Shown: in pieces, positions 1 through 64,000 of the stretch
How the letters are laid out: each line of letters begins with the position of its first letter
How positions within the stretch are numbered: position 1 is the stretch's first letter
Source of the DNA: Hyunsoonleella jejuensis
GTDB lineage: Bacteria > Bacteroidota > Bacteroidia > Flavobacteriales > Flavobacteriaceae
Direction: 5' to 3'
Length of the DNA: 64,000 bases
Assembly: GCF_900111025.1 (NCBI RefSeq)
Contig: NZ_FOFN01000001.1
Coordinates: forward strand, 558,001 to 622,000
Program-made: the position numbers and the translations under genes
Notes under the pieces: generated by a model
Told to the model about the DNA's origin: nothing
Database searches by the model: none
What the model saw: the letters and a program-made list of their open reading frames with translations, nothing else

Positions 1-339
1 TTTTAAAGACTGTTCAATACGGTCTATATACTCCAAGGAATCGTCAATAAAAAATTCAAGATTTGGCATGCGTCTTAACTGATTTTTGGTGCGTTGCGCT
101 AATTCATGGCGAATTAACGGGGTGTTGCTTCTAATGCCTTCAACAATAGGCTTCGCTTTGTCGTTAGGAAATACGCTTAAATATACCTTGGCTACCGATA
201 GATCTACTGTAACTTTTACTTTAGTAACCGATATAATTACACCGCGCATACCGCCTTGTGTTGCGGCACCTTGAAGTACATCCACTAAATCGCGTTGTAA
301 CACCGAACCTATTTTTTTTTGTCTTTGACTTTCTTCCAT
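1..339 (-). CDS. rbfA: Ribosome-binding factor A (partial, C-terminus off the left edge)
   Basis: The minus-strand frame opens with ATG at 339-337 and stays open to base 1, giving 113 residues with no stop. The protein starts MEESQRQKKIGSVLQRDL and contains ITKVKVTVDLSVAKVYLSVFP followed by an HELAQRTKNQLRRMPNLEFF stretch, the typical order of the small KH-like RbfA fold. RbfA binds the 30S subunit and helps mature the 5' end of 16S rRNA, acting in the cytoplasm. Family members are about 110-135 aa, so only a few C-terminal residues are likely missing. It is divergent from mce, sharing the 79-bp interval 340-418. Confidence 0.9.
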   Translation of the reverse strand, partial: MEESQRQKKIGSVLQRDLVDVLQGAATQGGMRGVIISVTKVKVTVDLSVAKVYLSVFPNDKAKPIVEGIRSNTPLIRHELAQRTKNQLRRMPNLEFFIDDSLEYIDRIEQSLK

Positions 340-418
340 AGTTTTTTTGAATGTCTTGCATGCAAATATGATACAAAAATAAGGGATATTTTGTATCTTT
401 CTGTAAAAGTAAGGTTTA

Positions 419-823
419 ATGAATAAAATAGAACATATAGGTATTGCGGTAAAGAGTTTGGAGGACGCTAACGCTTTGTTTGCAAAGCTTTTTGGTGAAC
501 CACATTATAAACTTGAAACAGTAAAAAGCGAGGGGGTGAGCACCTCGTTTTTTAAAGTAGGCGCGAATAAGATTGAACTTTTAGAAGCCACAAACCCAGA
601 TAGCCCTATTGCGAAGTTTATTGAAAAAAAAGGAGAAGGCATTCACCACATTGCTTTTGATGTGGACAATATTGATGCCGAAATAAAACGCCTAAAAAAG
701 GAAGGCTTTACAGTGTTGAACGATGCACCCAAAAGAGGGGCAGACAATAAACTTGTTGCGTTTTTGCACCCAAAATCCACTAATGGTGTGCTTATAGAGT
801 TATGCCAAGAGATTAGGGAATAA
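419..823 (+). CDS. mce: Methylmalonyl-CoA epimerase
   Basis: This 134-aa protein belongs to the VOC (glyoxalase) superfamily. It starts MNKIEHIGIAVKSL, with a metal-ligand His at residue 6, carries EGIHHIAFDVDNI near the middle (second His) and ends its second motif GVLIELCQ (Glu ligand). It converts (R)- and (S)-methylmalonyl-CoA, linking propionyl-CoA catabolism with succinyl-CoA. Length and motif spacing match the family exactly. A purine-rich AAGG precedes the ATG by a few bases. It stands alone between rbfA and a tRNA gene; no mutase gene is in the window. Confidence 0.93.
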   Translation: MNKIEHIGIAVKSLEDANALFAKLFGEPHYKLETVKSEGVSTSFFKVGANKIELLEATNPDSPIAKFIEKKGEGIHHIAFDVDNIDAEIKRLKKEGFTVLNDAPKRGADNKLVAFLHPKSTNGVLIELCQEIRE

Positions 824-898
824 ATTTCTTGTAGAGTTTTAAGAAATATAGTAATATTGCACACTCTTATTTTTAAGAGAATTACATTTCATGTAATG

Positions 899-972
899 GG
901 TCCTATAACTCAGTTGGTTAGAGTATCTGACTCATAATCAGAAAGTCCCTGGTTCGAGCCCAGGTGGGACCA
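899..972 (+). tRNA. tRNA with CAT anticodon (Met elongator or Ile2)
   Basis: A complete cloverleaf is visible: acceptor GGTCCTA pairs with TGGGACC with one G-T wobble, the D arm contains CTCAGTTGGTTAGAG, the anticodon stem TCTGA/TCAGA encloses loop CTCATAA with CAT at 933-935, and the T arm CCTGG-TTCGAGC-CCAGG precedes discriminator A972. CCA is not encoded. CAT plus elongator-like features leaves elongator Met or lysidine-modified Ile2; the sequence alone does not decide between them. An intrinsic terminator follows 14 nt later. Confidence 0.95.
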
Positions 973-986
973 CGTTTTGAAATTAT

Positions 987-1022
987 AAAGCCTTGTAAAC
1001 GTTGAGTTTACGAGGCTTTTTT
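987..1022 (+). terminator. Intrinsic terminator of the CAT tRNA
   Basis: Hairpin with arms 987-1000 and 1006-1019 (AAAGCCTTGTAAAC against GTTTACGAGGCTTT), 5-nt loop, then a T run. A related copy lies at 3476-3512. Confidence 0.85.
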
Positions 1023-1030
1023 AGTTTCAG

Positions 1031-1049
1031 GGGACGATGAGGGGACGAC
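1031..1049 (+). repeat. Tandem GGGGACGA pair next to the tRNA
   Basis: Two copies of GGGGACGA (about 1031-1038 and 1042-1049) lie 11 bp apart just after the tRNA terminator. Short G-rich direct repeats beside a tRNA can be remnants of an integrase attachment region; no integrase gene is visible, so this reading is tentative. Confidence 0.3.
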
Positions 1050-1074
1050 TAAATTCCTTTAAAATCAGCTATTA

Positions 1075-1812
1075 TTAGAAGAGCGTATCTTTTTGTACAG
1101 GCTCCACAATGTATGGTTTATTTGTATCTATGCCCTTTTTATAAATATCTCTACTAACAGGATGCGCTTTAAACTCTCTGTTGGTAAATCCAAAGGTCAT
1201 TAATTCATTAATTTGTGATTGATTAAGACCATCATCTAGCCAATCTTCATATAAATCGTTAGCTAGCACTAAGGGCATACGTTTCTTTTTATTATGTACT
1301 TCCGCAAAAAAATCATTTGCCTCAGTAGTTAATATCGTAGCTGAGAATAATGATGTTTCAGAATCAATTTCATTATAAAGTCCTGCCATCAAAAACAAAT
1401 CTCCTGTTGGAAATTCGTCGTTTGGTTGGTGGCAAAAATATGGGATAGCCACACCATTTTCATGATGGGGTTCAAAAAATCCATCGGCCAAAATCAAACA
1501 TCTTTTGCTCTCTGCACTATTTTTAAATGATGGCTTTTCAAACATAGATTCACTTCGGGCATTCAAAGTATTACTTTTTTTTAGGAACTTATTTGGATTA
1601 TGCAAAGCCCAATCTGGAACAAGACCCCAAGTTGCTGGATAAATTTGGTCTGGTTCATTCATTGGTATAATATAAACGTTACCGTGTGTGAACCCATTTA
1701 AGTGATAGTAAGGAGTGAATTCTAGCGGAATTTTATAGTTTAAATATAATTCATCATTTAGTCTTTCAAGAATTTCTGTATCTTTTTTTCTAAGTGATTT
1801 GGCGTAACACAT
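1075..1812 (-). CDS. SOS response-associated peptidase (SRAP/HMCES/YedK family)
   Basis: This 245-aa protein has the SRAP catalytic set in the expected order: Cys2 directly after the initiator Met (MCYAKS), Asn84 in NARSE, Glu114 in GFFEPHH, and His173 in a VHNKKKRMPLVLA motif. Known family members bind abasic sites in single-stranded DNA through a thiazolidine link to Cys2, protecting the lesion. The ATG at 1812 is certain because Cys must be residue 2 after Met removal. A small unknown gene lies 34 bp upstream on the same strand and may be co-transcribed. The gene sits immediately beyond the tRNA in an insert-like segment. Confidence 0.93.
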   Translation of the reverse strand: MCYAKSLRKKDTEILERLNDELYLNYKIPLEFTPYYHLNGFTHGNVYIIPMNEPDQIYPATWGLVPDWALHNPNKFLKKSNTLNARSESMFEKPSFKNSAESKRCLILADGFFEPHHENGVAIPYFCHQPNDEFPTGDLFLMAGLYNEIDSETSLFSATILTTEANDFFAEVHNKKKRMPLVLANDLYEDWLDDGLNQSQINELMTFGFTNREFKAHPVSRDIYKKGIDTNKPYIVEPVQKDTLF

Positions 1813-1846
1813 AGTAAATAATTTAATTACCTCAATTTAACAAAAA

Positions 1847-2095
1847 TCACTCTACTATCAGAGATTGCAAAAGTTCATCCGGAGGTGTTGATTTTGTAAT
1901 TTTATTAATTGTTTCTTGAAGCGACAAAATGAGAACATCATGATTTCTATTGTCATATTTGTTATTCAATGCTTGTAGTAGTTTTATCCTATCTTCTAAC
2001 AAAAGGACATTCAAATAAATCGAAAACCCCTCATCTGTAAGCCGAGGCGCACCATACAGCTTTTTCATTTTAGAAAAATAGTTCGTGTAAAGCAT
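1847..2095 (-). CDS. Unknown 82-aa protein upstream of the SRAP gene
   Basis: I do not recognise this protein. It starts MLYTNYFSKMKKLYGAPRL and is predicted mostly helical, with a leucine-rich middle (LNVLLLEDRIKLLQAL), no signal peptide and no cysteines. It lies 34 bp upstream of the SRAP gene on the same strand and 32 bp downstream of a DUF481 gene, so it could be in one transcript with both. It may be a real small gene of this accessory segment; no function is proposed. Confidence 0.55.
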   Translation of the reverse strand: MLYTNYFSKMKKLYGAPRLTDEGFSIYLNVLLLEDRIKLLQALNNKYDNRNHDVLILSLQETINKITKSTPPDELLQSLIVE

Positions 2096-2127
2096 GTAAT
2101 AAATTTAAATAATGTTTTCACATTAAG

Positions 2128-3138
2128 TTAATCAAATACCCAGCCAAATCCACTGGTAAAAATATAATCAATATCATTACCTGCTATCGCAGGTTGGTTA
2201 TCGTAATTTAATGTAAATCCTAATTTAAGATAAAAATCTAGTGGTAAATCATATTTAAGAGTCACGTCATAATCAACCCTGGTTCTCTTTTTTTCCGATA
2301 AGCTAGAATATAGTTTAATATCTGTCTTAAGATTAATATCTTCAAAATCAAACATATTGAAACTGGTAGATAACAAGGCTTCGCTAGATGTTTTATTTAA
2401 AGATTCATCTGCGTATTCTTCAATATTATATGTAAGACCAACACTAAGCCCTAGGTATAATTTGTTGGTGCTAATCAGGAATTTCCCAAAACTTACTCCT
2501 GGGTTTATCCTTCCTTCCAAAGCTTGTTCTGTATTGGCTAAAAATGGGATATTGCCCAATAAGTACCATTTTCTTGGTAGTATGCGTATAAACTCTAAAT
2601 TCGCATCAGTTCTTTTTGTTTTATCTGCATTATCTTGCCTTGAATTTAATACACTAATATCTCCTTCTATTAACCATCGTTTATCAACATAATTTAAATT
2701 TCCTCCGATGGTAAATTGTGAATTATTATTTGCTTTGGTGAAGTTATATCCAAGATCGATAGACCCTTTAATACGACTCCAGAAATTATCATCTACTTCA
2801 TCCAAAGTAATTACTTCATCCAAATTGAATGACTCAATAGAATTATCTTCTAACCTTATAATAATATTTCCTCCATTATCAGTTTTAATGTTTCCGAATC
2901 GGCGCCTTCCTCTTGTGAGAATGACAAGACATTTTCGCTGAACGACGAGGCCTTTCACCTTATGAAATTTAATTTTAAAATCCTTGTCGCTATATGAGGT
3001 CTTAAAGGTTAAAACACCCTTAGAAATTGACTTAATTTCTCCTGCCAGAACATTGTTGTTCTTTAGTTGAATTGTGTCATTTTGCGTGTATCCCCATATA
3101 CTGATTAAGAAAAAAAACAAAAACAGATATTTATTCAT
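2128..3138 (-). CDS. DUF481-family outer membrane protein
   Basis: The 336-aa product begins with a signal peptide (hydrophobic residues about 4-17, then GYTQNDT). A short N-terminal beta-rich domain (residues about 20-110, with NNVLAGEIKSISKGVL) resembles the small domain often placed before DUF481. Residues about 120-336 are alternating strands (GSIDLGYNFTKANNNSQFTIGG, then WLIEGDISVLNSRQD) as in salt-induced YdiY-like beta-barrel proteins, ending in an aromatic residue near the C-terminus (FGWVFD). It probably resides in the outer membrane; the substrate is unknown. It is the first gene of the minus-strand trio in this segment. Confidence 0.8.
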   Translation of the reverse strand: MNKYLFLFFFLISIWGYTQNDTIQLKNNNVLAGEIKSISKGVLTFKTSYSDKDFKIKFHKVKGLVVQRKCLVILTRGRRRFGNIKTDNGGNIIIRLEDNSIESFNLDEVITLDEVDDNFWSRIKGSIDLGYNFTKANNNSQFTIGGNLNYVDKRWLIEGDISVLNSRQDNADKTKRTDANLEFIRILPRKWYLLGNIPFLANTEQALEGRINPGVSFGKFLISTNKLYLGLSVGLTYNIEEYADESLNKTSSEALLSTSFNMFDFEDINLKTDIKLYSSLSEKKRTRVDYDVTLKYDLPLDFYLKLGFTLNYDNQPAIAGNDIDYIFTSGFGWVFD

Positions 3139-3475
3139 AAATCCTAATAGAACGATTGGTTATATATTTACCCACTTCCCCTGCTTATTGTTATCTGATT
3201 GCTTAGTATTACCCGATAATCCATCAGCTTAGTCTAAACTTCGTATTATGGTATATGTTTGGCTTAGTAGCGACTGAATACCCAGAACTGCTAAACAAAA
3301 AGAAGCTATTTTAATTATTGACATATTGAAAATATTACCCAAAATAAAGACAAAAAATAAACTTTGATAATATTTACAGGGTACAATATTAATTTTTTTC
3401 TAGAAATTGATTTTTAACAATGTAATAAAACATACTTCATATGAAATGCTAAGAATGACAGATGAACTAACTATT
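3139..3475. other. Non-coding AT-rich gap
   Basis: I see no credible gene, tRNA or promoter box here. The stretch separates the DUF481 gene from the terminator-like repeat at 3476 and may contain decayed sequence of the inserted segment. Confidence 0.5.
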
Positions 3476-3512
3476 AAAGCCTCATAAACTTAACATTTAC
3501 GAGGCTTTTTAA
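3476..3512 (+). terminator. Terminator-like hairpin, second copy of the tRNA terminator
   Basis: AAAGCCTC (3476-3483) pairs with GAGGCTTT (3501-3508), with TAAA/TTTA inside, followed by T residues. It points along the plus strand although no plus-strand gene lies upstream, and it is close in sequence to the tRNA terminator at 987-1022. Confidence 0.65.
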
Positions 3513-3576
3513 TTTACCAAATTATGGACGTTACATTTACACCTAAATTTATAAGTAAAACCTTTTTAGTTTTTCG

Positions 3577-4218
3577 TTAATCTAAATCCAAAACAAAAAT
3601 ATCGTCTAAATGCTGCGCACTGTCCATTGATACTTTTAAATCATCGATAATGCCATCTTTTAAATCGTACACCCAACCATGAACTTCTAAAGGTCTTCCG
3701 TCTTTCCATGCTTGCTGCACTATCGATGTTTTTGCCAAATCGTACACTTGGGCTTTTACGTTCAATTCCACAAGACGATCGAAACGTTTTTTATCATCAT
3801 CAATTTTTTTAAGCTCTGTTTTATTGTCCTTGTAAACCTCTTTTATGTTTCTTACCCACTTGTTAATCAGTCCTAGAGATTTATTTTGCATTGCAGCAGC
3901 AACACCACCACAACCATAGTGCCCACATACAATAATATGCTCTACTTTTAAATGATTCACGGCATAATCTAATACGCTTAACATGTTCATATCTGTATGC
4001 ACTACCATATTGGCGATATTTCTATGTACAAAAAGCTCTCCGGGATGAGTTCCTGTTATTTCGTTTGCAGGCACTCTACTATCGGCACAACCAATCCATA
4101 GTACAGGTGGTTTTTGTCCTTTTGATAAATCCTCAAAATAGTTCTTGTCTTTTTGGGTCATTTCTTTGACCCATTCCTTATTATTGACTAATAACTGATT
4201 ATAATATGTGTTTTTCAT
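3577..4218 (-). CDS. can: Beta-class carbonic anhydrase
   Basis: The 213-aa protein interconverts CO2 and bicarbonate in the cytoplasm. All beta-class active-site residues are visible: Cys44, Asp46 and Arg48 in WIGCADSR, then His100 and Cys103 in CGHYGCGG, giving the Zn ligands and the Asp-Arg dyad. Length is normal for the Can type. It lies 78 bp downstream of the SulP permease gene on the same strand and at the tail of the inorganic-carbon block that includes dabAB, which strongly suggests a role in equilibrating imported inorganic carbon. Confidence 0.95.
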   Translation of the reverse strand: MKNTYYNQLLVNNKEWVKEMTQKDKNYFEDLSKGQKPPVLWIGCADSRVPANEITGTHPGELFVHRNIANMVVHTDMNMLSVLDYAVNHLKVEHIIVCGHYGCGGVAAAMQNKSLGLINKWVRNIKEVYKDNKTELKKIDDDKKRFDRLVELNVKAQVYDLAKTSIVQQAWKDGRPLEVHGWVYDLKDGIIDDLKVSMDSAQHLDDIFVLDLD

Positions 4219-4296
4219 AATTTATAGTTTTTCATGTTTCTTAATACAGGCTGTACATGTATTAAAGTTATCAAAATTTTGTTTTAAAAGACAACC

Positions 4297-5886
4297 TTAT
4301 CCAAGTTTATTAAGTTTAAAAAATTCGATGTAACTGTCGGGGTTTTCTACAACACCGCGTTCAGACACCAGTTTAATATCTATATTTCGCTCTTTTGCCT
4401 TAAATGCAAAATCTTCTAATATTTCAATAATATCATTATCCAAATACCTAGTTTTACTTACATCTAATTCTAAAAAAGAATCGGGTGGAAGATTATCTAA
4501 TTCTTTGAGAATAGCTCCCTTGTTAAAAAAGGTTACCTCTTCAGCAAGTGTCATTTTTATTTTACCGTCATCTACATCTTCCCCTTCTTTATGTAAAAAG
4601 TGAGAATTTTGGAAACTTTTAATCAATATTACAGTAATACCAACCGCTAGCCCTAAACCGATACCCCAAAGTAAATCGATAAATACAATCCCTAAAACTG
4701 TTATTATAAAAGGAATCCATTGTTTCCAACCTAGGCTAAACATTTTTCTAAACGTTGATGGTTTTGCTAGTTTAAAACCTACAATAAATAATACCGCTGC
4801 TAATACAGATAGCGGAATCATATTTAAAAGTTTAGGTATTAAGATTACTGAAATTAACAAGAAAAACCCATGAATTATGGCAGACAGTTTTGTTCGTCCT
4901 CCTGATTGAATATTTGCAGAACTTCTAACAATTACTTGTGTAATTGGTAATCCTCCAATACAACCAGAAATGATATTACCTGTGCCTTGTGCCAATAACT
5001 CTCGGTTAGTGGGCGTTACATTTTTGTGCGGATCTAATTTATCCGTGGCTTCTACACATAATAAGGTTTCAAGTGAAGCTACTATAGCAATTGTAAATCC
5101 TGTTATCCAAACATCCATTCTGGTTATTGCAGAAAAATCCGGAAATGTAAATTGACCTAAAAAACTATCGAAATCTCCTGGGACAGGTACAGACACAAGG
5201 TGATTATCTGTTATACCAAGTGCACCATCTTTGGTAACTATATAGAAAACAATACCTACAACTACAGCAACCAAAGGCCCTTGTACAAGTTGAAATATTT
5301 TTCCTTTGTTACTTAAAACATTAGACCATAATAGTAAAATAGCCATCGCAACTATTGCAATAAGAGTCGCGCCCATACTAACATTACCGCTAATTAATGC
5401 ATTAATAGCCTTTAAAAGTTCAGTTAGTGTATTTTCCCCATCTATTTGCAGAAATGCAAAATCGCCTTGAGGATCTTCATCCATACCAAAAAAATGCGGT
5501 ATTTGCTTTAGGATAATGATGATTCCAATACCTGTAAGCATGCCTCTAATTACTGAAGACGGAAAGTAATATCCAATAATTCCAGCTCTTAAAAAGCCTA
5601 ATAACAATTGTATAGCACCTCCTATAACAACAGCCACTAAAAAATTTTCGTAGCCTCCTAAAGCACCAATGGCAGTAAGCACAATTGCGGCTAAACCAGC
5701 TGCAGGACCACTTACCCCAATATTTGATCCACTTAAGCTACCAACTACTATTCCGCCGATAATACCAGCAATAAGACCAGAAAACAATGGAGCTCCACTA
5801 GCTAAGGCAATACCTAAACATAGGGGTAAAGCCACAAAAAATACTACAATACTGGCAGGGAGGTCGTTTTTTAAATATTTAAACAT
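4297..5886 (-). CDS. SulP-family permease with C-terminal STAS domain (probable bicarbonate transporter)
   Basis: The 529-aa protein has an N-terminal sulfate-permease core with about 10-14 membrane segments (LPASIVVFFVALPLCLGIAL at the start, then the GSNIGVSGPAAGLAAIV motif) and a C-terminal STAS domain from about residue 430 (PPDSFLELDVSKTRYLDNDIIEIL). SulP proteins carry sulfate, bicarbonate or other anions. Its placement directly before the carbonic anhydrase gene and near dabAB favours bicarbonate, as in BicA-like proteins; that is context-based, and sulfate remains possible. Confidence 0.9.
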   Translation of the reverse strand: MFKYLKNDLPASIVVFFVALPLCLGIALASGAPLFSGLIAGIIGGIVVGSLSGSNIGVSGPAAGLAAIVLTAIGALGGYENFLVAVVIGGAIQLLLGFLRAGIIGYYFPSSVIRGMLTGIGIIIILKQIPHFFGMDEDPQGDFAFLQIDGENTLTELLKAINALISGNVSMGATLIAIVAMAILLLWSNVLSNKGKIFQLVQGPLVAVVVGIVFYIVTKDGALGITDNHLVSVPVPGDFDSFLGQFTFPDFSAITRMDVWITGFTIAIVASLETLLCVEATDKLDPHKNVTPTNRELLAQGTGNIISGCIGGLPITQVIVRSSANIQSGGRTKLSAIIHGFFLLISVILIPKLLNMIPLSVLAAVLFIVGFKLAKPSTFRKMFSLGWKQWIPFIITVLGIVFIDLLWGIGLGLAVGITVILIKSFQNSHFLHKEGEDVDDGKIKMTLAEEVTFFNKGAILKELDNLPPDSFLELDVSKTRYLDNDIIEILEDFAFKAKERNIDIKLVSERGVVENPDSYIEFFKLNKLG

Positions 5887-5968
5887 AAAATAAATAATTG
5901 TAAACCAAAGCGCAATAGGCTTTCGGTTTAGTTAGTAAGAAATTTGATTTGAGTTTATAGAAAAACAG

Positions 5969-6268
5969 TTATGTTTTTTTTGGAGGAGGAAAAGAAAGCT
6001 GAATATGTGGTTTTTTATACATTTTCAAACAGTATTCTAAATTATTTTCCTCAAAACTCATGATGCGTGCAGATAGCGGGTGCTGAATTTCTAAAACTAT
6101 AAAATCTTTTTCGCCATTCTTTTCTTGACTTTTCTCCTTTTCTTCTTCTGAAGCCGCATAAATCTCAGAAACATCTATATCATCATCAATAAGAATCATA
6201 ACTGTAGGTGTCACTACAATTAACATGAATATAGAAACTAATAAAATGGCGATTGTGTTTCTCAACAT
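5969..6268 (-). CDS. Small single-pass membrane protein, unknown
   Basis: This 99-aa product has one hydrophobic segment at residues about 5-27 followed by an acidic, Glu/Lys-rich stretch (EEEKEKSQEKNGEK) and a soluble tail ending FPPPKKT. It has no recognised domain. It lies 82 bp upstream of the SulP gene on the same strand. The hydrophobic start followed by a polar tail suggests either a signal-anchored or an exported protein. Proteins of this general build are common in Flavobacteriaceae; the function is unknown. Confidence 0.65.
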   Translation of the reverse strand: MLRNTIAILLVSIFMLIVVTPTVMILIDDDIDVSEIYAASEEEKEKSQEKNGEKDFIVLEIQHPLSARIMSFEENNLEYCLKMYKKPHIQLSFPPPKKT

Positions 6269-6527
6269 TGCGAGTTATACTATTAAAAAACTAAATATAA
6301 CACATATTTATTAAGCTTGTAAAACTCTTTGAAAATTTTTATATCCATTGAAGAAATCCAGTTGTTTTTTTATGAGCAAGTTTTATTTCTTTTTTTAGAT
6401 ATTTTATGATGTATAGCACTTGTATTTTAGGCTTTTATTAGACCTAAAAACCCTTTAGTTTTTAAAACTGACTCTCTTTTAATTTTGTTATTTCTATGGA
6501 AAAAACGACAGCAGATACATTGTTTCT
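6269..6527. other. Intergenic gap before the dab terminator
   Basis: No gene is seen. This AT-rich interval separates the terminator of the dabBA-usp unit from the start of the small membrane protein gene and should hold the promoter of the latter; no clear TAnnTTTG box on the minus strand was found by eye. Confidence 0.4.
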
Positions 6528-6575
6528 AAAACAAAAACACCTCAATAGCATAATTTATTATACTATGGAGGTGTT
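6528..6575 (-). terminator. Intrinsic terminator of the dabB-dabA-usp unit
   Basis: On the minus strand AACACCTC (6568-6575 read in reverse) pairs with GAGGTGTT (6536-6543), with CATAG/CTATT inside, followed by a TTTTTGTTTT tract. It begins 23 bp after the usp stop codon. Confidence 0.8.
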
Positions 6576-6598
6576 AACTTAACTTGTGAAATATCGGT

Positions 6599-7138
6599 TT
6601 AAGCCGTCAATTCTTTTTTAGAATCTAAATTATAGTTATCTATATTGTTTTTCAGCCCTAAACTATCGAGAGACACTTCGCCATTAGCATCTAAAATAGT
6701 CTTATCTGTTGCTACAAAAATAACTCCCTTATAATTTTTATTTACTAAACGTGTTATATTATCTCCAAGAAATTTAAACCTTTTCCCCGCTCTTTCTCCG
6801 AGAATAATCATATCTGGTCGGGACATTTCAATGTAGTTTTTAATTTCACTTTTAACATTCCCATATGCAAAAGCGGTCTTGATTTCAATATTATTATCTT
6901 TAGATATAGGCGCAACCAAGTTTTTAATTTTTTCATCTATTTTTTTAGAAACTTCCGTGATTATATTAATAGCCGACAATGGGTCTTCTGTTTGCTCAAC
7001 TTCAGTTGCAGATTTCGCGTAAAAAAACTCAACATTTGCATCAATTTCATTAGATAATTTGGCGGCATAGCTTAAAGCTTGAATGGACTTTTCTTTTAAA
7101 TCTGAAAGCACTAATATTTTATAATTATTATTTTTCAT
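6599..7138 (-). CDS. Universal stress protein family, DAB-operon associated
   Basis: The 179-aa protein starts KILVLSDLKEKSIQALSYAAKLS, a UspA-type first strand and helix. It carries RPDMIILGERAGKRFKFLGDNITRLVNK near the end of the fold, where ATP-binding members have G-2x-G-9x-G(S/T). Here the second glycine part is altered (LGERAGKRFKFLGDN), so nucleotide binding is uncertain. About 30 extra residues follow the fold. It is 26 bp downstream of dabA and is the last gene before a strong terminator, so it is co-transcribed with dabBA. A role in sensing or regulating carbon uptake is inference. Confidence 0.82.
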   Translation of the reverse strand: MKNNNYKILVLSDLKEKSIQALSYAAKLSNEIDANVEFFYAKSATEVEQTEDPLSAINIITEVSKKIDEKIKNLVAPISKDNNIEIKTAFAYGNVKSEIKNYIEMSRPDMIILGERAGKRFKFLGDNITRLVNKNYKGVIFVATDKTILDANGEVSLDSLGLKNNIDNYNLDSKKELTA

Positions 7139-7164
7139 AATGTTTGTTTTTAATATTTAAAGTA

Positions 7165-9528
7165 TTAATACCTAGATACTTCAACAGATTGTTTTGTTTC
7201 TGTGTTTTTATTTGAAGGCACTGTTATTGTTTCAATCCAATTATAATTTTTAGAATATGTTTTAAACTGATTTGAATCACTACTATCCATAACCTTTAAA
7301 TACATCCACTCATTATCTAATAACATTTGTAGGTGTTTATTAGCCCTTATAATCGCTTCAACACGTTCTAGCGGTGCATGAATCATTGTAGTTAACCTTA
7401 GTGGTTGATGATACATATCAGTATCTGAAGACTTTAAAGATTGTAGTGGTAAGCCCATTTTTAAATCGCCTCCGTTACCTTGAACCACTCCAAAATGGCC
7501 TGTAATATTGTGCGTTACCTTAGAGCCTCCACCAAACTTATCATTATCTACTGTACTGAAATAATAATGATTATTAATCCATTGTGTTACTACCATAGGG
7601 CCGCCCATGATACCAGCTAAGGCTTTCCCTTTTGGGTCTAATTTCCAGTTGTAAGAGTGCATAAAACATCTGCCATCTAAATTGCTAGAGGCCGTTAATT
7701 TTCTAGAACCTACAATGAAAGCTGCATTTTTTGCTAATCCCCATTCTGGTCTTGTTTCGCCCCAGTTAATAGATTTAGCTTGTGCCAATGCTACACTTCC
7801 AGAAGTTACTCCAAGTCGTTCTGTTGTGGCAGTTTCTTGTACTTTAAGTAGGTTTTCTTTTAACACCCTTATAAGGCCATCATGTGTTTTTGGCACTTGA
7901 TTATCAAACAATTCAATTTCATCTGTAGTAGTATTGTGCTCAGCGCCAATAAATACAGTTTGCTCTGGAATATTTATGTTGTGTGTATTTGCTAAAACGC
8001 GTCTTACTTCTTTTTCATTAGCTAAAGCAGCCAATAACCTTGCATTATGTCTGCCTGGATTTGCAGCACAAGCACCACAATCTAAACTTGAAGCAAAAGG
8101 ATTGTTTGCCGTTTTACTACCGTGACCTACAAATAATACTAACGGCGCAAATTGCTCCCATCCCATTAAATCAAAACCAGATTTTACAATGGCTACTTTT
8201 TCTTCTAGAGCAATTGTTTTATGCGTTTCGTTATTATAAGTTATTTGTGGTTCACAAAATGATTCGTAATCCAGTTTATCATGTTTCACTTTTGAAAAAG
8301 CTTTTGGCATAAAAGACTGCATAATAAGTGACAATCCGTAGAATGCACCAGAACCTTCCACAAACCCGAAAGACGACGGCAACATATTTTTAAGACGCTT
8401 TAAAATACGTGTTTTAGACTTCGCTATGTTTCTATTTCTTTTGAAAGTATCGTCTTTGGTTGCTGTATTTTCAAGAGGTGTTTCTGTTATCTTATATGGT
8501 GAACCTACAATTGGCGGACAGGACTTGATGCTGATATCTTCTTGATAATGCTGATAATCGGCAGCAATTCCAAAAAATCCTGCATAGCCAAAAGTTTCAT
8601 AATTTCCTGAAGCTTCTACATGACGGCGGATAAGTTCCGATCGTGTATCAATACAAAATACCATTTGTGCATCAGGTACTTCTGTATTCGCTTCTAAATT
8701 TAGAGTTTCACTTTGCGCAACTAAATTTGATGTTAACTTATTTTGAAAAGATGTCTCCCAAGCTTTTAACCAAAGATATTTCAAGGTATTTTGAGATGTA
8801 TCATCATTAGTGTTTTCATCAACTTCTAAAGAAAAACCTAAGTGATTCGCAATGGTTAATCGCACTGCCAAATAATCTTCTATAGTAATTGGAAATTCTT
8901 GTTGCCATACAGTATTGGTAGTAGCTCTATGTTTGATGTAACCCGTCCAACCTGGTAAAGCAGAAATATGTGCGGTAAACAACTTGTTGTAACTAGAAAT
9001 ATTGTGCGCACTTAACACTTGCTCAAGAGCCTCAATACTGGTGTCTGGAATATTTTTTAAACTTGGGTTTCCAATATCCTTATCATAACTAGCTAATAAT
9101 TTCCATGCTTTAAAGAATCCTTTTTCCTTGTAAGGCATTTGCCATTCGGCCATACCTTCATCCATAAACGCTGCCAACCATTTCGTCATAATCACATCCA
9201 ACTTAGAATGTGTTTGCGTTGGTGCAGTTTCTTCATTCATTTTAGCAAGGTATGCTTCAGGTGCTTCAAAATATTCGGCTTCTCTTAGAATTTCAATTAA
9301 AAGTGTTCTATCAATATCATTCTTTTCAAGAGCTGTTCTGTATACTGAAGCGCTAGGATAAGACTTCGATTTTAAATAATGACCCGCTTCCTTCACAGCC
9401 TCTTCAAAAGGTAACTTTTCATACCCAGATAAAGGGTTTGATGCCACAAAGGAATATAACGGCCATGTGGTTCCTATACATTGTGTTGCTGCTTCTATGC
9501 TTAAAAGTATGTGTTCTCTTTTCGTCAT
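7165..9528 (-). CDS. dabA: DabA, CA-like subunit of the DAB inorganic-carbon pump (DUF2309/UPF0753)
   Basis: The 787-aa cytoplasmic subunit carries the beta-carbonic-anhydrase-like Zn site of DabA: Cys292 and Asp294 in VFCIDTRSE, His469 in FVGHGSK and Cys484 in LDCGACAANPGRHN. The 15-residue His-Cys spacing matches characterised DabA proteins. DabA with DabB forms an energy-coupled CO2-hydrating complex that traps bicarbonate. The length is slightly shorter than autotroph homologues. The start ATG at 9528 lies 3 bp after the dabB stop, so the pair is tightly co-translated. Confidence 0.95.
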   Translation of the reverse strand: MTKREHILLSIEAATQCIGTTWPLYSFVASNPLSGYEKLPFEEAVKEAGHYLKSKSYPSASVYRTALEKNDIDRTLLIEILREAEYFEAPEAYLAKMNEETAPTQTHSKLDVIMTKWLAAFMDEGMAEWQMPYKEKGFFKAWKLLASYDKDIGNPSLKNIPDTSIEALEQVLSAHNISSYNKLFTAHISALPGWTGYIKHRATTNTVWQQEFPITIEDYLAVRLTIANHLGFSLEVDENTNDDTSQNTLKYLWLKAWETSFQNKLTSNLVAQSETLNLEANTEVPDAQMVFCIDTRSELIRRHVEASGNYETFGYAGFFGIAADYQHYQEDISIKSCPPIVGSPYKITETPLENTATKDDTFKRNRNIAKSKTRILKRLKNMLPSSFGFVEGSGAFYGLSLIMQSFMPKAFSKVKHDKLDYESFCEPQITYNNETHKTIALEEKVAIVKSGFDLMGWEQFAPLVLFVGHGSKTANNPFASSLDCGACAANPGRHNARLLAALANEKEVRRVLANTHNINIPEQTVFIGAEHNTTTDEIELFDNQVPKTHDGLIRVLKENLLKVQETATTERLGVTSGSVALAQAKSINWGETRPEWGLAKNAAFIVGSRKLTASSNLDGRCFMHSYNWKLDPKGKALAGIMGGPMVVTQWINNHYYFSTVDNDKFGGGSKVTHNITGHFGVVQGNGGDLKMGLPLQSLKSSDTDMYHQPLRLTTMIHAPLERVEAIIRANKHLQMLLDNEWMYLKVMDSSDSNQFKTYSKNYNWIETITVPSNKNTETKQSVEVSRY

Positions 9529-9531
9529 AAC

Positions 9532-10977
9532 TTATTTGTTTTTAAAGGAAACTACAGATGTGTTTAAAGGTTGAGATACATTCATTAACTTTACGTAAAG
9601 CCAAGGAATTTTGCGGTACATACCAGATAACATAATATGAAAGGCTACAAGGAATACAACACCAAATATGATGTGTACCGGGGTTAAAGCAATAGCTACA
9701 TTTGCCATTGGCATATCAGACATTAAAAGGGTTACACCATTAAAAACTAAAGCATAAATACCAACACCTGCAATAATTAAAATTGGTGTGACGATTAGTT
9801 TTTTAATGCCTTCAATGTTAGCGTGATTTATAATGTTGTACACTACTTGACCAACCGTAATGGCAACTATAAAGGTTAGAAACAAACCACTATTCAATGC
9901 AATACCTTTACCAGTTATAAAACCGAAAAGTACACCACCTAATGTTGCTGAGGCTATGATGATAAGTGTCTGTAATGGCTTAATTACCATTTTTTCTGGA
10001 GGTTTAGGTAAAGAATTGCGTACTTCTTCACCAGCGGTTAAAAACAAATATGCTTTGTAGAAACCGTGAAGAATTAAATGCGTAATTGCGGCAGTGAAAA
10101 ACCCTAGCCCACATTGCATTACCATAAAACTCATTTGAGCAATGGTAGAGCATGCTAATTTTTGTTTTACATTAACCTGAAGTAGCTTACTAAATTGCGC
10201 TACAATAGCTGTTACACCACCAATAATGAATATTAATAACAATACATTCGCTTCAAAAAACAGAGGAGCAAATAAAGTGAGTAAAATACCTGCACCATTT
10301 ACAAACCCAGCATGCATTAAAGCAGATGCTGGTGTTGGTGAGGTCATCGCAGACAATAACCATCTGTGAAATGGAAATATAGCCGACTGAATAATAGCAG
10401 CGACTATAATAAATAGCGAAGCTAAAGAAATTTGCCATTGCGCGCCGAGTTCGAGGTTTGCTAATATTTCTGTTCTTGTGAGCCCACCAGTTACGTAAAC
10501 TAACAAGGCAACGCCTAAAGCAAAACATATAGCGCCTCCAAAATAATTGGTTCTTGCAAATTTTGATGCATGTTGCGCTTCTTTCCATTCAGCATCAATC
10601 CCAATGAGTTTAGACATGATTAAACCCATTAAAAACCAAAACAATACCATAAGCAAGACATGATTTGATATTACGAATAGCATTACCGATAATGAAAAGC
10701 TAAGACACAAAAACAAGAATTGGTTTTGTAGTTTAAACCCTTTCATGTAATTCGCAGAATACATTTGAACGATACCACTAAAAAAGGATACTACCGTCCA
10801 AATAACAATGCTAAAGCCATTAATAAGAAAGATGCCCTTATAACTCCACGTTGGAAAATCAGAAAAATAGTAAGCTATTAATCCTGCGTTTACTAAGAAG
10901 ATAAACCATGTAAGGGAGATTAAAATTTTTGAAAGTGTAGATTTTTTGTTTAGATAATCTAACTGATGTGTTTCCAT
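9532..10977 (-). CDS. dabB: DabB, membrane subunit of the DAB inorganic-carbon pump (NuoL/Mrp-like)
   Basis: The 481-aa polytopic protein belongs to the proton-conducting antiporter family related to NuoL. Visible family motifs include the Lys/Glu-region helices around LLMVLFWFLMGLIMSKLIG and the conserved HRWLLSAMTSPTPASALMHAG stretch of Proton_antipo_M. It has about 12-14 membrane segments and is normal for DabB but short for NuoL. It couples the cation gradient to DabA. It is the first gene of the dabB-dabA-usp transcript; the 223 bp upstream hold its promoter region and the bidirectional terminator of batE. Confidence 0.93.
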   Translation of the reverse strand: METHQLDYLNKKSTLSKILISLTWFIFLVNAGLIAYYFSDFPTWSYKGIFLINGFSIVIWTVVSFFSGIVQMYSANYMKGFKLQNQFLFLCLSFSLSVMLFVISNHVLLMVLFWFLMGLIMSKLIGIDAEWKEAQHASKFARTNYFGGAICFALGVALLVYVTGGLTRTEILANLELGAQWQISLASLFIIVAAIIQSAIFPFHRWLLSAMTSPTPASALMHAGFVNGAGILLTLFAPLFFEANVLLLIFIIGGVTAIVAQFSKLLQVNVKQKLACSTIAQMSFMVMQCGLGFFTAAITHLILHGFYKAYLFLTAGEEVRNSLPKPPEKMVIKPLQTLIIIASATLGGVLFGFITGKGIALNSGLFLTFIVAITVGQVVYNIINHANIEGIKKLIVTPILIIAGVGIYALVFNGVTLLMSDMPMANVAIALTPVHIIFGVVFLVAFHIMLSGMYRKIPWLYVKLMNVSQPLNTSVVSFKNK

Positions 10978-11146
10978 AATAAATAAAAATCGGTTTTAGT
11001 TTTTATTTGAGTGATTTAAACATCACGTTCAAACCACGGTGCAAATTTTAAAAAACTATTTCATTGATTTTTATTTATATATTATATATTATGCATAAAT
11101 ATATTTTATAATAAGGCCTTATCCCTGGCTATTGTTAAGATGATAT

Positions 11147-11180
11147 AAAAAAAGAGCATCAATTTTGATGCTCTTTTTTT
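11147..11180 (-). terminator. Terminator at the end of the bat operon
   Basis: AAAGAGCATCAA pairs with TTGATGCTCTTT over a very short loop, flanked by A and T runs on both sides, so it can act in either direction; it lies just after the batE stop codon (11201) and before the dabB promoter region. Confidence 0.85.
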
Positions 11181-11200
11181 ATAATATAGCGTTTTAGCTT

Positions 11201-11962
11201 TTAAAAAGCTTTCAACAATTTAATATCTTCATTATCAATCCACCCTGTTTTCCCATCTAAAAGCTTTATTTTTTTCCAATTGTTTACAGTATCTATCACT
11301 TGAACTTTTGTGCCTTCATGCAATCTAAACGCTTCTTCACTACGCAAATTTGGCTCTGTTTTTACTTGAGATTCCCGTGCAAAAACTATGGCTGGATTAT
11401 TCTTTTTGTCTAATTCAAACTTATTAAAAGCAAATGCAAGCACAATGCACAACGATAATAGGCAAATAACACTTGATACAAAGGCTATACGTTTTTTTCC
11501 TGATGAATACGACAAGTAGTATAGTAACACCAAAACCACATATAGAAAAGCTAAGACCACTGCAATTTTTGCCCAAGCATCAAAATTTAAAGAATGGGTT
11601 ATGTTTTTTATAAATTTTGAAAACCCTACTTCAGGTATGTTATCTATAGCATCAATGGTCATATTGTTTGCAAAGGCCAAATTGTTTTCAATATCCCTGT
11701 CATTAGGATCTAAAAGTTTTGCTTTTTCAAAATAATAAATACTGGGCGCTACATTATTCAATCTATAATGTGCGTTGCCCAAATTAAAATACAATTCGGG
11801 AGAGTGTTTATCAGTTTCTAAAATGGCCATGTACTTATCTATGGCTTCGGCATACTTTCCCTCGTTATATAGCGCATTGCCTTCCTCAAAAAGAGTCCTA
11901 TTTTGTGCTTCAGAAAACATAAAGCTTAACAGCACAATTAGTATGTAAAAGAAGTGTTTCAT
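11201..11962 (-). CDS. batE: BatE: TPR protein with C-terminal SH3 domain
   Basis: The 253-aa protein has a signal peptide (residues 1-19, ending FSEAQN), TPR repeats (FEEGNALYNEGKYAEAIDKY and PELYFNLGNAHYRLNNVAPSIYYFEKA), two membrane segments around residues 130-175 (FLYVVLVLLYYLSY; VICLLSLCIVLAFAF) and a bacterial SH3 domain at the end (VKTEPNLRSEEAFRLHEGTKVQV ... GWIDNEDI). This is the BatE architecture of Bacteroides aerotolerance operons. It starts 1 bp after the batD stop and closes the operon at a strong terminator. It probably acts at the inner membrane facing the periplasm. Confidence 0.9.
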   Translation of the reverse strand: MKHFFYILIVLLSFMFSEAQNRTLFEEGNALYNEGKYAEAIDKYMAILETDKHSPELYFNLGNAHYRLNNVAPSIYYFEKAKLLDPNDRDIENNLAFANNMTIDAIDNIPEVGFSKFIKNITHSLNFDAWAKIAVVLAFLYVVLVLLYYLSYSSGKKRIAFVSSVICLLSLCIVLAFAFNKFELDKKNNPAIVFARESQVKTEPNLRSEEAFRLHEGTKVQVIDTVNNWKKIKLLDGKTGWIDNEDIKLLKAF

Positions 11963-11963
11963 C

Positions 11964-13742
11964 TTAACGTGCCTGTTTATCTATTAATGAAATTGTTTTT
12001 GCGGCTTTTTCATAATCTTCCTGCATAGTAACATTGGTAATTGGCGTATAACGTGCCAACTCACAATTTTCGAAAATGGCTATAAAATCGTTTACCACTT
12101 CGTTTTCAACGTTTCGTTCTAGCAATAGATTTTGTATTCTGTCCTTGCTTAAATCGCTGGTCTCAATACGTAATTTTGCCTTTAAATAGTTGTGTAATGC
12201 TTTTTCTAAAGCTTCATAAAACGCTTCTTTTTTGCCCAATTGTTTTTTGGCACCTTTTAAATATTTCCTAGCAAGTCTATCTGCTTTTCTTATTTTATTT
12301 CCAGTAATATCAGCATCACGAATGTCTTTTTTTCTTTTGATTAAAACTACAAGGGGAATAGCTAAAAAAGGTGCCAACAATAAACTCCAGAACAATGTCG
12401 ATTTAAAAAAATAACTCGTTTTAGTGGTGACTAAATCCGTGTTGGTTTTAATAAAAGCAAACTGATTATTGTTTGAAACCACAGTCTGTTTTATCGTATT
12501 ACTCGATGGGGTGGTGGTTTCAGAACTTGTATTTACGGGGCCGTCCAGTACGTTAATAATTATTTCGTCAGAGGATAGGCGTTTGTAGGTTTTGGTTTTT
12601 ACATCGAAATAAGAAAATGAAACGCTGGATAACGGATACTTCCCTTTATACTGTGGTACAATAGTGTAAGTATCTGAAATGCTTCCTTGCATGCCACTTG
12701 TTGTCGTGCTTACATTTTCTTCGTGTTCGGGCTCATAAACCTCTAAAGAACTTGGAAGTGTTAATTTAGGTAGCTTGAATAATTTTAAATTTCCTTTCCC
12801 ACGGACTTCTACTTTTGCTTGTAAAGATTCCGTAGCATCCAATTCTGTTTTAGACGCCGTAACCTTAAAACTAAAATCGCCCACAGCACCACTAAAATCT
12901 GCTGGTTTTCCTTTTTCTGGCAGCGACTTTACGTTAATGGTTCTATTGCCGGCTGAAACTGTTCTGTTTACCCGTGTCATTAATCGGCTTCCAAAAATAT
13001 CGCGTCGGTTTGTTGGCACTTGAACAGAGACATTTAATGATAAAGGCTCAATATTCAATCTTCCGGTGCGCTGAGGATATAAAACCGTTTTGCGCAATAC
13101 TAAATAACGATATTCCTCACCATTATAAGTGCCATTTTGTACACGTTGTCCTTTGGTATCTATATTCTGGCTCCAAAAATCATCGTATTTAGGAATATCT
13201 ATTTCACGCCAATTATCCACACCTGTTGTTGGGGCTACATATAGTTTATAAACCACAGTAATGGCTTCGTTTAAATAAGGATTTGAATTTGAAACTTCAG
13301 CGACTAAATGAATATTGTTAGAGGCTACATAATCCGGGTCGTTGGGATCTTTAGGTTTGTCAATGGCTGCAGTAACCTCAACCTTAATAGGTGTTGTTTT
13401 ATAAATTTCACCTTCTATTTCAATAGTTGCTTGCCCTATTGTAAAGTTACCTCTGCTTTTGGGTGCTAGGAAATAGCTATATGTTTTTTTATAGGTTCTA
13501 ACGCCATTTATCCAAGAATTACTCACAGATTGGTTTGGGCCTCCAATAACCGTGAAACCATTAAAACCTGGAGGATTAAAATTATCACCATCTTTATTCA
13601 TCTCAAAATCTATGCGCAATCTTTCGTTTACACCTAGCTTTTCCTTACTTACTTTGGCCTCAAACTTTACTTGTGCTGAAGCCACAGTTGCTGTAAGAAT
13701 GAAAAAAGTTATATGTAGTAATTTTAATAGTTTCATTTTCAT
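11964..13742 (-). CDS. batD: BatD: large periplasmic protein anchored at the C-terminal half
   Basis: The 592-aa protein begins with a signal peptide (residues 1-23, ending TVASAQ), followed by several immunoglobulin-like beta domains (FNPPGFNGFTVIGGPNQSVS; YRYLVLRKTVLYPQRTGRLNIEPLSL), a membrane segment near residue 450 (FWSLLLAPFLAIPLVVLIKRKK) and a helical cytoplasmic tail. This is the BatD layout. It sits between batC and batE. The family is linked to oxidative stress tolerance in Bacteroides, but the molecular role remains unclear. Confidence 0.9.
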   Translation of the reverse strand: MKMKLLKLLHITFFILTATVASAQVKFEAKVSKEKLGVNERLRIDFEMNKDGDNFNPPGFNGFTVIGGPNQSVSNSWINGVRTYKKTYSYFLAPKSRGNFTIGQATIEIEGEIYKTTPIKVEVTAAIDKPKDPNDPDYVASNNIHLVAEVSNSNPYLNEAITVVYKLYVAPTTGVDNWREIDIPKYDDFWSQNIDTKGQRVQNGTYNGEEYRYLVLRKTVLYPQRTGRLNIEPLSLNVSVQVPTNRRDIFGSRLMTRVNRTVSAGNRTINVKSLPEKGKPADFSGAVGDFSFKVTASKTELDATESLQAKVEVRGKGNLKLFKLPKLTLPSSLEVYEPEHEENVSTTTSGMQGSISDTYTIVPQYKGKYPLSSVSFSYFDVKTKTYKRLSSDEIIINVLDGPVNTSSETTTPSSNTIKQTVVSNNNQFAFIKTNTDLVTTKTSYFFKSTLFWSLLLAPFLAIPLVVLIKRKKDIRDADITGNKIRKADRLARKYLKGAKKQLGKKEAFYEALEKALHNYLKAKLRIETSDLSKDRIQNLLLERNVENEVVNDFIAIFENCELARYTPITNVTMQEDYEKAAKTISLIDKQAR

Positions 13743-13826
13743 TTTAGGATGTTTCGGCTTTGTTCAGCATAACAAAACTCATTTTCGTCGTACTTCCGCC
13801 TTTCGTCTCCAATCATCTGTCTACTT

Positions 13827-14657
13827 TTACCAATCTTTTTCTGTTTTAACCTTCACGCCTTTTTGTTTTTCGGCATTCATTTTTTCCTGTACTTTTTGTT
13901 CTTGGTTGTTCATAGCCTCTAACAAACTTTTAATTTGCTGTGGCGATAATTGTCCAGGTTTTGGCTGTGGTTTTTTCTTATCTTCTTTTTCTTTATCGCC
14001 TTTATTCTTATCTTCTTTTTGGTCTTCGGGCTTTTTTTCATCTTCCTTGTCCTCACCATCTTTCTTCTCGTCCTCTTTATCCTCGCCGTCTTTCTTATCT
14101 TTATTTTCCTCGTTCTTGTCGTCTTTGTTTTCTTTGTTTTCGTCTTTCTTATCGTCACTATTGTCTTTGTCCTCTTTATTCTCGTCGTCTTTATTTTCGT
14201 CTTCCTGCTGTTTTGCGCACTCTTTAGCTAAAGCCAAATTATAGCGTGTTTCATCATCCGAAGGGTTATTTCGTAGGGCACTCTTATAAGCTTCTACCGC
14301 TTCCTTGCACTTTTTATTTTTCATAAGCACATTGCCCATATTATGGAAAGCTTTGTGTTTGGCATCTTTAGAGGTCGCCAATTTAGCCGTTTGTTGGTGG
14401 CGGTATAAAGCTTCTTCAAAGTTACCTTTTTCGTAGTAAGAGTTTCCTAAATTATAAAGTCCAGCAATATTGTCCGATTGTTTAGACAGCGCTTTTCTAT
14501 ATTCCATTTCGGCAGCAACAAAATCTTCACTCACCAATTCGTTGGCTTCGTAAACATAATTATTGGCTTGTTTTTCGGCTAGCACACGTGTTTTATCATC
14601 TTGAGAAAACCCCAAAAACGATACACATAATACAAGTAATACAACTAACTTTTTCAT
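13827..14657 (-). CDS. batC: BatC: TPR protein with long acidic/basic low-complexity tail
   Basis: The 276-aa protein has a signal peptide (1-18, ending FLGFSQ), three TPR units (AGLYNLGNSYYEKGNFEEALYR; AFHNMGNVLMKNKKCKEAVEAYKSAL; DDETRYNLALAKECAKQQ) and then about 80 residues composed almost only of Lys, Asp, Glu and Asn, including a perfect tandem KKDGEDKEDE repeat. A short conserved tail follows (LSPQQIKSLLEAMNNQEQKVQEKM). The charged linker is typical of BatC proteins and produces false reading frames on the other strand. The lysine-rich tract is likely unstructured and may vary between strains by slippage. Confidence 0.88.
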   Translation of the reverse strand: MKKLVVLLVLCVSFLGFSQDDKTRVLAEKQANNYVYEANELVSEDFVAAEMEYRKALSKQSDNIAGLYNLGNSYYEKGNFEEALYRHQQTAKLATSKDAKHKAFHNMGNVLMKNKKCKEAVEAYKSALRNNPSDDETRYNLALAKECAKQQEDENKDDENKEDKDNSDDKKDENKENKDDKNEENKDKKDGEDKEDEKKDGEDKEDEKKPEDQKEDKNKGDKEKEDKKKPQPKPGQLSPQQIKSLLEAMNNQEQKVQEKMNAEKQKGVKVKTEKDW

Positions 14658-14720
14658 TTTAAAAAACCTTATTTCTAAGTTATAAAACTGTCATTTTTTT
14701 TGCGTTAAAAAAACTATAAA

Positions 14721-14842
14721 TTTGGGCGCTCCCCCGCTCGTTCGCTAGGGCTCTCAGAGCAAGGTCGGGCTTTCGGCAGTCGCTCTCTGCGAGGAGCTTC
14801 AACAAATGCCTCAATCCCTAGCGCGGGCATGTTTGCTAGAAC
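14721..14842 (+). repeat. Flavobacterial intergenic repeat, copy 1
   Basis: This 122-bp GC-rich element begins TTTGGGCGCTCCCC, contains GTCGGGCTTTC and ends with CAATCCCTAGCGCGGG plus TTTGCTAGAAC. The same blocks in the same order occur at 25641-25750. GCGCT near the start can pair with AGCGC near the end, closing a larger structure around a variable hairpin. It fills the batB-batC gap, which is otherwise unlike the operon. Confidence 0.8.
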
Positions 14843-14869
14843 CTATGCTTTCCCACGACCTTAGTTTAT

Positions 14870-15907
14870 TTAAAAATTTTCGTTAAACAAATTCAATTTT
14901 TTCAACCATGCTGTTTTTCGCTCCAATAGGAAAATATCTAGAAACAAAAAGAAAATCCCAAATCCTAAAAACCATTGAAATTGGTCTTTAAAATCAGCAA
15001 ACTGTTTTGCTTCAAATTCAGTTTTATCCATAGTGTTTAAAATCTCCCTGATATTTTCTACCACATCATTGGTTACTTTTCCATTAATGTAAGCGCCATC
15101 CGCCTCTTCAGCAATACCTATCAAAGTATCTTCATTTAGCTTCGTAATTACCGTTTCTCCTTGATTATCTTTTTTATAACTTACTACAACGCCGTTGCGT
15201 TTTAACGGAATAGGCCCACCTTTAACATCGCCCACACCAATAGTAAAAATACGAATACCTTCTTCATTAGCTTCTTCCGCAACATCGATGGCGGCCTCAC
15301 TATGGTCTTCACCATCCGAAATTATAATAAGCACCCTATTAGTTTGTTCTTCATCGTCAAAATATGTTGTGGCTAATTTTATGGCTTCGTTAATTGCTGT
15401 ACCTTGGGAGGACAACATATCGGTATTCATGTTATTCAAAAACATCTTCGCCGATGCATAATCTGTGGTAATTGGTAATTGCGGAAACGCCTTTCCTGCA
15501 TAGGCAATAATACCAACACGGTCACTGGCCAAATTATTTATAATTTGCGTTACCAACTGCTTCGCTTTTTCTAACCGGTTTGGTGCAATATCCTCAGCTA
15601 ACATACTTTTAGACACATCCACTGCAAATACAATATCTACGCCTTCGCGTTTCACGGTTTCTAGTTTTGTACCAATTTTTGGGTTTACCAACGCAATAGA
15701 GAAACACAGAAAAGCTAAACTCAACACTATAATTTTTAATGTTGATTTGAAAAAAGATGTATCAGGACTCAGCCTTTTCATTAGCGATTTATCCGCAAAT
15801 TTTTGTTGTGTTCTATGTTTCCAAAATTGAAGCACCAAAAAGAATAGGACTACTACTGGGATTATTCCCAGCGTCCAAAACCATATTTTTTCATCTAATT
15901 GATACAT
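14870..15907 (-). CDS. batB: BatB: membrane-anchored VWA-domain protein
   Basis: The 345-aa protein has two N-terminal membrane segments (WTLGIIPVVVLFFLVLQFW; TLKIIVLSLAFLCFSIALV), a von Willebrand A domain at residues about 85-290 with the metal-ion-dependent adhesion motif DVSKSMLAED and GTAINEAI, and a final membrane helix (FQWFLGFGIFFLFLDIFLL). The order matches BatB of Bacteroides. It lies 38 bp downstream of batA. VWA-MoxR systems are generally thought to help assemble or protect membrane or metal-containing complexes; the client here is unknown. Confidence 0.9.
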   Translation of the reverse strand: MYQLDEKIWFWTLGIIPVVVLFFLVLQFWKHRTQQKFADKSLMKRLSPDTSFFKSTLKIIVLSLAFLCFSIALVNPKIGTKLETVKREGVDIVFAVDVSKSMLAEDIAPNRLEKAKQLVTQIINNLASDRVGIIAYAGKAFPQLPITTDYASAKMFLNNMNTDMLSSQGTAINEAIKLATTYFDDEEQTNRVLIIISDGEDHSEAAIDVAEEANEEGIRIFTIGVGDVKGGPIPLKRNGVVVSYKKDNQGETVITKLNEDTLIGIAEEADGAYINGKVTNDVVENIREILNTMDKTEFEAKQFADFKDQFQWFLGFGIFFLFLDIFLLERKTAWLKKLNLFNENF

Positions 15908-15945
15908 TTTTCTAAAATTCCAATATTAAAATTCTAAATTTCAAA

Positions 15946-16953
15946 CTACACAAAACTCCTAAAAATAGTAAAGCGTAATAATAACTCTAAAAGCAGCAAT
16001 AATCCTGCAAATAATACAAGCGGACGATACTTTTCTTCGTAATTATAAAATTTAAATTCCTCAATTTCTGTTTTTTCTAATTTATTGATCTCTTTGTAAA
16101 TTTCCTCCAACTTCTCGTTGTTGGTAGCCCTAAAGTACTTTCCGCCCGTAGCATCAGCAATTTCCTTTAGTAATTCTTCATCTATTTCAACTTGTATACG
16201 CCCATATTGAAATCTCCCGGTTCTAGGGTCTATAGCAATTGGCGACAATGCCATACCGTTGGTGCCCAACCCAATAGTATAGGTTTTAATGCCATATTCC
16301 ACAGCCAATTCACTTGCTGTTCTTGGGTCGATAAACCCCGTATTGTTTACACCATCAGTTAATAGAATAATAACTTTACTTTGCGCTTTACTATCCTTTA
16401 ATCGGTTTACCGAAGTGGCTAAACCCATACCAATAGCGGTTCCGCCTTCTATAATCGTATTGTATTTTATGCTTTTTAATGAGCGTAATACAATGGCTTT
16501 ATCGCTAGTAATTGGTGTTTTAGTATAGCTTTCTCCAGCATATTCTACTAAACCAATGCGATCGTTAGGCCGCCCTTTAATAAATTCAGATGCTACATCT
16601 TTTAAAGCTTCTAGTCGGTTTGGTTTTAAGTCTTTGGCGAGCATACTGGCCGATACATCAATGGCCATTACAATATCGATCCCTTTGGTGGTTTTTGTTC
16701 TTGAGGACACATCAACAGACTGAGGTCTTGCCAGCGCTGTTATTAATAATGCCAAGGCTAATAGCCTGAATACAAATAGAATGTGTTTTAATTTTGGTAG
16801 CCAAGAACTAGTAACCTTAAAGCCTTTTAAGCTAGATATTTTAAGTTCAGCGGTTTGCTTTTTATTCTTAAATATATACCAAGCCATTGCTAAAGGCAAT
16901 AACAAAAACAACCAAAATAATTCTTTATTTAAAAACTCAATCCCCTCTAGCAT
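15946..16953 (-). CDS. batA: BatA: membrane-anchored VWA-domain protein
   Basis: The 335-aa protein has two N-terminal membrane segments, a VWA domain from about residue 90 with intact MIDAS (DVSASMLAKD, then GTAIGMGLATS and LLTDGVNNTG), and a C-terminal helix (YRPLVLFAGLLLLLELLLRFTIF). It is paralogous to BatB. Its ATG overlaps the stop codon of the upstream gene as TAATG, showing translational coupling with the BatD-like protein. Confidence 0.9.
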   Translation of the reverse strand: MLEGIEFLNKELFWLFLLLPLAMAWYIFKNKKQTAELKISSLKGFKVTSSWLPKLKHILFVFRLLALALLITALARPQSVDVSSRTKTTKGIDIVMAIDVSASMLAKDLKPNRLEALKDVASEFIKGRPNDRIGLVEYAGESYTKTPITSDKAIVLRSLKSIKYNTIIEGGTAIGMGLATSVNRLKDSKAQSKVIILLTDGVNNTGFIDPRTASELAVEYGIKTYTIGLGTNGMALSPIAIDPRTGRFQYGRIQVEIDEELLKEIADATGGKYFRATNNEKLEEIYKEINKLEKTEIEEFKFYNYEEKYRPLVLFAGLLLLLELLLRFTIFRSFV

Positions 16954-18617
16954 TATTCTTCTTTCTCTTCGGTTTGTAATTCTACAGAATTTAAAATTCT
17001 ATCGGCAATTTGTTTACTGTAAACATCATCTTCCTTCCAAATTATTGAAATTCTATGCAATATATTATCAGCAGCAAAATGTAAAGCAACGTACTCACCA
17101 TATTCCGAATCATTTGATTTAACACTGGGTAGTTTAACAGTGCCAAAAGTTTTCAATCCCTCAGCTCCATTTGGGGTTACAAATTTTTCATTTTTAACAA
17201 TTATGTTTGTTGCTCCTGATTTTTCAAGCCCTTCTATTGCTTCATCTTCTGCTTTTTTTAAGTCAATATCATTTTTTGATATTGCCTTTTTCGATTTATA
17301 AGTAGTAATATCTATAACAAAAAAGTCTAGCATACTTCCATAATAGAAGCTAGTGATTTTAGCTCTGTTATTTTCTTTAGTCCTTAGCGTATCTCTACTT
17401 AGAACTTTAGGAGTGGAAATAGTTACTGGCGGCAAGCCATAATCACTCGTTACCCATTCGCCCTCTAACAACTCTTTACTTTCATGACCGATGATGGTGT
17501 CCTTTACATAATCAAAACCATATTTTATTGAAAATCCAACAATTGTAGCCATCAACAAGAATACGCTTATCCCAACGGTTAACCATACTTTTTTACGCTT
17601 CTTTTTGCGCTCTTGTTCTTCTCGATATTGTTCGTCTAAAAGCTTTTCTTCTTCGGTAGGCTCTGGCAATACTTCTTTTACATGATCAATTTCAGCATCA
17701 ATAGTATTTCTATCTAGTTCTGCTAAAGCTACATCTGGAGCAGACTTTGCAAACTTCACTAAATCGGCACGTCTTAAAATGCTTTCTAAATTCTTAATGG
17801 TTTCAGTGCTTAAATCTATTTGATTGCCATCCTTTAATAGTCGCAGCTTACTTATTAATTCATCTGTTGTACTTTCCAGAGCATGGTCATACACCTTTTC
17901 ATCTAAATATTTACGAATTATTAATGTCAGCTCTGAATAGTAATCTTTTAGTTGCTCGTGTTCTAAATAATGACTCTCATCTAGTTTTTGTAGCGCTAGT
18001 TTAGCTCTATCATATGGTGGCAATAATGCGATTTTTTCTTCTTCACTTAGAGGCTTCTGTCTCCAAATAAACCACCACAACAAAGCTGCTACTATGCCTA
18101 AAATTAAAAGTGTAACCACAAGGTATTTCCACCAATTGCTGCCACGTTTTTTTACTTCAATTAGAGGTTTAATATCGTACAGTCCTTGTTTTGCAGTATC
18201 TACAGCAATCGTATTTACTTCAACTTTAAGCGAATCTGTAAAGAACGTGTTGTCTCCAACGATTATTTTTTGACGTGGAATAGTATAGCTCCCAGAATCG
18301 AACTGTGTTAACCCGTATTTTTTTATTAAGCTGAATTTGTCTTTGCTTTTAACCGTATCAATAGCATAGGATTCTATCATTTCTAAAGGCGCGAACGTTT
18401 GCCCTTCTGGAAACACAACTAAATTTGTAGAGTCGGTTTCTACCTGAATATTGTAGGTGATTTGCTCTCCTATTTTGATTGATGTAGAATCGATAGAAGA
18501 CGTTACTTGGGCAAAAGATAAAACAGACATAAGGCAGAAAGCACAAGATAGAAGCAATCCTTTCAAATTACCTTCACCCATTACTTCAAAATTCATAAAT
18601 CTGAAATCGTTAATCAT
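16953..18617 (-). CDS. BatD-like membrane protein of the moxR-bat operon
   Basis: The 554-aa frame encodes a signal peptide (LKGLLLSCAFCLMSVLSFAQ), a beta-rich periplasmic domain to about residue 160, a first membrane helix (WWKYLVVTLLILGIVAALLWWFIW), a helical cytoplasmic region with YDRAKLALQKL and LIIRKYLDEKVYDHALESTTDELI as in BatD/DUF4381 proteins, a charged EEEKLLDEQYREEQERKKKRKK stretch and a second membrane helix (VWLTVGISVFLLMATIVGF), then about 170 residues of extra domain. The extra C-terminal domain is not recognised. The start is uncertain: Met1, Met8 or Met13 all precede the signal peptide. It lies 14 bp after the DUF58 gene. Confidence 0.85.
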   Translation of the reverse strand: MINDFRFMNFEVMGEGNLKGLLLSCAFCLMSVLSFAQVTSSIDSTSIKIGEQITYNIQVETDSTNLVVFPEGQTFAPLEMIESYAIDTVKSKDKFSLIKKYGLTQFDSGSYTIPRQKIIVGDNTFFTDSLKVEVNTIAVDTAKQGLYDIKPLIEVKKRGSNWWKYLVVTLLILGIVAALLWWFIWRQKPLSEEEKIALLPPYDRAKLALQKLDESHYLEHEQLKDYYSELTLIIRKYLDEKVYDHALESTTDELISKLRLLKDGNQIDLSTETIKNLESILRRADLVKFAKSAPDVALAELDRNTIDAEIDHVKEVLPEPTEEEKLLDEQYREEQERKKKRKKVWLTVGISVFLLMATIVGFSIKYGFDYVKDTIIGHESKELLEGEWVTSDYGLPPVTISTPKVLSRDTLRTKENNRAKITSFYYGSMLDFFVIDITTYKSKKAISKNDIDLKKAEDEAIEGLEKSGATNIIVKNEKFVTPNGAEGLKTFGTVKLPSVKSNDSEYGEYVALHFAADNILHRISIIWKEDDVYSKQIADRILNSVELQTEEKEE

Positions 18618-18631
18618 AAATCGTTACTCTT

Positions 18632-19498
18632 TTAGCCTCTTCTTTTAAAATAACCTAGTAGTTTTTTAACGTAACTTTCATCCACACGACAATCAATAAC
18701 CCCAGCACCCGAGCGCGAAAATGTTTCTTTGTAATAATTCACCTTATTCCTATAAAACCTAGCGTAATTTTGTCGTACTTTTTTAGATGTGGTGTTTACC
18801 AATAGCATTTCACCTGTTTCTTCATCTAACATTTGCACCACACCAAGATTAGGTATCTCTTCCTCACGTTTATCATAAACCCGTATTCCCGTAACATCAT
18901 GCTTACCAGATACAATTTTCATCGTACGCTCGTAATCATCAGCGATAAAGTCGGAAAGTAGAAATACGATAGCCTTCTTCTTCATTACGTTTGATAAGAA
19001 TTTTAAAGCCTCGGCAATATTGGTTTGTTTACTTTCTGGTGTAAATTCTATAAGTTCTCGAATGATACGCAATACATGAGAACGCCCTTTTTTAGGTGGA
19101 ATAAATAGTTCTACCTGGTCTGAAAATAAAATCAAACCAATTTTGTCATTATTCTGAGTAGCCGAAAATGCTAAGGTTGCTGCTATTTCGGTAACTACCT
19201 CATTTTTAAATTGCTGTTCTGTACCGAATAATTCTGAACCTGAAATATCTACCATAAGCATCATGGTAAGTTCACGCTCTTCCTCAAATACTTTAATGAA
19301 AGGTTCACTGTAACGTGCGGTAACATTCCAATCAATATTTCTAACATCGTCTCCAAATTGATACTGACGAACTTCACTAAATGTCATACCACGCCCTTTA
19401 AAGGTAGAATGGTATTCTCCTCCAAAAATATGATCAGACAACCGCCGTGTCTTAATCTCAATTTTGCGTACTTTTTTTAGTAATTCTTTAGTATCCAT
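18632..19498 (-). CDS. DUF58 family protein of the moxR-bat operon
   Basis: The 288-aa soluble protein starts with the typical RKIEIKTRRLSDHIFGGEYHSTFKGRGMTFSEVRQYQFGDDVR region and continues RNIDWNVTARYSEPFIKVFEEERELTMMLMVDISGS, the DUF58 hallmark followed by a VWA-like fold. DUF58 genes follow moxR almost universally. It is thought to act as an adaptor with the MoxR ATPase. It is 79 bp downstream of moxR; that gap carries imperfect copies of a CAATTGTCAATT motif with no clear role. Confidence 0.93.
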   Translation of the reverse strand: MDTKELLKKVRKIEIKTRRLSDHIFGGEYHSTFKGRGMTFSEVRQYQFGDDVRNIDWNVTARYSEPFIKVFEEERELTMMLMVDISGSELFGTEQQFKNEVVTEIAATLAFSATQNNDKIGLILFSDQVELFIPPKKGRSHVLRIIRELIEFTPESKQTNIAEALKFLSNVMKKKAIVFLLSDFIADDYERTMKIVSGKHDVTGIRVYDKREEEIPNLGVVQMLDEETGEMLLVNTTSKKVRQNYARFYRNKVNYYKETFSRSGAGVIDCRVDESYVKKLLGYFKRRG

Positions 19499-19577
19499 TT
19501 TTTCAATTGTCTATTGAATATTTAATATTGATTAATTAGAACTTAATAATCAATTGTCAATTATCAATTGTCAATTT

Positions 19578-20582
19578 TTAAGGTACTTCTATCTCGTTTA
19601 CAATTTTGTTGATGATGTCTTCAGAAGTCACGTTTTCAGCTTCTGCTTCGTAAGTAATGCCAATTCTGTGGCGTAATACATCATGAACTACAGCACGAAC
19701 ATCTTCTGGGATTACATAACCTCTACGTTTGATGAAGGCATAACATTTAGCAGCTGTTGCTAAATTGATACTTCCACGAGGAGAGGCTCCAAAAGAAATT
19801 AATGGTTTTAAATCGGTAAGTCTATATTTTTCAGGATATCTTGTCGCAAAAATAATGTCGAGGATGTACTTTTCAATTTTTTCATCCATGTACACGTCTT
19901 TGATAGCTTCCTGTGCTGCTAAAATTTGTTTTACAGAAACTACTGGATTTACCTTGTCCCAAGCACCTTTCATATTGGCTCTCATAATTAACTGTTCCTC
20001 ATCTAATTTAGGATAGTCAATTACTGTTTTTAACATAAAACGGTCAACTTGCGCTTCTGGTAATGGGTAGGTTCCTTCTTGCTCTACAGGGTTTTGCGTT
20101 GCCATTACTAAGAATGGTTTGTCTAAAACAAACGTTTCATCGCCAATGGTAACTTGCTTTTCCTGCATTGCTTCCAGTAGTGCCGATTGCACTTTTGCAG
20201 GTGCTCTGTTTATTTCATCTGCTAAAACAAAATTTGCAAAAATTGGTCCTTTCTTAATGGAGAAGTCATTCTCCTTCATGTTATAAATCAATGTACCAGT
20301 AACATCGGCAGGTAATAAATCCGGAGTAAACTGTATTCTGCTAAAACTACCATCCACAGCCTGCGCCAAGGTGTTAATCGCCAAAGTTTTTGCTAATCCA
20401 GGAACACCTTCTAATAAAATATGACCTTTACCTAAAAGGCCAATTAGCAATCGTTCTACCATGTGTTTTTGACCTACAATAACTTTATTCATTTCTAAAG
20501 TCAATAAGTCTACAAAGGCACTTTCCTTTTCAATTTTCTCGTTAATAGACTTAATATCAATTGTACTAGTGTCTTCCATCAT
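19578..20582 (-). CDS. moxR: MoxR-family AAA+ ATPase
   Basis: The 334-aa protein has Walker A at LLEGVPGLAKT, Walker B at FVLADEINRAPAK, a sensor-1 region at LVMATQNPVEQEGTYPLPEAQVDRF and the C-terminal lid SPRGSINLATAAKCYAF. This is the MRP/MoxR proper subgroup. It heads the moxR-DUF58-BatD-like-batABCDE transcript and is thought to be the chaperone-like motor of the system. The upstream region carries three copies of ATTGGTTAA (two direct, one inverted) that could be operators. Confidence 0.95.
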   Translation of the reverse strand: MMEDTSTIDIKSINEKIEKESAFVDLLTLEMNKVIVGQKHMVERLLIGLLGKGHILLEGVPGLAKTLAINTLAQAVDGSFSRIQFTPDLLPADVTGTLIYNMKENDFSIKKGPIFANFVLADEINRAPAKVQSALLEAMQEKQVTIGDETFVLDKPFLVMATQNPVEQEGTYPLPEAQVDRFMLKTVIDYPKLDEEQLIMRANMKGAWDKVNPVVSVKQILAAQEAIKDVYMDEKIEKYILDIIFATRYPEKYRLTDLKPLISFGASPRGSINLATAAKCYAFIKRRGYVIPEDVRAVVHDVLRHRIGITYEAEAENVTSEDIINKIVNEIEVP

Positions 20583-20665
20583 TTTTTAAGTTTTAGAGCG
20601 TAAAAGTATGGCCCATAATTCAGGCAGTGCAAATTGTTAAAATTTTTATTTGAAACCTGTTAAAA

Positions 20666-20714
20666 ATTGGTTAAAAAAATTGGTTAAAAGCGATGAAACC
20701 TGACTTTAACCAAT
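20666..20714. promoter_or_regulatory. Possible operator repeats upstream of moxR
   Basis: ATTGGTTAA occurs at 20666-20674 and 20679-20687, and its exact inverse TTAACCAAT at 20706-20714. They lie 84-132 bp upstream of the moxR start in otherwise AT-rich DNA. No gene is seen between moxR and tRNA-Ala; the rest of the gap (20583-20665 and 20715-20820) shows nothing distinctive. Confidence 0.4.
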
Positions 20715-20820
20715 AATTATGATAAGATTATCTTAAATGGTTGAAAAACATCTAAGTTTTTAAAAATAAACCTAAGTTCTAGTTTTAAGATTTGTTGATG
20801 TACCGATAAACAAAAATCAT

Positions 20821-20853
20821 AAAAAAGGCATCATCAATGCGATAATGCCTTTT
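20821..20853 (-). terminator. Terminator of tRNA-Ala
   Basis: On the minus strand, directly after the tRNA, AAAAGGCATTAT pairs with ATGATGCCTTTT and is followed by a T run. Confidence 0.8.
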
Positions 20854-20854
20854 G

Positions 20855-20928
20855 TGGAGAAGATCGGGCTCGAACCGACGACCTCTTGACTGCCAGTCAA
20901 GCGCTCTAGCCAACTGAGCTACATCCCC
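20855..20928 (-). tRNA. tRNA-Ala (anticodon GGC)
   Basis: The reverse complement gives a 74-nt cloverleaf: acceptor GGGGATG against CTTCTCC with the G3-U70 wobble diagnostic of alanine, D arm AGCTCAGTTGGCTAGAGC, anticodon stem CTTGA/TCAAG around loop CTGGCAG with GGC, and T arm GTCGG-TTCGAGC-CCGAT. One T-T mismatch lies in the acceptor stem. CCA is not encoded. The gene was read by eye from the strand opposite to the adjacent cyclase gene. Confidence 0.95.
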
Positions 20929-21059
20929 TTGTTTATTATTCTACCACGGTTAGAATTAGGTGGTAAATATATGTATTAAATGACAAATTTCAATCGCGTT
21001 TATATATAAAAGTAATCTACATAATTATTAAATTGTAAACTTCTAAACATATTATTTAC

Positions 21060-22157
21060 ATGAGGATATCGGCAATTGCAAAAAGAAACATATCAAAAAT
21101 TCTCCCATTTGGGGTTATATGGCTCATTTTCGCTTGCTTATTTTTATGGGTAGAATTTGCCGCTATTGGCAATCAGGAAAACACCCCTGATGCTGCCATT
21201 AAAATAACGCCCAGCATTCTAACGTTTGCATTAACTGGTATTACAATTATCGGACTTTTGGTTGGTACTATTGAAGTACTATTTCTTAGCAAACTATTTG
21301 AAAAGAAACAATTTTGGCAAAAGATTGTTGCCAAATTCATTATTTACATTCTTTTCTTTTCATTTGTAATTCTTATCAATTATCCCATTGCTGCAAGTAT
21401 AGAATTAAACACATCAGTTTTTCATGCCGATGTGTGGGCAAAATATTTCAATTTTTTCTTCAGTATTACACATTTAAGCGCCATTGTTCAGCTTGGTTTC
21501 TCCTTGCTTTTTTCATTACTTTATTCTGAGGTTAGTGAGAATTTGGGACAAAATGTTCTATTGAATTTTTTTACCGGAAAATATCATAAACCTATATCAG
21601 AAACCCGGATATTTATGTTCTTAGATATGAAATCCTCAACCACAATCGCCGAAGAACTTGGGCACATAAAGTATTTTGAGCTTTTAAAATCTTATTATTT
21701 TGATCTATCGGACGCTATTATAAAAAATGAAGGAGAAGTGTATCAATATGTGGGTGATGAAATTGTAATGTCATGGAAGTTTTCAAAAGGTATCAAAAAC
21801 AATAATTGCGTTAATTGTTTTTTTGATATGAAAGCTGCTCTTGAAAAGAAAAAGGAATACTATTTAAAAACCTACAGTGTACATCCTGAATTTAAGGCAG
21901 GAATTCATTTTGGAGAGGTGACTATTGGAGAAATAGGAGTTTTAAAAAAAGACATTTTTTTCACTGGTGATGTGTTAAATACTACCGCGAGAATACAGAG
22001 TTTGTGCAATAAGTATGGTGTTGAGTTTATTGCGTCTAAAAAGCTTATAGAACACCTTAAATCAAGCAAAAACTATAGTTTATCTGCTTTAAAAACGGAA
22101 AAATTAAGAGGAAAAACAAAGTTGGTTGATTTAGTAGCTATTCAAAAACTACATTAG
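21060..22157 (+). CDS. Class III adenylate/guanylate cyclase with N-terminal membrane domain
   Basis: The 365-aa protein has four or five membrane segments in residues about 13-160, then a cyclase catalytic domain: FMFLDMKSSTTIAEELGH (first metal Asp), EGEVYQYVGDEIVMSW (second metal Asp and GDE), FKAGIHFGEVTIGEIG and DIFFTGDVLNTTARIQSLC (transition-state Asn/Arg region). It should make cAMP or cGMP; the substrate is not decided by what I can see. Similar single-domain membrane cyclases are common in Bacteroidota. It stands alone, divergent from tRNA-Ala and convergent with a universal stress gene. Confidence 0.92.
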   Translation: MRISAIAKRNISKILPFGVIWLIFACLFLWVEFAAIGNQENTPDAAIKITPSILTFALTGITIIGLLVGTIEVLFLSKLFEKKQFWQKIVAKFIIYILFFSFVILINYPIAASIELNTSVFHADVWAKYFNFFFSITHLSAIVQLGFSLLFSLLYSEVSENLGQNVLLNFFTGKYHKPISETRIFMFLDMKSSTTIAEELGHIKYFELLKSYYFDLSDAIIKNEGEVYQYVGDEIVMSWKFSKGIKNNNCVNCFFDMKAALEKKKEYYLKTYSVHPEFKAGIHFGEVTIGEIGVLKKDIFFTGDVLNTTARIQSLCNKYGVEFIASKKLIEHLKSSKNYSLSALKTEKLRGKTKLVDLVAIQKLH

Positions 22158-22164
22158 CACTTCA

Positions 22165-22959
22165 CTATTTCAATCCACTTAAAACCAATACGGGCGTTTT
22201 TATGAAAAAGTCTTTACGCAGAATGGTGTCTTTTTCCCATTTTTTAGCAAAAAACCCACGTTTGCGTCTTACTACACAAAGCATATCGGGACTATGCGAT
22301 TGAAAATGCTCTAAAACACCCTGGAAGGTTGTAGCATTAACCGATTCTGTGGTATTTCGTATCATAGAACTCAGTTCTTCGTTCACATTAAAATCGCCTT
22401 CTTTGTGGTATGGTGTTTTTACCAATAATAAATCAATCGTAGCATTAAATTTTGCTTTGAGATCTTTTAATGGCTGTAAAACATTGTCTTTTTTTATAAT
22501 AGCCGATTTTATCGCCATTAATATATTTGATGGTTTAGAAAACGTATATCCTTCAGGAACAATTAAGGCGGGTACTTCCATTTGCTTAATAATTTTCCCT
22601 GAAATTTTTCCTAGGTATACTTCGTCGTTAATAGAATTTGTTCTTGGTTCCACCAAAACCAAATCTACATCTGCAGCTTTACATGCTAACTCTAAAGTAT
22701 CAATTAAATCACCTTTTAAAACCTTAACAATAACATCAATACCTTTTTTATCAACTTTGGAAACTAAATCATTTAAAAACGACAAACTCTCACGTTCTAT
22801 GATGTTTTCAACCTTAATCATAGTTCCTGCTTTGGTGAATACGTTGTACACTTGTACCACAAACACCTTTGCTCCAAAAGTTTCAGCAAAATCTATAGCG
22901 TACTGTAAATGACTTACAGCATTTTTTGAAGAACCTACAGGAACTAAAATATTTTTCAT
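22165..22959 (-). CDS. Tandem universal stress protein (UspA x2)
   Basis: The 264-aa product begins MKNILVPVGSSKNAVSHLQYAIDFAETFGAKVFVVQVYN, the start of a UspA domain, and has a second related half from about residue 145 (PSNILMAIKSAIIKKDNVLQPLKDLKAKFNATIDLLLV). The frame is open 26 codons further upstream, but the hydrophobic extension is not family-like, so ATG at 22959 is chosen. The G-2x-G-9x ATP motif is not obvious in either half. Tandem Usp proteins of this size are common in flavobacteria. Confidence 0.87.
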   Translation of the reverse strand: MKNILVPVGSSKNAVSHLQYAIDFAETFGAKVFVVQVYNVFTKAGTMIKVENIIERESLSFLNDLVSKVDKKGIDVIVKVLKGDLIDTLELACKAADVDLVLVEPRTNSINDEVYLGKISGKIIKQMEVPALIVPEGYTFSKPSNILMAIKSAIIKKDNVLQPLKDLKAKFNATIDLLLVKTPYHKEGDFNVNEELSSMIRNTTESVNATTFQGVLEHFQSHSPDMLCVVRRKRGFFAKKWEKDTILRKDFFIKTPVLVLSGLK

Positions 22960-23018
22960 AACCAGATAGTTAAAACTTAAATTTACAATAAATTTTAAGG
23001 CAAAAGTAACACAATTTA

Positions 23019-23519
23019 ATGATACGAAAAGCAACACCTGAAGATGTAAACCAAATTTTAAAAATCACTAAAGCATGTGCAACACACATGATGCACCAAA
23101 ATATTTTTCAGTGGAATGAATACTATCCAAATGCTTCGGCTTTTAATAAAGATATTGATAGGGGAGAATGCTATGTTTTAGAGTCTGCGAATGAAATTAT
23201 TGGCTGCATCACAATTTCAACGTTTATGGATGAAGAATATACCCCAATAAAATGGCTAACCCCCAATAAAAATAATAGTTATATACATCGCTTAGCGGTA
23301 CATCCAAAATTTCAACATAATGGCTATGCGCAACTACTGCTTACCTTTGCTGAAAATTACGCAAAAAACAACAATTATACATCTATTAGATTGGACACCT
23401 TTTCACAGAATAAAAGAAACCAAAAGTTTTACGAACTTCGCGGCTATAAAAAATTAGGTGATATTTATTTTCTGAAGCAAAGTAAATTTCCGTTTCATTG
23501 TTACGAATTGGTCCTGTGA
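23019..23519 (+). CDS. GNAT family N-acetyltransferase
   Basis: The 166-aa protein has the GNAT order: MIRKATPEDVNQILKITKAC at the N-terminus, central strands, then IHRLAVHPKFQHNGYAQLLLTFAENYAK, the acetyl-CoA-binding motif A (Q-x-x-G-x-A/G), and SIRLDTFSQNKRNQKFYELRGYKKLGDIY. The substrate is unknown. Its stop overlaps the GTG start of the downstream MATE gene, so the two are translationally coupled. Confidence 0.9.
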   Translation: MIRKATPEDVNQILKITKACATHMMHQNIFQWNEYYPNASAFNKDIDRGECYVLESANEIIGCITISTFMDEEYTPIKWLTPNKNNSYIHRLAVHPKFQHNGYAQLLLTFAENYAKNNNYTSIRLDTFSQNKRNQKFYELRGYKKLGDIYFLKQSKFPFHCYELVL

Positions 23520-24850
23520 GTTCAAATATTAGCATAAAATACATTAATAAACTGGCTGTTCCCGCATTAATTTCTGGGATTTCAGAACCTATTTTGTCTA
23601 TTACAGATACTGCTATTGTTGGAAATATTGATACCAACCCTGTGGAATCCCTAGCTGCTGTAGGTATTGTTGGAACATTTTTGTCAATGCTTATTTGGAT
23701 TTTAGGGCAAACCCGTAGCGCCATTTCTGCCATAGTATCGCAATACCTCGGAGCAGATAACCTAGAAAAGGTAAAAAACTTGCCAGCCCAAGCCATTTTT
23801 ATCGTTACATCTTTAAGCCTATTAATCATAGTTGGGACGTATCCATTTGCGAGTCATATTTTCAAGCTTTATAACGCGTCAGACTTAATACTAGATTACA
23901 GTGTTGTGTACTACAAAATTAGAGTTTTCGGATTTCCGTTTACGCTATTCACCATAGCTGTTTTTGGTACATTTAGAGGTTTACAAAACACATATCACCC
24001 CATGATAATTGCTATTATTGGTGCTTCGGCAAATATTGTTTTAGATTTTGTCTTGGTGTACGGTATTCCTGGATATGTAGCACCCATGAATATTGAAGGA
24101 GCTGCATATGCGAGCGTTATAGCGCAAATACTTATGGCATTGTTTTCAGCCTATTATTTGCTTAAAAAGACAAGTATTCCCCTACTGCCAACGTTCCCAT
24201 TTAATCCAGAAATCAAACGATTTCTTTTTATGATTCTCAATCTTTTCATAAGAACATTGGCGCTTAACATAACGCTGTATTTTGCCACCAGATTTGCTAC
24301 TGGTTATGGCAAAAACTACATCGCAGCTTATACTATTGCTATTAATTTATGGTTTTTAGGTGCTTTTATTATCGATGGGTATGCAGGTGCAGGAAACATC
24401 ATGTCGGGAAGGTTATTTGGTGCTCAAAATTATAAGGATTTGGTAAAATTAAATGTAAAGCTTATTAAAATTGGGCTATTGGTAGGTTTCATTTTAACCG
24501 CTATAGGATTCATGGTTTACAAACCCATTGGCATACTTTTTACGAAAGAGCCAGAAGTTTTAGAACGGTTTTACAACGTATTTTGGATAGTGCTCATTAT
24601 GCAACCTATTTGCTCTATAGCCTTTATTTTTGATGGCATTTTTAAAGGCTTAGGTAAAATGGGAACTTTAAGAAATGTATTGCTGGGAGCTACATTTTTA
24701 GTGTTTATACCAATACTTTATGGGCTAGATTATCTAGATTTTAAACTCAACGGTATTTTTATAGCATTAACCTTTTGGATGATTGCCAGAGCCTTACCTC
24801 TATTGGTTAATTTCAGAAAACAATTTATACCACTCGCTAAAAACAACTAA
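23516..24850 (+). CDS. MATE family multidrug/sodium antiporter
   Basis: The roughly 444-aa protein has twelve membrane segments in two halves. The N-terminus PALISGISEPILSITDTAIVGNID and the second-half AYTIAINLWFLGAFIIDGYAGAGNIMSG match DinF-type MATE exporters. The start is set at GTG 23516, overlapping the GNAT stop codon (GTGA), because the family usually starts just before the first helix; an in-frame TTG at 23498 is the alternative. It exports cationic or organic compounds using Na+ or H+. Confidence 0.9.
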   Translation: MSSNISIKYINKLAVPALISGISEPILSITDTAIVGNIDTNPVESLAAVGIVGTFLSMLIWILGQTRSAISAIVSQYLGADNLEKVKNLPAQAIFIVTSLSLLIIVGTYPFASHIFKLYNASDLILDYSVVYYKIRVFGFPFTLFTIAVFGTFRGLQNTYHPMIIAIIGASANIVLDFVLVYGIPGYVAPMNIEGAAYASVIAQILMALFSAYYLLKKTSIPLLPTFPFNPEIKRFLFMILNLFIRTLALNITLYFATRFATGYGKNYIAAYTIAINLWFLGAFIIDGYAGAGNIMSGRLFGAQNYKDLVKLNVKLIKIGLLVGFILTAIGFMVYKPIGILFTKEPEVLERFYNVFWIVLIMQPICSIAFIFDGIFKGLGKMGTLRNVLLGATFLVFIPILYGLDYLDFKLNGIFIALTFWMIARALPLLVNFRKQFIPLAKNN

Positions 24851-24859
24851 ATTTACAAC

Positions 24860-25057
24860 ATGATAACACGTAAAATCTTCCTAATGCTGAGTCTGTTTCA
24901 AACTCCAGATATAGAAGAAAAAATTAAAAATGCACCCGATGAGGGTTACGAAATAGGTGTGTTTATTGGCTCAATGATTCCGTTTGTGGTTCTCGTAATT
25001 ATTGCCTACATGATTTATTATTACAGTAAAAAGCGTAACAGTAATAACAACCCATAA
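24860..25057 (+). CDS. Small single-pass membrane protein, unknown
   Basis: The 65-aa protein has one strong membrane segment (IGVFIGSMIPFVVLVIIAYMIYYY) and a short Lys/Arg/Asn tail (SKKRNSNNNP), giving a positive-inside topology with the tail in the cytoplasm. It follows the MATE gene by 9 bp and precedes a second tiny membrane peptide by 3 bp, suggesting one transcript. The function is unknown. Confidence 0.65.
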   Translation: MITRKIFLMLSLFQTPDIEEKIKNAPDEGYEIGVFIGSMIPFVVLVIIAYMIYYYSKKRNSNNNP

Positions 25058-25060
25058 GTT

Positions 25061-25159
25061 ATGGATATACTAAACTTTTTTAGTGGCAACGGCCTCTTTC
25101 TAATCCTTGCACTCGTACTAATAATTATTTATTTTGTAAATAAAAAACGAAGAAGATAG
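25061..25159 (+). CDS. Very small membrane peptide (32 aa), unknown
   Basis: ATG at 25061 opens a 32-codon frame: a short polar start (MDILNFFSGNG), one hydrophobic segment (LFLILALVLIIIYFV) and a basic tail (NKKRRR) before TAG. It is 3 bp downstream of the 65-aa membrane protein and shares its layout. The tight spacing and positive-inside tail support a real gene; the small size keeps confidence moderate. Confidence 0.5.
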   Translation: MDILNFFSGNGLFLILALVLIIIYFVNKKRRR

Positions 25160-25167
25160 TATATTTG
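25160..25167 (+). promoter_or_regulatory. Bacteroidota -7 promoter box (TATATTTG) for the QueD/PTPS gene
   Basis: Exact match to TAnnTTTG, with a TTTTG 23 bp upstream (ending 25136) as a possible -33 element. It directly follows the stop codon of the small membrane peptide. Because the box includes the TTG at 25165, translation cannot start there. Confidence 0.6.
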
Positions 25168-25179
25168 CCAATCAATATT

Positions 25180-25638
25180 ATGCAAATGAGCAATATACGT
25201 ATCACCAAGCAATTTTCGTTCGAAACAGGTCACGCCCTTTATGGATACGATGGCAAATGTAAAAATGTACACGGGCATAGCTATCGTCTCGATGTTACCG
25301 TGTTTGGCAAGCCCATTACAGATACTTCTAACGTAAAATACGGTATGGTAATCGATTTTGGAGACCTAAAAAAAATTGTAAAAGAAGAGATTGTTAATGT
25401 ATTCGACCATGCCACTGTGTTCAACAAAAACACACCACACGTAGAGCTCGCTAAAGAATTAGAAAATAGGGGGCATAATATTTTACTGGTAGATTACCAA
25501 CCTACAAGCGAAATGATGGTCATCGATTTTGCAAAAAAAATAAAAGCACGCCTACCAGAAAACATTAAGCTCCACTCTTTAAAACTGCAAGAAACTGCCA
25601 CGAGTTTTGCAGAGTGGTTTGCCAACGATCAAGATTAG
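25180..25638 (+). CDS. queD: 6-pyruvoyl-tetrahydropterin synthase / 6-carboxytetrahydropterin synthase (QueD) family
   Basis: The protein (152 aa from this start) has SFETGHALYGYDGKCKNVHGHSYRLDVTVFG: the three Zn His (GH and HGH) and catalytic Cys in the expected spacing, then GMVIDFGDLKK, FDHATVFN and TSEMMVIDFAKKI. QueD makes 6-carboxytetrahydropterin on the path to queuosine; PTPS makes a pterin cofactor. The motif set favours QueD, but other queuosine genes are not in the window. ATG 25180 is chosen because the longer frame starts inside the promoter box; ATG 25186 is also possible. Confidence 0.85.
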   Translation: MQMSNIRITKQFSFETGHALYGYDGKCKNVHGHSYRLDVTVFGKPITDTSNVKYGMVIDFGDLKKIVKEEIVNVFDHATVFNKNTPHVELAKELENRGHNILLVDYQPTSEMMVIDFAKKIKARLPENIKLHSLKLQETATSFAEWFANDQD

Positions 25639-25640
25639 GT

Positions 25641-25750
25641 TTTGGGCGCTCCCCTTTCGGGTCGGGCTTTCCGTTAATAGTTTTGGCTCGATGCTCGCCT
25701 CGTCAAAAGCTGCCACTGCAATCCCTAGCGCGGGTTTATCTGCTAAAAAC
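25641..25750 (+). repeat. Flavobacterial intergenic repeat, copy 2
   Basis: The element begins TTTGGGCGCTCCCC, carries GTCGGGCTTTCCG and ends AATCCCTAGCGCGGG plus CTGCTAAAAAC, in the same order as 14721-14842. Between them is a variable part with its own inverted repeat (TTTTG ... CAAAA). It begins 2 bp after the QueD stop, so it may also end that transcript. Confidence 0.8.
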
Positions 25751-25810
25751 TTTCCTTAATCTTCAATTTCTACTTACCATCAAAAACCCCTTTCCATAAC
25801 AAAAATTGAG

Positions 25811-25830
25811 ATTCCTGCGTTCGCAGGAAT
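25811..25830. repeat. Perfect 8-bp inverted repeat upstream of lpxH
   Basis: ATTCCTGC and GCAGGAAT separated by GTTC form a compact GNRA-like hairpin 17 bp upstream of the lpxH start. It resembles small hairpins scattered in Bacteroidota genomes. Confidence 0.6.
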
Positions 25831-25834
25831 ATGC

Positions 25835-25842
25835 TATATTTA
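25835..25842 (+). promoter_or_regulatory. Possible promoter box (TATATTTA) for lpxH
   Basis: One mismatch from TAnnTTTG, ending only 4 bp before the ATG at 25847. If used, the mRNA would be nearly leaderless. Confidence 0.4.
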
Positions 25843-25846
25843 CACC

Positions 25847-26611
25847 ATGCAAATACCAAAAGGCAAGAAAATATATTTCGCATCAGATAATCATTTGGGT
25901 GCACCTACTAGGGAGGCATCACTGCCCCGCGAAAAGAAATTTGTTGCATGGTTAGATGAAATAAAACAAGATGCCGCTGTAATTTTTCTCCTAGGCGATT
26001 TGTTCGACTTTTGGTTTGAATACAAAACTGTTGTCCCTAGAGGTTTTACAAGAACTTTAGGTAAACTTGCCGAAATTTCAGACTCGGGTATTCCAATACA
26101 CTATTTTGTTGGGAATCACGATTTGTGGATGAACGGGTACTTTGAAGAAGAATTGAATATTCCCGTATATCACAAACCCAAAGAATTCATGTTTAACGAC
26201 AAGACGTTTTTTATTGGTCATGGCGATGGTCTAGGACCAGGAGATAAAGGGTATAAACGCTTAAAAAAAGTATTTACTAATCCGTTTTTTAAATGGGTTT
26301 TTCAGTGGGGACATCCAGACATTGGTATGCGCATCGCTCAATATTTTTCAGTAAAGAACAAATTGATTTCTGGTGATGATGACGCCAAATTTTTAGGAGA
26401 AGATAATGAATGGCTTGTGCAGTATTGTAAACGCAAACTAGAGGATAAACATCGCGATTATTTTGTGTTTGGCCACAGGCATTTACCGCTTAATATCAAT
26501 CTTAACAACAACGCAAAATATATCAACCTTGGTGATTGGATTCAGTACTTTACTTATGCTGAGTTTGATGGAGAGACTATAGAGTTAAAGGCATTCAAAA
26601 CGGATTACTAA
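25847..26611 (+). CDS. lpxH: UDP-2,3-diacylglucosamine diphosphatase
   Basis: The 254-aa protein is a calcineurin-like phosphoesterase with the LpxH motif series: ASDNHLGAP (D-x-H position), FLLGDLFDFWFEY (GD), VGNHDLWM (GNHD), FIGHGDGLGPGD and FVFGHRHLP (GHxH). It hydrolyses UDP-diacylglucosamine to lipid X in lipid A synthesis at the inner membrane face. Its 3' end overlaps that of the convergent MFS gene by 4 bp. Confidence 0.93.
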   Translation: MQIPKGKKIYFASDNHLGAPTREASLPREKKFVAWLDEIKQDAAVIFLLGDLFDFWFEYKTVVPRGFTRTLGKLAEISDSGIPIHYFVGNHDLWMNGYFEEELNIPVYHKPKEFMFNDKTFFIGHGDGLGPGDKGYKRLKKVFTNPFFKWVFQWGHPDIGMRIAQYFSVKNKLISGDDDAKFLGEDNEWLVQYCKRKLEDKHRDYFVFGHRHLPLNINLNNNAKYINLGDWIQYFTYAEFDGETIELKAFKTDY

Positions 26612-27870
26612 ATCTCACTAGCTTTAATATCCTCAGTTAAATCTAATTCTCTAAGGGCTTTATTTTTAAACCCCATAGTGGTAACCGTAATTAGTGTTAC
26701 ACAACCCCCTAAGACTACTGCTAAAGGCGCACCAAAAATTTTAGCAGCAATGCCACTTTCTAAAGCACCAAGTTCGTTAGAAGACCCTACAAACATTGAG
26801 TTTACAGCACCAACCCTGCCACGCATGTCGTCAGGTGTTTTTAGCTGTAAAATAGTTTGGCGTATCACCATGGAAACACCATCAAACACTCCCGCAACAA
26901 ACAATGCAATTACGCTCAACCAAAATAACTTTGAAGCTCCAAAAACTATCATTGCCAATCCAAAACCAAATACGGAGATTAATAATTTTTTACCTGTGTT
27001 TTTAGTTATCGGAAGATAGGTTGTAGCCAGCATAGTTAAAATACTTCCTAGCGACAAAGAGGCGTTTAATATCCCAAACCCTTTAGGACCCGCATCTAAA
27101 ATATCTTTGGCAAAAACAGCGAATATAGCCACTGCACCACCAAAAAGTACAGCAATCATATCTAAAGTTAGCGCCCCTAAAATCACCTTATCGTTAAAAA
27201 CAAATCGCAGCCCAACTTTCAAACTCTCTTTTACCGATTCGCCTATTTTTGTATTTAAAATGGGTTTCTTTTTAATGAGAAAAACTAATGCCAAAGCAAT
27301 AAGCACCAACAAAAATATAATTCCTAAGGTTTGGTGTACCCCAATCCAAGCAATTAAAAACCCTCCAATTAATGCACCTGTTACAGATGCGCCCTTCCAT
27401 GTACTACTGCTCCAAGTAGCAGCATTTGGGTAAATTGGTTTTGGAACTAGTAAGGCAATCAATGAAAATATGGTTGGCCCAAAGAATGCTCTTAAAATAC
27501 CGCCAAAAAATACAAGACCGTATATCCCTAATACAATGCTATTTGTTTGCCACGAGGTTTCAATGGTTTGTGATGTTAGCCAAAATAAACCGAAACTGAT
27601 TAAAGAAAACAACGCAATCATTAACGCAAAGAGGTTGCGTTTTTCTTTTCTATCTACAATATGACCTGCAAATGGTGCCATAAAAAAAGCTGGAATAAAT
27701 TCACAAGCTCCAATAATCCCTAAGCTTAATTTATCATTTGTAAGTGTGTATACTTGCCACTCTATAACTACAAATTGCATAGACCATCCGAAAACCAAGG
27801 CAAATCTCAATAGTAAGAAAATATTGAATTCTCTTATTCTAAGTGCAGCATAAGGATCATTTTTTGCCAT
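26608..27870 (-). CDS. MFS transporter (EntS/MFS_3-like)
   Basis: The 420-aa protein has twelve membrane segments. The N-terminus (FNIFLLLRFALVFGWSMQFVVIEWQVYTLT), motif A-like AGHIVDRKEKRN and the later RQTILQLKTPDDMRGRVGAVNSMFVGSSNELGALESG are typical of the MFS_3 group that includes enterobactin exporter EntS and macrolide carriers. The substrate is unknown. It lies 2 bp downstream of recJ on the same strand. Confidence 0.9.
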   Translation of the reverse strand: MAKNDPYAALRIREFNIFLLLRFALVFGWSMQFVVIEWQVYTLTNDKLSLGIIGACEFIPAFFMAPFAGHIVDRKEKRNLFALMIALFSLISFGLFWLTSQTIETSWQTNSIVLGIYGLVFFGGILRAFFGPTIFSLIALLVPKPIYPNAATWSSSTWKGASVTGALIGGFLIAWIGVHQTLGIIFLLVLIALALVFLIKKKPILNTKIGESVKESLKVGLRFVFNDKVILGALTLDMIAVLFGGAVAIFAVFAKDILDAGPKGFGILNASLSLGSILTMLATTYLPITKNTGKKLLISVFGFGLAMIVFGASKLFWLSVIALFVAGVFDGVSMVIRQTILQLKTPDDMRGRVGAVNSMFVGSSNELGALESGIAAKIFGAPLAVVLGGCVTLITVTTMGFKNKALRELDLTEDIKASEI

Positions 27871-27872
27871 GG

Positions 27873-29564
27873 CTAACTTTTGATATCTCGAAGTTTTAGT
27901 TGTAAAGAAACGTTACCATTCCATTCATTTTCATCAATGGAGTATACCGCATGAAATGCTTTTCCCTCGGAAACTAAATTATATTTGTCTCCCATCCCGA
28001 AACCTATGCAAACAAAACTTTGCGAACCATTTTGCGTTGCCGTTAATCTTAAATGTGTTTTATCAGCACCTACACATTTGCCATAGCCAGTATCTTTGAG
28101 ATTTTCGGTCATAAATACAGGTGTCATATTACTAGGGCCATAAGGTGCAAATTGTTTTAAAATCCTATAAAATTTAGGAGTAATGATTTCTAAGTCAATC
28201 TGTGTGTCAATTTTAACCTCTGGAATCAATAAATTCCTATCAATAGTTTTAGAAACCTCATCCTCAAATGCCTGCTTGAAAGCCTTGTAGTTTTCTTCTT
28301 TTAAAGTTAACCCAGCAGCATATTTATGTCCGCCAAATTGTTCAATATATGTAGCACAGGCTTCCAAAGCATTATAAACATCAAAACCATTAACTGAGCG
28401 GGCTGAGGCTGCTAATGTTTCGCCACTTTTGGTAAACACCAAAGTGGGACGATAATAGGTTTCAGTAAGTCTAGAAGCTACTATGCCTATAACACCTTTA
28501 TGCCAGGATTCATCGTAAACCACAGTAGTTAGTCTGTCTTGCTCATTTAAGGTTTCTATTTGCTCAAGGGCAGCTTCTGTAATCTCTTTATCGGTAGCTC
28601 TTCGTTCTAAATTATAGTTGTCAATATTTGCTGCATGTTTTTTTGCTAGGTCATAATCATCGTCGGTTAACAACGCCACGGCAAAGTTTCCGTGCTCCAT
28701 GCGTCCTGCAGCATTAATTCTTGGGGCGATTATAAAAACAACGTCTGTTATGGTAAGTTCGGTTTTTTCAACTTGGTCTAAAATAGCTTTAATCCCTGGT
28801 CTCGGTTTGGTATTAATAACATGCAAACCAAAATAGGCAAGCACTCTATTTTCACCATTAATCGGAACAATATCAGCACCAACGGCCGTAGCTACCAAGT
28901 CTAAATAGGGTAATAAATCTTCAGGTGTTTCACCATCTTTTTCAGCTAATGCTTGAATTAATTTAAAGCCCACACCACAACCACACAATTCTTTAAAAGG
29001 ATAGTTACAATCTTCGCGTTTTGGGTCTAAAACAGCGACAGCATCAGGGATTTTATCTCCAGGACGGTGGTGGTCACATATAATAAAATCGATACCCAGC
29101 GATTTTGCATAGTCTACTTTTTCAATAGCCTTAATACCGCAATCTAATGCAATAATTAATGTGAAATCGTTTTCTAAAGCAAAATTGATACCCTTTTTAG
29201 ATACACCATAACCTTCATCATATCTATTTGGGATATAGGTGTAAACTAAACTATGCTTCGTTTTTAAATATGTAGACATTAACGCCACGGCCGTAGTACC
29301 ATCTACATCATAATCACCATATACCAAAATATTTTCCTTATTGGCAATAGCTTGTTCTATTCTTGTCACAGCTTTGTCCATATCCTTCATTAAGTACGGA
29401 TTGTGCAAATGCTTTAAACTAGGGCGAAAAAAGGCTTTTGCATCATCGTAGGTTTCAATACCTCGTTGTACCAAAAGCGTAGCAATAGTTTCATCTACTT
29501 GAAGGGCTTCCTGTAAATGTTTTACTTTCTCTAAATGTGGTTTTGGTTTAAGCGTCCAACGCAT
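27873..29564 (-). CDS. recJ: Single-stranded-DNA-specific exonuclease RecJ
   Basis: The 563-aa protein has the DHH phosphoesterase motifs: VYGDYDVDGTTAVALM (motif I), LIIALDCGI, FIICDHHRPGD (DHH), PRINAAGRMEHG, then the DHHA1 domain (VGVIGIVASRLTE-like, seen as GVIGIVASRLTETYYRPTLVF, and FGGHKYAAGLTL) and a C-terminal OB-like domain. RecJ digests ssDNA 5' to 3' in recombinational and mismatch repair. Length fits the family. Confidence 0.95.
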   Translation of the reverse strand: MRWTLKPKPHLEKVKHLQEALQVDETIATLLVQRGIETYDDAKAFFRPSLKHLHNPYLMKDMDKAVTRIEQAIANKENILVYGDYDVDGTTAVALMSTYLKTKHSLVYTYIPNRYDEGYGVSKKGINFALENDFTLIIALDCGIKAIEKVDYAKSLGIDFIICDHHRPGDKIPDAVAVLDPKREDCNYPFKELCGCGVGFKLIQALAEKDGETPEDLLPYLDLVATAVGADIVPINGENRVLAYFGLHVINTKPRPGIKAILDQVEKTELTITDVVFIIAPRINAAGRMEHGNFAVALLTDDDYDLAKKHAANIDNYNLERRATDKEITEAALEQIETLNEQDRLTTVVYDESWHKGVIGIVASRLTETYYRPTLVFTKSGETLAASARSVNGFDVYNALEACATYIEQFGGHKYAAGLTLKEENYKAFKQAFEDEVSKTIDRNLLIPEVKIDTQIDLEIITPKFYRILKQFAPYGPSNMTPVFMTENLKDTGYGKCVGADKTHLRLTATQNGSQSFVCIGFGMGDKYNLVSEGKAFHAVYSIDENEWNGNVSLQLKLRDIKS

Positions 29565-29628
29565 TTAAAAAGTTTTAAGTTAAAAGTGCTCTAAAGTAAA
29601 AGTTTATAGACTAAAAGCTTAAAATACT

Positions 29629-30057
29629 TTAGGTGCTTTTAGGGTGAAAAAACGTTTCGATACTTAATTCTGAAAACTGACGAAACATTTCCATAACGCC
29701 ACAATACTTTTCAATGGATAAATCTACAGCACGTTGTAGTTTCTTTTCATTTAAATGTTCACCATAAAAATGAAAATGCATTGCTACTTTATCATAATAT
29801 TTTGGATGCTCATCCGTTAAATTGGCTTCAATTTCAATATTGAAATCATCCACATCCAACTTCATTTTTTTTATCAATGCCGCTACATCAAGTCCAGAGC
29901 ATCCCGCTAAACCGGAGAGCATTAAGGCTTTTGGGCGATAGCCTTCGCTTTTACCACCGTTTTCTTCGCCCGCATCGATAAATAAATTATGTCCTGACGG
30001 ATTTGTGCTTTCAAATCGCATTTCTCCCAACCACTTTGTGGAAACTTTAACTGCCAT
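29629..30057 (-). CDS. OsmC family protein
   Basis: The 142-aa protein has the OsmC fold sequence: RPKALMLSGLAGCSGLDVAALIKKMKL with the catalytic-type Cys in GCSG, and a C-terminal IEKYCGVMEMFRQFSELSIE with the second Cys. OsmC/Ohr proteins reduce organic hydroperoxides, while YhfA-like OsmC proteins have unclear roles; this one is nearer to YhfA by the AGCSG/KYCGV motifs. It is divergent from an AhpD-like gene, sharing a 59-bp region. Confidence 0.88.
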   Translation of the reverse strand: MAVKVSTKWLGEMRFESTNPSGHNLFIDAGEENGGKSEGYRPKALMLSGLAGCSGLDVAALIKKMKLDVDDFNIEIEANLTDEHPKYYDKVAMHFHFYGEHLNEKKLQRAVDLSIEKYCGVMEMFRQFSELSIETFFHPKST

Positions 30058-30116
30058 TTTTCTAATAATTTTTTGTTACTTGTAGTTCTCAAAAATACTA
30101 CTTAAAAAATTAAAAC

Positions 30117-30707
30117 ATGCCTTTAGTAACACCATTATCTGCAGACCACGATTTAGAAACGAAGGAACTCGCAAAGTTCTTCAATGAAACCTTAGGGTTT
30201 TGTCCAAATTCGGTATTGACGATGCAAAGGCGGCCAGCAATCAGTACGGCTTTTATTAATTTGAATAAAGCGGTTATGGCCAATGAGGGGCGTGTTACTT
30301 CAGCCTTAAAACGTATGATTGCTTGGGTAAGTAGTAACGCCACTGGTTGTCGCTATTGTCAGGCACATGCCATTCGCGCTGCAGAACGTTATGGTGCGGA
30401 GCAGGAACAATTAGATAATATTTGGGAATACAGAACGCACCCTGCTTTTAGTGAAGCAGAACGTGCTGCTTTAGACTTTAGTTTAGCCGCTTCGCAAGTG
30501 CCCAATGCGGTTGACGAAGCTATAAAAAAACGGTTATATGAATATTGGGACGAAGGCGAAATTGTAGAGATGTTAGGCGTAATTTCTTTATTTGGATACT
30601 TAAACCGTTGGAACGACTCCATGGGAACTTCTATTGAAGAAGGCGCTGTTGAAAGTGGTGAGCAGTATTTAGGAAAACATGGATGGGAGAAGGGGAAGCA
30701 TTCTTGA
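30117..30707 (+). CDS. Carboxymuconolactone decarboxylase / AhpD-like protein
   Basis: The 196-aa protein carries the redox motif CRYCQAHAI (C-x-x-C-x-x-H) at about residue 81 in the sequence AWVSSNATGCRYCQAHAIRAAERYG, characteristic of AhpD-like peroxidase partners. It is preceded by an N-terminal helix with CPNSVLTMQRRPAIS, like longer CMD proteins. A peroxide-defence role with the divergent OsmC gene is plausible but inferred. Confidence 0.87.
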   Translation: MPLVTPLSADHDLETKELAKFFNETLGFCPNSVLTMQRRPAISTAFINLNKAVMANEGRVTSALKRMIAWVSSNATGCRYCQAHAIRAAERYGAEQEQLDNIWEYRTHPAFSEAERAALDFSLAASQVPNAVDEAIKKRLYEYWDEGEIVEMLGVISLFGYLNRWNDSMGTSIEEGAVESGEQYLGKHGWEKGKHS

Positions 30708-30764
30708 TTTTTGATTTACGATTAATGATTTCAGATTTACTTTTATAAAAATTAACCTTAAACT

Positions 30765-31277
30765 ATGAATGATTTAAAATGCCCTAACTGTAAAGAAGAA
30801 GTGTCCCAAATAGAACTAGATTGCGAAAATTGTGGATTTCCATTATCTGGAACCGAAAAGGAAAAGGCAATTTTTATAGGAAGACAAATTTCTAATACAT
30901 CTAAAATTGGTGATGCTAAAGAATCTCAAGAAAAAGCGCAACGTATTTTATATATAATTGGAGGCTTTCAAATAATTAATGGTATTTTGGTTTACTTTAA
31001 TACAAAAAGTATTATGGATGTTACTTTTTATATTATTCTAGGCATACTTTTAGGCGTATTTGGATACTTTTCTTCAAAAAAACCAATCCTATTTTTGTCT
31101 TTAGCCTTGATATTAATTCTAAGTTATTACGGACTATTGTATTTAATTAACCCTGAATTTGTCTTTAAAGGTATTTTGTGGAAAATTGTCATCATTGGTT
31201 TTCTGTGTTATGGCATTTGGAACGCAATGGAAGCCCGACAACTCAAGAAAAACAATAAGTTTTTGGAAAAACAGTAA
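30765..31277 (+). CDS. Zinc-ribbon membrane protein, unknown
   Basis: The 170-aa protein starts with a zinc ribbon (KCPNCKEEVSQIELDCENCGFPL; two C-x-x-C pairs) followed by a linker and four membrane segments in residues about 60-155 (ILYIIGGFQIINGILVYF; VTFYIILGILLGVFGYF; PILFLSLALILILSYYGLLYL; LWKIVIIGFLCYGIW). No enzyme motif is visible. It stands alone; 57 bp of AT-rich DNA separate it from the AhpD-like gene. Confidence 0.75.
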   Translation: MNDLKCPNCKEEVSQIELDCENCGFPLSGTEKEKAIFIGRQISNTSKIGDAKESQEKAQRILYIIGGFQIINGILVYFNTKSIMDVTFYIILGILLGVFGYFSSKKPILFLSLALILILSYYGLLYLINPEFVFKGILWKIVIIGFLCYGIWNAMEARQLKKNNKFLEKQ

Positions 31278-31411
31278 TTTACTTTTAAATATTTTTTTGA
31301 AACCTTTCAAGAAATGTGGAGGTTTTTTTGCATAGGCAAACTGCACTTAATTTCATGTCTTAAACCAAACCAACATTACCTTCTATTTTCGTTTTTCTAA
31401 TATTATTAATT

Positions 31412-31540
31412 ATGAAAAACAAAAGAAGATTGAGTGCAAATTTTAAGCTGTTAGAAAAAGCTTTTAAAGTTACTATCCCGAAAATAAAAATATTACTCGA
31501 AATTTTGAAAATATTAAAAGATGTATTTGGAATCGATTAA
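31412..31540 (+). CDS. Possible 42-aa basic peptide
   Basis: ATG 31412 opens a 42-codon frame (start MKNKRRLSANFKLLEKAFK, end ILKILKDVFGID, stop TAA). It is very Lys/Ile/Leu-rich and would form an amphipathic helix. It overlaps the 3' end of the UDG gene by 4 bp and has no recognised family or clear promoter, so it is only a candidate. Confidence 0.3.
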   Translation: MKNKRRLSANFKLLEKAFKVTIPKIKILLEILKILKDVFGID

Positions 31541-32106
31541 ACCAAATCTTTGATTCGCTTCCTCAATTCAGGCAACACCTCAACCTCAAACCAAGGATTC
31601 TTAGTCAACCAAAATCTATTTCTAGGCGAAGGATGTGGCAATGGCAAATACTTTGGTAAATATTCTTTGAAATTAGCTACCGTTTCGGTTAAGGTTTTTT
31701 GCGTTTGTTTTCCTAAATAATAGTTTTGGGCATACATTCCAATTAAAATTACTAGATCTACATTTTTAAGTTCATCAAATAATGGTTTGTGCCATTGCGG
31801 AGCGCATTCTGGCCGTGGTGGTAAATCGCCTGTTTTTCCTTTTCCTGGGTAACAAAACCCCATTGGAATTATGGCAAACTTTTTTTCATCATAAAAAGCT
31901 TCATCAGTTACATCAAGCCATTTTCTTAGTTGCTTACCACTGGCATCGTCCCAAGGAACTCCAGACGCATGTACTTTTGTTCCTGGTGCTTGACCTATAA
32001 TCACAATTTTAGAATCTGGATGTGTGGAAACTACTGGTCTTGGCCCCAAGGCTAAATGATCCTTACAGATATTACAATGTTTTATATTTATAAGTAACTC
32101 TTGCAT
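31537..32106 (-). CDS. Uracil-DNA glycosylase family protein (Fe-S type likely)
   Basis: The 189-aa protein has the UDG active-site motif IGQAPGTKVHASGVPWDDASGKQLRKWL and the second motif LPHPSPRNRFW. Four cysteines, CNICK near residue 17 and a GFCYPG...PECAP pair about 16 residues apart, are placed as in 4Fe-4S family 4-like UDGs. It removes uracil or related bases in repair. Its ATG overlaps the stop of the upstream ATPase (TAATG). Confidence 0.87.
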   Translation of the reverse strand: MQELLINIKHCNICKDHLALGPRPVVSTHPDSKIVIIGQAPGTKVHASGVPWDDASGKQLRKWLDVTDEAFYDEKKFAIIPMGFCYPGKGKTGDLPPRPECAPQWHKPLFDELKNVDLVILIGMYAQNYYLGKQTQKTLTETVANFKEYLPKYLPLPHPSPRNRFWLTKNPWFEVEVLPELRKRIKDLV

Positions 32107-33302
32107 TAATACAAAAATCCAAATAAATACAATGGAATAATGTTTAGGCTACCAACTTCCATATCGTCCCTTACTACAAAACTATTTTTAACACCTTGTA
32201 TTTGTTTTGTTTTTTTATTTTTCCCTCCAATCTCAAACGTATACGTTCTATCTATCAAAAAATCTCCTTTTTCTGCAAGATGAATGTCATGTAGGTGTTT
32301 CATTTGGTTTGCAAAAAATGTTTCGCGTAGTGTGCCTATTTCTGCATTTTGGTTTCCTAGAACATGAACTAAATTTGGGTTGTTTAGAAACAGTTTTTCG
32401 GGTTTTGTTAATGCGCCAACACCTTTTGTTGGCTTGTAAAGTTCCATTACCAAATCTGCCCTATTAAGTAGTTTTATAGCATTTATTAAAAACACTCTAG
32501 ACATCCCCAAACGCTCACTAAGTCTAGTAATGTTGGGTATAAATGGTGCGCTTTGGGCTATAGCTATCAATAGTTTTTTTACTTTTCGACTATCCTCATA
32601 TGGCATATTTTCAACAGCATTCAAATCAACTTCTAGAATTAGGTTTATCGTTTGGTTTAATTTCGAAGCATAACTTTGCCTATTTTCTAAATAGTAAGGA
32701 TATGCGCCATGTTTCAAATACGCATCAAAATATTTAATAGGAGTAGTTAACTGTTGTTTTAAATCCCTTGCTATTTTTTTATGGTTTTTTAATAGATCGT
32801 CTAATTGAAATTTAGGAAGCTTTAATCTAAAATCTTCAAACTGAAGAAACTCTCTAAAGGATAACTCTTTTAAATGGTACATAACAACCCTTCTACTTAA
32901 ATCTGATTCTCCTTTATAAATTTCTAACATTGATGACGATGTAAACACAACTTGAAGCTTTGGGAATTGGTCATAAATCAATTTTAATTCTCTAGACCAA
33001 TTAGGGTATTTATGTACTTCATCTAAAATGAAATGGGTACCTCCTCTTAGTGTAAAAGATTTGGCAAGAGCTACTAAGGTATTATTCGAAAAATATAAAT
33101 CATCTAATGTAGCATATAAAACCTCGCTTGTTACTGGAAGCTTATGTTTTATGTATTGAAGTAGAAGCGTGGTTTTTCCTGAACCTCTAGCTCCTTTTAT
33201 TCCTATTAATCGGTTTGTCCAATCTATTTCGTTTAATAAATAACGTTCTGTTGAAGAAAGTTCTTCTAATAGTTGCTCTTGAAATGAAATTAACTCGTCC
33301 AT
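32106..33302 (-). CDS. AAA_14/DUF4143-type ATP-binding protein
   Basis: The 398-aa protein has Walker A IKGARGSGKTTLLLQYIK, Walker B FILDEVHKYPNWSRELKLIYDQFP and the sensor VVFTSSSMLEIYKG, as in AAA_14 ATPases. The C-terminal half has a helical winged-helix part (NITRLSERLGMSRVFLINAIKLLNRADLV) and a nuclease-like DUF4143 tail. Such proteins are common in anaerobes and flavobacteria; their role is not known. It is translationally coupled to the UDG gene. Confidence 0.87.
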   Translation of the reverse strand: MDELISFQEQLLEELSSTERYLLNEIDWTNRLIGIKGARGSGKTTLLLQYIKHKLPVTSEVLYATLDDLYFSNNTLVALAKSFTLRGGTHFILDEVHKYPNWSRELKLIYDQFPKLQVVFTSSSMLEIYKGESDLSRRVVMYHLKELSFREFLQFEDFRLKLPKFQLDDLLKNHKKIARDLKQQLTTPIKYFDAYLKHGAYPYYLENRQSYASKLNQTINLILEVDLNAVENMPYEDSRKVKKLLIAIAQSAPFIPNITRLSERLGMSRVFLINAIKLLNRADLVMELYKPTKGVGALTKPEKLFLNNPNLVHVLGNQNAEIGTLRETFFANQMKHLHDIHLAEKGDFLIDRTYTFEIGGKNKKTKQIQGVKNSFVVRDDMEVGSLNIIPLYLFGFLY

Positions 33303-33404
33303 AAATGTTTTTTATCTGAAACAAAATTAACAAATTTTGTTTTCAAACAAAAACAATAATCTAATAAATTGTTTATAGACAAAAACATTTTTGCGCTAAA
33401 CTGT

Positions 33405-34076
33405 TTATTTTTTCCCCCCAACCACAATAACAATTTCACCTTTTGGTGGTTTGTTAGTGTAATGCTCCAAAACCTCCTTCGCTGTTCCTCGGATGGTTTC
33501 TTCGTATAATTTGGTTAGCTCTCTTGATACTGAAACTTGTCGGTCCTCTCCAAAATACTCGCAAAAATGCCCGAGTGTTTTCACCAATTTATGCGGACTT
33601 TCATAAAAAATCATGGTTCTTGTTTCTTGGGCTAGAAGTAAAAGTCGGGTTTGCCTTCCCTTCTTTACTGGCAAAAAGCCTTCAAAAACAAATTTATCAT
33701 TTGGTAATCCAGAGTTTACTAAAGCAGGTACAAAGGCAGTTGCTCCTGGTAAGCATTCTATCTCTATATTGTTTTCAATACACGCTCGAGACAACAAAAA
33801 TCCAGGATCGGAAATGGCAGGTGTCCCTGCATCACTTATTAATGCAATCGATGTTCCGCTTTTTAACTTTTGAATGACACCCTCAACCGTTTTATGCTCG
33901 TTATGCATGTGGTGCGATTGCATGTGTGTAGAAATCTCAAAATGTTTCAGCAGTTTTCCAGACGTTCGGGTATCTTCAGCTAGTATTAAATCCACTTCTT
34001 TTAGAACTTCAATAGCTCTAAAGGTGATGTCTTTTAAATTTCCTATTGGTGTGGGAACAAGGTAAAGTTTACTCAT
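33405..34076 (-). CDS. rsmI: 16S rRNA 2'-O-ribose C1402 methyltransferase
   Basis: The 223-aa SAM-dependent protein of the tetrapyrrole methylase fold has LYLVPTPIGNLKDITFRAIEVLKEVDLILAEDTRTSGKLLKHF, ALISDAGTPAISDPGFLLSRACIE and FYESPHKLVKTL, all RsmI signatures. It methylates C1402 in the 30S decoding centre. Its start overlaps the stop of the upstream gene (TAATG). Confidence 0.95.
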   Translation of the reverse strand: MSKLYLVPTPIGNLKDITFRAIEVLKEVDLILAEDTRTSGKLLKHFEISTHMQSHHMHNEHKTVEGVIQKLKSGTSIALISDAGTPAISDPGFLLSRACIENNIEIECLPGATAFVPALVNSGLPNDKFVFEGFLPVKKGRQTRLLLLAQETRTMIFYESPHKLVKTLGHFCEYFGEDRQVSVSRELTKLYEETIRGTAKEVLEHYTNKPPKGEIVIVVGGKK

Positions 34077-34825
34077 TAGCTAAACTTAACTTGGATAATT
34101 TCCATAAAACGTTCTGAAAACTCTTCTTTTCCTTCCCAATTATTATAATCGGGCTTTACAATAGTTTCAACAAAACGATTTGCATCTTCTAGAGTTTGTA
34201 TGGTGTTTAGCTGCGAAATCACACGATCATAATCCGTATTATTCCCATCAAATAAATGCTTTATGAAGGCTATTTTATCATTTAAACCAATACTTAATCC
34301 GCCACTTTTAATACGCTCGTTTAGCGATTTTTTCTCTTGTCCGTTTTGCTTGTGCACTTTAGAAATTGGTTCAAAAACAGGTAAATCCCTAAAATCTGCG
34401 GTTAAATCTTCCAACTCACCTTTATGGCTTTCTTCTTTGGGTACGATGGATTCAATAATAGCATCTACTTCATTCTGCTCTGGTTGTTCCGGCATAAATT
34501 CTACCATGTCCTTAATTTTGTTCATCACAGGTTCAGAAATCTCATCGTCAACAACATCATCAAGATTGATATAGATTTTATCTTCAACCTCAATGTTATC
34601 ACTTATTTTATTATTAAAAGCGGCGTCCAACATTCCGAAGAAGGATGAGTTATTACCAATAGTAGGAATGTCTTCATCGAAATTTTCATGTGCAAATTTT
34701 AAAACAGAAAGCTTTTCATAAAGCATACGCGCTTCATCATGCATTTTTAAAACATCTTCCTTTCCTTTTAATTTAAGAATTCTGTGTGCGATACTTACCA
34801 ACTCAGATTCTAGCTTCTTCTTCAT
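34076..34825 (-). CDS. Conserved flavobacterial protein, unknown
   Basis: The 249-aa soluble protein has a helical N-terminus (ESELVSIAHRILKLKGKEDVLKMHDEARMLYEKLSVLKFAHENF), an acidic, probably disordered middle with many Glu/Asp, and a conserved-looking C-terminus (LNERIKSGGLSIGLNDKIAFIKHLFDGNNTDYDRVISQLN). No signal peptide or catalytic motif is seen. It is coupled to rsmI. Proteins with this end block are widespread in flavobacteria without assigned function. Confidence 0.75.
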   Translation of the reverse strand: MKKKLESELVSIAHRILKLKGKEDVLKMHDEARMLYEKLSVLKFAHENFDEDIPTIGNNSSFFGMLDAAFNNKISDNIEVEDKIYINLDDVVDDEISEPVMNKIKDMVEFMPEQPEQNEVDAIIESIVPKEESHKGELEDLTADFRDLPVFEPISKVHKQNGQEKKSLNERIKSGGLSIGLNDKIAFIKHLFDGNNTDYDRVISQLNTIQTLEDANRFVETIVKPDYNNWEGKEEFSERFMEIIQVKFS

Positions 34826-34991
34826 CTTAATACAATTTTAAAAATTAATGTGTTTTACACTTTTGATTTTAATAAATTTACGCCACCTTTATACAAAACG
34901 AGCGGGAGCTTGGTTTAGTACTAAATAGGCTTTAAAATTGTGTCAAAATAATTTGAATTACAAGGTGCAAAGACGATTAAGAAAATCTAAG

Positions 34992-35007
34992 CGTAGCCTT
35001 AGCTACG
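34992..35007. repeat. Short hairpin in the tdk upstream region
   Basis: CGTAGC-CTTA-GCTACG is a perfect 6-bp inverted repeat in the 272-bp gap between the unknown 249-aa gene and tdk. The surrounding text looks like a Bacteroidota intergenic repeat. Nothing else is seen in the gap. Confidence 0.45.
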
Positions 35008-35097
35008 GTTCTAATTTATTAAGAAGTATTTGTGCACTATAAACAAATTATTAGTGTAATTTTAAGGTTTATTTAGTACCAGTGTTAAAATTACAAA

Positions 35098-35739
35098 ATG
35101 TTTCTCGAAAATACCGTAAATCATAAAGAACAATTTGGATGGATTGAAGTAATCTGCGGTTCAATGTTCTCTGGAAAAACAGAAGAACTCATTCGTCGTC
35201 TTAAGCGTGCACAGTTTGCAAAACAAAAGGTTGAGATTTTTAAACCTACGGTTGATGTGCGTTACGATGAAGATATGGTAGTGAGCCACGATGAAAACCA
35301 AATTCGTTCTACGCCTGTGCCGGCAGCGGCTAATATTCCTATTTTGGCTGATGGTTGCGACGTGGTTGGTATTGACGAAGCTCAATTTTTTGATGACGAA
35401 ATAGTACGGGTGTGTAACGATTTAGCAAACAAAGGTGTGCGCGTAATTGTGGCAGGATTAGATATGGATTTTAAGGGAAATCCTTTTGGGCCAATGCCAA
35501 ATTTAATGGCTACGGCAGAATATGTTACCAAAGTACATGCCGTTTGTACCAGAACAGGTAATTTGGCACAGTACAGCTACCGAAAATCTAAAAATGATGA
35601 TATTGTAATGTTGGGTGAAGTTGACGAATACGAGCCATTGAGTAGGGCTGCTTACTACAAGGCTACTATGAGCGAAAAGATTAAAACAATGAAAGTGAAC
35701 GCTATTGAAAATGTGTCTTCTAAACAAAAGAAATCCTAA
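35098..35739 (+). CDS. tdk: Thymidine kinase (type II)
   Basis: The 213-aa protein has the P-loop CGSMFSGKTEELIRRLKR, DGCDVVGIDEAQFFDDE (catalytic Glu/DEAQ), GLDMDFKGNPFGPMPNLMA and the lasso region with VCTRTGNLAQYSYR. One expected Zn-binding Cys pair is incomplete in this view. It phosphorylates thymidine in salvage. The stop overlaps the alr ATG (TAATG). Confidence 0.95.
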   Translation: MFLENTVNHKEQFGWIEVICGSMFSGKTEELIRRLKRAQFAKQKVEIFKPTVDVRYDEDMVVSHDENQIRSTPVPAAANIPILADGCDVVGIDEAQFFDDEIVRVCNDLANKGVRVIVAGLDMDFKGNPFGPMPNLMATAEYVTKVHAVCTRTGNLAQYSYRKSKNDDIVMLGEVDEYEPLSRAAYYKATMSEKIKTMKVNAIENVSSKQKKS

Positions 35740-36851
35740 TGCCAAAGGCCCAAGAAACCATTCTTGAAATAGATTTAAAAGCGCTTAAACACAATTTTGA
35801 GTATTTAAAATCTAAGTTGAATAACGGCACTAATTTTTTGGCAGTAGTTAAGGCCTTTGCTTATGGTAATGACGCAGAAGAAATTGCCAGATACTTACAA
35901 GATTTAGACATTGATTATTTTGCTGTAGCTTATGCCAACGAAGGTGCTGCATTGCGAAAAGCGGGTGTTACTAAGCCCATTTTGGTATTGCATACTTTAG
36001 CTACGAATTTTGATGTTATTCTAGATAACTGCTTAGAACCTAACCTTTATAATGCTAAAATTTTAGATGAGTTTATTGCTTTTGCAGAAGCGGAAAACCA
36101 AAAGGAATATCCAGTTCATATAAAATTTAATACAGGTTTGAATCGGTTAGGGTTTTGGGAAACTGATGTAGCTTATGTGGTTTCTAAACTAATTGCTTCA
36201 AAGGCTATAAAAGTAAAATCGCTCTTTTCCCATTTGGCAGCTAGTGAGGATTTAAGTGAACGTGACTTCACATTAGCACAAATAGAACGGTTTAAAATAA
36301 TTTCTAGAAACTTTTCTAAGGCTCTTGGATATGAACCTTTGCTTCATATGAGTAATACATCGGGTGTTTTAAATTACCCCGAGGCACATTTTGATATGGT
36401 ACGTTGCGGTATTGGTTTATACGGTTATGGAAACGCTCAAAAAGAGAGTGCAAACTTAAAACCGATTGCGTCCTTAAAAACGATAATCTCTCAAATTCAC
36501 AAGATTGAAAAGGGCGAATCGGTTGGTTACAATCGTGCATTTAAAAGCGAAGCATTGTTTACTAAAACGGCTACTTTACCCATAGGACACGCCGATGGCA
36601 TTAGTAGAATTTATGGAAATGGTAAAGGGTTTGTGACTATTAACGGTAAACAAGCGCCCATAATTGGTAATGTTTGTATGGACATGATTATGGTGAATGT
36701 TACTGACATTGATTGTGAGGAAGGGGACGAGGTTATTGTTTTTAATGGGAATACAACTTCGGCAGAAACTTTAGCAGAAGGTGCTGGCACCATTTCTTAT
36801 GAATTAATTACGGGTATTTCCCAACGTGTAAAACGAGTAGTCTTAAAATAA
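35739..36851 (+). CDS. alr: Alanine racemase
   Basis: The 370-aa PLP enzyme has Lys38 in AVVKAFAYGND, the PLP-anchoring lysine (family consensus VVKANAYG), an N-terminal TIM barrel and a C-terminal beta domain with the catalytic Tyr region YNRAFKSEALFTKTATLPIGHADG. It supplies D-alanine for peptidoglycan. It is coupled to tdk. Confidence 0.95.
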   Translation: MPKAQETILEIDLKALKHNFEYLKSKLNNGTNFLAVVKAFAYGNDAEEIARYLQDLDIDYFAVAYANEGAALRKAGVTKPILVLHTLATNFDVILDNCLEPNLYNAKILDEFIAFAEAENQKEYPVHIKFNTGLNRLGFWETDVAYVVSKLIASKAIKVKSLFSHLAASEDLSERDFTLAQIERFKIISRNFSKALGYEPLLHMSNTSGVLNYPEAHFDMVRCGIGLYGYGNAQKESANLKPIASLKTIISQIHKIEKGESVGYNRAFKSEALFTKTATLPIGHADGISRIYGNGKGFVTINGKQAPIIGNVCMDMIMVNVTDIDCEEGDEVIVFNGNTTSAETLAEGAGTISYELITGISQRVKRVVLK

Positions 36852-37071
36852 ACAGTAAAGGTTTAATTTGTTTTTTGAAGTTCTGCGATATAGAAGAGCG
36901 ACAGCCAAAATAGTTATATTCATAATCCTTCCGCAAGAATAAAAATCAGCAGGTAACGTTAGCCCAAGAAATTAACTGCAATCTATAATTACAGCAAAGA
37001 GTTTTAACAAATGTTAAAATTTCTATTTTTTTAATTAAATTAGCAGTTCACTAACTAATAATTTAGAAAAT

Positions 37072-37473
37072 ATGTTAAAAGAATTCAAGGAATTTGCAAT
37101 GAAGGGCAATCTTGTTGACATTGCAGTAGGTTTTGTAATGGGTGCTGCTTTTAAAGAAGTAGTGTCGTCCTTCACGGGGGGAATAGTATCGCCTTTAATA
37201 GGCTTGATATTTAATTCGGACTTTAAAGATTTGAAAATGAAATTAAAAGATGGCACTGTTAACGATGCAGGAGAAACAGTTGGCGAAGTATTTTTAGAAT
37301 ATGGTACATTTTTAACCAATGTAATCGATTTTATTATTGTGGCTTTTGTAATGTTTATGGTAGTGAAAGGTGTTAATAAAATGAAGAAAAAAGAGGAGCC
37401 TGCACCAGAAGCACCAGCAGGACCTACTCAAGAAGAGTTACTAATGGAAATTAGAGACGCTCTAAAAAAATAA
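37072..37473 (+). CDS. mscL: Large-conductance mechanosensitive channel
   Basis: The 133-aa protein starts MLKEFKEFAMKGNLVDIAVGFVMGAAFKEVVSSFTGGIVSPLIGL, the S1 helix and first membrane segment of MscL, and has a second segment NVIDFIIVAFVMFMVVKGVNK followed by a charged C-terminal bundle (KKKEEPAPEAPAGPTQEELLMEIRDALKK). It releases solutes on hypo-osmotic shock. It has its own terminator. The 220-bp gap before it (36852-37071) shows no feature. Confidence 0.96.
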   Translation: MLKEFKEFAMKGNLVDIAVGFVMGAAFKEVVSSFTGGIVSPLIGLIFNSDFKDLKMKLKDGTVNDAGETVGEVFLEYGTFLTNVIDFIIVAFVMFMVVKGVNKMKKKEEPAPEAPAGPTQEELLMEIRDALKK

Positions 37474-37511
37474 CAAAATGTTAAATAAATAACAAACTGT
37501 TATTTGTTGTT

Positions 37512-37548
37512 AAAAAGCCCTTATTTCCTTATAATGAGGGCTTTTTTT
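37512..37548 (+). terminator. Terminator of mscL
   Basis: AAGCCCTTATT pairs with AATGAGGGCTT and a run of Ts follows. Confidence 0.85.
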
Positions 37549-37694
37549 ATGTCGGAAATTGCAATTAATACTTAGTTTTGCGGACGCACTCGATAATCGA
37601 GATTTTAAAATTTTTGGTTTAACCTTAATAATGAATGAATTTTGAATGCCTTTGACGATTTTACAAAGGTTGTTCGCTAAATAATAATAAACAG

Positions 37695-38684
37695 ATGAAA
37701 GTAGCTGTAGTTGGTGCCACTGGAATGGTTGGCGAAGTAATGTTAAGAGTTCTTGCTGAACGTAATTTTCCTGTAACGGAATTAATACCTGTAGCCTCCG
37801 AGCGCTCTGTAGGTAAAACATTAACCTATGACGGAAAGGACTATACCGTAGTTGGTTTAGAAACTGCCGTTTCAATGAAACCAGATATCGCGTTATTTTC
37901 CGCAGGTGGTGGCACATCTTTAGAGTGGGCACCTAAATTTGCAGAGGTTGGTACAACAGTAGTTGATAATTCTTCGGCGTGGAGAATGGATGCAACCAAA
38001 AAATTAGTGGTTCCCGAGATTAATGCCAGCGAATTAACCAAAGAGGATAAAATTATTGCAAATCCAAACTGTTCTACAATTCAATTGGTCATGGCATTGA
38101 ATCCACTTCATAAAAAATATAAAATGAAGCGTGTTGTAGTTTCTACATACCAATCGGTTTCTGGTACAGGAGTAAAAGCAGTACGTCAATTGGAAAACGA
38201 AATCGCTGGTGTAGAAGGCGAGATGGCATACCCATATCCTATTGGGAGAAATGCATTACCACATTGTGATGTGTTTGAAGACAATGGTTATACCAAAGAA
38301 GAAATGAAATTGGCTAGAGAACCTCAAAAAATATTAGGAGACAGTTCGTTTTCAGTTTCAGCCACGGCAGTACGAATTCCAACTGCAGGTGGACATTCAG
38401 AATCTGTAAACGTAGAGTTTGAAAACGATTTTGATTTAGCTGAAGTTCGTAAGCTTTTAGCTGCAACTCCTGGAGTTGTTGTTCAAGATGATGTTGCTAA
38501 TAACAGCTACCCAATGCCAATTTTTGCACATGATAAAGATGAGGTTTTTGTGGGGCGTATTCGTCGTGATGAAACGCAACCAAATACCTTAAACATGTGG
38601 GTTGTTGCAGATAACTTGCGTAAAGGCGCTGCTACAAATACTGTACAAATTGCAGAATATTTAATTGATAATAATTTAGTGTAA
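37695..38684 (+). CDS. asd: Aspartate-semialdehyde dehydrogenase
   Basis: The 329-aa protein has the NADP-binding start MKVAVVGATGMVGEVMLRVL, the active-site Cys in NPNCSTIQLVMAL, and VSTYQSVSGTGVKAVRQLENE, AVRIPTAGGHSESVNVEF. It converts aspartyl phosphate to the semialdehyde on the Lys/Thr/Met and diaminopimelate path, supporting the same wall synthesis as alr. It has a strong palindromic terminator. Confidence 0.96.
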   Translation: MKVAVVGATGMVGEVMLRVLAERNFPVTELIPVASERSVGKTLTYDGKDYTVVGLETAVSMKPDIALFSAGGGTSLEWAPKFAEVGTTVVDNSSAWRMDATKKLVVPEINASELTKEDKIIANPNCSTIQLVMALNPLHKKYKMKRVVVSTYQSVSGTGVKAVRQLENEIAGVEGEMAYPYPIGRNALPHCDVFEDNGYTKEEMKLAREPQKILGDSSFSVSATAVRIPTAGGHSESVNVEFENDFDLAEVRKLLAATPGVVVQDDVANNSYPMPIFAHDKDEVFVGRIRRDETQPNTLNMWVVADNLRKGAATNTVQIAEYLIDNNLV

Positions 38685-38705
38685 TTATCTATTTTTTTAA
38701 CAATC

Positions 38706-38737
38706 AAAGCTTCTGAATATTCAGAAGCTTTTTTTTT
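38706..38737 (+). terminator. Terminator of asd
   Basis: AAGCTTCTGAATATTCAGAAGCTT is a perfect palindrome (the arms meet at ATAT) followed by nine or more Ts. Confidence 0.88.
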
Positions 38738-38765
38738 GTTTAAGATACTTTGGTTTTGAACATTT

Positions 38766-38773
38766 TATATTTG
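38766..38773 (+). promoter_or_regulatory. -7 box TATATTTG upstream of the prolyl oligopeptidase gene
   Basis: Exact TAnnTTTG match about 73 bp before the ATG at 38846. The TTTG at 38749-38752 is only 13 bp upstream, shorter than the usual -33 spacing. Confidence 0.55.
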
Positions 38774-38845
38774 CAAAACATTAACAATACCTAAACAGTA
38801 TTTACTTCATAAATCCGCTACTTTTGATGAAATTTTAGCATCATT

Positions 38846-41008
38846 ATGAAACAATTAATAGCAGCAGCACTCATTTTAGCAATAACAATGAGTTGCAAAG
38901 AAAATCAAGACAAAAAGAATATTGAGGTGAGTTATCCTGAAACAAAAACTGTTGATACTGTTGATACCTACTTTGGTGTTGAAGTAAAAGACCCCTACCG
39001 TTGGTTAGAAGATGATAGAAGTACAGATACTGAAGCATGGGTGAAAACACAAAACAAAACCACTTTCGCCTATTTGGATAAGATTCCGTTTAGAAAAGAT
39101 TTAAAAGAACGCTTATCCAAATTATGGAACTACGAAAAAGTAGGATCGCCTTTTATCGAAGGTGATTACACGTATTTTTATAAGAACGATGGCTTGCAAA
39201 ACCAATACGTTATTTATCGTCATAAAACAGGTGAAGACCCAAGTACAGCAACCGTTTTTCTAGATCCAAATACGTTTTCAGAAGATGGTACAATTTCTTT
39301 AGGCAACCTTAGTTTTTCGAAAAACGGAAAAATTGCCGCTTATTCAATTTCTGAAGGTGGTAGCGATTGGCGCAAGATTTTAATCATGGATGTTGAAAGC
39401 AAAAAAATTACCGAAGACACCTTGGTTGATATTAAATTCACTGGTATTTCTTGGTATAAAAATGAAGGATTCTATTATTCAAGTTATGATAAACCAGCAG
39501 GTAGCGAGCTATCAGCAAAAACAGATCAGCATAAGGTATATTATCATAAATTAGGCACACCCCAAAGTAGTGATAACGTTATTTTTGGTGCAACTCCACA
39601 AGAAAAGCACCGTTATATTTACGCTACAGTTACTGAAGACAACCGCTATTTGATTATTTCGCCAAAAGTATCAACTTCAGGAAACAAATTATACATCAAA
39701 GACCTTACAAAGCCTGATAGCAAGTTAAAGACTATTTTAGATCATACCGATAGCGACACATATGTTATTGATAATATAGGCAGCAAACTGTTTTTAGTTA
39801 CCAATTTAAATGCACCCAATAAAAGAATTGTATCGGTTGATGCATCAAATCCATCTCCTAGTAATTGGGTGGATGTAATTCCTGAAACTGAACACGTATT
39901 ATCGCCTTCAAGAAGTGGCACTTATTTTATAGCAGAATATATGGTCGATGCTATTTCAAAAGTGATGCAATACGATTACAACGGAAAATTAATAAGGGAA
40001 ATTAAGCTTCCAGGAGTTGGAAATGCAAATGGTTTTGGCGCCAAAAAAGAGGAAAAAGAAGATTACTACACGTTCACAAATTATAACACGCCGGCTAGTA
40101 TTTATAAGCTTGATTTAGAAACCGGGAATTCGGAACTATATTGGGAACCTTCTATTGCTTTTGACAGTGAGAATTACGAAAGTAACCAGATATTTTATAT
40201 ATCAAAAGACGGTACCAAAGTACCAATGATTATTACACATAAAAAGGGTATAGAATTAAATGGTAAAAACCCAACAATTCTTTATGGTTACGGAGGATTT
40301 AATATTAGTTTAAACCCTTCTTTTAGCATTACCAATGCGGTTTGGATGGAACAAGGTGGTATTCTAGCGGTTCCAAACCTTCGTGGTGGTGGAGAATATG
40401 GTAAAAAATGGCATATCGCTGGCATTAAATTGCAGAAGCAAAATGTGTTTGATGATTTTATTGCTGCAGGTGAATATTTAATTGAAAACAAGTATACATC
40501 TTCAGATTTTTTAGCCCTTAGAGGTGGCTCAAATGGTGGTTTATTAGTTGGAGCAGTAATGACACAACGCCCAGATTTGGCCAAAGTAGCACTACCTGCT
40601 GTTGGTGTTCTAGATATGTTACGCTACCACACATTTACTGCCGGTGCAGGTTGGGCTTACGATTACGGTACTGCAGAAGACAATAAAGAAATGTTCGAGT
40701 ATTTAAAAGGGTATTCGCCTGTACATAATGTGAAAGAAGGCGTGGAATATCCTGCAACTTTAGTGACTACTGGAGATCACGATGATCGCGTTGTACCCGC
40801 ACATAGTTTTAAATTTGCTGCAGAATTACAAAGCAAACAAACGGGGGGCAACCCAACTTTAATACGCATTGAAACCGATGCTGGCCATGGTGCAGGAACA
40901 CCAGTAAGTAAAACCATTGAACAATACGCTGATATTTTTGGGTTTACATTGTACAACATGGGTTTTGAAACCTTACCAAGTAAAGCTAATGAAAAACTTA
41001 AAGGGTAA
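38846..41008 (+). CDS. Prolyl oligopeptidase family serine peptidase (lipoprotein)
   Basis: The 720-aa protein has a lipoprotein signal ([13 protein letters not shown]; lipobox Cys16 or near), a seven-blade propeller starting [23 protein letters not shown], and the alpha/beta-hydrolase domain with nucleophile in [13 protein letters not shown], Asp in [14 protein letters not shown] and His in DAGHGAG. It cleaves short peptides after proline. Unlike cytosolic homologues it appears to be anchored in the envelope, likely the periplasm. No partner gene is adjacent. Confidence 0.94.
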
Positions 41009-41058
41009 GTAAAAAGAAGATTAATTTCAAGTTGTAAATGGTATATACACTATTTTTG

Positions 41059-41098
41059 GACCTGCAAGACAATAAAACACTTGCAGGTCTTATTTTTT
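41059..41098 (+). terminator. Terminator of the prolyl oligopeptidase gene
   Basis: GACCTGCAAG pairs with CTTGCAGGTC over an 11-nt loop; a T-rich tract follows, ending 6 bp before the next ATG. Confidence 0.85.
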
Positions 41099-41103
41099 GA
41101 TTC

Positions 41104-42015
41104 ATGTTAAAGGTAAAACAACTCAATTTCTCTTACGCAAAAACCTCCGTTTTAAATGACATTTCTTTTGAAGCGCAACAAGGTGAAAACGTTGCTATAA
41201 TTGGAGAAAGCGGTTCGGGAAAAAGTACTTTACTCAAATTATTGTATGGTGAGTATGATTTGAATGGCGGACAAATCTTTTGGAAAGACACCGAAATTTT
41301 AGGACCAAAACATAATCTTGTTGTTGGATACGATTTTATGAAATACGTTGCCCAGGAATTTGATTTGATGCCATTTATTACGGTTGAAGAAAATATAGCA
41401 AAACACTTATCTAGATTTTTCCCAGAGGAAGCTCAAAAACGGGTAGATGAATTAATCGAAGTTGTGCAGCTTGAAGCTTTTGCTAAACGGAAAGTAAAGA
41501 CCTTAAGTGGTGGACAAAAGCAACGCGTAGCACTTGCTAGAGCTTTAGCCAAACAGCCTGAGATTTTATTATTGGACGAACCTTTTAGTCATATCGATAA
41601 TTTTAAAAAACAAAGCTTAAGGCGTAGTGTTTTTAAATATTTAAAAAAAAACAGCATTACGTGTATTGTGGCTACTCACGATAAGGAAGATGTTCTTGGT
41701 TTTGCTGATAAAATGATTGTATTGCACAACAAGTGCATCGTGGCAAATGCAAAACCCAAATTACTTTTTGAAAACCCAAAATCTTCACTAATAGCGGCAT
41801 TTTTTGGTGAGTTTAATGCGATTGATGGTGAGATTATTTATGCGCATCAACTTAAAATTACTGATAAATCTCAACTAAAAGCTACTGTAAAACAATCTTA
41901 TTTTAAAGGCCATTTTTATTTAATAGAGGCTGAATTAAATGGTGTGTCTGTTTTTGTTGAACACCATTCTAAAATTAAAAAAGAGAAAATAATCTACTTA
42001 AAGATTGAAAAATAA
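41104..42015 (+). CDS. ABC transporter ATP-binding protein
   Basis: The 303-aa protein has Walker A IIGESGSGKSTLL, Q-loop AQEFDLMPFITVEEN, signature LSGGQKQRVALARALAKQPEILLLDEP (Walker B) and switch His in IVATHDKED. A C-terminal extension of about 70 residues suggests the MalK/PotA-like regulatory type (TOBE-like). No permease gene is adjacent, so the cargo is unknown. It is convergent with the MMPL gene, sharing no overlap. Confidence 0.92.
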   Translation: MLKVKQLNFSYAKTSVLNDISFEAQQGENVAIIGESGSGKSTLLKLLYGEYDLNGGQIFWKDTEILGPKHNLVVGYDFMKYVAQEFDLMPFITVEENIAKHLSRFFPEEAQKRVDELIEVVQLEAFAKRKVKTLSGGQKQRVALARALAKQPEILLLDEPFSHIDNFKKQSLRRSVFKYLKKNSITCIVATHDKEDVLGFADKMIVLHNKCIVANAKPKLLFENPKSSLIAAFFGEFNAIDGEIIYAHQLKITDKSQLKATVKQSYFKGHFYLIEAELNGVSVFVEHHSKIKKEKIIYLKIEK

Positions 42016-44268
42016 TTACCGATCAAATTTTTTCAATAATGCTGGCAAATAAAAAATATCGGTAATTAGAGCTATTGCAACCGTAATAGCACACAAGGCT
42101 CCAAAATCCCTAACCGATGGTGTTGCACTAGAGGCTATAATTAAAAAACCTCCAACCAAAGCAATTGTAGTAGATAAGAGTGCACTTCCTGTGTAATGCA
42201 TAGCATTGTTCATGCGTACTTCAGGAGTACCTTGCACACGTTTACTTTTGCGGTATTTATGCACTAAATGGATGGTGTCATCCATAGCAATACCCAACAT
42301 TATGGGAGTAATCATTGCGGTGGACACATCCAAAGGAATATCTAATACGCTCATAAAAATAGCTAAAATAGCCAACGGTAATACGTTTGGAATCAATACT
42401 AAAATGGTTGTTTTTAAACTTTTTATAAAAAACCAAAGACACAAAAAAGCTACAAAAAATGCTGCGAAAAATGATTTAAACTGAGTCTCTAAAATAAAAT
42501 TGTTCAGTTGTGCAAAAACAACGGCAAATCCATTTATTTTCAGGAGGTAAACTTCTGTATCAAAAGAGTTGTTAAACGCGGTTTTAATATCCGCGATTAA
42601 TTGCTCTAATTGTGATGTTTTTATTTCTTTAAAACTTATGGTAATGCCTGCAGAACTCAAATCATCTGCAAATAGTTTAAAAAAACTATTATCCGTATTT
42701 TCAACTGAAGCTAATGTATTTTTTATCTTTTCTTCAGAAATATTAGCCTGAAACAATACAGGCGATCGTTTCTCTAAAAATGATTTGATATTTACAATAG
42801 AAACGGGTGCAGTAATTATCGGGTTCTCCTCTAATTTGTTTTGAAACACTTCTAATTGTTTCATTGCATCTTTATTCAAAATACTACTACCATCAGCCAT
42901 CGATATATCTAGTTGTAACCTTGAGCTTCCATGAAGTTGGGCTTCTACGATGCGCAAATCTTCTTTGGCTTTACCTTCGGCTAAAAGATCTAATGAATCT
43001 GTATCGATTTTTACTTGAAATACCGAAAACAAACCATAAAGCAGTACCAAAGTGAAACCCACAATAATACTGGTTTTGTAATAGGACGTTACGCGATTTA
43101 CCCAATTGATGAACCTAGTTTGACTAAATAGTTTTAGTGACAATATGGGCTTGCTACTTTCAAAATTTAGGTTCATAAAACTAAAACCAATAATAGTAAT
43201 AACATACACCAACAAAAAACTCAACACCAAACCAATACACGTGAAAACACCCATATTTTTAAAGGCTGGTAATGGCGATATGTACAACGCAAAATACCCC
43301 ACAAAAGTGGTTAAGGTTGTATAAAAACAAGGTGTGATACTCTTTCGAACAGCCAGTGTTAGTAGCTCTACCTTACTAAGACTTTTATTTAAAAGCCCTT
43401 CTTTATGATAAATGTTAATGATATGCACCGCATCACTTACACTGTACACCATCAAAATTGTTGGGATAAGCATAGAAATCATATTCAAAGCGTACCCGAG
43501 TGATGTAATGATACCAAAGAGAAGTGAGACTGGTACCGCAACAGACAATAATGATATTATTAAATACCGTTTACTTGGTAGCAAAAAGAGTAGCATGAGT
43601 GTGATTACTAAGACCGTTAAGACACCAAATAGTAAGCTCTCTTTATAGATGCCTTTGCTATAAGCTTCGTTTAAAACTGGTGGTCCTGTTAAATAATAGT
43701 CTGTATAGTGCTTTTCAATTGTGTTTCTGATAGTACTTGCAATAATTTCCCGTTTTTCCTCTATTTGAGGCGTTGGGTTCAATTGGATGTAAAAAAACTG
43801 ATGTTTAAAATCATCTGTAATAAGTTGAGAACTTATGCTAGGTAACTTAGCTAGCAAATTTTTTAAACCTTTATCACTTCGTTCAGTATTATACAAATCA
43901 TCAAAAACAATTTTGTTGTTACTGTAAATGGGATATTTCGCTTTAGCTAAACTATAGGATGTTTTAACAAAAGACAGTGATTCTATATCCTGATGAAGTT
44001 GTAATAAAGTGCTACGTTCGGTTTTTCCAATGGCATTATCTACGGGAAACATGGCGATAAAAATCTCATCCGAACCAAATTCTTCCTGAAAATCGATATA
44101 TGCTTTATAACTAGGATCATCTTCTAAAAACCAAATTGTAAGTGAATTGTCTATGCTTAATTTGTTGGCGGTTTGGTAACCTGCAAAACCCATTAAAATT
44201 GTTAAGACAATAATAATCGATAGCCTATACTTAATGACTGATTTTATAACCTTTTGTAAATGCTCCAT
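42016..44268 (-). CDS. MMPL/RND-superfamily exporter
   Basis: The 750-aa protein has twelve predicted membrane segments in two repeats, each preceded by a large periplasmic loop, and the conserved MMPL motif of the second half (AMITPIMLGIAMDDTIHLVHKYRK, parallel to ILMVYSVSDAVHIINIYHKEG in the first half). It lacks the SSD-like Cys motifs of sterol carriers. Such proteins move lipids, polyketides or pigments. The gene is followed closely by a GreA/GreB-type gene on the same strand; the substrate is unknown. Confidence 0.9.
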   Translation of the reverse strand: MEHLQKVIKSVIKYRLSIIIVLTILMGFAGYQTANKLSIDNSLTIWFLEDDPSYKAYIDFQEEFGSDEIFIAMFPVDNAIGKTERSTLLQLHQDIESLSFVKTSYSLAKAKYPIYSNNKIVFDDLYNTERSDKGLKNLLAKLPSISSQLITDDFKHQFFYIQLNPTPQIEEKREIIASTIRNTIEKHYTDYYLTGPPVLNEAYSKGIYKESLLFGVLTVLVITLMLLFLLPSKRYLIISLLSVAVPVSLLFGIITSLGYALNMISMLIPTILMVYSVSDAVHIINIYHKEGLLNKSLSKVELLTLAVRKSITPCFYTTLTTFVGYFALYISPLPAFKNMGVFTCIGLVLSFLLVYVITIIGFSFMNLNFESSKPILSLKLFSQTRFINWVNRVTSYYKTSIIVGFTLVLLYGLFSVFQVKIDTDSLDLLAEGKAKEDLRIVEAQLHGSSRLQLDISMADGSSILNKDAMKQLEVFQNKLEENPIITAPVSIVNIKSFLEKRSPVLFQANISEEKIKNTLASVENTDNSFFKLFADDLSSAGITISFKEIKTSQLEQLIADIKTAFNNSFDTEVYLLKINGFAVVFAQLNNFILETQFKSFFAAFFVAFLCLWFFIKSLKTTILVLIPNVLPLAILAIFMSVLDIPLDVSTAMITPIMLGIAMDDTIHLVHKYRKSKRVQGTPEVRMNNAMHYTGSALLSTTIALVGGFLIIASSATPSVRDFGALCAITVAIALITDIFYLPALLKKFDR

Positions 44269-44295
44269 GTTATACTATCGTAGAATTTTTACTAA

Positions 44296-44745
44296 TTATT
44301 CTATTTTAGTGATTGTAAAGGTACTGCTTCTAAACGTTATTTTATCGCCTACTTGTTTTGATAGAAGTAATTGTGCAATAGGGGTAGATGGTGAAACGGC
44401 AAAAAAATATTCATCATCACAAGTTAGTTCTCCAGCGCTAATAGCAATGAAATAATTAAAACTTGAAGTGTAAGCAAGAGTACCTAAACCTATAACTTTA
44501 GATGTTTTTTCTACATTAATTTTAGTCAACACCTCTTTTAACTTCTGAATTTCCGCCAATTGATGGCCTGCTTTTTCGCGCTCTAATTGTAGCATAGCAC
44601 GACCTGTTTCGTGTTTGTCTCCAGCAGAACTTTTAGTTTCTGATTGCAATGAATTTTGAATGTCTTGAATGGTGTTTTGGATGGTTTGTAAACGATGTTC
44701 TACAAACTTTAGGCATTGATTGTATAGGTGTTGTTTAGTCTTCAT
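44296..44745 (-). CDS. GreA/GreB C-terminal-domain protein
   Basis: The 149-aa protein (start ATG 44745, overlapping the stop of the oxidoreductase as ATGA) has a helical N-terminal part (MKTKQHLYNQCLKFVEHRLQTIQNTIQDIQN) and a C-terminal FKBP-like domain of transcription elongation factors (KVIGLGTLAYTSSFNYFIAISAGELTCDDEYFFAVSPSTPIAQLLLSKQVGD). It lacks a clear acidic coiled-coil tip, so it may bind RNA polymerase without cleavage stimulation. Some databases misname this family. Confidence 0.7.
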   Translation of the reverse strand: MKTKQHLYNQCLKFVEHRLQTIQNTIQDIQNSLQSETKSSAGDKHETGRAMLQLEREKAGHQLAEIQKLKEVLTKINVEKTSKVIGLGTLAYTSSFNYFIAISAGELTCDDEYFFAVSPSTPIAQLLLSKQVGDKITFRSSTFTITKIE

Positions 44746-45857
44746 AAAGTTAAATCTGCTAATTCCTTGCCAACCAAACTGCCAATGGCAACACCCATAC
44801 CACCTAAACGAACCCCACAATATACATTATTAGATAGTTGTTTTACAATCGCTTTTTTCTGTGGGCCAACACCCATAATGCCACTCCACCTGTGGGCAAT
44901 TTCAAAAGGTTTATTAGGTAAAATTATTGTACTTAAAATAGCTTCGAGTTTCTTTTGAATGATGTCTGTTTGCTGGAATTTGGTGGTTTCTTCTCCTTTA
45001 AAATCTAAATGTCGCCCACCGCCAAGTAGAATTCTATTATCAACATTTCTAAAATAGTAGTAACCTCTATCTAAATGAAATGTACCTTTTATTTTAAGGT
45101 TTTTAATAGGGTTTGTAATCAAAACTTGAGCTCTAGCTGGTTTTACAGCTTCATTTAATAATTGAGATGCAAATCCGTTGGTGGCAAAACATAATTTTGA
45201 CGCTGAAAATTCAAAATGATTGGTTTGAATGCTTACAGTACTATTGTGTTCTGAGAAGTTCATAATAGACGTGCTATTCAAAATCTTAATGCCTTTAGAT
45301 TGGACTTGTTTCAATAGGGTTTCCATTAGTTGCCCAGTATCAATTTGTCCTTCAAACTGATTGAAAATATAATCTTCCTTTACACGTTTAAAGTTGAAAA
45401 TATTATCCTTTAGACTGAATACGTCATCTTTAAAAATAGGCTTGAGGAGTTTGTTGACGTATGCCTTATTTTCGATACAAGAATTGAATAAAGCTTCATC
45501 CGTTTCCAAAAACAATTCGTAACCGCCTAATTGTTGGAAACTAAGTTGTTTATCACCTATGGTTTCACGCAATAATTTTAAACCAACAGCTCGTTTTTTT
45601 ACAAGCTGAAAAACCTCTTCTTCCGAATGTGTTTTTAAATCTTCTAATACTTCACTTAAACTACCAAAACAAGCAAATCCTGCATTTTTGGTGCTTGCAC
45701 CTTGCGGCAAAATGCCCTTTTCTAGAATGATGATTTTTGCGTTAGGCCAACGTTCACGAAGTTGTAGGGCACAATTTAAGCCCACAATACCACTACCAAC
45801 CACACAATAATCGATGTTGGTAAGCCAAGACTTTATTTCCCAGTAAGAGAGTTGCAC
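44742..45857 (-). CDS. FAD-dependent amino-acid/glycine oxidase-type oxidoreductase (DAO family)
   Basis: The 371-aa protein has the Rossmann start YCVVGSGIVGLNCALQLRERWPNAKIIILEKG with the GSGIVGL FAD motif, then GASTKNAGFACFGSLSEVLEDL, a typical DAO continuation, and the C-terminal FAD motif WSGIMGVGPQKKAIV plus VYCGVRLGGMGVAIGSLVGKELA. The substrate is unknown but may be a secondary amine or D-amino acid. It is translationally coupled to the Gre-like gene. Confidence 0.88.
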   Translation of the reverse strand: MQLSYWEIKSWLTNIDYCVVGSGIVGLNCALQLRERWPNAKIIILEKGILPQGASTKNAGFACFGSLSEVLEDLKTHSEEEVFQLVKKRAVGLKLLRETIGDKQLSFQQLGGYELFLETDEALFNSCIENKAYVNKLLKPIFKDDVFSLKDNIFNFKRVKEDYIFNQFEGQIDTGQLMETLLKQVQSKGIKILNSTSIMNFSEHNSTVSIQTNHFEFSASKLCFATNGFASQLLNEAVKPARAQVLITNPIKNLKIKGTFHLDRGYYYFRNVDNRILLGGGRHLDFKGEETTKFQQTDIIQKKLEAILSTIILPNKPFEIAHRWSGIMGVGPQKKAIVKQLSNNVYCGVRLGGMGVAIGSLVGKELADLTL

Positions 45858-45941
45858 AATGCTAAGTTACTGCTTTAAAATAAATAGGGATGCCTGTATT
45901 AAGAAGCGCAAAGGAATCGCACAGTGAGGGACAGTAAAATG

Positions 45942-45974
45942 AAAAAAACTCCGAAAAAAATTCCGGAGTTTTAT
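45942..45974 (-). terminator. Terminator of the fabH-accB-accC operon
   Basis: On the minus strand AAAACTCCG pairs with CGGAGTTTT and is followed by more Ts; it begins right after the accC stop codon. Confidence 0.85.
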
Positions 45975-45978
45975 ATAT

Positions 45979-47331
45979 TTATTCTTCAACTGGCTTTTGC
46001 ATCTTGAAATCTTCCATAAACTTTGTAGTATAGTTTCCGGCAACATAATCAGGATGATCCATTAATTGTCGATGAAATGGAATCGTGGTTTTTATACCTT
46101 CAATTACAAATTCATCCAAAGCTCGTTTCATTTTATTAATTGCTTCTTCGCGTGTTTGCGCTGTAGTAATTAACTTAGCAATCATAGAGTCGTAATTAGG
46201 TGGAATGGAGTATCCAGCATAAACATGCGTATCTAAACGTACACCATGACCTCCTGGTGCGTGTAGGGTTGTGATTTTACCTGGTGACGGTCTAAAACCA
46301 TTGTAGGGATCTTCAGCATTGATACGACATTCTATAGAATGTAAATTCGGCTCATAATTTTTACCTGAAATTGGCACGCCAGCAGCAACTAATATCTGCT
46401 CTCTAATTAAATCGAAATCTATAACTTGTTCTGTAATAGGATGCTCCACCTGAATACGCGTATTCATTTCCATAAAGTAGAAATTACGATGTTTATCTAC
46501 CAAAAATTCTACAGTTCCTGCTCCTTCATATTTAATATATTCTGCGGCTTTAACTGCAGCAGCCCCCATTTTTTTGCGTAATTGAGGTGTCATAAAAGGA
46601 GAAGGTACTTCTTCTGTTAACTTTTGATGGCGACGTTGAACAGAGCAATCTCTTTCGGATAAATGACATGCCTTACCTCGGGAGTCTCCCACTATTTGAA
46701 TTTCGATATGCCTTGGCTCCTCAATGAGTTTTTCCATATACATATCGTCGTTTCCAAAAGCTGCTTTACTTTCTTGTCTTGCAGAATCCCAAGCGTCTTT
46801 TAAGTTTTCTTCCTTAAAAACACCGCGCATTCCTTTTCCACCACCACCCGCACTGGCTTTTAGCATTACGGGATATCCTACTTCTTTAGCTAGTTTTTTA
46901 CATTCTTCAAATGTTTCTATAACGCCTTCACTCCCGGGAACACAAGGTACCCCAGCTGCTTTCATTGTAGCTTTGGCATTGGCTTTGTCTCCCATTTTGT
47001 CAATCATTTCAGCAGAAGCACCGATGAATTTGATACCGTGTTCCTCACAAATCTGTGAAAACTTTGCATTCTCTGATAAGAAACCATATCCTGGATGAAT
47101 CGCATCAGCATTGGTAATTTCTGCAGCGGATATAACATTAGACATTTTTAAATAAGATTCGGCACTTGATGGAGGTCCTATACACACCGCCTCGTCTGCA
47201 AACTTTACATGCAAACTTTCGGCATCTGCAGTAGAATAAACAGCAACGGTTTTAATCCCCATTTCTTTACAGGTTCTAATAACGCGAAGCGCAATTTCCC
47301 CTCTATTGGCAATCAATATTTTTTTAAACAT
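45979..47331 (-). CDS. accC: Biotin carboxylase subunit of acetyl-CoA carboxylase
   Basis: The 450-aa protein starts [33 protein letters not shown] and has [14 protein letters not shown] (ATP grasp), [21 protein letters not shown] and [29 protein letters not shown] (bicarbonate and biotin site). An extension to 47376 is not family-like, so ATG 47331 is the start. It carboxylates biotin on BCCP, consuming bicarbonate. Last gene of the fabH-accB-accC transcript. Confidence 0.96.
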
Positions 47332-47417
47332 AACTTTAGTAATTAAAAATTTCAAATTCCAATCGCCAAATTCCAAATATTGGATTTTGAGATTTGTGTA
47401 TTGGAATTTTTAATAGG

Positions 47418-47915
47418 TTATGAAGGATCTACTAAGAATAGTGGCTGATCGAACTCTACTGGAGAAGAATCATCCACTAAAATCTTCACTATTTTCCCTG
47501 AAACTTCAGATTCTATTTCGTTAAATAGTTTCATCGCTTCTATAATACACAGTACATCGCCTTCGGCAATGGTTTGCCCTACCTCGACAAATAATGGTTT
47601 GTCTGGTGATGGTTTTCTATAGAACGTTCCTATTATTGGGGATTTAATGGTAATGTATTTTGAAGTGTCATCTGCTGCCGTCGCTGGTACTTCTGTTTTT
47701 GCGGGTTCAGCAGCTGGTGCTGAGGTTTCTGGTGCTTGTGCAACAGGCGCTTGTGCAACTTGTGGTGCAGCTACGGGTGCGTATTGTACGGTTGGCGTAT
47801 CGTTATCCGATCCTGTTCTTATGGTGATTTTTACATCATCCATTTCTAATTTAACCTCGCTTGCTCCAGATTTAGCAACAAACTTGATTAAGTTTTGAAT
47901 CTCTTTTAAATCCAT
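47418..47915 (-). CDS. accB: Biotin carboxyl carrier protein of acetyl-CoA carboxylase
   Basis: The 165-aa protein has an N-terminal [32 protein letters not shown], an Ala/Pro-rich linker and a C-terminal biotinyl domain with [12 protein letters not shown], where Lys129 receives biotin. Length and layout match BCCP. Confidence 0.96.
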
Positions 47916-47938
47916 AATTCAGCTATTGGTTTTAATCG

Positions 47939-48940
47939 TTAGTTTTTAGAGTTATAGGCCCATTTTAAATAAATGGCGCCCCAGTTAAATCCGCCACCAA
48001 AAGCGGCAAATATTATATTATCACCTTTTTTAAGTTGCGATTCGTAATCAGCTAAGAGTAACGGCAAGGTGGCAGAAGTTGTATTTCCATACTTATGTAT
48101 ATTTACCATTACTTTTTCCTCTGCTAAGTCTATACGTTGTGCTGTAGCGTCTATAATACGTTTATTGGCTTGGTGCGCAGCGAGCCAATCTACAGAATCT
48201 TTATCTAAATTATTGCGCTCCAAAATTTTCACAGCTGCGTCGGCCATATTAAAAACAGCGTTCTTAAACACTGTTCTTCCTTCTTGAAATGCATAATGCC
48301 CGCCTTCGTCTAACGCTTCGTGGGTTAATGGGTGCACAGAACCACCATATTTGGCTTGTAAAAACTCACGCCCTGTACCATCACTTCTTAAATATTCGTC
48401 TTTAAGCCCTAAATCATCGGTAGTGGGTTCAAATAGTACTGCGCCAGCACCATCGCCAAAAATAATACACGTTGCCCTATCTTTATAATTAATTAACGAA
48501 GACATTTTATCTGCACCGACTAAAAGCACATTTTTATAACGTCCCGACTCAATATAAGATGCTGCAACAGACATGCCGTATAAAAAGCTAGAACAAGCTG
48601 CATCCATATCAAACGAAAACGCATTTGTAGCACCAATTTCTGCAGCTGTATACGCTGCCGTTGATGCTGCTTTCATATCCGGCGTTGCGGTAGCTACAAT
48701 TACTAGTTCAATGTCTTTTGGGTCTATACCCTTTTTATCTATAAGATTTTGGGCTGCTTTTATGGCCAGATAGGAGGTGCCTTTACCTTCTTTTTTTAGG
48801 ATACGACGTTCTTTAATCCCAGTTCTTGTGGTTATCCATTCGTCGTTCGTATCAACCATAGTTTCAAGAATCTGATTGGTTAATACATACTCTGGAACAT
48901 AGGCTCCAACTGCGGTAATTGCTGCTGAGATTTTACTCAT
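47939..48940 (-). CDS. fabH: Beta-ketoacyl-ACP synthase III
   Basis: The 333-aa protein has the FabH start KISAAITAVGAYVPEYVLTNQILETMVDTNDEWITTRTGIKERRI, catalytic Cys in DMDAACSSFLYG, His in LAAHQANKRI and Asn in KYGNTTSATLP. The ATG at 48940 is preferred over an in-frame TTG at 48952. It starts fatty-acid elongation from acetyl-CoA. First gene of the operon that continues with accB and accC. Confidence 0.95.
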   Translation of the reverse strand: MSKISAAITAVGAYVPEYVLTNQILETMVDTNDEWITTRTGIKERRILKKEGKGTSYLAIKAAQNLIDKKGIDPKDIELVIVATATPDMKAASTAAYTAAEIGATNAFSFDMDAACSSFLYGMSVAASYIESGRYKNVLLVGADKMSSLINYKDRATCIIFGDGAGAVLFEPTTDDLGLKDEYLRSDGTGREFLQAKYGGSVHPLTHEALDEGGHYAFQEGRTVFKNAVFNMADAAVKILERNNLDKDSVDWLAAHQANKRIIDATAQRIDLAEEKVMVNIHKYGNTTSATLPLLLADYESQLKKGDNIIFAAFGGGFNWGAIYLKWAYNSKN

Positions 48941-49072
48941 ACGTTTTAACAAATTTGAACGAAAAATGACTTAAACGAATCAAAATTGCCTAATTTTTAT
49001 CGAAAAATAGAAAATTTTGAATAATTATAGTGCAAATTAAGGCTTTTTTACCGTATAGAAATGCATATCATA

Positions 49073-49099
49073 AAAAAAACGCCCACAAGTGAGCGTTTT
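49073..49099 (-). terminator. Terminator of the pdxA-yceD-rpmF operon
   Basis: On the minus strand ACGCTCAC pairs with GTGGGCGT, followed by eight Ts. It starts 21 bp after the rpmF stop. Confidence 0.8.
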
Positions 49100-49119
49100 G
49101 TTATATGCATGCATAATGT

Positions 49120-49323
49120 TTATGCTAAGTTTTCAGCTTCTTCAGAATTATCAATAAGTACTTGACCTCTGTAGTATAATTTTCCTTCATGCCAGTGTGC
49201 TCTGTGATATAAGTGAGCTTCTCCTGTTGTTGGGCATGTAGCAATCTGTGGCGCAGTTGCTTTGTAATGTGTTCTTCTTTTATCTCTTCTTGTTTTAGAG
49301 ATTTTTCTCTTAGGATGTGCCAT
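49120..49323 (-). CDS. rpmF: 50S ribosomal protein L32
   Basis: The 67-aa protein starts [22 protein letters not shown], the L32 signature, followed by a degenerate Zn-ribbon ([16 protein letters not shown] has one Cys, so zinc may not bind). It is preceded by yceD, the usual L32 partner. Confidence 0.96.
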
Positions 49324-49331
49324 TTTTTATG

Positions 49332-49868
49332 TTATTTATCCGTTAATAGTTTTTTCAATGTATTCCAACGCGGATCAATATCCTCGTTTGTTTTTTCTTT
49401 TTCCTGTTTAGGACTTAGTTCTTCTAGTTTTTCAAGTATTTCCGAATTTAATGTCCCGTCTTCAATTCCTGGATGCGTGCGCTTTACGGGTACTGCAAGC
49501 ACTATAAGCTCGTAAAGGTATTGTTGGACGTTAATCTCGTGCTCGCCATGAGGCACGATAAGAATATCAATATTTTCATCGTTGTACTCTTGACCAAACT
49601 TCACTACTAAATCAAAACTGTTTTCTATGTTTTGATTGTAAGGTTCGTTTGTAACATCACAATTTACATTTACGTATCCAGAAATTTCAAAGTGTAATTC
49701 TAATAAAGTTGATTTTTTGTTTAAAACAATATCAACCTTAACATTTACATCATTAAATTCTTCAAACCCAAAATAATCAAAGAACGTTTGGTTTATCCTG
49801 TACTCAAAATCGTGATTCCCGACCTTTAATCCCACAAATGAGATTGCATATTCTTTCATTGGCTTCAT
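49332..49868 (-). CDS. YceD/DUF177 family protein
   Basis: The 178-aa protein (ATG 49868; in-frame GTG 49874 is less likely, ATG 49859 possible) has the central YVNVNCDVTNEPYNQNIENSF and the end block DPRWNTLKKLL (family DPRWAKL). DUF177 genes almost always precede rpmF; the protein is linked to 23S rRNA processing in plants and to ribosome assembly in bacteria. Confidence 0.88.
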   Translation of the reverse strand: MKPMKEYAISFVGLKVGNHDFEYRINQTFFDYFGFEEFNDVNVKVDIVLNKKSTLLELHFEISGYVNVNCDVTNEPYNQNIENSFDLVVKFGQEYNDENIDILIVPHGEHEINVQQYLYELIVLAVPVKRTHPGIEDGTLNSEILEKLEELSPKQEKEKTNEDIDPRWNTLKKLLTDK

Positions 49869-49931
49869 GGTCACATCTATTTTGAGCCTGCAAATATATA
49901 AATTTTTTAGCTTACGCCAACTTGCTAAATG

Positions 49932-50990
49932 TTATTTTTTTAAGCTTAGCTTTCTTGGTTGTTTTTTTAAAGGGTTCGCTGTAAGTTCTTCAAAATCAGA
50001 ACGATTTCTAAATATTTGAATTCCCATAAACAAAGCTTCTTTAAACGAACTTTCATCAGCTACTCCTTTGCCTGCTATTTCATATGCTGTTCCGTGGTCT
50101 GGTGAGGTTCTAACTCGGGTTAGGCCTGCGGTAAAGTTCACCCCTTGACCAAAGGATAGTGTTTTAAATGGAATTAAGCCTTGGTCGTGATATGAGGCAA
50201 TGATTGCATCAAAGTTTTTGTAGTTATTGGAGCCAAAAAAACTATCAGCCGCATAAGGCCCATAAACTAACTTGCCACTTTCCTTAATTTTTCTTAGTGT
50301 TGGCCGCATAACATCATCATCTTCACTGCCAATTACACCGTTATCTCCCGTATGAGGGTTAATGCCTAATACTGCAATTTTTGGTTTTACAATCTTAAAA
50401 TCTTTCCTTAAGGTGTCGTAAACTGTATTGATTTTATCGGTGATTAGTGCTTCCGAAATATGTTCTGATATATCCTTCACTGGTACATGGTCTGTTAATA
50501 AACCTACTTTTAAAGTATCTGTTACCATGAACATCAAACTTTTTCCACCCAATTCTTTAGCTAAATAATCGGTATGTCCAGGAAATGTGAAAGCTTCAGA
50601 TTGAATATTGTGCTTATTTATCGGTGCCGTAACCAAAACATCAACTTGCTTTTGTTTTAGTGCTTTTGTTGCTGCTTCTAAAGATTTTAAAGCGTACTCA
50701 CCTATTTTAGGCTCCTCCATACCAAAGTTAATAGTCACTGGTTCTTTCCAACAGTTTAGTACATTAACCTTTCCGTGGCTCAGGTTGTTAATGTCATGGA
50801 TGCTATTAAAATCTATAGATGAGTTAAAATGCTTCTTAAAAAAGTGCATTACTTTTATAGAAGCAAAAATTACAGGAGTACATAGTTCAAGAATCCTGGA
50901 ATCTTCAAAGGTTTTTATAATAATTTCGCCGCTAATTCCATTTAAGTCTCCAACCGAAATTCCTACTATTATATTTTCTTCATGCTTCAT
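49932..50990 (-). CDS. pdxA: 4-hydroxythreonine-4-phosphate dehydrogenase
   Basis: The 352-aa protein starts IIVGISVGDLNGISGEIIIKTF and has VLVTAPINKHNIQ, FPGHTDYLAKELGG (His ligand), INPHTGDNGVIGSEDDDVM (His) and ASYHDQGLIPFKTLSFGQGVNFTAGL (His), the PdxA metal set. It acts in pyridoxal phosphate synthesis. It is the first gene of the pdxA-yceD-rpmF unit. Confidence 0.95.
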   Translation of the reverse strand: MKHEENIIVGISVGDLNGISGEIIIKTFEDSRILELCTPVIFASIKVMHFFKKHFNSSIDFNSIHDINNLSHGKVNVLNCWKEPVTINFGMEEPKIGEYALKSLEAATKALKQKQVDVLVTAPINKHNIQSEAFTFPGHTDYLAKELGGKSLMFMVTDTLKVGLLTDHVPVKDISEHISEALITDKINTVYDTLRKDFKIVKPKIAVLGINPHTGDNGVIGSEDDDVMRPTLRKIKESGKLVYGPYAADSFFGSNNYKNFDAIIASYHDQGLIPFKTLSFGQGVNFTAGLTRVRTSPDHGTAYEIAGKGVADESSFKEALFMGIQIFRNRSDFEELTANPLKKQPRKLSLKK

Positions 50991-51130
50991 GAATGCCCTA
51001 ATTTTGGTTTACTTTATTATCCACTTCTTAAGTTCACTAAATTTCTTCTATTTCCATGTTTTCAAATTTTGAAATGAAAAAATTCACGTACTTTTGATGT
51101 GCAAATTTAACCAAATAAACACATAATACT

Positions 51131-51721
51131 ATGTTTACGGGAATTATTGAATCACTAGGAATGGTTACCAATTTAACGCACGAAGAAGATAACCTTCATA
51201 TTACCATAAAAAGTGATATTACCAGCGAGCTGAAAATAGACCAAAGTGTTGCCCATAATGGTGTGTGTTTAACAGTGGTAAATATTAACGAGGATAACTA
51301 TACGGTTACGGCTATTCAAGAAACTCTTAATAAAACAAATTTAAATACCCTGAAGGTGGGGGATGAGGTAAATCTAGAACGCGCCATGAAATTGGGTGAT
51401 AGACTAGATGGCCACATAGTACAAGGGCATGTAGATCAAACCGCTATTTGTACCAATATTGAGAATGCAGATGGGAGTTGGTTTTTTTCTTTTGAATACG
51501 ATGCTACCTTAAATAATATTACTATTGAAAAAGGCTCTATTACAGTTAATGGTACAAGCTTGACAGTGGTAAATTCTGGAAAAAACACGTTTAGTGTTGC
51601 TATTATACCCTATACATATGAGCACACTAACTTTAAACATTTTAAGAGAGGAACTAAAGTGAATTTAGAATTTGATGTCTTAGGAAAATATATTGCAAAA
51701 TTGATGCATAATAGAATCTAA
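51131..51721 (+). CDS. ribE: Riboflavin synthase alpha chain
   Basis: The 196-aa protein starts MFTGIIESLGMVTNL, the family signature, and repeats its barrel: SVAHNGVCLTVVNI in the first half and ITVNGTSLTVVNSG in the second, with DGHIVQGHVDQT between. It dismutates two lumazines to riboflavin. No other rib gene is nearby; divergent from pdxA. Confidence 0.96.
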   Translation: MFTGIIESLGMVTNLTHEEDNLHITIKSDITSELKIDQSVAHNGVCLTVVNINEDNYTVTAIQETLNKTNLNTLKVGDEVNLERAMKLGDRLDGHIVQGHVDQTAICTNIENADGSWFFSFEYDATLNNITIEKGSITVNGTSLTVVNSGKNTFSVAIIPYTYEHTNFKHFKRGTKVNLEFDVLGKYIAKLMHNRI

Positions 51722-51726
51722 AAGCG

Positions 51727-51924
51727 CTATTTCTTAAATAATTTCTTTCCGCCATAAAATAGAGCAACTAAAACACCTATAAAGACACCACCATCAATGG
51801 GAAGGCCTACAGGAGGTGGAGGTTGGGGAGGCGGAGGCATATCGCCACTACCCTGTGCAACACATACAACGCTTATTAATACAAATAAGATTGAGGCTAA
51901 TATTCTTTTATTTTGTATCATCAT
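51727..51924 (-). CDS. Short PID-CTERM-like exported protein
   Basis: The 65-aa protein has a signal peptide (ILASILFVLISVVCVAQG), a proline run (MPPPPQPPPPVG), the LPIDGG motif, a C-terminal hydrophobic segment (VFIGVLVALFYGG) and a basic tail (KKLFKK). This is the layout of PID-CTERM sorting signals of Bacteroidota, thought to be processed by an exosortase-like enzyme, which is not in the window. The mature peptide would be tiny. Confidence 0.7.
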   Translation of the reverse strand: MMIQNKRILASILFVLISVVCVAQGSGDMPPPPQPPPPVGLPIDGGVFIGVLVALFYGGKKLFKK

Positions 51925-52218
51925 TGGGACGCAAATGTATAAAAAAAAGGGCGCTACTAAAAATATTACATCAAAAAAACATCTATGAACGGTTAAAAAT
52001 ATCGATAAAAAACACTTTTTTTTAACCTATCTTTTAGATTTCTAACGTAAAAACACTTGCAAAAAGTATAGCTAGATGTAAATTAATCCCTTAATTTTTA
52101 CATAATTACAAAACAAATATATAAAAGATTTAGTCACTTCTGCTATTTCCAAATTAAAATATTATCATTTGATAACAATGGCTTTAAAGAAATTAAAAAA
52201 GCTGGAGTTGTACCAAAT

Positions 52219-53094
52219 CTAAAAATCAGCAAAGAATGGGTTAAAATCACCTTCTAGAAAACGAGGTGGAAAGTCTAAATTTAACTTTTTCTGTAACGCT
52301 TTATCTTCCCATACAACTTTTAGACCTATTTGTAAATTTAAATTGTAGTTATCATCTCGTTCTGTATAGCCTGCAAACCTGTATGTTTTGTTTTTAAAAC
52401 GCATAAAAAACCTAAAAAATTCGGCCATAATGTAAAATATAGTTTCGTTGCAATCTCCAGTAATATCGTACCTGTAAAATATAGGCTGTTCTTCCCGTTT
52501 ATAATCAACTAAATCTTCAGCTTTTAAATCTTTGTTAGTTATTTCCCTATGTTTTAGTTTTAAATATGTTGTTTCTTTTAATGGGAGTACAATACAATGT
52601 CCGGCATAATACCCAGCCTTACCCACTATTACTAGATTAATTTCTGGAAGTAATTTAATAGCCTCTTTTATGAGGTTGGCATTCACGTAACTAGCATCTC
52701 TTTTTTGAGCATCTATAAATTTTTCTATGTGCTTAAAATCATAGTCGAAATCTATTGTTCTTAAATTATCGGTTGTAATTTGAATTTGATCTTTGTACCA
52801 ACTAAGTTTCGGTAATGGATTATTCTGTTCTGATAAAGCGTATTTATTTATCTTAAAATCATAATAGGTGGGAATTGGTATATCTGCATTTAAATTATGA
52901 ATCAATTGATACGGCATGAGTGTTTCAAGAACAATGGACTCCTCGTTTTCTGATTTTATTAGTGTCTCATTATTTTCCCATCGTTGCAAAGTTCTCAGAT
53001 CGATATTCAAATTACTCGCTAATTTTAGCTGAGAAATATCGTAATACATGCGATAGTCTTTAAAAAGTTCTCCTATGGAATTGTACCGTTTCAT
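52219..53094 (-). CDS. HTH_XRE protein with C-terminal GNAT-like domain
   Basis: The 291-aa protein starts with a helix-turn-helix (FKDYRMYYDISQLKLASNLNIDLRTLQRWENNE, residues about 10-42). Residues about 110-290 contain DASYVNANLIKEAIKLLPEINLVIVGKAGYYAGHCIVLPLKETTYLKL, resembling a GNAT N-acetyltransferase with its mixed beta sheet, then a conserved FRFFMRFKNKTYRFAGYTERDDNYNLNL. The second domain is a by-eye call. It may be an autoregulated sensor. The 294-bp gap (51925-52218) between it and the PID-CTERM gene shows nothing distinctive. Confidence 0.6.
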   Translation of the reverse strand: MKRYNSIGELFKDYRMYYDISQLKLASNLNIDLRTLQRWENNETLIKSENEESIVLETLMPYQLIHNLNADIPIPTYYDFKINKYALSEQNNPLPKLSWYKDQIQITTDNLRTIDFDYDFKHIEKFIDAQKRDASYVNANLIKEAIKLLPEINLVIVGKAGYYAGHCIVLPLKETTYLKLKHREITNKDLKAEDLVDYKREEQPIFYRYDITGDCNETIFYIMAEFFRFFMRFKNKTYRFAGYTERDDNYNLNLQIGLKVVWEDKALQKKLNLDFPPRFLEGDFNPFFADF

Positions 53095-53197
53095 AAAGGG
53101 CAGTTTGCCGTAAATATAATAAAACAGGATATTATAAAATGTAAAAGAAAAAAATGCGCTGACATCACATGTCGTACAGTTGTAAAAAACCCTACTT

Positions 53198-53205
53198 TAT
53201 ATTTG
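53198..53205 (+). promoter_or_regulatory. -7 box TATATTTG for the RNA at 53.2 kb
   Basis: Exact TAnnTTTG match, with TTG at 53180-53182 about 15 bp upstream as a short-spaced -33 candidate. Confidence 0.65.
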
Positions 53206-53321
53206 CACCTCATAAGAGACCTTAATTCCTAACTTAAGGTTAATTGGGGAGATTGAAGAGAATAGTTAATAGCAACAAGGTTAATTCTCTTGAAAAGGCA
53301 ACGTTTATCGTTGCCTTTTCT
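53206..53321 (+). ncRNA. Candidate structured small RNA
   Basis: About 115 nt lie between the -7 box and a T-rich terminator, with no open frame. Three hairpins are visible: ACCTTAA/TTAAGGT (53219-53225 and 53234-53240), AAGAGAAT/ATTCTCTT (53256-53263 and 53284-53291) and the terminator stem. The remaining parts of the 455-bp gap (53095-53197 and 53322-53456) show nothing distinctive. A 6S-like or other flavobacterial RNA family is possible but not demonstrated. Confidence 0.6.
53292..53321 (+). terminator. Terminator of the candidate RNA at 53.2 kb
   Basis: GAAAAGGCAACG pairs with CGTTGCCTTTTC over a 5-nt loop. Confidence 0.75.
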
Positions 53322-53456
53322 AATTGTAGTAAGAATTTCATTGATGCATATTTTAAAATAGCCAATGTTTTTTAAATTCTTATATGGATGGGAATGATAT
53401 AGGTATGAAACCTAAAGTGTGTGCTACTTTTTATTTATCTAGAAACCGAAATACAT

Positions 53457-53491
53457 AAAAAAAATCAGAGGATACTATTTGTATCCTCTGA
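53457..53491 (-). terminator. Terminator of the DUF4382 gene
   Basis: On the minus strand TCAGAGGATAC pairs with GTATCCTCTGA and a run of eight Ts follows; it lies 58 bp after the stop. Confidence 0.85.
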
Positions 53492-53549
53492 GATTTATAT
53501 CATTTAAAATCGACTTAAAGCCTCTAACAGCCCTATAAGAACGTTAACT

Positions 53550-54650
53550 TTATTCTACAATTAGAGTAGCATCTAATTCTTTGGCTTCACCAGGTTCAAG
53601 CGTAACATCAATTTCTTGGGTTACGTAACCTGTGGCACTAAATGTAACTTTATAGTCTCCTGGAACAATATTTTCAATACTATATTCACCAGTTGCATCG
53701 GTATTTACACTAGTACTATTTGTATCATTAATTGCAACCGTTGCAATAACATCGGTAGCTAACCCAGAAACGCTTCCTACTAAAGAGGCTGGTTTTAAAC
53801 TCAGCGCAATAGTTTCATCAATAATTGTAACTTCACCTTTAGTTACAGTAACTCCTTCAACTACAGTATCTGCATAATCAGAATCATCATCAGTTGGCAT
53901 AATTACCACATCATAAGTTCCTGGAGGGACTCCCCACAATGCAAATTTACCTGTATCGTCGGTGTACGCCGAAATTACAAAGTCATCATCTGTTTCTGGA
54001 GTGCCCATGTCGTCTACTAATACTGAAGCCATAACAGGAACATCAGACGGACTAACCGTGCCTTCTATAATGCCAGAATTAACTTCTGCACTTACATACA
54101 AAACAGGTTTTAAAATAATATTTCCAGAATTTCCTGCAATTACAATGGATTTTTCAACATCAAAATCTAAAACAAAATCATAAACAAACCCTTCTTGAAT
54201 TTCGGTGTTTACTTTTAATTTTAATCCAGATTGTTGTCCGCTAGGTGTTTTTAAATCAAACGTTTCATCTTCATCGTTTTCATCTTTAATTACAATAGTA
54301 TTGCCATCTCCTAAAACCAATCGCATTTGGGTTAGTTTCCCTTCAGGAATTGGGAATCTATCTACTAGAACTTTACTAATACCTCCAGTAAAATCTAATA
54401 AATCCACAATACCGCTTTCGGCTTCTAAAGACATCCAACCGTTATCATCATCGCTGTTATCGTCCATCTTAATCATAACGTCAACTACTTCAACATTAAC
54501 TGCTTCAAAATCCCCAGGAGCATCAACGAGCCTTATGGAAATAGTTGGTGCTTCAGCATTGGTTTTTGTTGTATCGGAATCATCACACGACACCAGAAAC
54601 ATTAAAAAAACGAATGAAAATACTAACTTTAAATACTTTGACAATTTCAT
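53550..54650 (-). CDS. DUF4382 lipoprotein with carboxypeptidase-regulatory-like repeats
   Basis: The 366-aa protein has a lipobox (FLMFLVSCDDSD, Cys near residue 22), a DUF4382 domain with ISIRLVDAPGDFEAVNVEVVDVMIKMDD, and two carboxypeptidase-regulatory-like domains of beta-sandwich type (VLVDDMGTPETDDDFVISAYTDDTGKFALWGVPPGTYDVVI and SVSGLATDVIATVAINDTNSTSVNTDATGEYSIENIVPGDYKVTFSATGYV). Found in Bacteroidota surfaces, the binding partner is unknown. Confidence 0.88.
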   Translation of the reverse strand: MKLSKYLKLVFSFVFLMFLVSCDDSDTTKTNAEAPTISIRLVDAPGDFEAVNVEVVDVMIKMDDNSDDDNGWMSLEAESGIVDLLDFTGGISKVLVDRFPIPEGKLTQMRLVLGDGNTIVIKDENDEDETFDLKTPSGQQSGLKLKVNTEIQEGFVYDFVLDFDVEKSIVIAGNSGNIILKPVLYVSAEVNSGIIEGTVSPSDVPVMASVLVDDMGTPETDDDFVISAYTDDTGKFALWGVPPGTYDVVIMPTDDDSDYADTVVEGVTVTKGEVTIIDETIALSLKPASLVGSVSGLATDVIATVAINDTNSTSVNTDATGEYSIENIVPGDYKVTFSATGYVTQEIDVTLEPGEAKELDATLIVE

Positions 54651-54807
54651 AAATCTATTTTTTTCTTTAAAATTTACGACAAAATTAAAGTCTTAGACGT
54701 TTAAATGTTGTTCAAAACCGAAAAAACAGTAATGCAATCGATTAAAAATTCGATAAACGGTAAAAGTAAATGTCTTTTGAGTATTTTAGGGTCAATAAAT
54801 TATAAAA

Positions 54808-55566
54808 ATGAAGAGAACAGCATTTATAACAGGAGCCACAAGTGGTATTGGTGAAGCCACAGCCTATGAGTTTGCAAAACAAGGCATAAGACTTGTACTA
54901 TGCGGAAGGCGCTTACATAGACTTAATACTATTAGAGAAGCTTTAGGCAGGTTAACCGATGTCCACATTTTAAGTTTTGATGTAAGAGATAAACAAGCAA
55001 CTTTAGATGCCATTTCTTCTTTGCCCGAAGCATTTAGTAAGATTGATATATTAATCAATAATGCTGGGAATGCACACGGTTTAGATCCTATTCAAGATGG
55101 TAGTTTAGACGACTGGGATGCCATGATGGATATTAACGTAAAAGGCTTATTGTACGTAAGTAAAGCCATTATTCCACAAATGACGTCGCGTAAATCTGGA
55201 CACATCATTAATATTGGGTCTTCTGCGGGAAAAGAGGTATATCCTAAGGGTAATGTGTATTGTGGTAGTAAGCACGCCGTTTTAGCTATTACGGAGGGGA
55301 TGCGCGTAGATTTAAACCCATTTGGTATAAAAGTAGGCGCTATAAATCCTGGTTTGGTGGAAACCGAATTTTCTAAAGTACGTTTTAAAGGCGGTAAGGA
55401 AGCCGATGCTGTATATACCGGTTTTAAAGCGTTGCAAGCAAAGGATGTTGCCGAAGTGATTTATTTTGCAGTGTCTAGACCTGCTCATGTTAATATTGCC
55501 GATGTTTTGATGTTCTGCACAGCTCAGGCTAATAGTGTTACGGTTAAAAAGAGCCTTGACGATTAA
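54808..55566 (+). CDS. Short-chain dehydrogenase (YdfG-like)
   Basis: The 252-aa protein has the SDR motifs: TGATSGIGEATA (cofactor loop), ILINNAGNAHGLD (NNAG), INIGSSAGKEV and Tyr151-x-x-x-Lys155 in YCGSKHAV. It resembles serine/3-hydroxy acid dehydrogenase YdfG, but substrate specificity cannot be set by sight. It precedes an AlbA_2-type gene by 26 bp. Confidence 0.92.
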   Translation: MKRTAFITGATSGIGEATAYEFAKQGIRLVLCGRRLHRLNTIREALGRLTDVHILSFDVRDKQATLDAISSLPEAFSKIDILINNAGNAHGLDPIQDGSLDDWDAMMDINVKGLLYVSKAIIPQMTSRKSGHIINIGSSAGKEVYPKGNVYCGSKHAVLAITEGMRVDLNPFGIKVGAINPGLVETEFSKVRFKGGKEADAVYTGFKALQAKDVAEVIYFAVSRPAHVNIADVLMFCTAQANSVTVKKSLDD

Positions 55567-55592
55567 GTGATTCTGTCTATCAGAAAGTATCT

Positions 55593-56726
55593 ATGATTAA
55601 TAAACGCTTACTTATTAAACATCTTCTAGCTCATAATGATGAGAACAGTTTTTATGACAAAAAGCGAAAAATTGATATAAGTTTTAAAGAAGGAAAAGCT
55701 AAGTTTTTAAAACATATTTGTGCGCTTTCCAATAGCAATCCCAAAAACAATTCCTACATGGTTATTGGTGTTGAGGATGAGGACAACAAGATTATTGGTG
55801 TAGATTTTTTTGATGATAGTAAAATTCAAAATTTAATTAATGCCTATTTAAACAATCCGCCTATTGTTCAATATGAAAACATACCGTTTCCGCATTTACC
55901 AGACGATAAGGTTGTGGGTTTGGTAACCATAAGACCTATTGGGAAACTTACCGCGCTACGAAAGAATATCTGGAAATACTATGGTGGTTCTGTGTTTTTT
56001 AGAGATGGTAGTATGAGTATGCCCAAGGTGTTTAAAAGCGATATTAAAGACGTAAACTCTAAGATTGTTGAGGCCATAGAACGAAACGCTCAAAACAATA
56101 TTGAGCATACTTTGGATGGCGTAATAGACTTTATGAATACGCGTAAAGACTTTAATGCACAGTATAAAGTGTTTAAGGAATATTTTGTGGTGTGTTGGGC
56201 AGGACAAAAGAAAATCGTAAAAAACGAAGTGTTTTATTCTAGAGTAGATATTGAACTAATAAATGAGCAGGTGCGATTATTTTTTTCAGCTTTAGATGAA
56301 GTGTCCATTATCATTACAGAGGATACTTTTGAGATTATTGAATATGTGAATCTTGGTTACCAAAAGAACTTTAAATATTACCCTTTAGAAGAAACCACTA
56401 TTAGCTTTCAGGATAATGCCCAATATAACATAGATACCAAATTATTGTTTGAGCCGCCACAGTTCAATAAAAAAACATTGTATCATATTTATAATACTAA
56501 TAATGCACTTTTAGACAAATTAAAAAAGGGACTCACCTTAACTGAAAACGAAATTTTAGATCTTAAGCAATTGCCTTCTACATATTTGCTTTGTTATTTA
56601 AATGATTTTCAAGATGCTTTAACCAAACTTCAAGAAGCAAAAGACTATTTAAAAGCTCAAGGTAATGGTATTTACCTCCTATATAAAGAAACCATGCGCA
56701 TTTTAAGAAAGGTAAAGTACAATTAA
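55593..56726 (+). CDS. AlbA_2/Schlafen-type DNA-binding domain protein
   Basis: The 377-aa protein starts with FKEGKAKFLKHICALSNSNPKNNSYMVIGVEDEDNKIIGVDFFDDSKIQNLINAYLNNPPIVQYENI, the AlbA_2 domain shared with Schlafen proteins. Residues about 120-377 are not recognised and look mixed alpha/beta (VFFRDGSMSMPKVFKSDIKDVN, then VRLFFSALDEVSIIITEDTFEIIEYVNLGY). It lies 26 bp after the SDR gene, so probably co-transcribed. AlbA_2 proteins include putative transcription or defence factors. Confidence 0.8.
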   Translation: MINKRLLIKHLLAHNDENSFYDKKRKIDISFKEGKAKFLKHICALSNSNPKNNSYMVIGVEDEDNKIIGVDFFDDSKIQNLINAYLNNPPIVQYENIPFPHLPDDKVVGLVTIRPIGKLTALRKNIWKYYGGSVFFRDGSMSMPKVFKSDIKDVNSKIVEAIERNAQNNIEHTLDGVIDFMNTRKDFNAQYKVFKEYFVVCWAGQKKIVKNEVFYSRVDIELINEQVRLFFSALDEVSIIITEDTFEIIEYVNLGYQKNFKYYPLEETTISFQDNAQYNIDTKLLFEPPQFNKKTLYHIYNTNNALLDKLKKGLTLTENEILDLKQLPSTYLLCYLNDFQDALTKLQEAKDYLKAQGNGIYLLYKETMRILRKVKYN

Positions 56727-56788
56727 CATTTGTTTATAAATTTAACTATAATTTAATGTTGAGGTATTTTTATTTTACGAAAAAATAG

Positions 56789-56796
56789 TATGTTTG
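56789..56796 (+). promoter_or_regulatory. -7 box TATGTTTG, copy A
   Basis: Fits TAnnTTTG exactly and is followed by the GCACC start seen after many such boxes. The upstream DNA differs between copies A and B, and no -33 TTTG at normal spacing is present in either. Confidence 0.5.
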
Positions 56797-56798
56797 CA

Positions 56799-56860
56799 CC
56801 GCTATTAATCATTTTAACTAAACCTTGTGCTCCAAATCGAAACAGAGTCAAGGTTTTTTT
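56799..56860 (+). ncRNA. Candidate 60-nt small RNA, copy A
   Basis: Between the box and a hairpin terminator (arms 56820-56827 AAACCTTG and 56849-56856 CAAGGTTT, with CTC/GAG inside) followed by Ts. There is no coding potential. The sequence is identical in copy B at 58553-58614, unlike the flanking parts. The start is estimated from the box. Confidence 0.5.
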
Positions 56861-57093
56861 ATGTCCTAGTTTTTACTGGCATCCTCATTTTGTTGTGATA
56901 TTAAGAGCCTTTTTATTTGTTATCTAACTAGACTACCACGGGCGATACAGCTTGATTTTGTATAAATTTTCAACTACCTTCGTTTAATTGCGGATATTAA
57001 GCCATACCAATGACACATATGCGTGAACACGTTGGGCTTCATTTCCAAGCAACCGTAATCCGAACTTAAAAAGAAAAACAAAAAAATTAAAAA

Positions 57094-58461
57094 TTGAAAC
57101 TAAAAACGATTGGCGATATTTTATTTTGGGCTTATTCTAATCTTGCAATGGCTCACGTTGCTTACAAAGATAAATCTGAAAAATATACATCCAAACATTT
57201 TGGAATAAGAAATAGATTATATAGAGGCTTGAATAATGGAGAAATGAACATAAAATCATTTTTCGATGATGAACGCCTGAAAATGATTTTGCCTCAATCT
57301 TGTAATTATTGCGGTTCAAAAGAACATTTAGCTACCGACCATTTAATTCCACGAAAAAAGGGAGGTTTAGATATTGGAGAAAATTTAGTTTGGGCTTGTA
57401 GGTCTTGTAATAGTTCGAAATCAGATAGAGATTTAATCGATTGGATGAATAAAAACGGAAAAGAACCTTCTATTCTAATCTATCGAAGGTATCTGAAAAT
57501 TTTAATTACTTATTGTCGAGAAAATCAAATCATTAATGAAAACATAGAAAATATTGGAAAGTTAAATTTACCTTTCAATTTAACTTTAATCTCTGACAAG
57601 ATAATTCCAATTAGTTCACTAAAACTTTGGGTAACAGAAATTGAAGATAAAACTTATAGAATTGCAAATTGGAATGTTGAAAGACCAAAAATCGGAACAA
57701 AGAAAACTAAATTAGTTATTGAACAAATTAATAAAATAAATGCAGATATATTTATATTAACAGAGACAAGCAATGCTATAAATTTAAAACCATTTTATAA
57801 AGCTGTTAAATCAATTCCTTTTGACAGAAACCCAAATGAACAATGGGTTACAATTTGGTCAAAATGGGAAATTAAAAAAGAAATTGAAACATTTGACAAT
57901 AAACGAACAACCTGCGCATTAATAAAAGCACCTATTGGAGATTTAATAATTTACGGAACTATTATTCCTTATCATATGGCTGGAGTAAGTGGAAAGCGCT
58001 ATGAATTTTCGGGCTATAAAGCATGGGAACTACACGAAGAAGATATTATAAGACAAAGTAACGACTGGAAAAAGATTCAATCCGAAAATAATAATATTCC
58101 TTTCTTCGTAATTGGAGATTTTAACCAAACAAGAGATAATTTACCAAAAGGTTATGGAACAATAAGCGGAAGAGATTTATTAACAAAAAAACTTAAAGAA
58201 ACTGAATTAACCTGTTTAACTGGAATAGATTTTTCAAAAACAAAACAATTGAGCATTGACATTAAAAAAGGAAAAGTAAGGAGAAATATTGATCATATTT
58301 GTGTAAGTACTAATTGGTTAAACTCATTAGAAAATTACGAAATCGGAGCTTGGGATAATTTTGACAAAAATGGAAATTATATGTCTGACCATAATGGAGT
58401 TTATTTAGAATTTAAGAAAGAAAAAAAAGAAAGACTAACAAAGAACTTAGTTAAAAAATAA
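57094..58461 (+). CDS. HNH endonuclease - EEP nuclease fusion protein
   Basis: The 455-aa product has two nuclease domains. The HNH part has Cys70-x-x-Cys73, His83 in TDHLIP, Asn97 and Cys102-x-x-Cys105, the full zinc-HNH set. Residues about 188-450 form an endonuclease/exonuclease/phosphatase domain: Asn194 in NWNVE, Glu224 in ILTET, Asp342/Asn344 in IGDFNQ, Asp400-His401 in NIDHI and Asp432-His433 in SDHNG. All catalytic residues look intact in both. Such a double nuclease would fit DNA restriction or defence, but no partner is seen. The TTG start at 57094 is accepted because the following residues read as a helix; an internal ATG is at Met19. The AT-rich gene sits between two direct repeats. 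Confidence 0.85.
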   Translation: MKLKTIGDILFWAYSNLAMAHVAYKDKSEKYTSKHFGIRNRLYRGLNNGEMNIKSFFDDERLKMILPQSCNYCGSKEHLATDHLIPRKKGGLDIGENLVWACRSCNSSKSDRDLIDWMNKNGKEPSILIYRRYLKILITYCRENQIINENIENIGKLNLPFNLTLISDKIIPISSLKLWVTEIEDKTYRIANWNVERPKIGTKKTKLVIEQINKINADIFILTETSNAINLKPFYKAVKSIPFDRNPNEQWVTIWSKWEIKKEIETFDNKRTTCALIKAPIGDLIIYGTIIPYHMAGVSGKRYEFSGYKAWELHEEDIIRQSNDWKKIQSENNNIPFFVIGDFNQTRDNLPKGYGTISGRDLLTKKLKETELTCLTGIDFSKTKQLSIDIKKGKVRRNIDHICVSTNWLNSLENYEIGAWDNFDKNGNYMSDHNGVYLEFKKEKKERLTKNLVKK

Positions 58462-58542
58462 GCAATTTTAGGCTAATGTTGCAACGAAGTTCTCATTATA
58501 AGGTTTTCTTGATTTGGCAATAGTAAAGGCCTGTTTTAATAG

Positions 58543-58550
58543 TATGTTTG
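58543..58550 (+). promoter_or_regulatory. -7 box TATGTTTG, copy B
   Basis: Same box as in copy A, in different upstream DNA. Confidence 0.5.
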
Positions 58551-58552
58551 CA

Positions 58553-58614
58553 CCGCTATTAATCATTTTAACTAAACCTTGTGCTCCAAATCGAAACAGA
58601 GTCAAGGTTTTTTT
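58553..58614 (+). ncRNA. Candidate 60-nt small RNA, copy B
   Basis: Identical to copy A through the terminator (arms AAACCTTG at 58574-58581 and CAAGGTTT at 58603-58610, then Ts). Confidence 0.5.
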
Positions 58615-58851
58615 ATGTCCTAGGTTTTACTGATATCCTCATTTTGTTGTGATATTAAGAGCTTTTTTTTGTTATCTAACTAGACCACAACGGACGACAC
58701 AGCTTGATTTTGTATAAATTTTCGACTACCTTCGTTTAACGGCACATATGCGTGAATACATTGTGTCTCATTAACGAAATTAATCCCAGAAAATCGAGAT
58801 AAATTTTTCACCTTTTTTTTTAATTTGGAAAGCTAAAATAAAACCATAATA

Positions 58852-60318
58852 ATGAAAAGAATATTATTGTTATCATTCATCACCTTATTTTTCTTTGGGT
58901 GTAAGGATAATCAAAACAAACAGCAAAGTTCGGTTGAAATAACTGAACCCAAAGGAGTTGAAAATATTGCTTATAAGTGGGGGCAAATGGCGTTGACCGC
59001 AACAGCTAACGATACAGAAAAGTTTAAACCAAGACCAACAATAACCTCTAGATATTTAGGCTTAATTTTTGTTTCAATTTTTGACGCTTGGTCGCGATAT
59101 GACAAAAAAGCAATTCCTGTTTATTTAAATAATGTAGAAAGGACACCAGAAAAAGAGCATTCCTTAAGAAATAAGGAAATAGCCATAAGCTATGCAGCAT
59201 TTCGAACAATGAATGAATATTACTATTCTGATAAAAAACTATTTGAAGATTTTATGATACAATTGGGTTTAGACCCGCGCAATGATAGTCTTGACCCAAA
59301 CACACCAGAAGGAATTGGGAATTTAGCTGCTAAAGCAGTTATTGAAGCTAGAAAGGGAGACGGAGCAAATCAATATGGAGAAGAAGAAGGATCAAATGGC
59401 GAACCCTACTTTAATTACGTTGGCTACGAACCAATAAATTCAGCTGATAAAAACGTTGATGCAAATCGTTGGCAGCCAAAATATTTTTCGGATGGAAAAG
59501 GAGGAACATTTGCCCCAGGTTGTTTGACACCATTTTGGGACAAAGTAAAACCTATTGCCTTAAAATCAGGCGACCAATTTAGGCCTGGTCCTCCACCAAT
59601 GATTGGTTCTGAACAATTGGAGAAAGAAGTACAAGAAGTAATTGAAATGCAAGCCAATTTAACTGATTACCAAAAAGCTTTAGTTGAATTTATGCGTGAC
59701 GGTCCACAATCCGTGCAACAAGCAGGACATTGGTTGAAATTTGCACAAGATGTTTCAAGAAGAGATAATCATACCCTAGACCAAGATGTAAAAATGTACT
59801 TCTATAACCAAGTAGTGGCAATGGATGCTTTTATTGCGTCTTGGGATTCCAAGATGTTTTATGATTATGCTAGACCATATGCATTAGTTCACAAATACTA
59901 CGAGAACCAAAAAATAAAAGCTTGGGGAGGAGAAGGAAAAGGAATGATAGAAATGGACGGAAAACAATGGCGTCCTTATTCGCCAGAAACATTTTTGTGC
60001 CCCCCATTTCCAAGTTATGTTTCAGGGCATAGTACAATTAGTGGAGGATGTGCAGAAGCATTGAAAATGTGGACTGGAAGTGATGAATTTGGTTCTAGTG
60101 CCGAATTAGTTGCTGGTGCAATGACAGAACCAGATAATTTGGGAGAAAAAATAACCTTGGAATTTCCAACTTTTACAGAAACAGCAGAAATGGCTGGCAT
60201 CTCAAGAGTATTAGGTGGCTACCATATACAAGCTGACAATGTAGCTGGACTCGAATTAGGTCGGAACGTGGCAAAAGAGGTTTGGAAATTCTATAAAAAA
60301 CATATAGGAGAAAAATAG
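58852..60318 (+). CDS. Vanadium-dependent haloperoxidase / PAP2-type lipoprotein
   Basis: The 488-aa protein has a lipobox (TLFFFGCKDN, Cys near residue 17) and the vanadate/phosphate pocket of this superfamily in order: Lys334 and Arg341-Pro342 (SKMFYDYARP), Pro387-Ser388 ... Ser391-Gly392-His393 (PPFPSYVSGHST), and Arg452 ... His458 (ISRVLGGYH). These are the vanadium haloperoxidase signatures; a phosphatase of the same fold is the alternative. It is likely periplasmic or outer-membrane anchored. The 5' region carries repeat copy B, the 3' region a short hairpin at 60369. Confidence 0.88.
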   Translation: MKRILLLSFITLFFFGCKDNQNKQQSSVEITEPKGVENIAYKWGQMALTATANDTEKFKPRPTITSRYLGLIFVSIFDAWSRYDKKAIPVYLNNVERTPEKEHSLRNKEIAISYAAFRTMNEYYYSDKKLFEDFMIQLGLDPRNDSLDPNTPEGIGNLAAKAVIEARKGDGANQYGEEEGSNGEPYFNYVGYEPINSADKNVDANRWQPKYFSDGKGGTFAPGCLTPFWDKVKPIALKSGDQFRPGPPPMIGSEQLEKEVQEVIEMQANLTDYQKALVEFMRDGPQSVQQAGHWLKFAQDVSRRDNHTLDQDVKMYFYNQVVAMDAFIASWDSKMFYDYARPYALVHKYYENQKIKAWGGEGKGMIEMDGKQWRPYSPETFLCPPFPSYVSGHSTISGGCAEALKMWTGSDEFGSSAELVAGAMTEPDNLGEKITLEFPTFTETAEMAGISRVLGGYHIQADNVAGLELGRNVAKEVWKFYKKHIGEK

Positions 60319-60368
60319 CTAGAAACAAACTTAAGATGCCCATAGGTAATTGCTGGTTCTCGGCTACT

Positions 60369-60393
60369 TTGGAAATTCGTGCGGTATTTCCAA
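60369..60393. repeat. Perfect 8-bp hairpin downstream of the haloperoxidase gene
   Basis: TTGGAAAT and ATTTCCAA separated by 9 nt form a stable stem 51 bp after the stop. No T run follows, so it is not a classical terminator. Confidence 0.5.
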
Positions 60394-60520
60394 CTTGGTG
60401 TATAGTGGAAAGTTAAGCGCAAAATTACGCAACTACTTATGACCTAGACGGTTAAACCAACCCTGAAAAAAAACTAAAAAATTAGTTTGAAAACCTAAAT
60501 GGTAAAGAGGCAATCCGCTT

Positions 60521-60556
60521 GCCCTGAGCTTGTCGAAGGGAGGGGTAACGCCCAAA
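60521..60556 (-). repeat. Partial flavobacterial intergenic repeat, copy 3
   Basis: On the minus strand the sequence starts TTTGGGCGTTACCCCTCC, matching the first block of the repeats at 14.7 and 25.6 kb, then CCCTTCGACAAGCTCAGGG, but the GTCGGGC and AATCCC blocks are absent. Confidence 0.6.
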
Positions 60557-60561
60557 TAATT

Positions 60562-61752
60562 TTAAATAAAATCTAACTGGCTAAACGATTTGTTCAGTAC
60601 TTTTTTATCGTCAACCTCAAGCCATTTATCCAACACTGTGGCATAAATAGTCCTAAAATCTATTTCGAATTTTAAGTCGCCATTATCATCTAAATTACTC
60701 AAGTTAGCCATGTCGTTGTAAAAGCCTTGCTTCTTGAGATTTTCACCAATTACGAATACATTGTTTGCGGTGCCATGGTCTGTACCCACGCTGGCATTTT
60801 GTTTTACGCGGCGCCCAAATTCAGAAAAAGTTAAGATTAAAGTATCCTTAAATGTGCCATTGTCTTTTAAATCTTTTACAAACGTTTCAATACCTTCGCT
60901 ATATTGCCCTAATAAGCGTTTTTGAGTATTTAGCTGATTTGCATGGGTATCAAAACCGTTTAAGGAGGTGTAAAACACTTTTGTGTCTAAGCCGGAGTTT
61001 ATAAACTGTGCCGTAGTTTTTAATTGTTTGCCAAATTTATTATTGGGATAGTCTTGAGAGGTCGACACGGTTTTACTGGTTTCGAAAATATACTTTGCCG
61101 AAGATTGTGCAGCAATCATAGACTTGTACAAATAGCCTAGGTTATGCTCGCTTAGATGCGCATCGTTTTGATGTCTATGAATATTTTTGAAATACGGGTC
61201 TTTGGATAAGTTCTGAAATGCTTTTGGGTCTTTTGTGGCTATAGCATTCACGTTTTCGCCTTTCATGGCCAACGATAAACTGTCGTCTACCTCAATCGCA
61301 GAATGGGGATGCTTACCGTAGTTATCTAAATATCTACCTAACCATCCACTCTGTGAGAATGTATCAGCATCTGATGCAGTTTGCCAAATATCCATAGACC
61401 TAAAATGCGACCGTACCGGATTTGGATAGCCCACATTATTTATAATAGACAAATAACCTTGATCGTAAAGCCGCTTTAACGGTGTTAAACTTGGATTTAA
61501 GCCAACCTCGTCGGTTAATTTTATTACATCAAATTTAGAAATGCTCAAACTTGGGCGCTCCTTATAATAAATATCGTTGTTAAAAGGGACTATGGTGTTT
61601 AACCCGTCATTACCCCCTGAAAGCTGAATAATTACCAAGCGTTTATATCCTAATGTACTGCTAGCTACTTGTTCGAACGCTCTCACAAAACTGGGTACAA
61701 AAAAGAGGCTACTTGCTAATGATGACTGTTTTAAAAATTTTCTCCTATCCAT
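60562..61752 (-). CDS. DUF1501 family protein
   Basis: The 396-aa protein (ATG 61752) begins MDRRKFLKQSSLASSLFFVPSF, a twin-arginine signal, and contains LVIIQLSGGNDGLNTIVPF, VRSHFRSMDIWQTASD, LNGFDTHANQLNTQKRLL and TFSEFGRRVKQNASVGTDHGTANNVFVIG, the metal-binding motifs of DUF1501 (sulfatase-like fold). It is exported by Tat. It is paired with a DUF1800 gene, as in most genomes; their exact activity is unknown. The frame is open to 61797 but would put the RR motif too far in. Confidence 0.93.
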   Translation of the reverse strand: MDRRKFLKQSSLASSLFFVPSFVRAFEQVASSTLGYKRLVIIQLSGGNDGLNTIVPFNNDIYYKERPSLSISKFDVIKLTDEVGLNPSLTPLKRLYDQGYLSIINNVGYPNPVRSHFRSMDIWQTASDADTFSQSGWLGRYLDNYGKHPHSAIEVDDSLSLAMKGENVNAIATKDPKAFQNLSKDPYFKNIHRHQNDAHLSEHNLGYLYKSMIAAQSSAKYIFETSKTVSTSQDYPNNKFGKQLKTTAQFINSGLDTKVFYTSLNGFDTHANQLNTQKRLLGQYSEGIETFVKDLKDNGTFKDTLILTFSEFGRRVKQNASVGTDHGTANNVFVIGENLKKQGFYNDMANLSNLDDNGDLKFEIDFRTIYATVLDKWLEVDDKKVLNKSFSQLDFI

Positions 61753-61754
61753 AA

Positions 61755-63140
61755 CTAACACATTTGATATTCTGGCAAAGACATTAACTGTATGCAATAT
61801 TCTTGTTTGGAATTTTTCTGTAAAGTGTCAAGATAGTTTTTAGTATCTGTGTTAATATCACACGCCAAAATATATTCCTGCAAACTGTTCAATTTTACAT
61901 TTTTATAGGTTTTATTAAAGTCATCCCAATTTACATCCGTTTTTATCCATCTGCCATATGTTTTATTGAATTTTGCGTTCATTTCTTCAGATAAAACGCT
62001 ACCATGGCCTTCCTTAACTTTTGAAATATAACCACTATTAAGTAACATGGAAGGTAATTTTAAACGTAACACTATGGTATTGCTATCAATCCAATTTCTG
62101 CCACCTTTCCACCCAGCTACATTGGGAGGGTCTAGTAATGTTTGACCTAACAACCTTTGAATGTATATAAGTTGTTTCCGGTTTTTAAATTCTGTTGGCA
62201 CCACCGTTTTTATACCCACTAAAAATTCTATGGGGGACTTTATTTTATTACCTATATGTTGTGCATCATAAAACCAATCTGCTAATAGCATATGGCGCAT
62301 TACGGTTTCAATATTATAGTCTTTGTAAAACACATCGGCCAGTTCATTTACGTGGTTTTTGTTTATGGTTTCACTCACAAAATATTTATATAACTTTCCA
62401 CAAATATATGTGGCACATTGCTTCTTATTCAGAATAATATCCACAATATCTTCTCCTGAAAAATTGCCGGTTTTCCCAAAAAAGGTCTTGTCTTCAAAAT
62501 CGTGCGCCCATTTTCTAAACACAAATTCACCTTTTATATTATGGGAATATCCTGTAAATGCACGCGCACTTTCCTTAATATCTTGCTCGGTATACTGTCC
62601 TTCACCCAATGTGAATAGTTCCATGAGTTCGCGTGCAAAATTCTCATTGGGTTTGTGTTTTCTGTTTTGTTTGGTGTTGAGGTATTTGGTCATTGCCGCT
62701 TCTTTTGAAATGGCATTTACAAAATCCCTAAAATTCCCAAGAGCGTATTTGCGTAAGGTGTTATTGAAGTTCTGTATGTAAACAATATTGTTATCCTCAC
62801 AAACAAAGTGGTTCGCCCAAAAAAGCGTCATTTTTTCCCGTAGAACCTCTTTGGAAGTAGATAACCTTTCAATCCAAGCAGCATTCAGTTCCATTTGTTT
62901 CTGGCGACTCATTTTTTGGATTTCCATACGGGTTTTTGGGTCTAATTTCTCGCTCATCATTCCAGAGAAAACGGCTTTAATTTCAGAAGTGTCAACCTCT
63001 AATGCTGTATGTGAAGAAGAACTCTTAAAAAGGCCACTTACAATGTGTTTTTTATTCTTTTTAGATAGCTTTTCTAATTCTGAAGGTGAAATTCCAAAAC
63101 CAACGCGCCAGTATAAATGCTGTATGTGTTTCTTCTTCAT
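61755..63140 (-). CDS. DUF1800 family protein
   Basis: The 461-aa protein starts with a helix HIQHLYWRVGFGISPSELEKLSK and contains KMTLFWANHFVCEDN, RELMELFTLGEGQYTEQDIKESARAFTGY and NVAGWKGGRNWIDSNT, hallmarks of DUF1800. No signal peptide is evident. It is the upstream partner of DUF1501, 2 bp away from its start. Confidence 0.93.
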   Translation of the reverse strand: MKKKHIQHLYWRVGFGISPSELEKLSKKNKKHIVSGLFKSSSSHTALEVDTSEIKAVFSGMMSEKLDPKTRMEIQKMSRQKQMELNAAWIERLSTSKEVLREKMTLFWANHFVCEDNNIVYIQNFNNTLRKYALGNFRDFVNAISKEAAMTKYLNTKQNRKHKPNENFARELMELFTLGEGQYTEQDIKESARAFTGYSHNIKGEFVFRKWAHDFEDKTFFGKTGNFSGEDIVDIILNKKQCATYICGKLYKYFVSETINKNHVNELADVFYKDYNIETVMRHMLLADWFYDAQHIGNKIKSPIEFLVGIKTVVPTEFKNRKQLIYIQRLLGQTLLDPPNVAGWKGGRNWIDSNTIVLRLKLPSMLLNSGYISKVKEGHGSVLSEEMNAKFNKTYGRWIKTDVNWDDFNKTYKNVKLNSLQEYILACDINTDTKNYLDTLQKNSKQEYCIQLMSLPEYQMC

Positions 63141-63361
63141 ATTATAAAGTTTAGCGGGTTGATGGCAATATAAATATAACCCTTTAGACTTTAGAAGTTT
63201 AAAAAGGTTTAATCTTACCTATGAAGATACGAAAAAATACGGCTGAAGGTGGGCGTATTAAAAGGTTTAGTAACAAGTTTCCAAATCAGCGTTTCCTTCT
63301 CTATTAATCATTTTAATGAGGTAAACCTTGCTCACAAAAAAGTTCGCGGACGCAATTTTAT

Positions 63362-64000
63362 TTACAAATCAAACTTAATACCTTGTGCTAAAGGCAATTC
63401 TGTAGTGTAGTTGATGGTATTGGTTTGTCTACGCATATAAATTTTCCAAGCATCAGAACCAGATTCACGTCCACCACCAGTATCTTTTTCACCACCGAAG
63501 GCACCTCCAATTTCAGCTCCAGAAGTCCCAATATTTACATTGGCAATCCCGCAATCCGAACCTGAATGTGATAAGAAGCGTTCTGCCTCACGAAGATTGT
63601 TAGTCATAATTGCTGATGATAAACCTTGAGCTACATTATTTTGGATGTCTATGGCATTTTCAACGTCTCCTGAATATTTTAATAAATATAAAACAGGCGC
63701 AAAAGTTTCATGCTGAACAATTTTAAAATCAGGTTTAGCCTCTGCAATGGCTGGTTTTACATAACAATTACTTTCGTAGCCTTCGCCTGAAAGCACACCG
63801 CCTTCAACAACTATGGTACCGCCTTCTTCAACAACCTTTTTTAATGCTTGTGTGTACATTTGTACTGCATCGGTATCAATAAGTGGGCCTACATGATTGT
63901 TCTCATCCAAGGGATTTCCAATGCGTAATTGTTTGTAGGCATCAACCACAGCTTGTTTTACTGTATCATAAACAGATTCATGAATTATTAAACGACGCGT
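63362..64000 (-). CDS. Aldehyde dehydrogenase, ALDH7-like (partial, N-terminus off the right edge)
   Basis: The visible 212 residues are the C-terminal part of an aldehyde dehydrogenase, running off the window as TRRLIIHESVYDTVKQAVVDAYK. They contain FKIVQHETFAPVLYLLKYSG (with the conserved Glu-Phe cofactor motif) and NVNIGTSGAEIGGAFGGEKDTGGGRESGSDAWKIYMRRQTNTINY, the strongly antiquitin-like (ALDH7) stretch. Members oxidise aminoadipate semialdehyde in lysine degradation. The catalytic Cys lies beyond the edge. The 5' 30-60 bp are unseen. Confidence 0.88.
   Translation of the reverse strand, partial: TRRLIIHESVYDTVKQAVVDAYKQLRIGNPLDENNHVGPLIDTDAVQMYTQALKKVVEEGGTIVVEGGVLSGEGYESNCYVKPAIAEAKPDFKIVQHETFAPVLYLLKYSGDVENAIDIQNNVAQGLSSAIMTNNLREAERFLSHSGSDCGIANVNIGTSGAEIGGAFGGEKDTGGGRESGSDAWKIYMRRQTNTINYTTELPLAQGIKFDL

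Follow-up and report, generated by a model that had tools for sequence, protein, structure and literature searches.

The 64,000-nt stretch of the Hyunsoonleella jejuensis genome analysed here (the window) contains two copies of an 86-bp block that, judged from its sequence, is very probably an old and conserved small-RNA gene, kept by many marine flavobacteria beside a gene for an SLFN_AlbA_2/DUF5929 protein (SLFN). This gene is probably transcribed. The best joint explanation of the locus, which we regard as likely, is that the SLFN-linked small RNA and a dispersed promoter-plus-leader element were duplicated as one unit, with a fused nuclease coming to lie between the copies in a landing site for passenger genes. 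The conservation, synteny and covariation of the RNA, the fusion in the nuclease and the remnant of a mobile element are observed. The RNA family, its SLFN partner and the 5′ head that it shares with other transcripts are of main interest; the nuclease matters less, since the fusion was seen once and the landing site is recurrent. Few marine-flavobacterial small RNAs have a deep comparative signature, and a short RNA with ten almost constant 5′ bases in dozens of genera, encoded beside a Schlafen-domain gene, would be a directly testable regulator.

Table 1. Features of the locus, with coordinates in the window
Feature	Position	Strand	Remarks
SLFN_AlbA_2/DUF5929 gene, constant neighbour of the small RNA	55593..56726	+	Pfam
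86-bp identical block, copy A	56784..56869	+	box TATGTTTG 56789-56796; decamer GCTATTAATC 56801-56810; terminator 56820-56860; taken as the ancestral position
Dispersed promoter with decayed leader hairpin, copy A	56952..57045	+	TTGATTTTG 56952; TACCTTCG 56975-56982; heads the nuclease
HNH-EEP nuclease, 455 aa	57094..58461	+	HNH half about aa 2-180; EEP half about aa 185-444
End of a mobile element, probably IS110-type	58436..58548	-	reverse frame matches the last ~26 residues of a transposase
86-bp identical block, copy B	58538..58623	+	box 58543-58550; decamer 58555-58564; terminator to 58614
Dispersed promoter with leader lacking one hairpin arm, copy B	58704..58772	+	TTGATTTTG 58704; TACCTTCG 58727-58734; heads the 58852-60318 gene
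Second passenger, DUF6851/VCPO/PAP2-type protein	58852..60318	+	Pfam: DUF6851, VCPO second domain, PAP2
Convergent gene, presumably DUF1501, far side of the landing site	60562..61797	-	orthologues by tblastn

Composition of the repeat pair

Alignment of both copies confirmed the original prediction that two direct repeats bracket the nuclease ORF. Positions 56784-56914 and 58538-58668 are 97% identical, positions 56911-56997 and 58663-58749 are 89% identical, and an extra piece of 35 nt, ending at 57043 and 58772, is 80% identical. A global alignment places a gap of 23 nt within the leader part. The longest identical run is exactly 86 nt, at the start of the repeats, and the remainder has diverged as had been proposed: none of the 11 differing columns among 201 aligned ones falls in the first 86, and all are found in the next 115. 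If differences were placed evenly, a clean first 86 columns would have a chance of 0.0017, calculated for a boundary that was set after seeing the data.

The box and the intrinsic terminator attributed to the block were located in the two copies. The terminator stem of copy A is formed by 56820-56827 with 56849-56856, followed by a T-run to 56860. When the 76-nt strand was folded as a single sequence, the z-score was -1.37, and 16 of 200 shuffles were equally good, so that the fold is only slightly better than that of shuffles and not significantly so. Each repeat appears to be a composite of an inherited small-RNA gene and a dispersed promoter-plus-leader element.

A probable small-RNA family beside SLFN

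A BLAST search with positions 56770-56995 against 99 relatives, scoring at most 8 candidates per genome, gave matches in 17 genomes, and these were of two kinds. The first kind is the 86-bp block, which occurs once per genome outside the window's own genome, in 9 of the 11 same-genus genomes (G004 and G006 gave no match) and in a few other genera. The second kind is a stretch of 36-45 bp near the repeat end, with several matches per genome. The SLFN gene is present in 13 of the 15 loci with a block-side match, directly adjoining in 12 and about 1.2 kb away in L013. Locus L015 has short flanks that show DUF1501 and DUF1800 alone; in L105, a longer version of the same locus, SLFN lies 1.9 kb upstream. 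The match in L017 is promoter-like only.

A covariance model was built from 15 rows, the window and 14 relatives, at places found by BLAST of the repeat. It was used to search 199 family genomes at E≤0.01 with strict filters, scoring 23 candidates per genome. The small RNA was found in 57 genomes from 56 genera and not in the other 142; a separate protein search detected SLFN in 164 of the 199. In 55 of the 57 RNA-bearing genomes, a copy follows the 3′ end of SLFN at up to 5 kb and in the same orientation, the exceptions being G118 and G246, where the RNA is away from SLFN. The distance from the SLFN stop is 43-201 bp in 50 of the 55 linked genomes and 874-1868 bp in the other five. Nine of the 55 have a further model match elsewhere. 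The small RNA is thus far from being confined to this locus.

Of the 55 linked genomes, 50 have one copy of the RNA beside SLFN and five have two, the window's own genome among the latter. The other four (G147, G056, G180 and G197) carry tandem copies whose starts are 180-215 bp apart, which leaves no space for a 100-aa gene, and the own genome is the only one with a gene between the two copies. By eye, the stems of the tandem copies are changed with compensation. Loci L136, L137, L138 and L139 show tandem pairs, as does L116 at 702 and 931 after SLFN; over these loci the copies are 180-229 bp apart.

Twenty SLFN 3′ flanks were taken from genomes without a model match. The exact decamer is present in three of them (L335, L339 and L343) and a diverged one, judged by eye, in about three more (L332, L334 and L342); the remaining 14 have neither. 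Together with the 142 genomes that lack a model match, this indicates that the RNA is widespread and not universal.

Rfam gave no match in the repeats; two matches within 54000-60000 lie outside them, with E values of 3.4 and 4.9. No published description of the small RNA was found among the literature matches listed, a comparison that extends to PMC9723704 without its Rfp1-89 list. Rfp18 of Flavobacterium psychrophilum, an intergenic small RNA of Bacteroidota, is described in that source (PMC9723704). Small RNAs of the Rfp18 type resemble the RNA studied here in being short, independent intergenic transcripts (a prediction in our case), in their TAnnTTTG promoter type and in their conservation across species. 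In contrast, the RNA of the window consists of one near-invariant 5′ decamer and one terminator hairpin, is linked to SLFN and has no Rfam match, as far as can be compared with PMC9723704 apart from its Rfp1-89 list.

Signs of selection on the RNA

In the seed alignment, the decamer GCTATTAATC is invariant in 15 of 15 rows, and a box of the TAnnTTTG type, matched as a consensus, stands at a fixed distance from it. The stem AACCTTG/CAAGGTT is nearly invariant in the same rows, and the linker and the loop are variable. The decamer is also unchanged in 49 of 50 strong model rows, the exception being L151; in this set L133 and L140 are one place, several rows are the model's own, and the model favours the decamer. 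Seven of the eight terminator stem pairs show changes on both sides that keep the pairing. There are 27 such both-side-changed cells, against 2.8 in shuffles, none of 500 shuffles scored as high, and slid partners lose the signal; the count comes from an alignment that had been fitted to the model and in which 10 rows are weak. A pattern of box plus decamer gave 56 matches in 48 of 299 family genomes, and the reversed pattern used as a control gave none. In the window's own genome, only its two copies match.

These features bear on whether the block could be no more than an SLFN terminator, in which case the promoter-like box would be a coincidence and no separate RNA would be made. Among the 55 linked genomes, 50 do have the block close behind the SLFN stop, it is placed between convergent genes in 36 loci, and its fold has a z-score of only -1.37. 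A mere SLFN terminator would, however, not be expected to have a box and a decamer that are better conserved than its own loop, as in the seed alignment, nor to be retained in four of 11 filled loci where other DNA separates it from SLFN. It is kept at 874-1868 bp from SLFN in five of 55 genomes, SLFN-less model matches occur at extra places in nine of 55 as well as in G118 and G246, and the tandem copies have compensated stems by eye. We therefore think it improbable that the block serves SLFN as a terminator and nothing else. The earlier suggestion that the RNA, and not just the DNA, is under selection gains support from the near-invariant 10-mer, the covarying terminator and the unit that is kept when moved from SLFN.

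If the block is a small-RNA gene, transcription would begin at GCTATTAATC or just ahead of it and end at the hairpin. The product would be an RNA of about 60 nt with an unpaired, near-invariant 5′ decamer followed by the terminator. The decamer would be the working part: within the RNA it could serve as a seed for pairing or as a tag for protein binding, and in the DNA it could be the operator that a regulator binds at the start site.

One conceivable target of such a seed is the neighbour itself. In the window, the decamer has 10 nt of complementarity to the start-codon region of the adjacent SLFN gene (AUGAUUAAUA), and the RNA could act as an antisense regulator. When 14 loci were read, however, the SLFN start was unlike that of the window (ATGATTAACA or ATGATCAACA) in 10, and the decamer did not follow. 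Because the start varies while the decamer stays constant, antisense pairing at the SLFN start codon was rejected and is, in our judgement, very improbable.

A head shared with other transcripts

When named genomes were scanned for the box followed by the decamer, at least 119 loci were returned. Sorting by script assigned 39 to the SLFN-adjacent class and one more to SLFN at 1.2 kb. In 50 loci, the start codon of a short MKKLLLS-type ORF lies within 60 bases of the head. Another 21 have a T-run and no SLFN in the locus, and the last eight, some from outside the phylum, probably include chance matches. Since the search pattern fixes the positions concerned, nothing about invariance is concluded from this set.

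Most of the short ORFs, at 50 loci or more, code for peptides of 41-51 aa whose start resembles a signal peptide; a few exceed this length or are interrupted by the end of the locus. Among the 21 T-run loci, four (L187, L231, L237 and L290) have DUF1501 downstream and are SLFN-linked copies truncated by the locus border, and L244 has the same appearance by sequence. Nine others (L188, L194, L213, L216, L240, L241, L258, L273 and L278) form a second RNA family. This second terminator-ended RNA reads about ACATTAGTTAGGCTT...AACTAATGTTTTTT and has the same decamer head with no SLFN in the locus. The peptide gene, of about 45-50 aa and MKKLLLSVAALMFATLLFSQ...-type, is seen for example in L184, L190 and L200, where its leader opens with the same box and decamer, again with no SLFN.

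The same 5′ motif thus heads a gene for a peptide of about 45 aa and a second RNA in relatives, so that the decamer may act as a seed in the RNA or as an operator at the start site. Coding and noncoding transcripts cannot pair with each other via the head, because both share the sense sequence. The simplest idea is that they share a binder, acting either on the head of the RNA or on the DNA at the start site, and the shared head provides a list of candidate co-regulated genes.

The binder would act on DNA if a regulator sat across the start sites of several promoters, in which case the terminated transcript may have no target. We hold this operator reading to be a real possibility, a little short of probable. 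It accommodates the head before a short coding gene in 50 of the at least 119 loci as well as before terminator-ended transcripts, and it does not need transcripts of common sense sequence to pair mutually. On the other hand, the decamer is hardly palindromic by eye, a covarying terminator would be superfluous for a bare operator, and the headed motif is restricted to the two copies in the own genome. As candidate base-pairing targets of the RNA, that genome contains 13 further GATTAATAGCR sites, compared with 4 for the control, counted as pattern matches.

A bolder proposal is that of an undescribed marine-flavobacterial regulon, in which the decamer GCUAUUAAUC on small RNAs and on the mRNA of a tiny exported peptide would be read as RNA and bound or cut by SLFN_AlbA_2. 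We consider this unlikely as a whole. It would be an RNA-tag system in which the RNA gene and the gene for the neighbouring Schlafen-type protein stay together in over fifty genera. A Foldseek search with the SLFN model, which is confident only at about residues 173-377, gave nothing at E≤0.001.

The promoter-plus-leader element

The dispersed part of the repeat is a stretch of about TTGAYTTTGTAAAAATTTTCAACTACCTTCGTTTAACGGCGGATATAAGCC...GGCGCATATCCG, with a promoter of the -33/-7 type followed by a hairpin. The hairpin has a variable loop and occurs in many of the 25 copies compared but is missing from some. Thirteen of 14 copies examined in the own genome have the start of a same-strand ORF 83-359 nt downstream, and the element would drive whichever gene comes next. 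It adjoins the same conserved gene in two species at three places. Different genes are headed at two of these; at the third, no ORF is present within 500 nt in the own genome. The two-species pairs are L042 and L026, L044 and L028, and L047 and L025, with neighbours that by eye are dnaX-, ffh- and metC-like. Both hairpins of the window look decayed, and the gene headed by copy B is haloperoxidase-like.

The arrangement resembles integron gene cassettes in that a promoter is followed by an imperfect hairpin and in that single variable genes stand behind conserved sites. It differs from them in the integrase: none of 12 genomes of the window's genus has an integron integrase over the TIGR02249 cut-off, and on this ground a cassette array was rejected. 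The two-species pairs suggest a dispersed landing site for single genes, without an integron integrase.

A landing site between SLFN and DUF1501

We examined 200 loci, and 36 distinct ones have SLFN with a convergent gene downstream that we take to be DUF1501. Most of these loci were brought in by the RNA itself, so that their count is no measure of RNA absence. Several loci without the SLFN-DUF1501 pair have other genes next (e.g. L092, L094, L096 and L101). Between the two genes, 25 of the 36 loci have no ORF of 100 aa or more, and 11, the window included, hold passengers. In 22 of the 25 empty loci, the two stop codons are 131-232 bp apart with the RNA inside. Passengers occupy the gap between the RNA and DUF1501 in seven of the 11 loci, the gap between SLFN and the RNA in three, and both sides in L100. 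By this comparison, the stretch from SLFN to DUF1501 is a recurrent landing site for passenger genes. The passenger of locus L196, an 827-aa protein encoded 278 to 2761 bases past the decamer, has a start that looks restriction-type by eye.

The original prediction went further and suggested the repeats as a possible means of acquiring the gene, which would make the 86-bp block a mobile or recombinogenic border that recurs beside cargo genes. The block does flank a passenger here, and passengers adjoin it in 11 of the 36 loci. When relatives were searched for the block, however, it was present without a passenger in 25 of the 36 loci, passengers occurred on either side of it, and it was single beside SLFN in 50 of 55 genomes. 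In addition, it is the promoter-leader, downstream of the block, and not the block itself that is dispersed in the genome. A role of the block as a border is therefore quite unlikely, and this part of the prediction did not hold.

The nuclease as a fused passenger

The nuclease probably starts at TTG 57094, since its alignment to stand-alone HNH relatives begins at residue 1-3. Domain searches placed both domains over their Pfam cut-offs, HNH at 1.5e-11 (aa 70-112) and Exo_endo_phos more narrowly at 4.9e-6 (aa 192-409; 26.9 against 24.5 bits). By eye against stand-alone relatives, the catalytic motifs are intact, in agreement with the earlier description. Each half is similar to one family of stand-alone Bacteroidia proteins, the HNH half being 41-48% identical to HNH proteins of 187-193 aa and the EEP half 55-56% identical to a 260-aa EEP (Exo_endo_phos) protein, whereas the protein of the window joins both in one chain. 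Protein searches found matches in 59 of 395 class genomes, with at most 4 candidates scored per genome, and, among 99 relatives, in 4; none but the nuclease itself spans both halves. The protein is therefore a fusion, seen once, in which about ten residues link the halves. In L367 (1429-3023), a stand-alone HNH gene directly adjoins a gene that is EEP-like by eye, a possible forerunner of the fusion.

The nuclease gene has the appearance of an acquired passenger, as had been suggested, and a role in phage defence is no more than a possibility. Similarity in PADLOC is limited to the HNH part (PDC-M01B, 2.5e-6; PtuB, 1.1e-5), and Pfam found no ATPase domain in the three neighbours scanned. Septu (PtuAB) was rejected on account of this HNH-only similarity and the lack of a PtuA-type ATPase among those neighbours. 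A tblastn search with the nuclease matched 119 phage and 21 plasmid records; as no matched record extended over 80% of the query, a phage or plasmid origin was also rejected. Whole-protein scans of genome contigs and viral contigs, which are sensitive to close relatives only, gave no nuclease match, and neither did blastn of the whole locus against plasmids give a match. A sequence search of the PDB returned matches to the HNH region only, and a single-sequence structure model of the HNH-EEP protein had a mean pLDDT of 35.

A mobile-element end and the order of events

The repeats had been described as enclosing a single gene only. The nuclease does lie between the copies, but the stretch before the second copy is the end of a mobile element and not plain spacer. 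Over 117 bp, it is 78% identical to the end of a same-genus element, and this match spans the last 8 codons of the nuclease, the stop and the spacer to copy B. The right end of the element thus supplies the last 8 codons and the stop codon, and the EEP domain is complete before the element begins. Genome G009 has three copies of the element end that are common from AACAAAGAAC inwards and have different flanks, which indicates that the element is mobile.

The element is probably of the IS110 type, on weak scores. The NCBIfam IS110 model scores 0.028 on the piece from the relative, at the correct C-terminal place and far below the cut-off. A tblastn search with the 26 residues returned six plasmid records (E 0.5-6), four annotated as IS110 and two unannotated, and Pfam gave no match for the transposase remnant. 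Likeness to IS110-family transposases consists of weak similarity in the last residues and of a right end followed by different flanks in the relative. Unlike a member of that family, the window retains only about 26 residues of the protein; a complete IS110 element with a guide RNA is absent, an end of about 113 bp being all that is left, and the small RNA occurs in dozens of genomes with no element seen beside it.

The history that we favour would begin with a duplication of the unit of RNA and promoter, after which the nuclease came to sit between the copies. A mobile element would have entered the 3′ end of the nuclease and later been lost except for its end. A duplication-first order is attractive because four genomes have tandem RNA pairs with similar spacing. 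Alternatively, a circle with both the unit and the nuclease could have entered by single crossover, which would explain the map equally well. As no intermediate state was found, the comparison does not tell duplication-first from insertion-first. The element end at the join may have been a cause or a bystander. The element end (window 58536-58565; also in L352 and L358) reads TTTGCCACTGCTA(TTA), close to the small-RNA start TTTGCACCGCTATTAA, a likeness that may reflect microhomology used in the join or chance.
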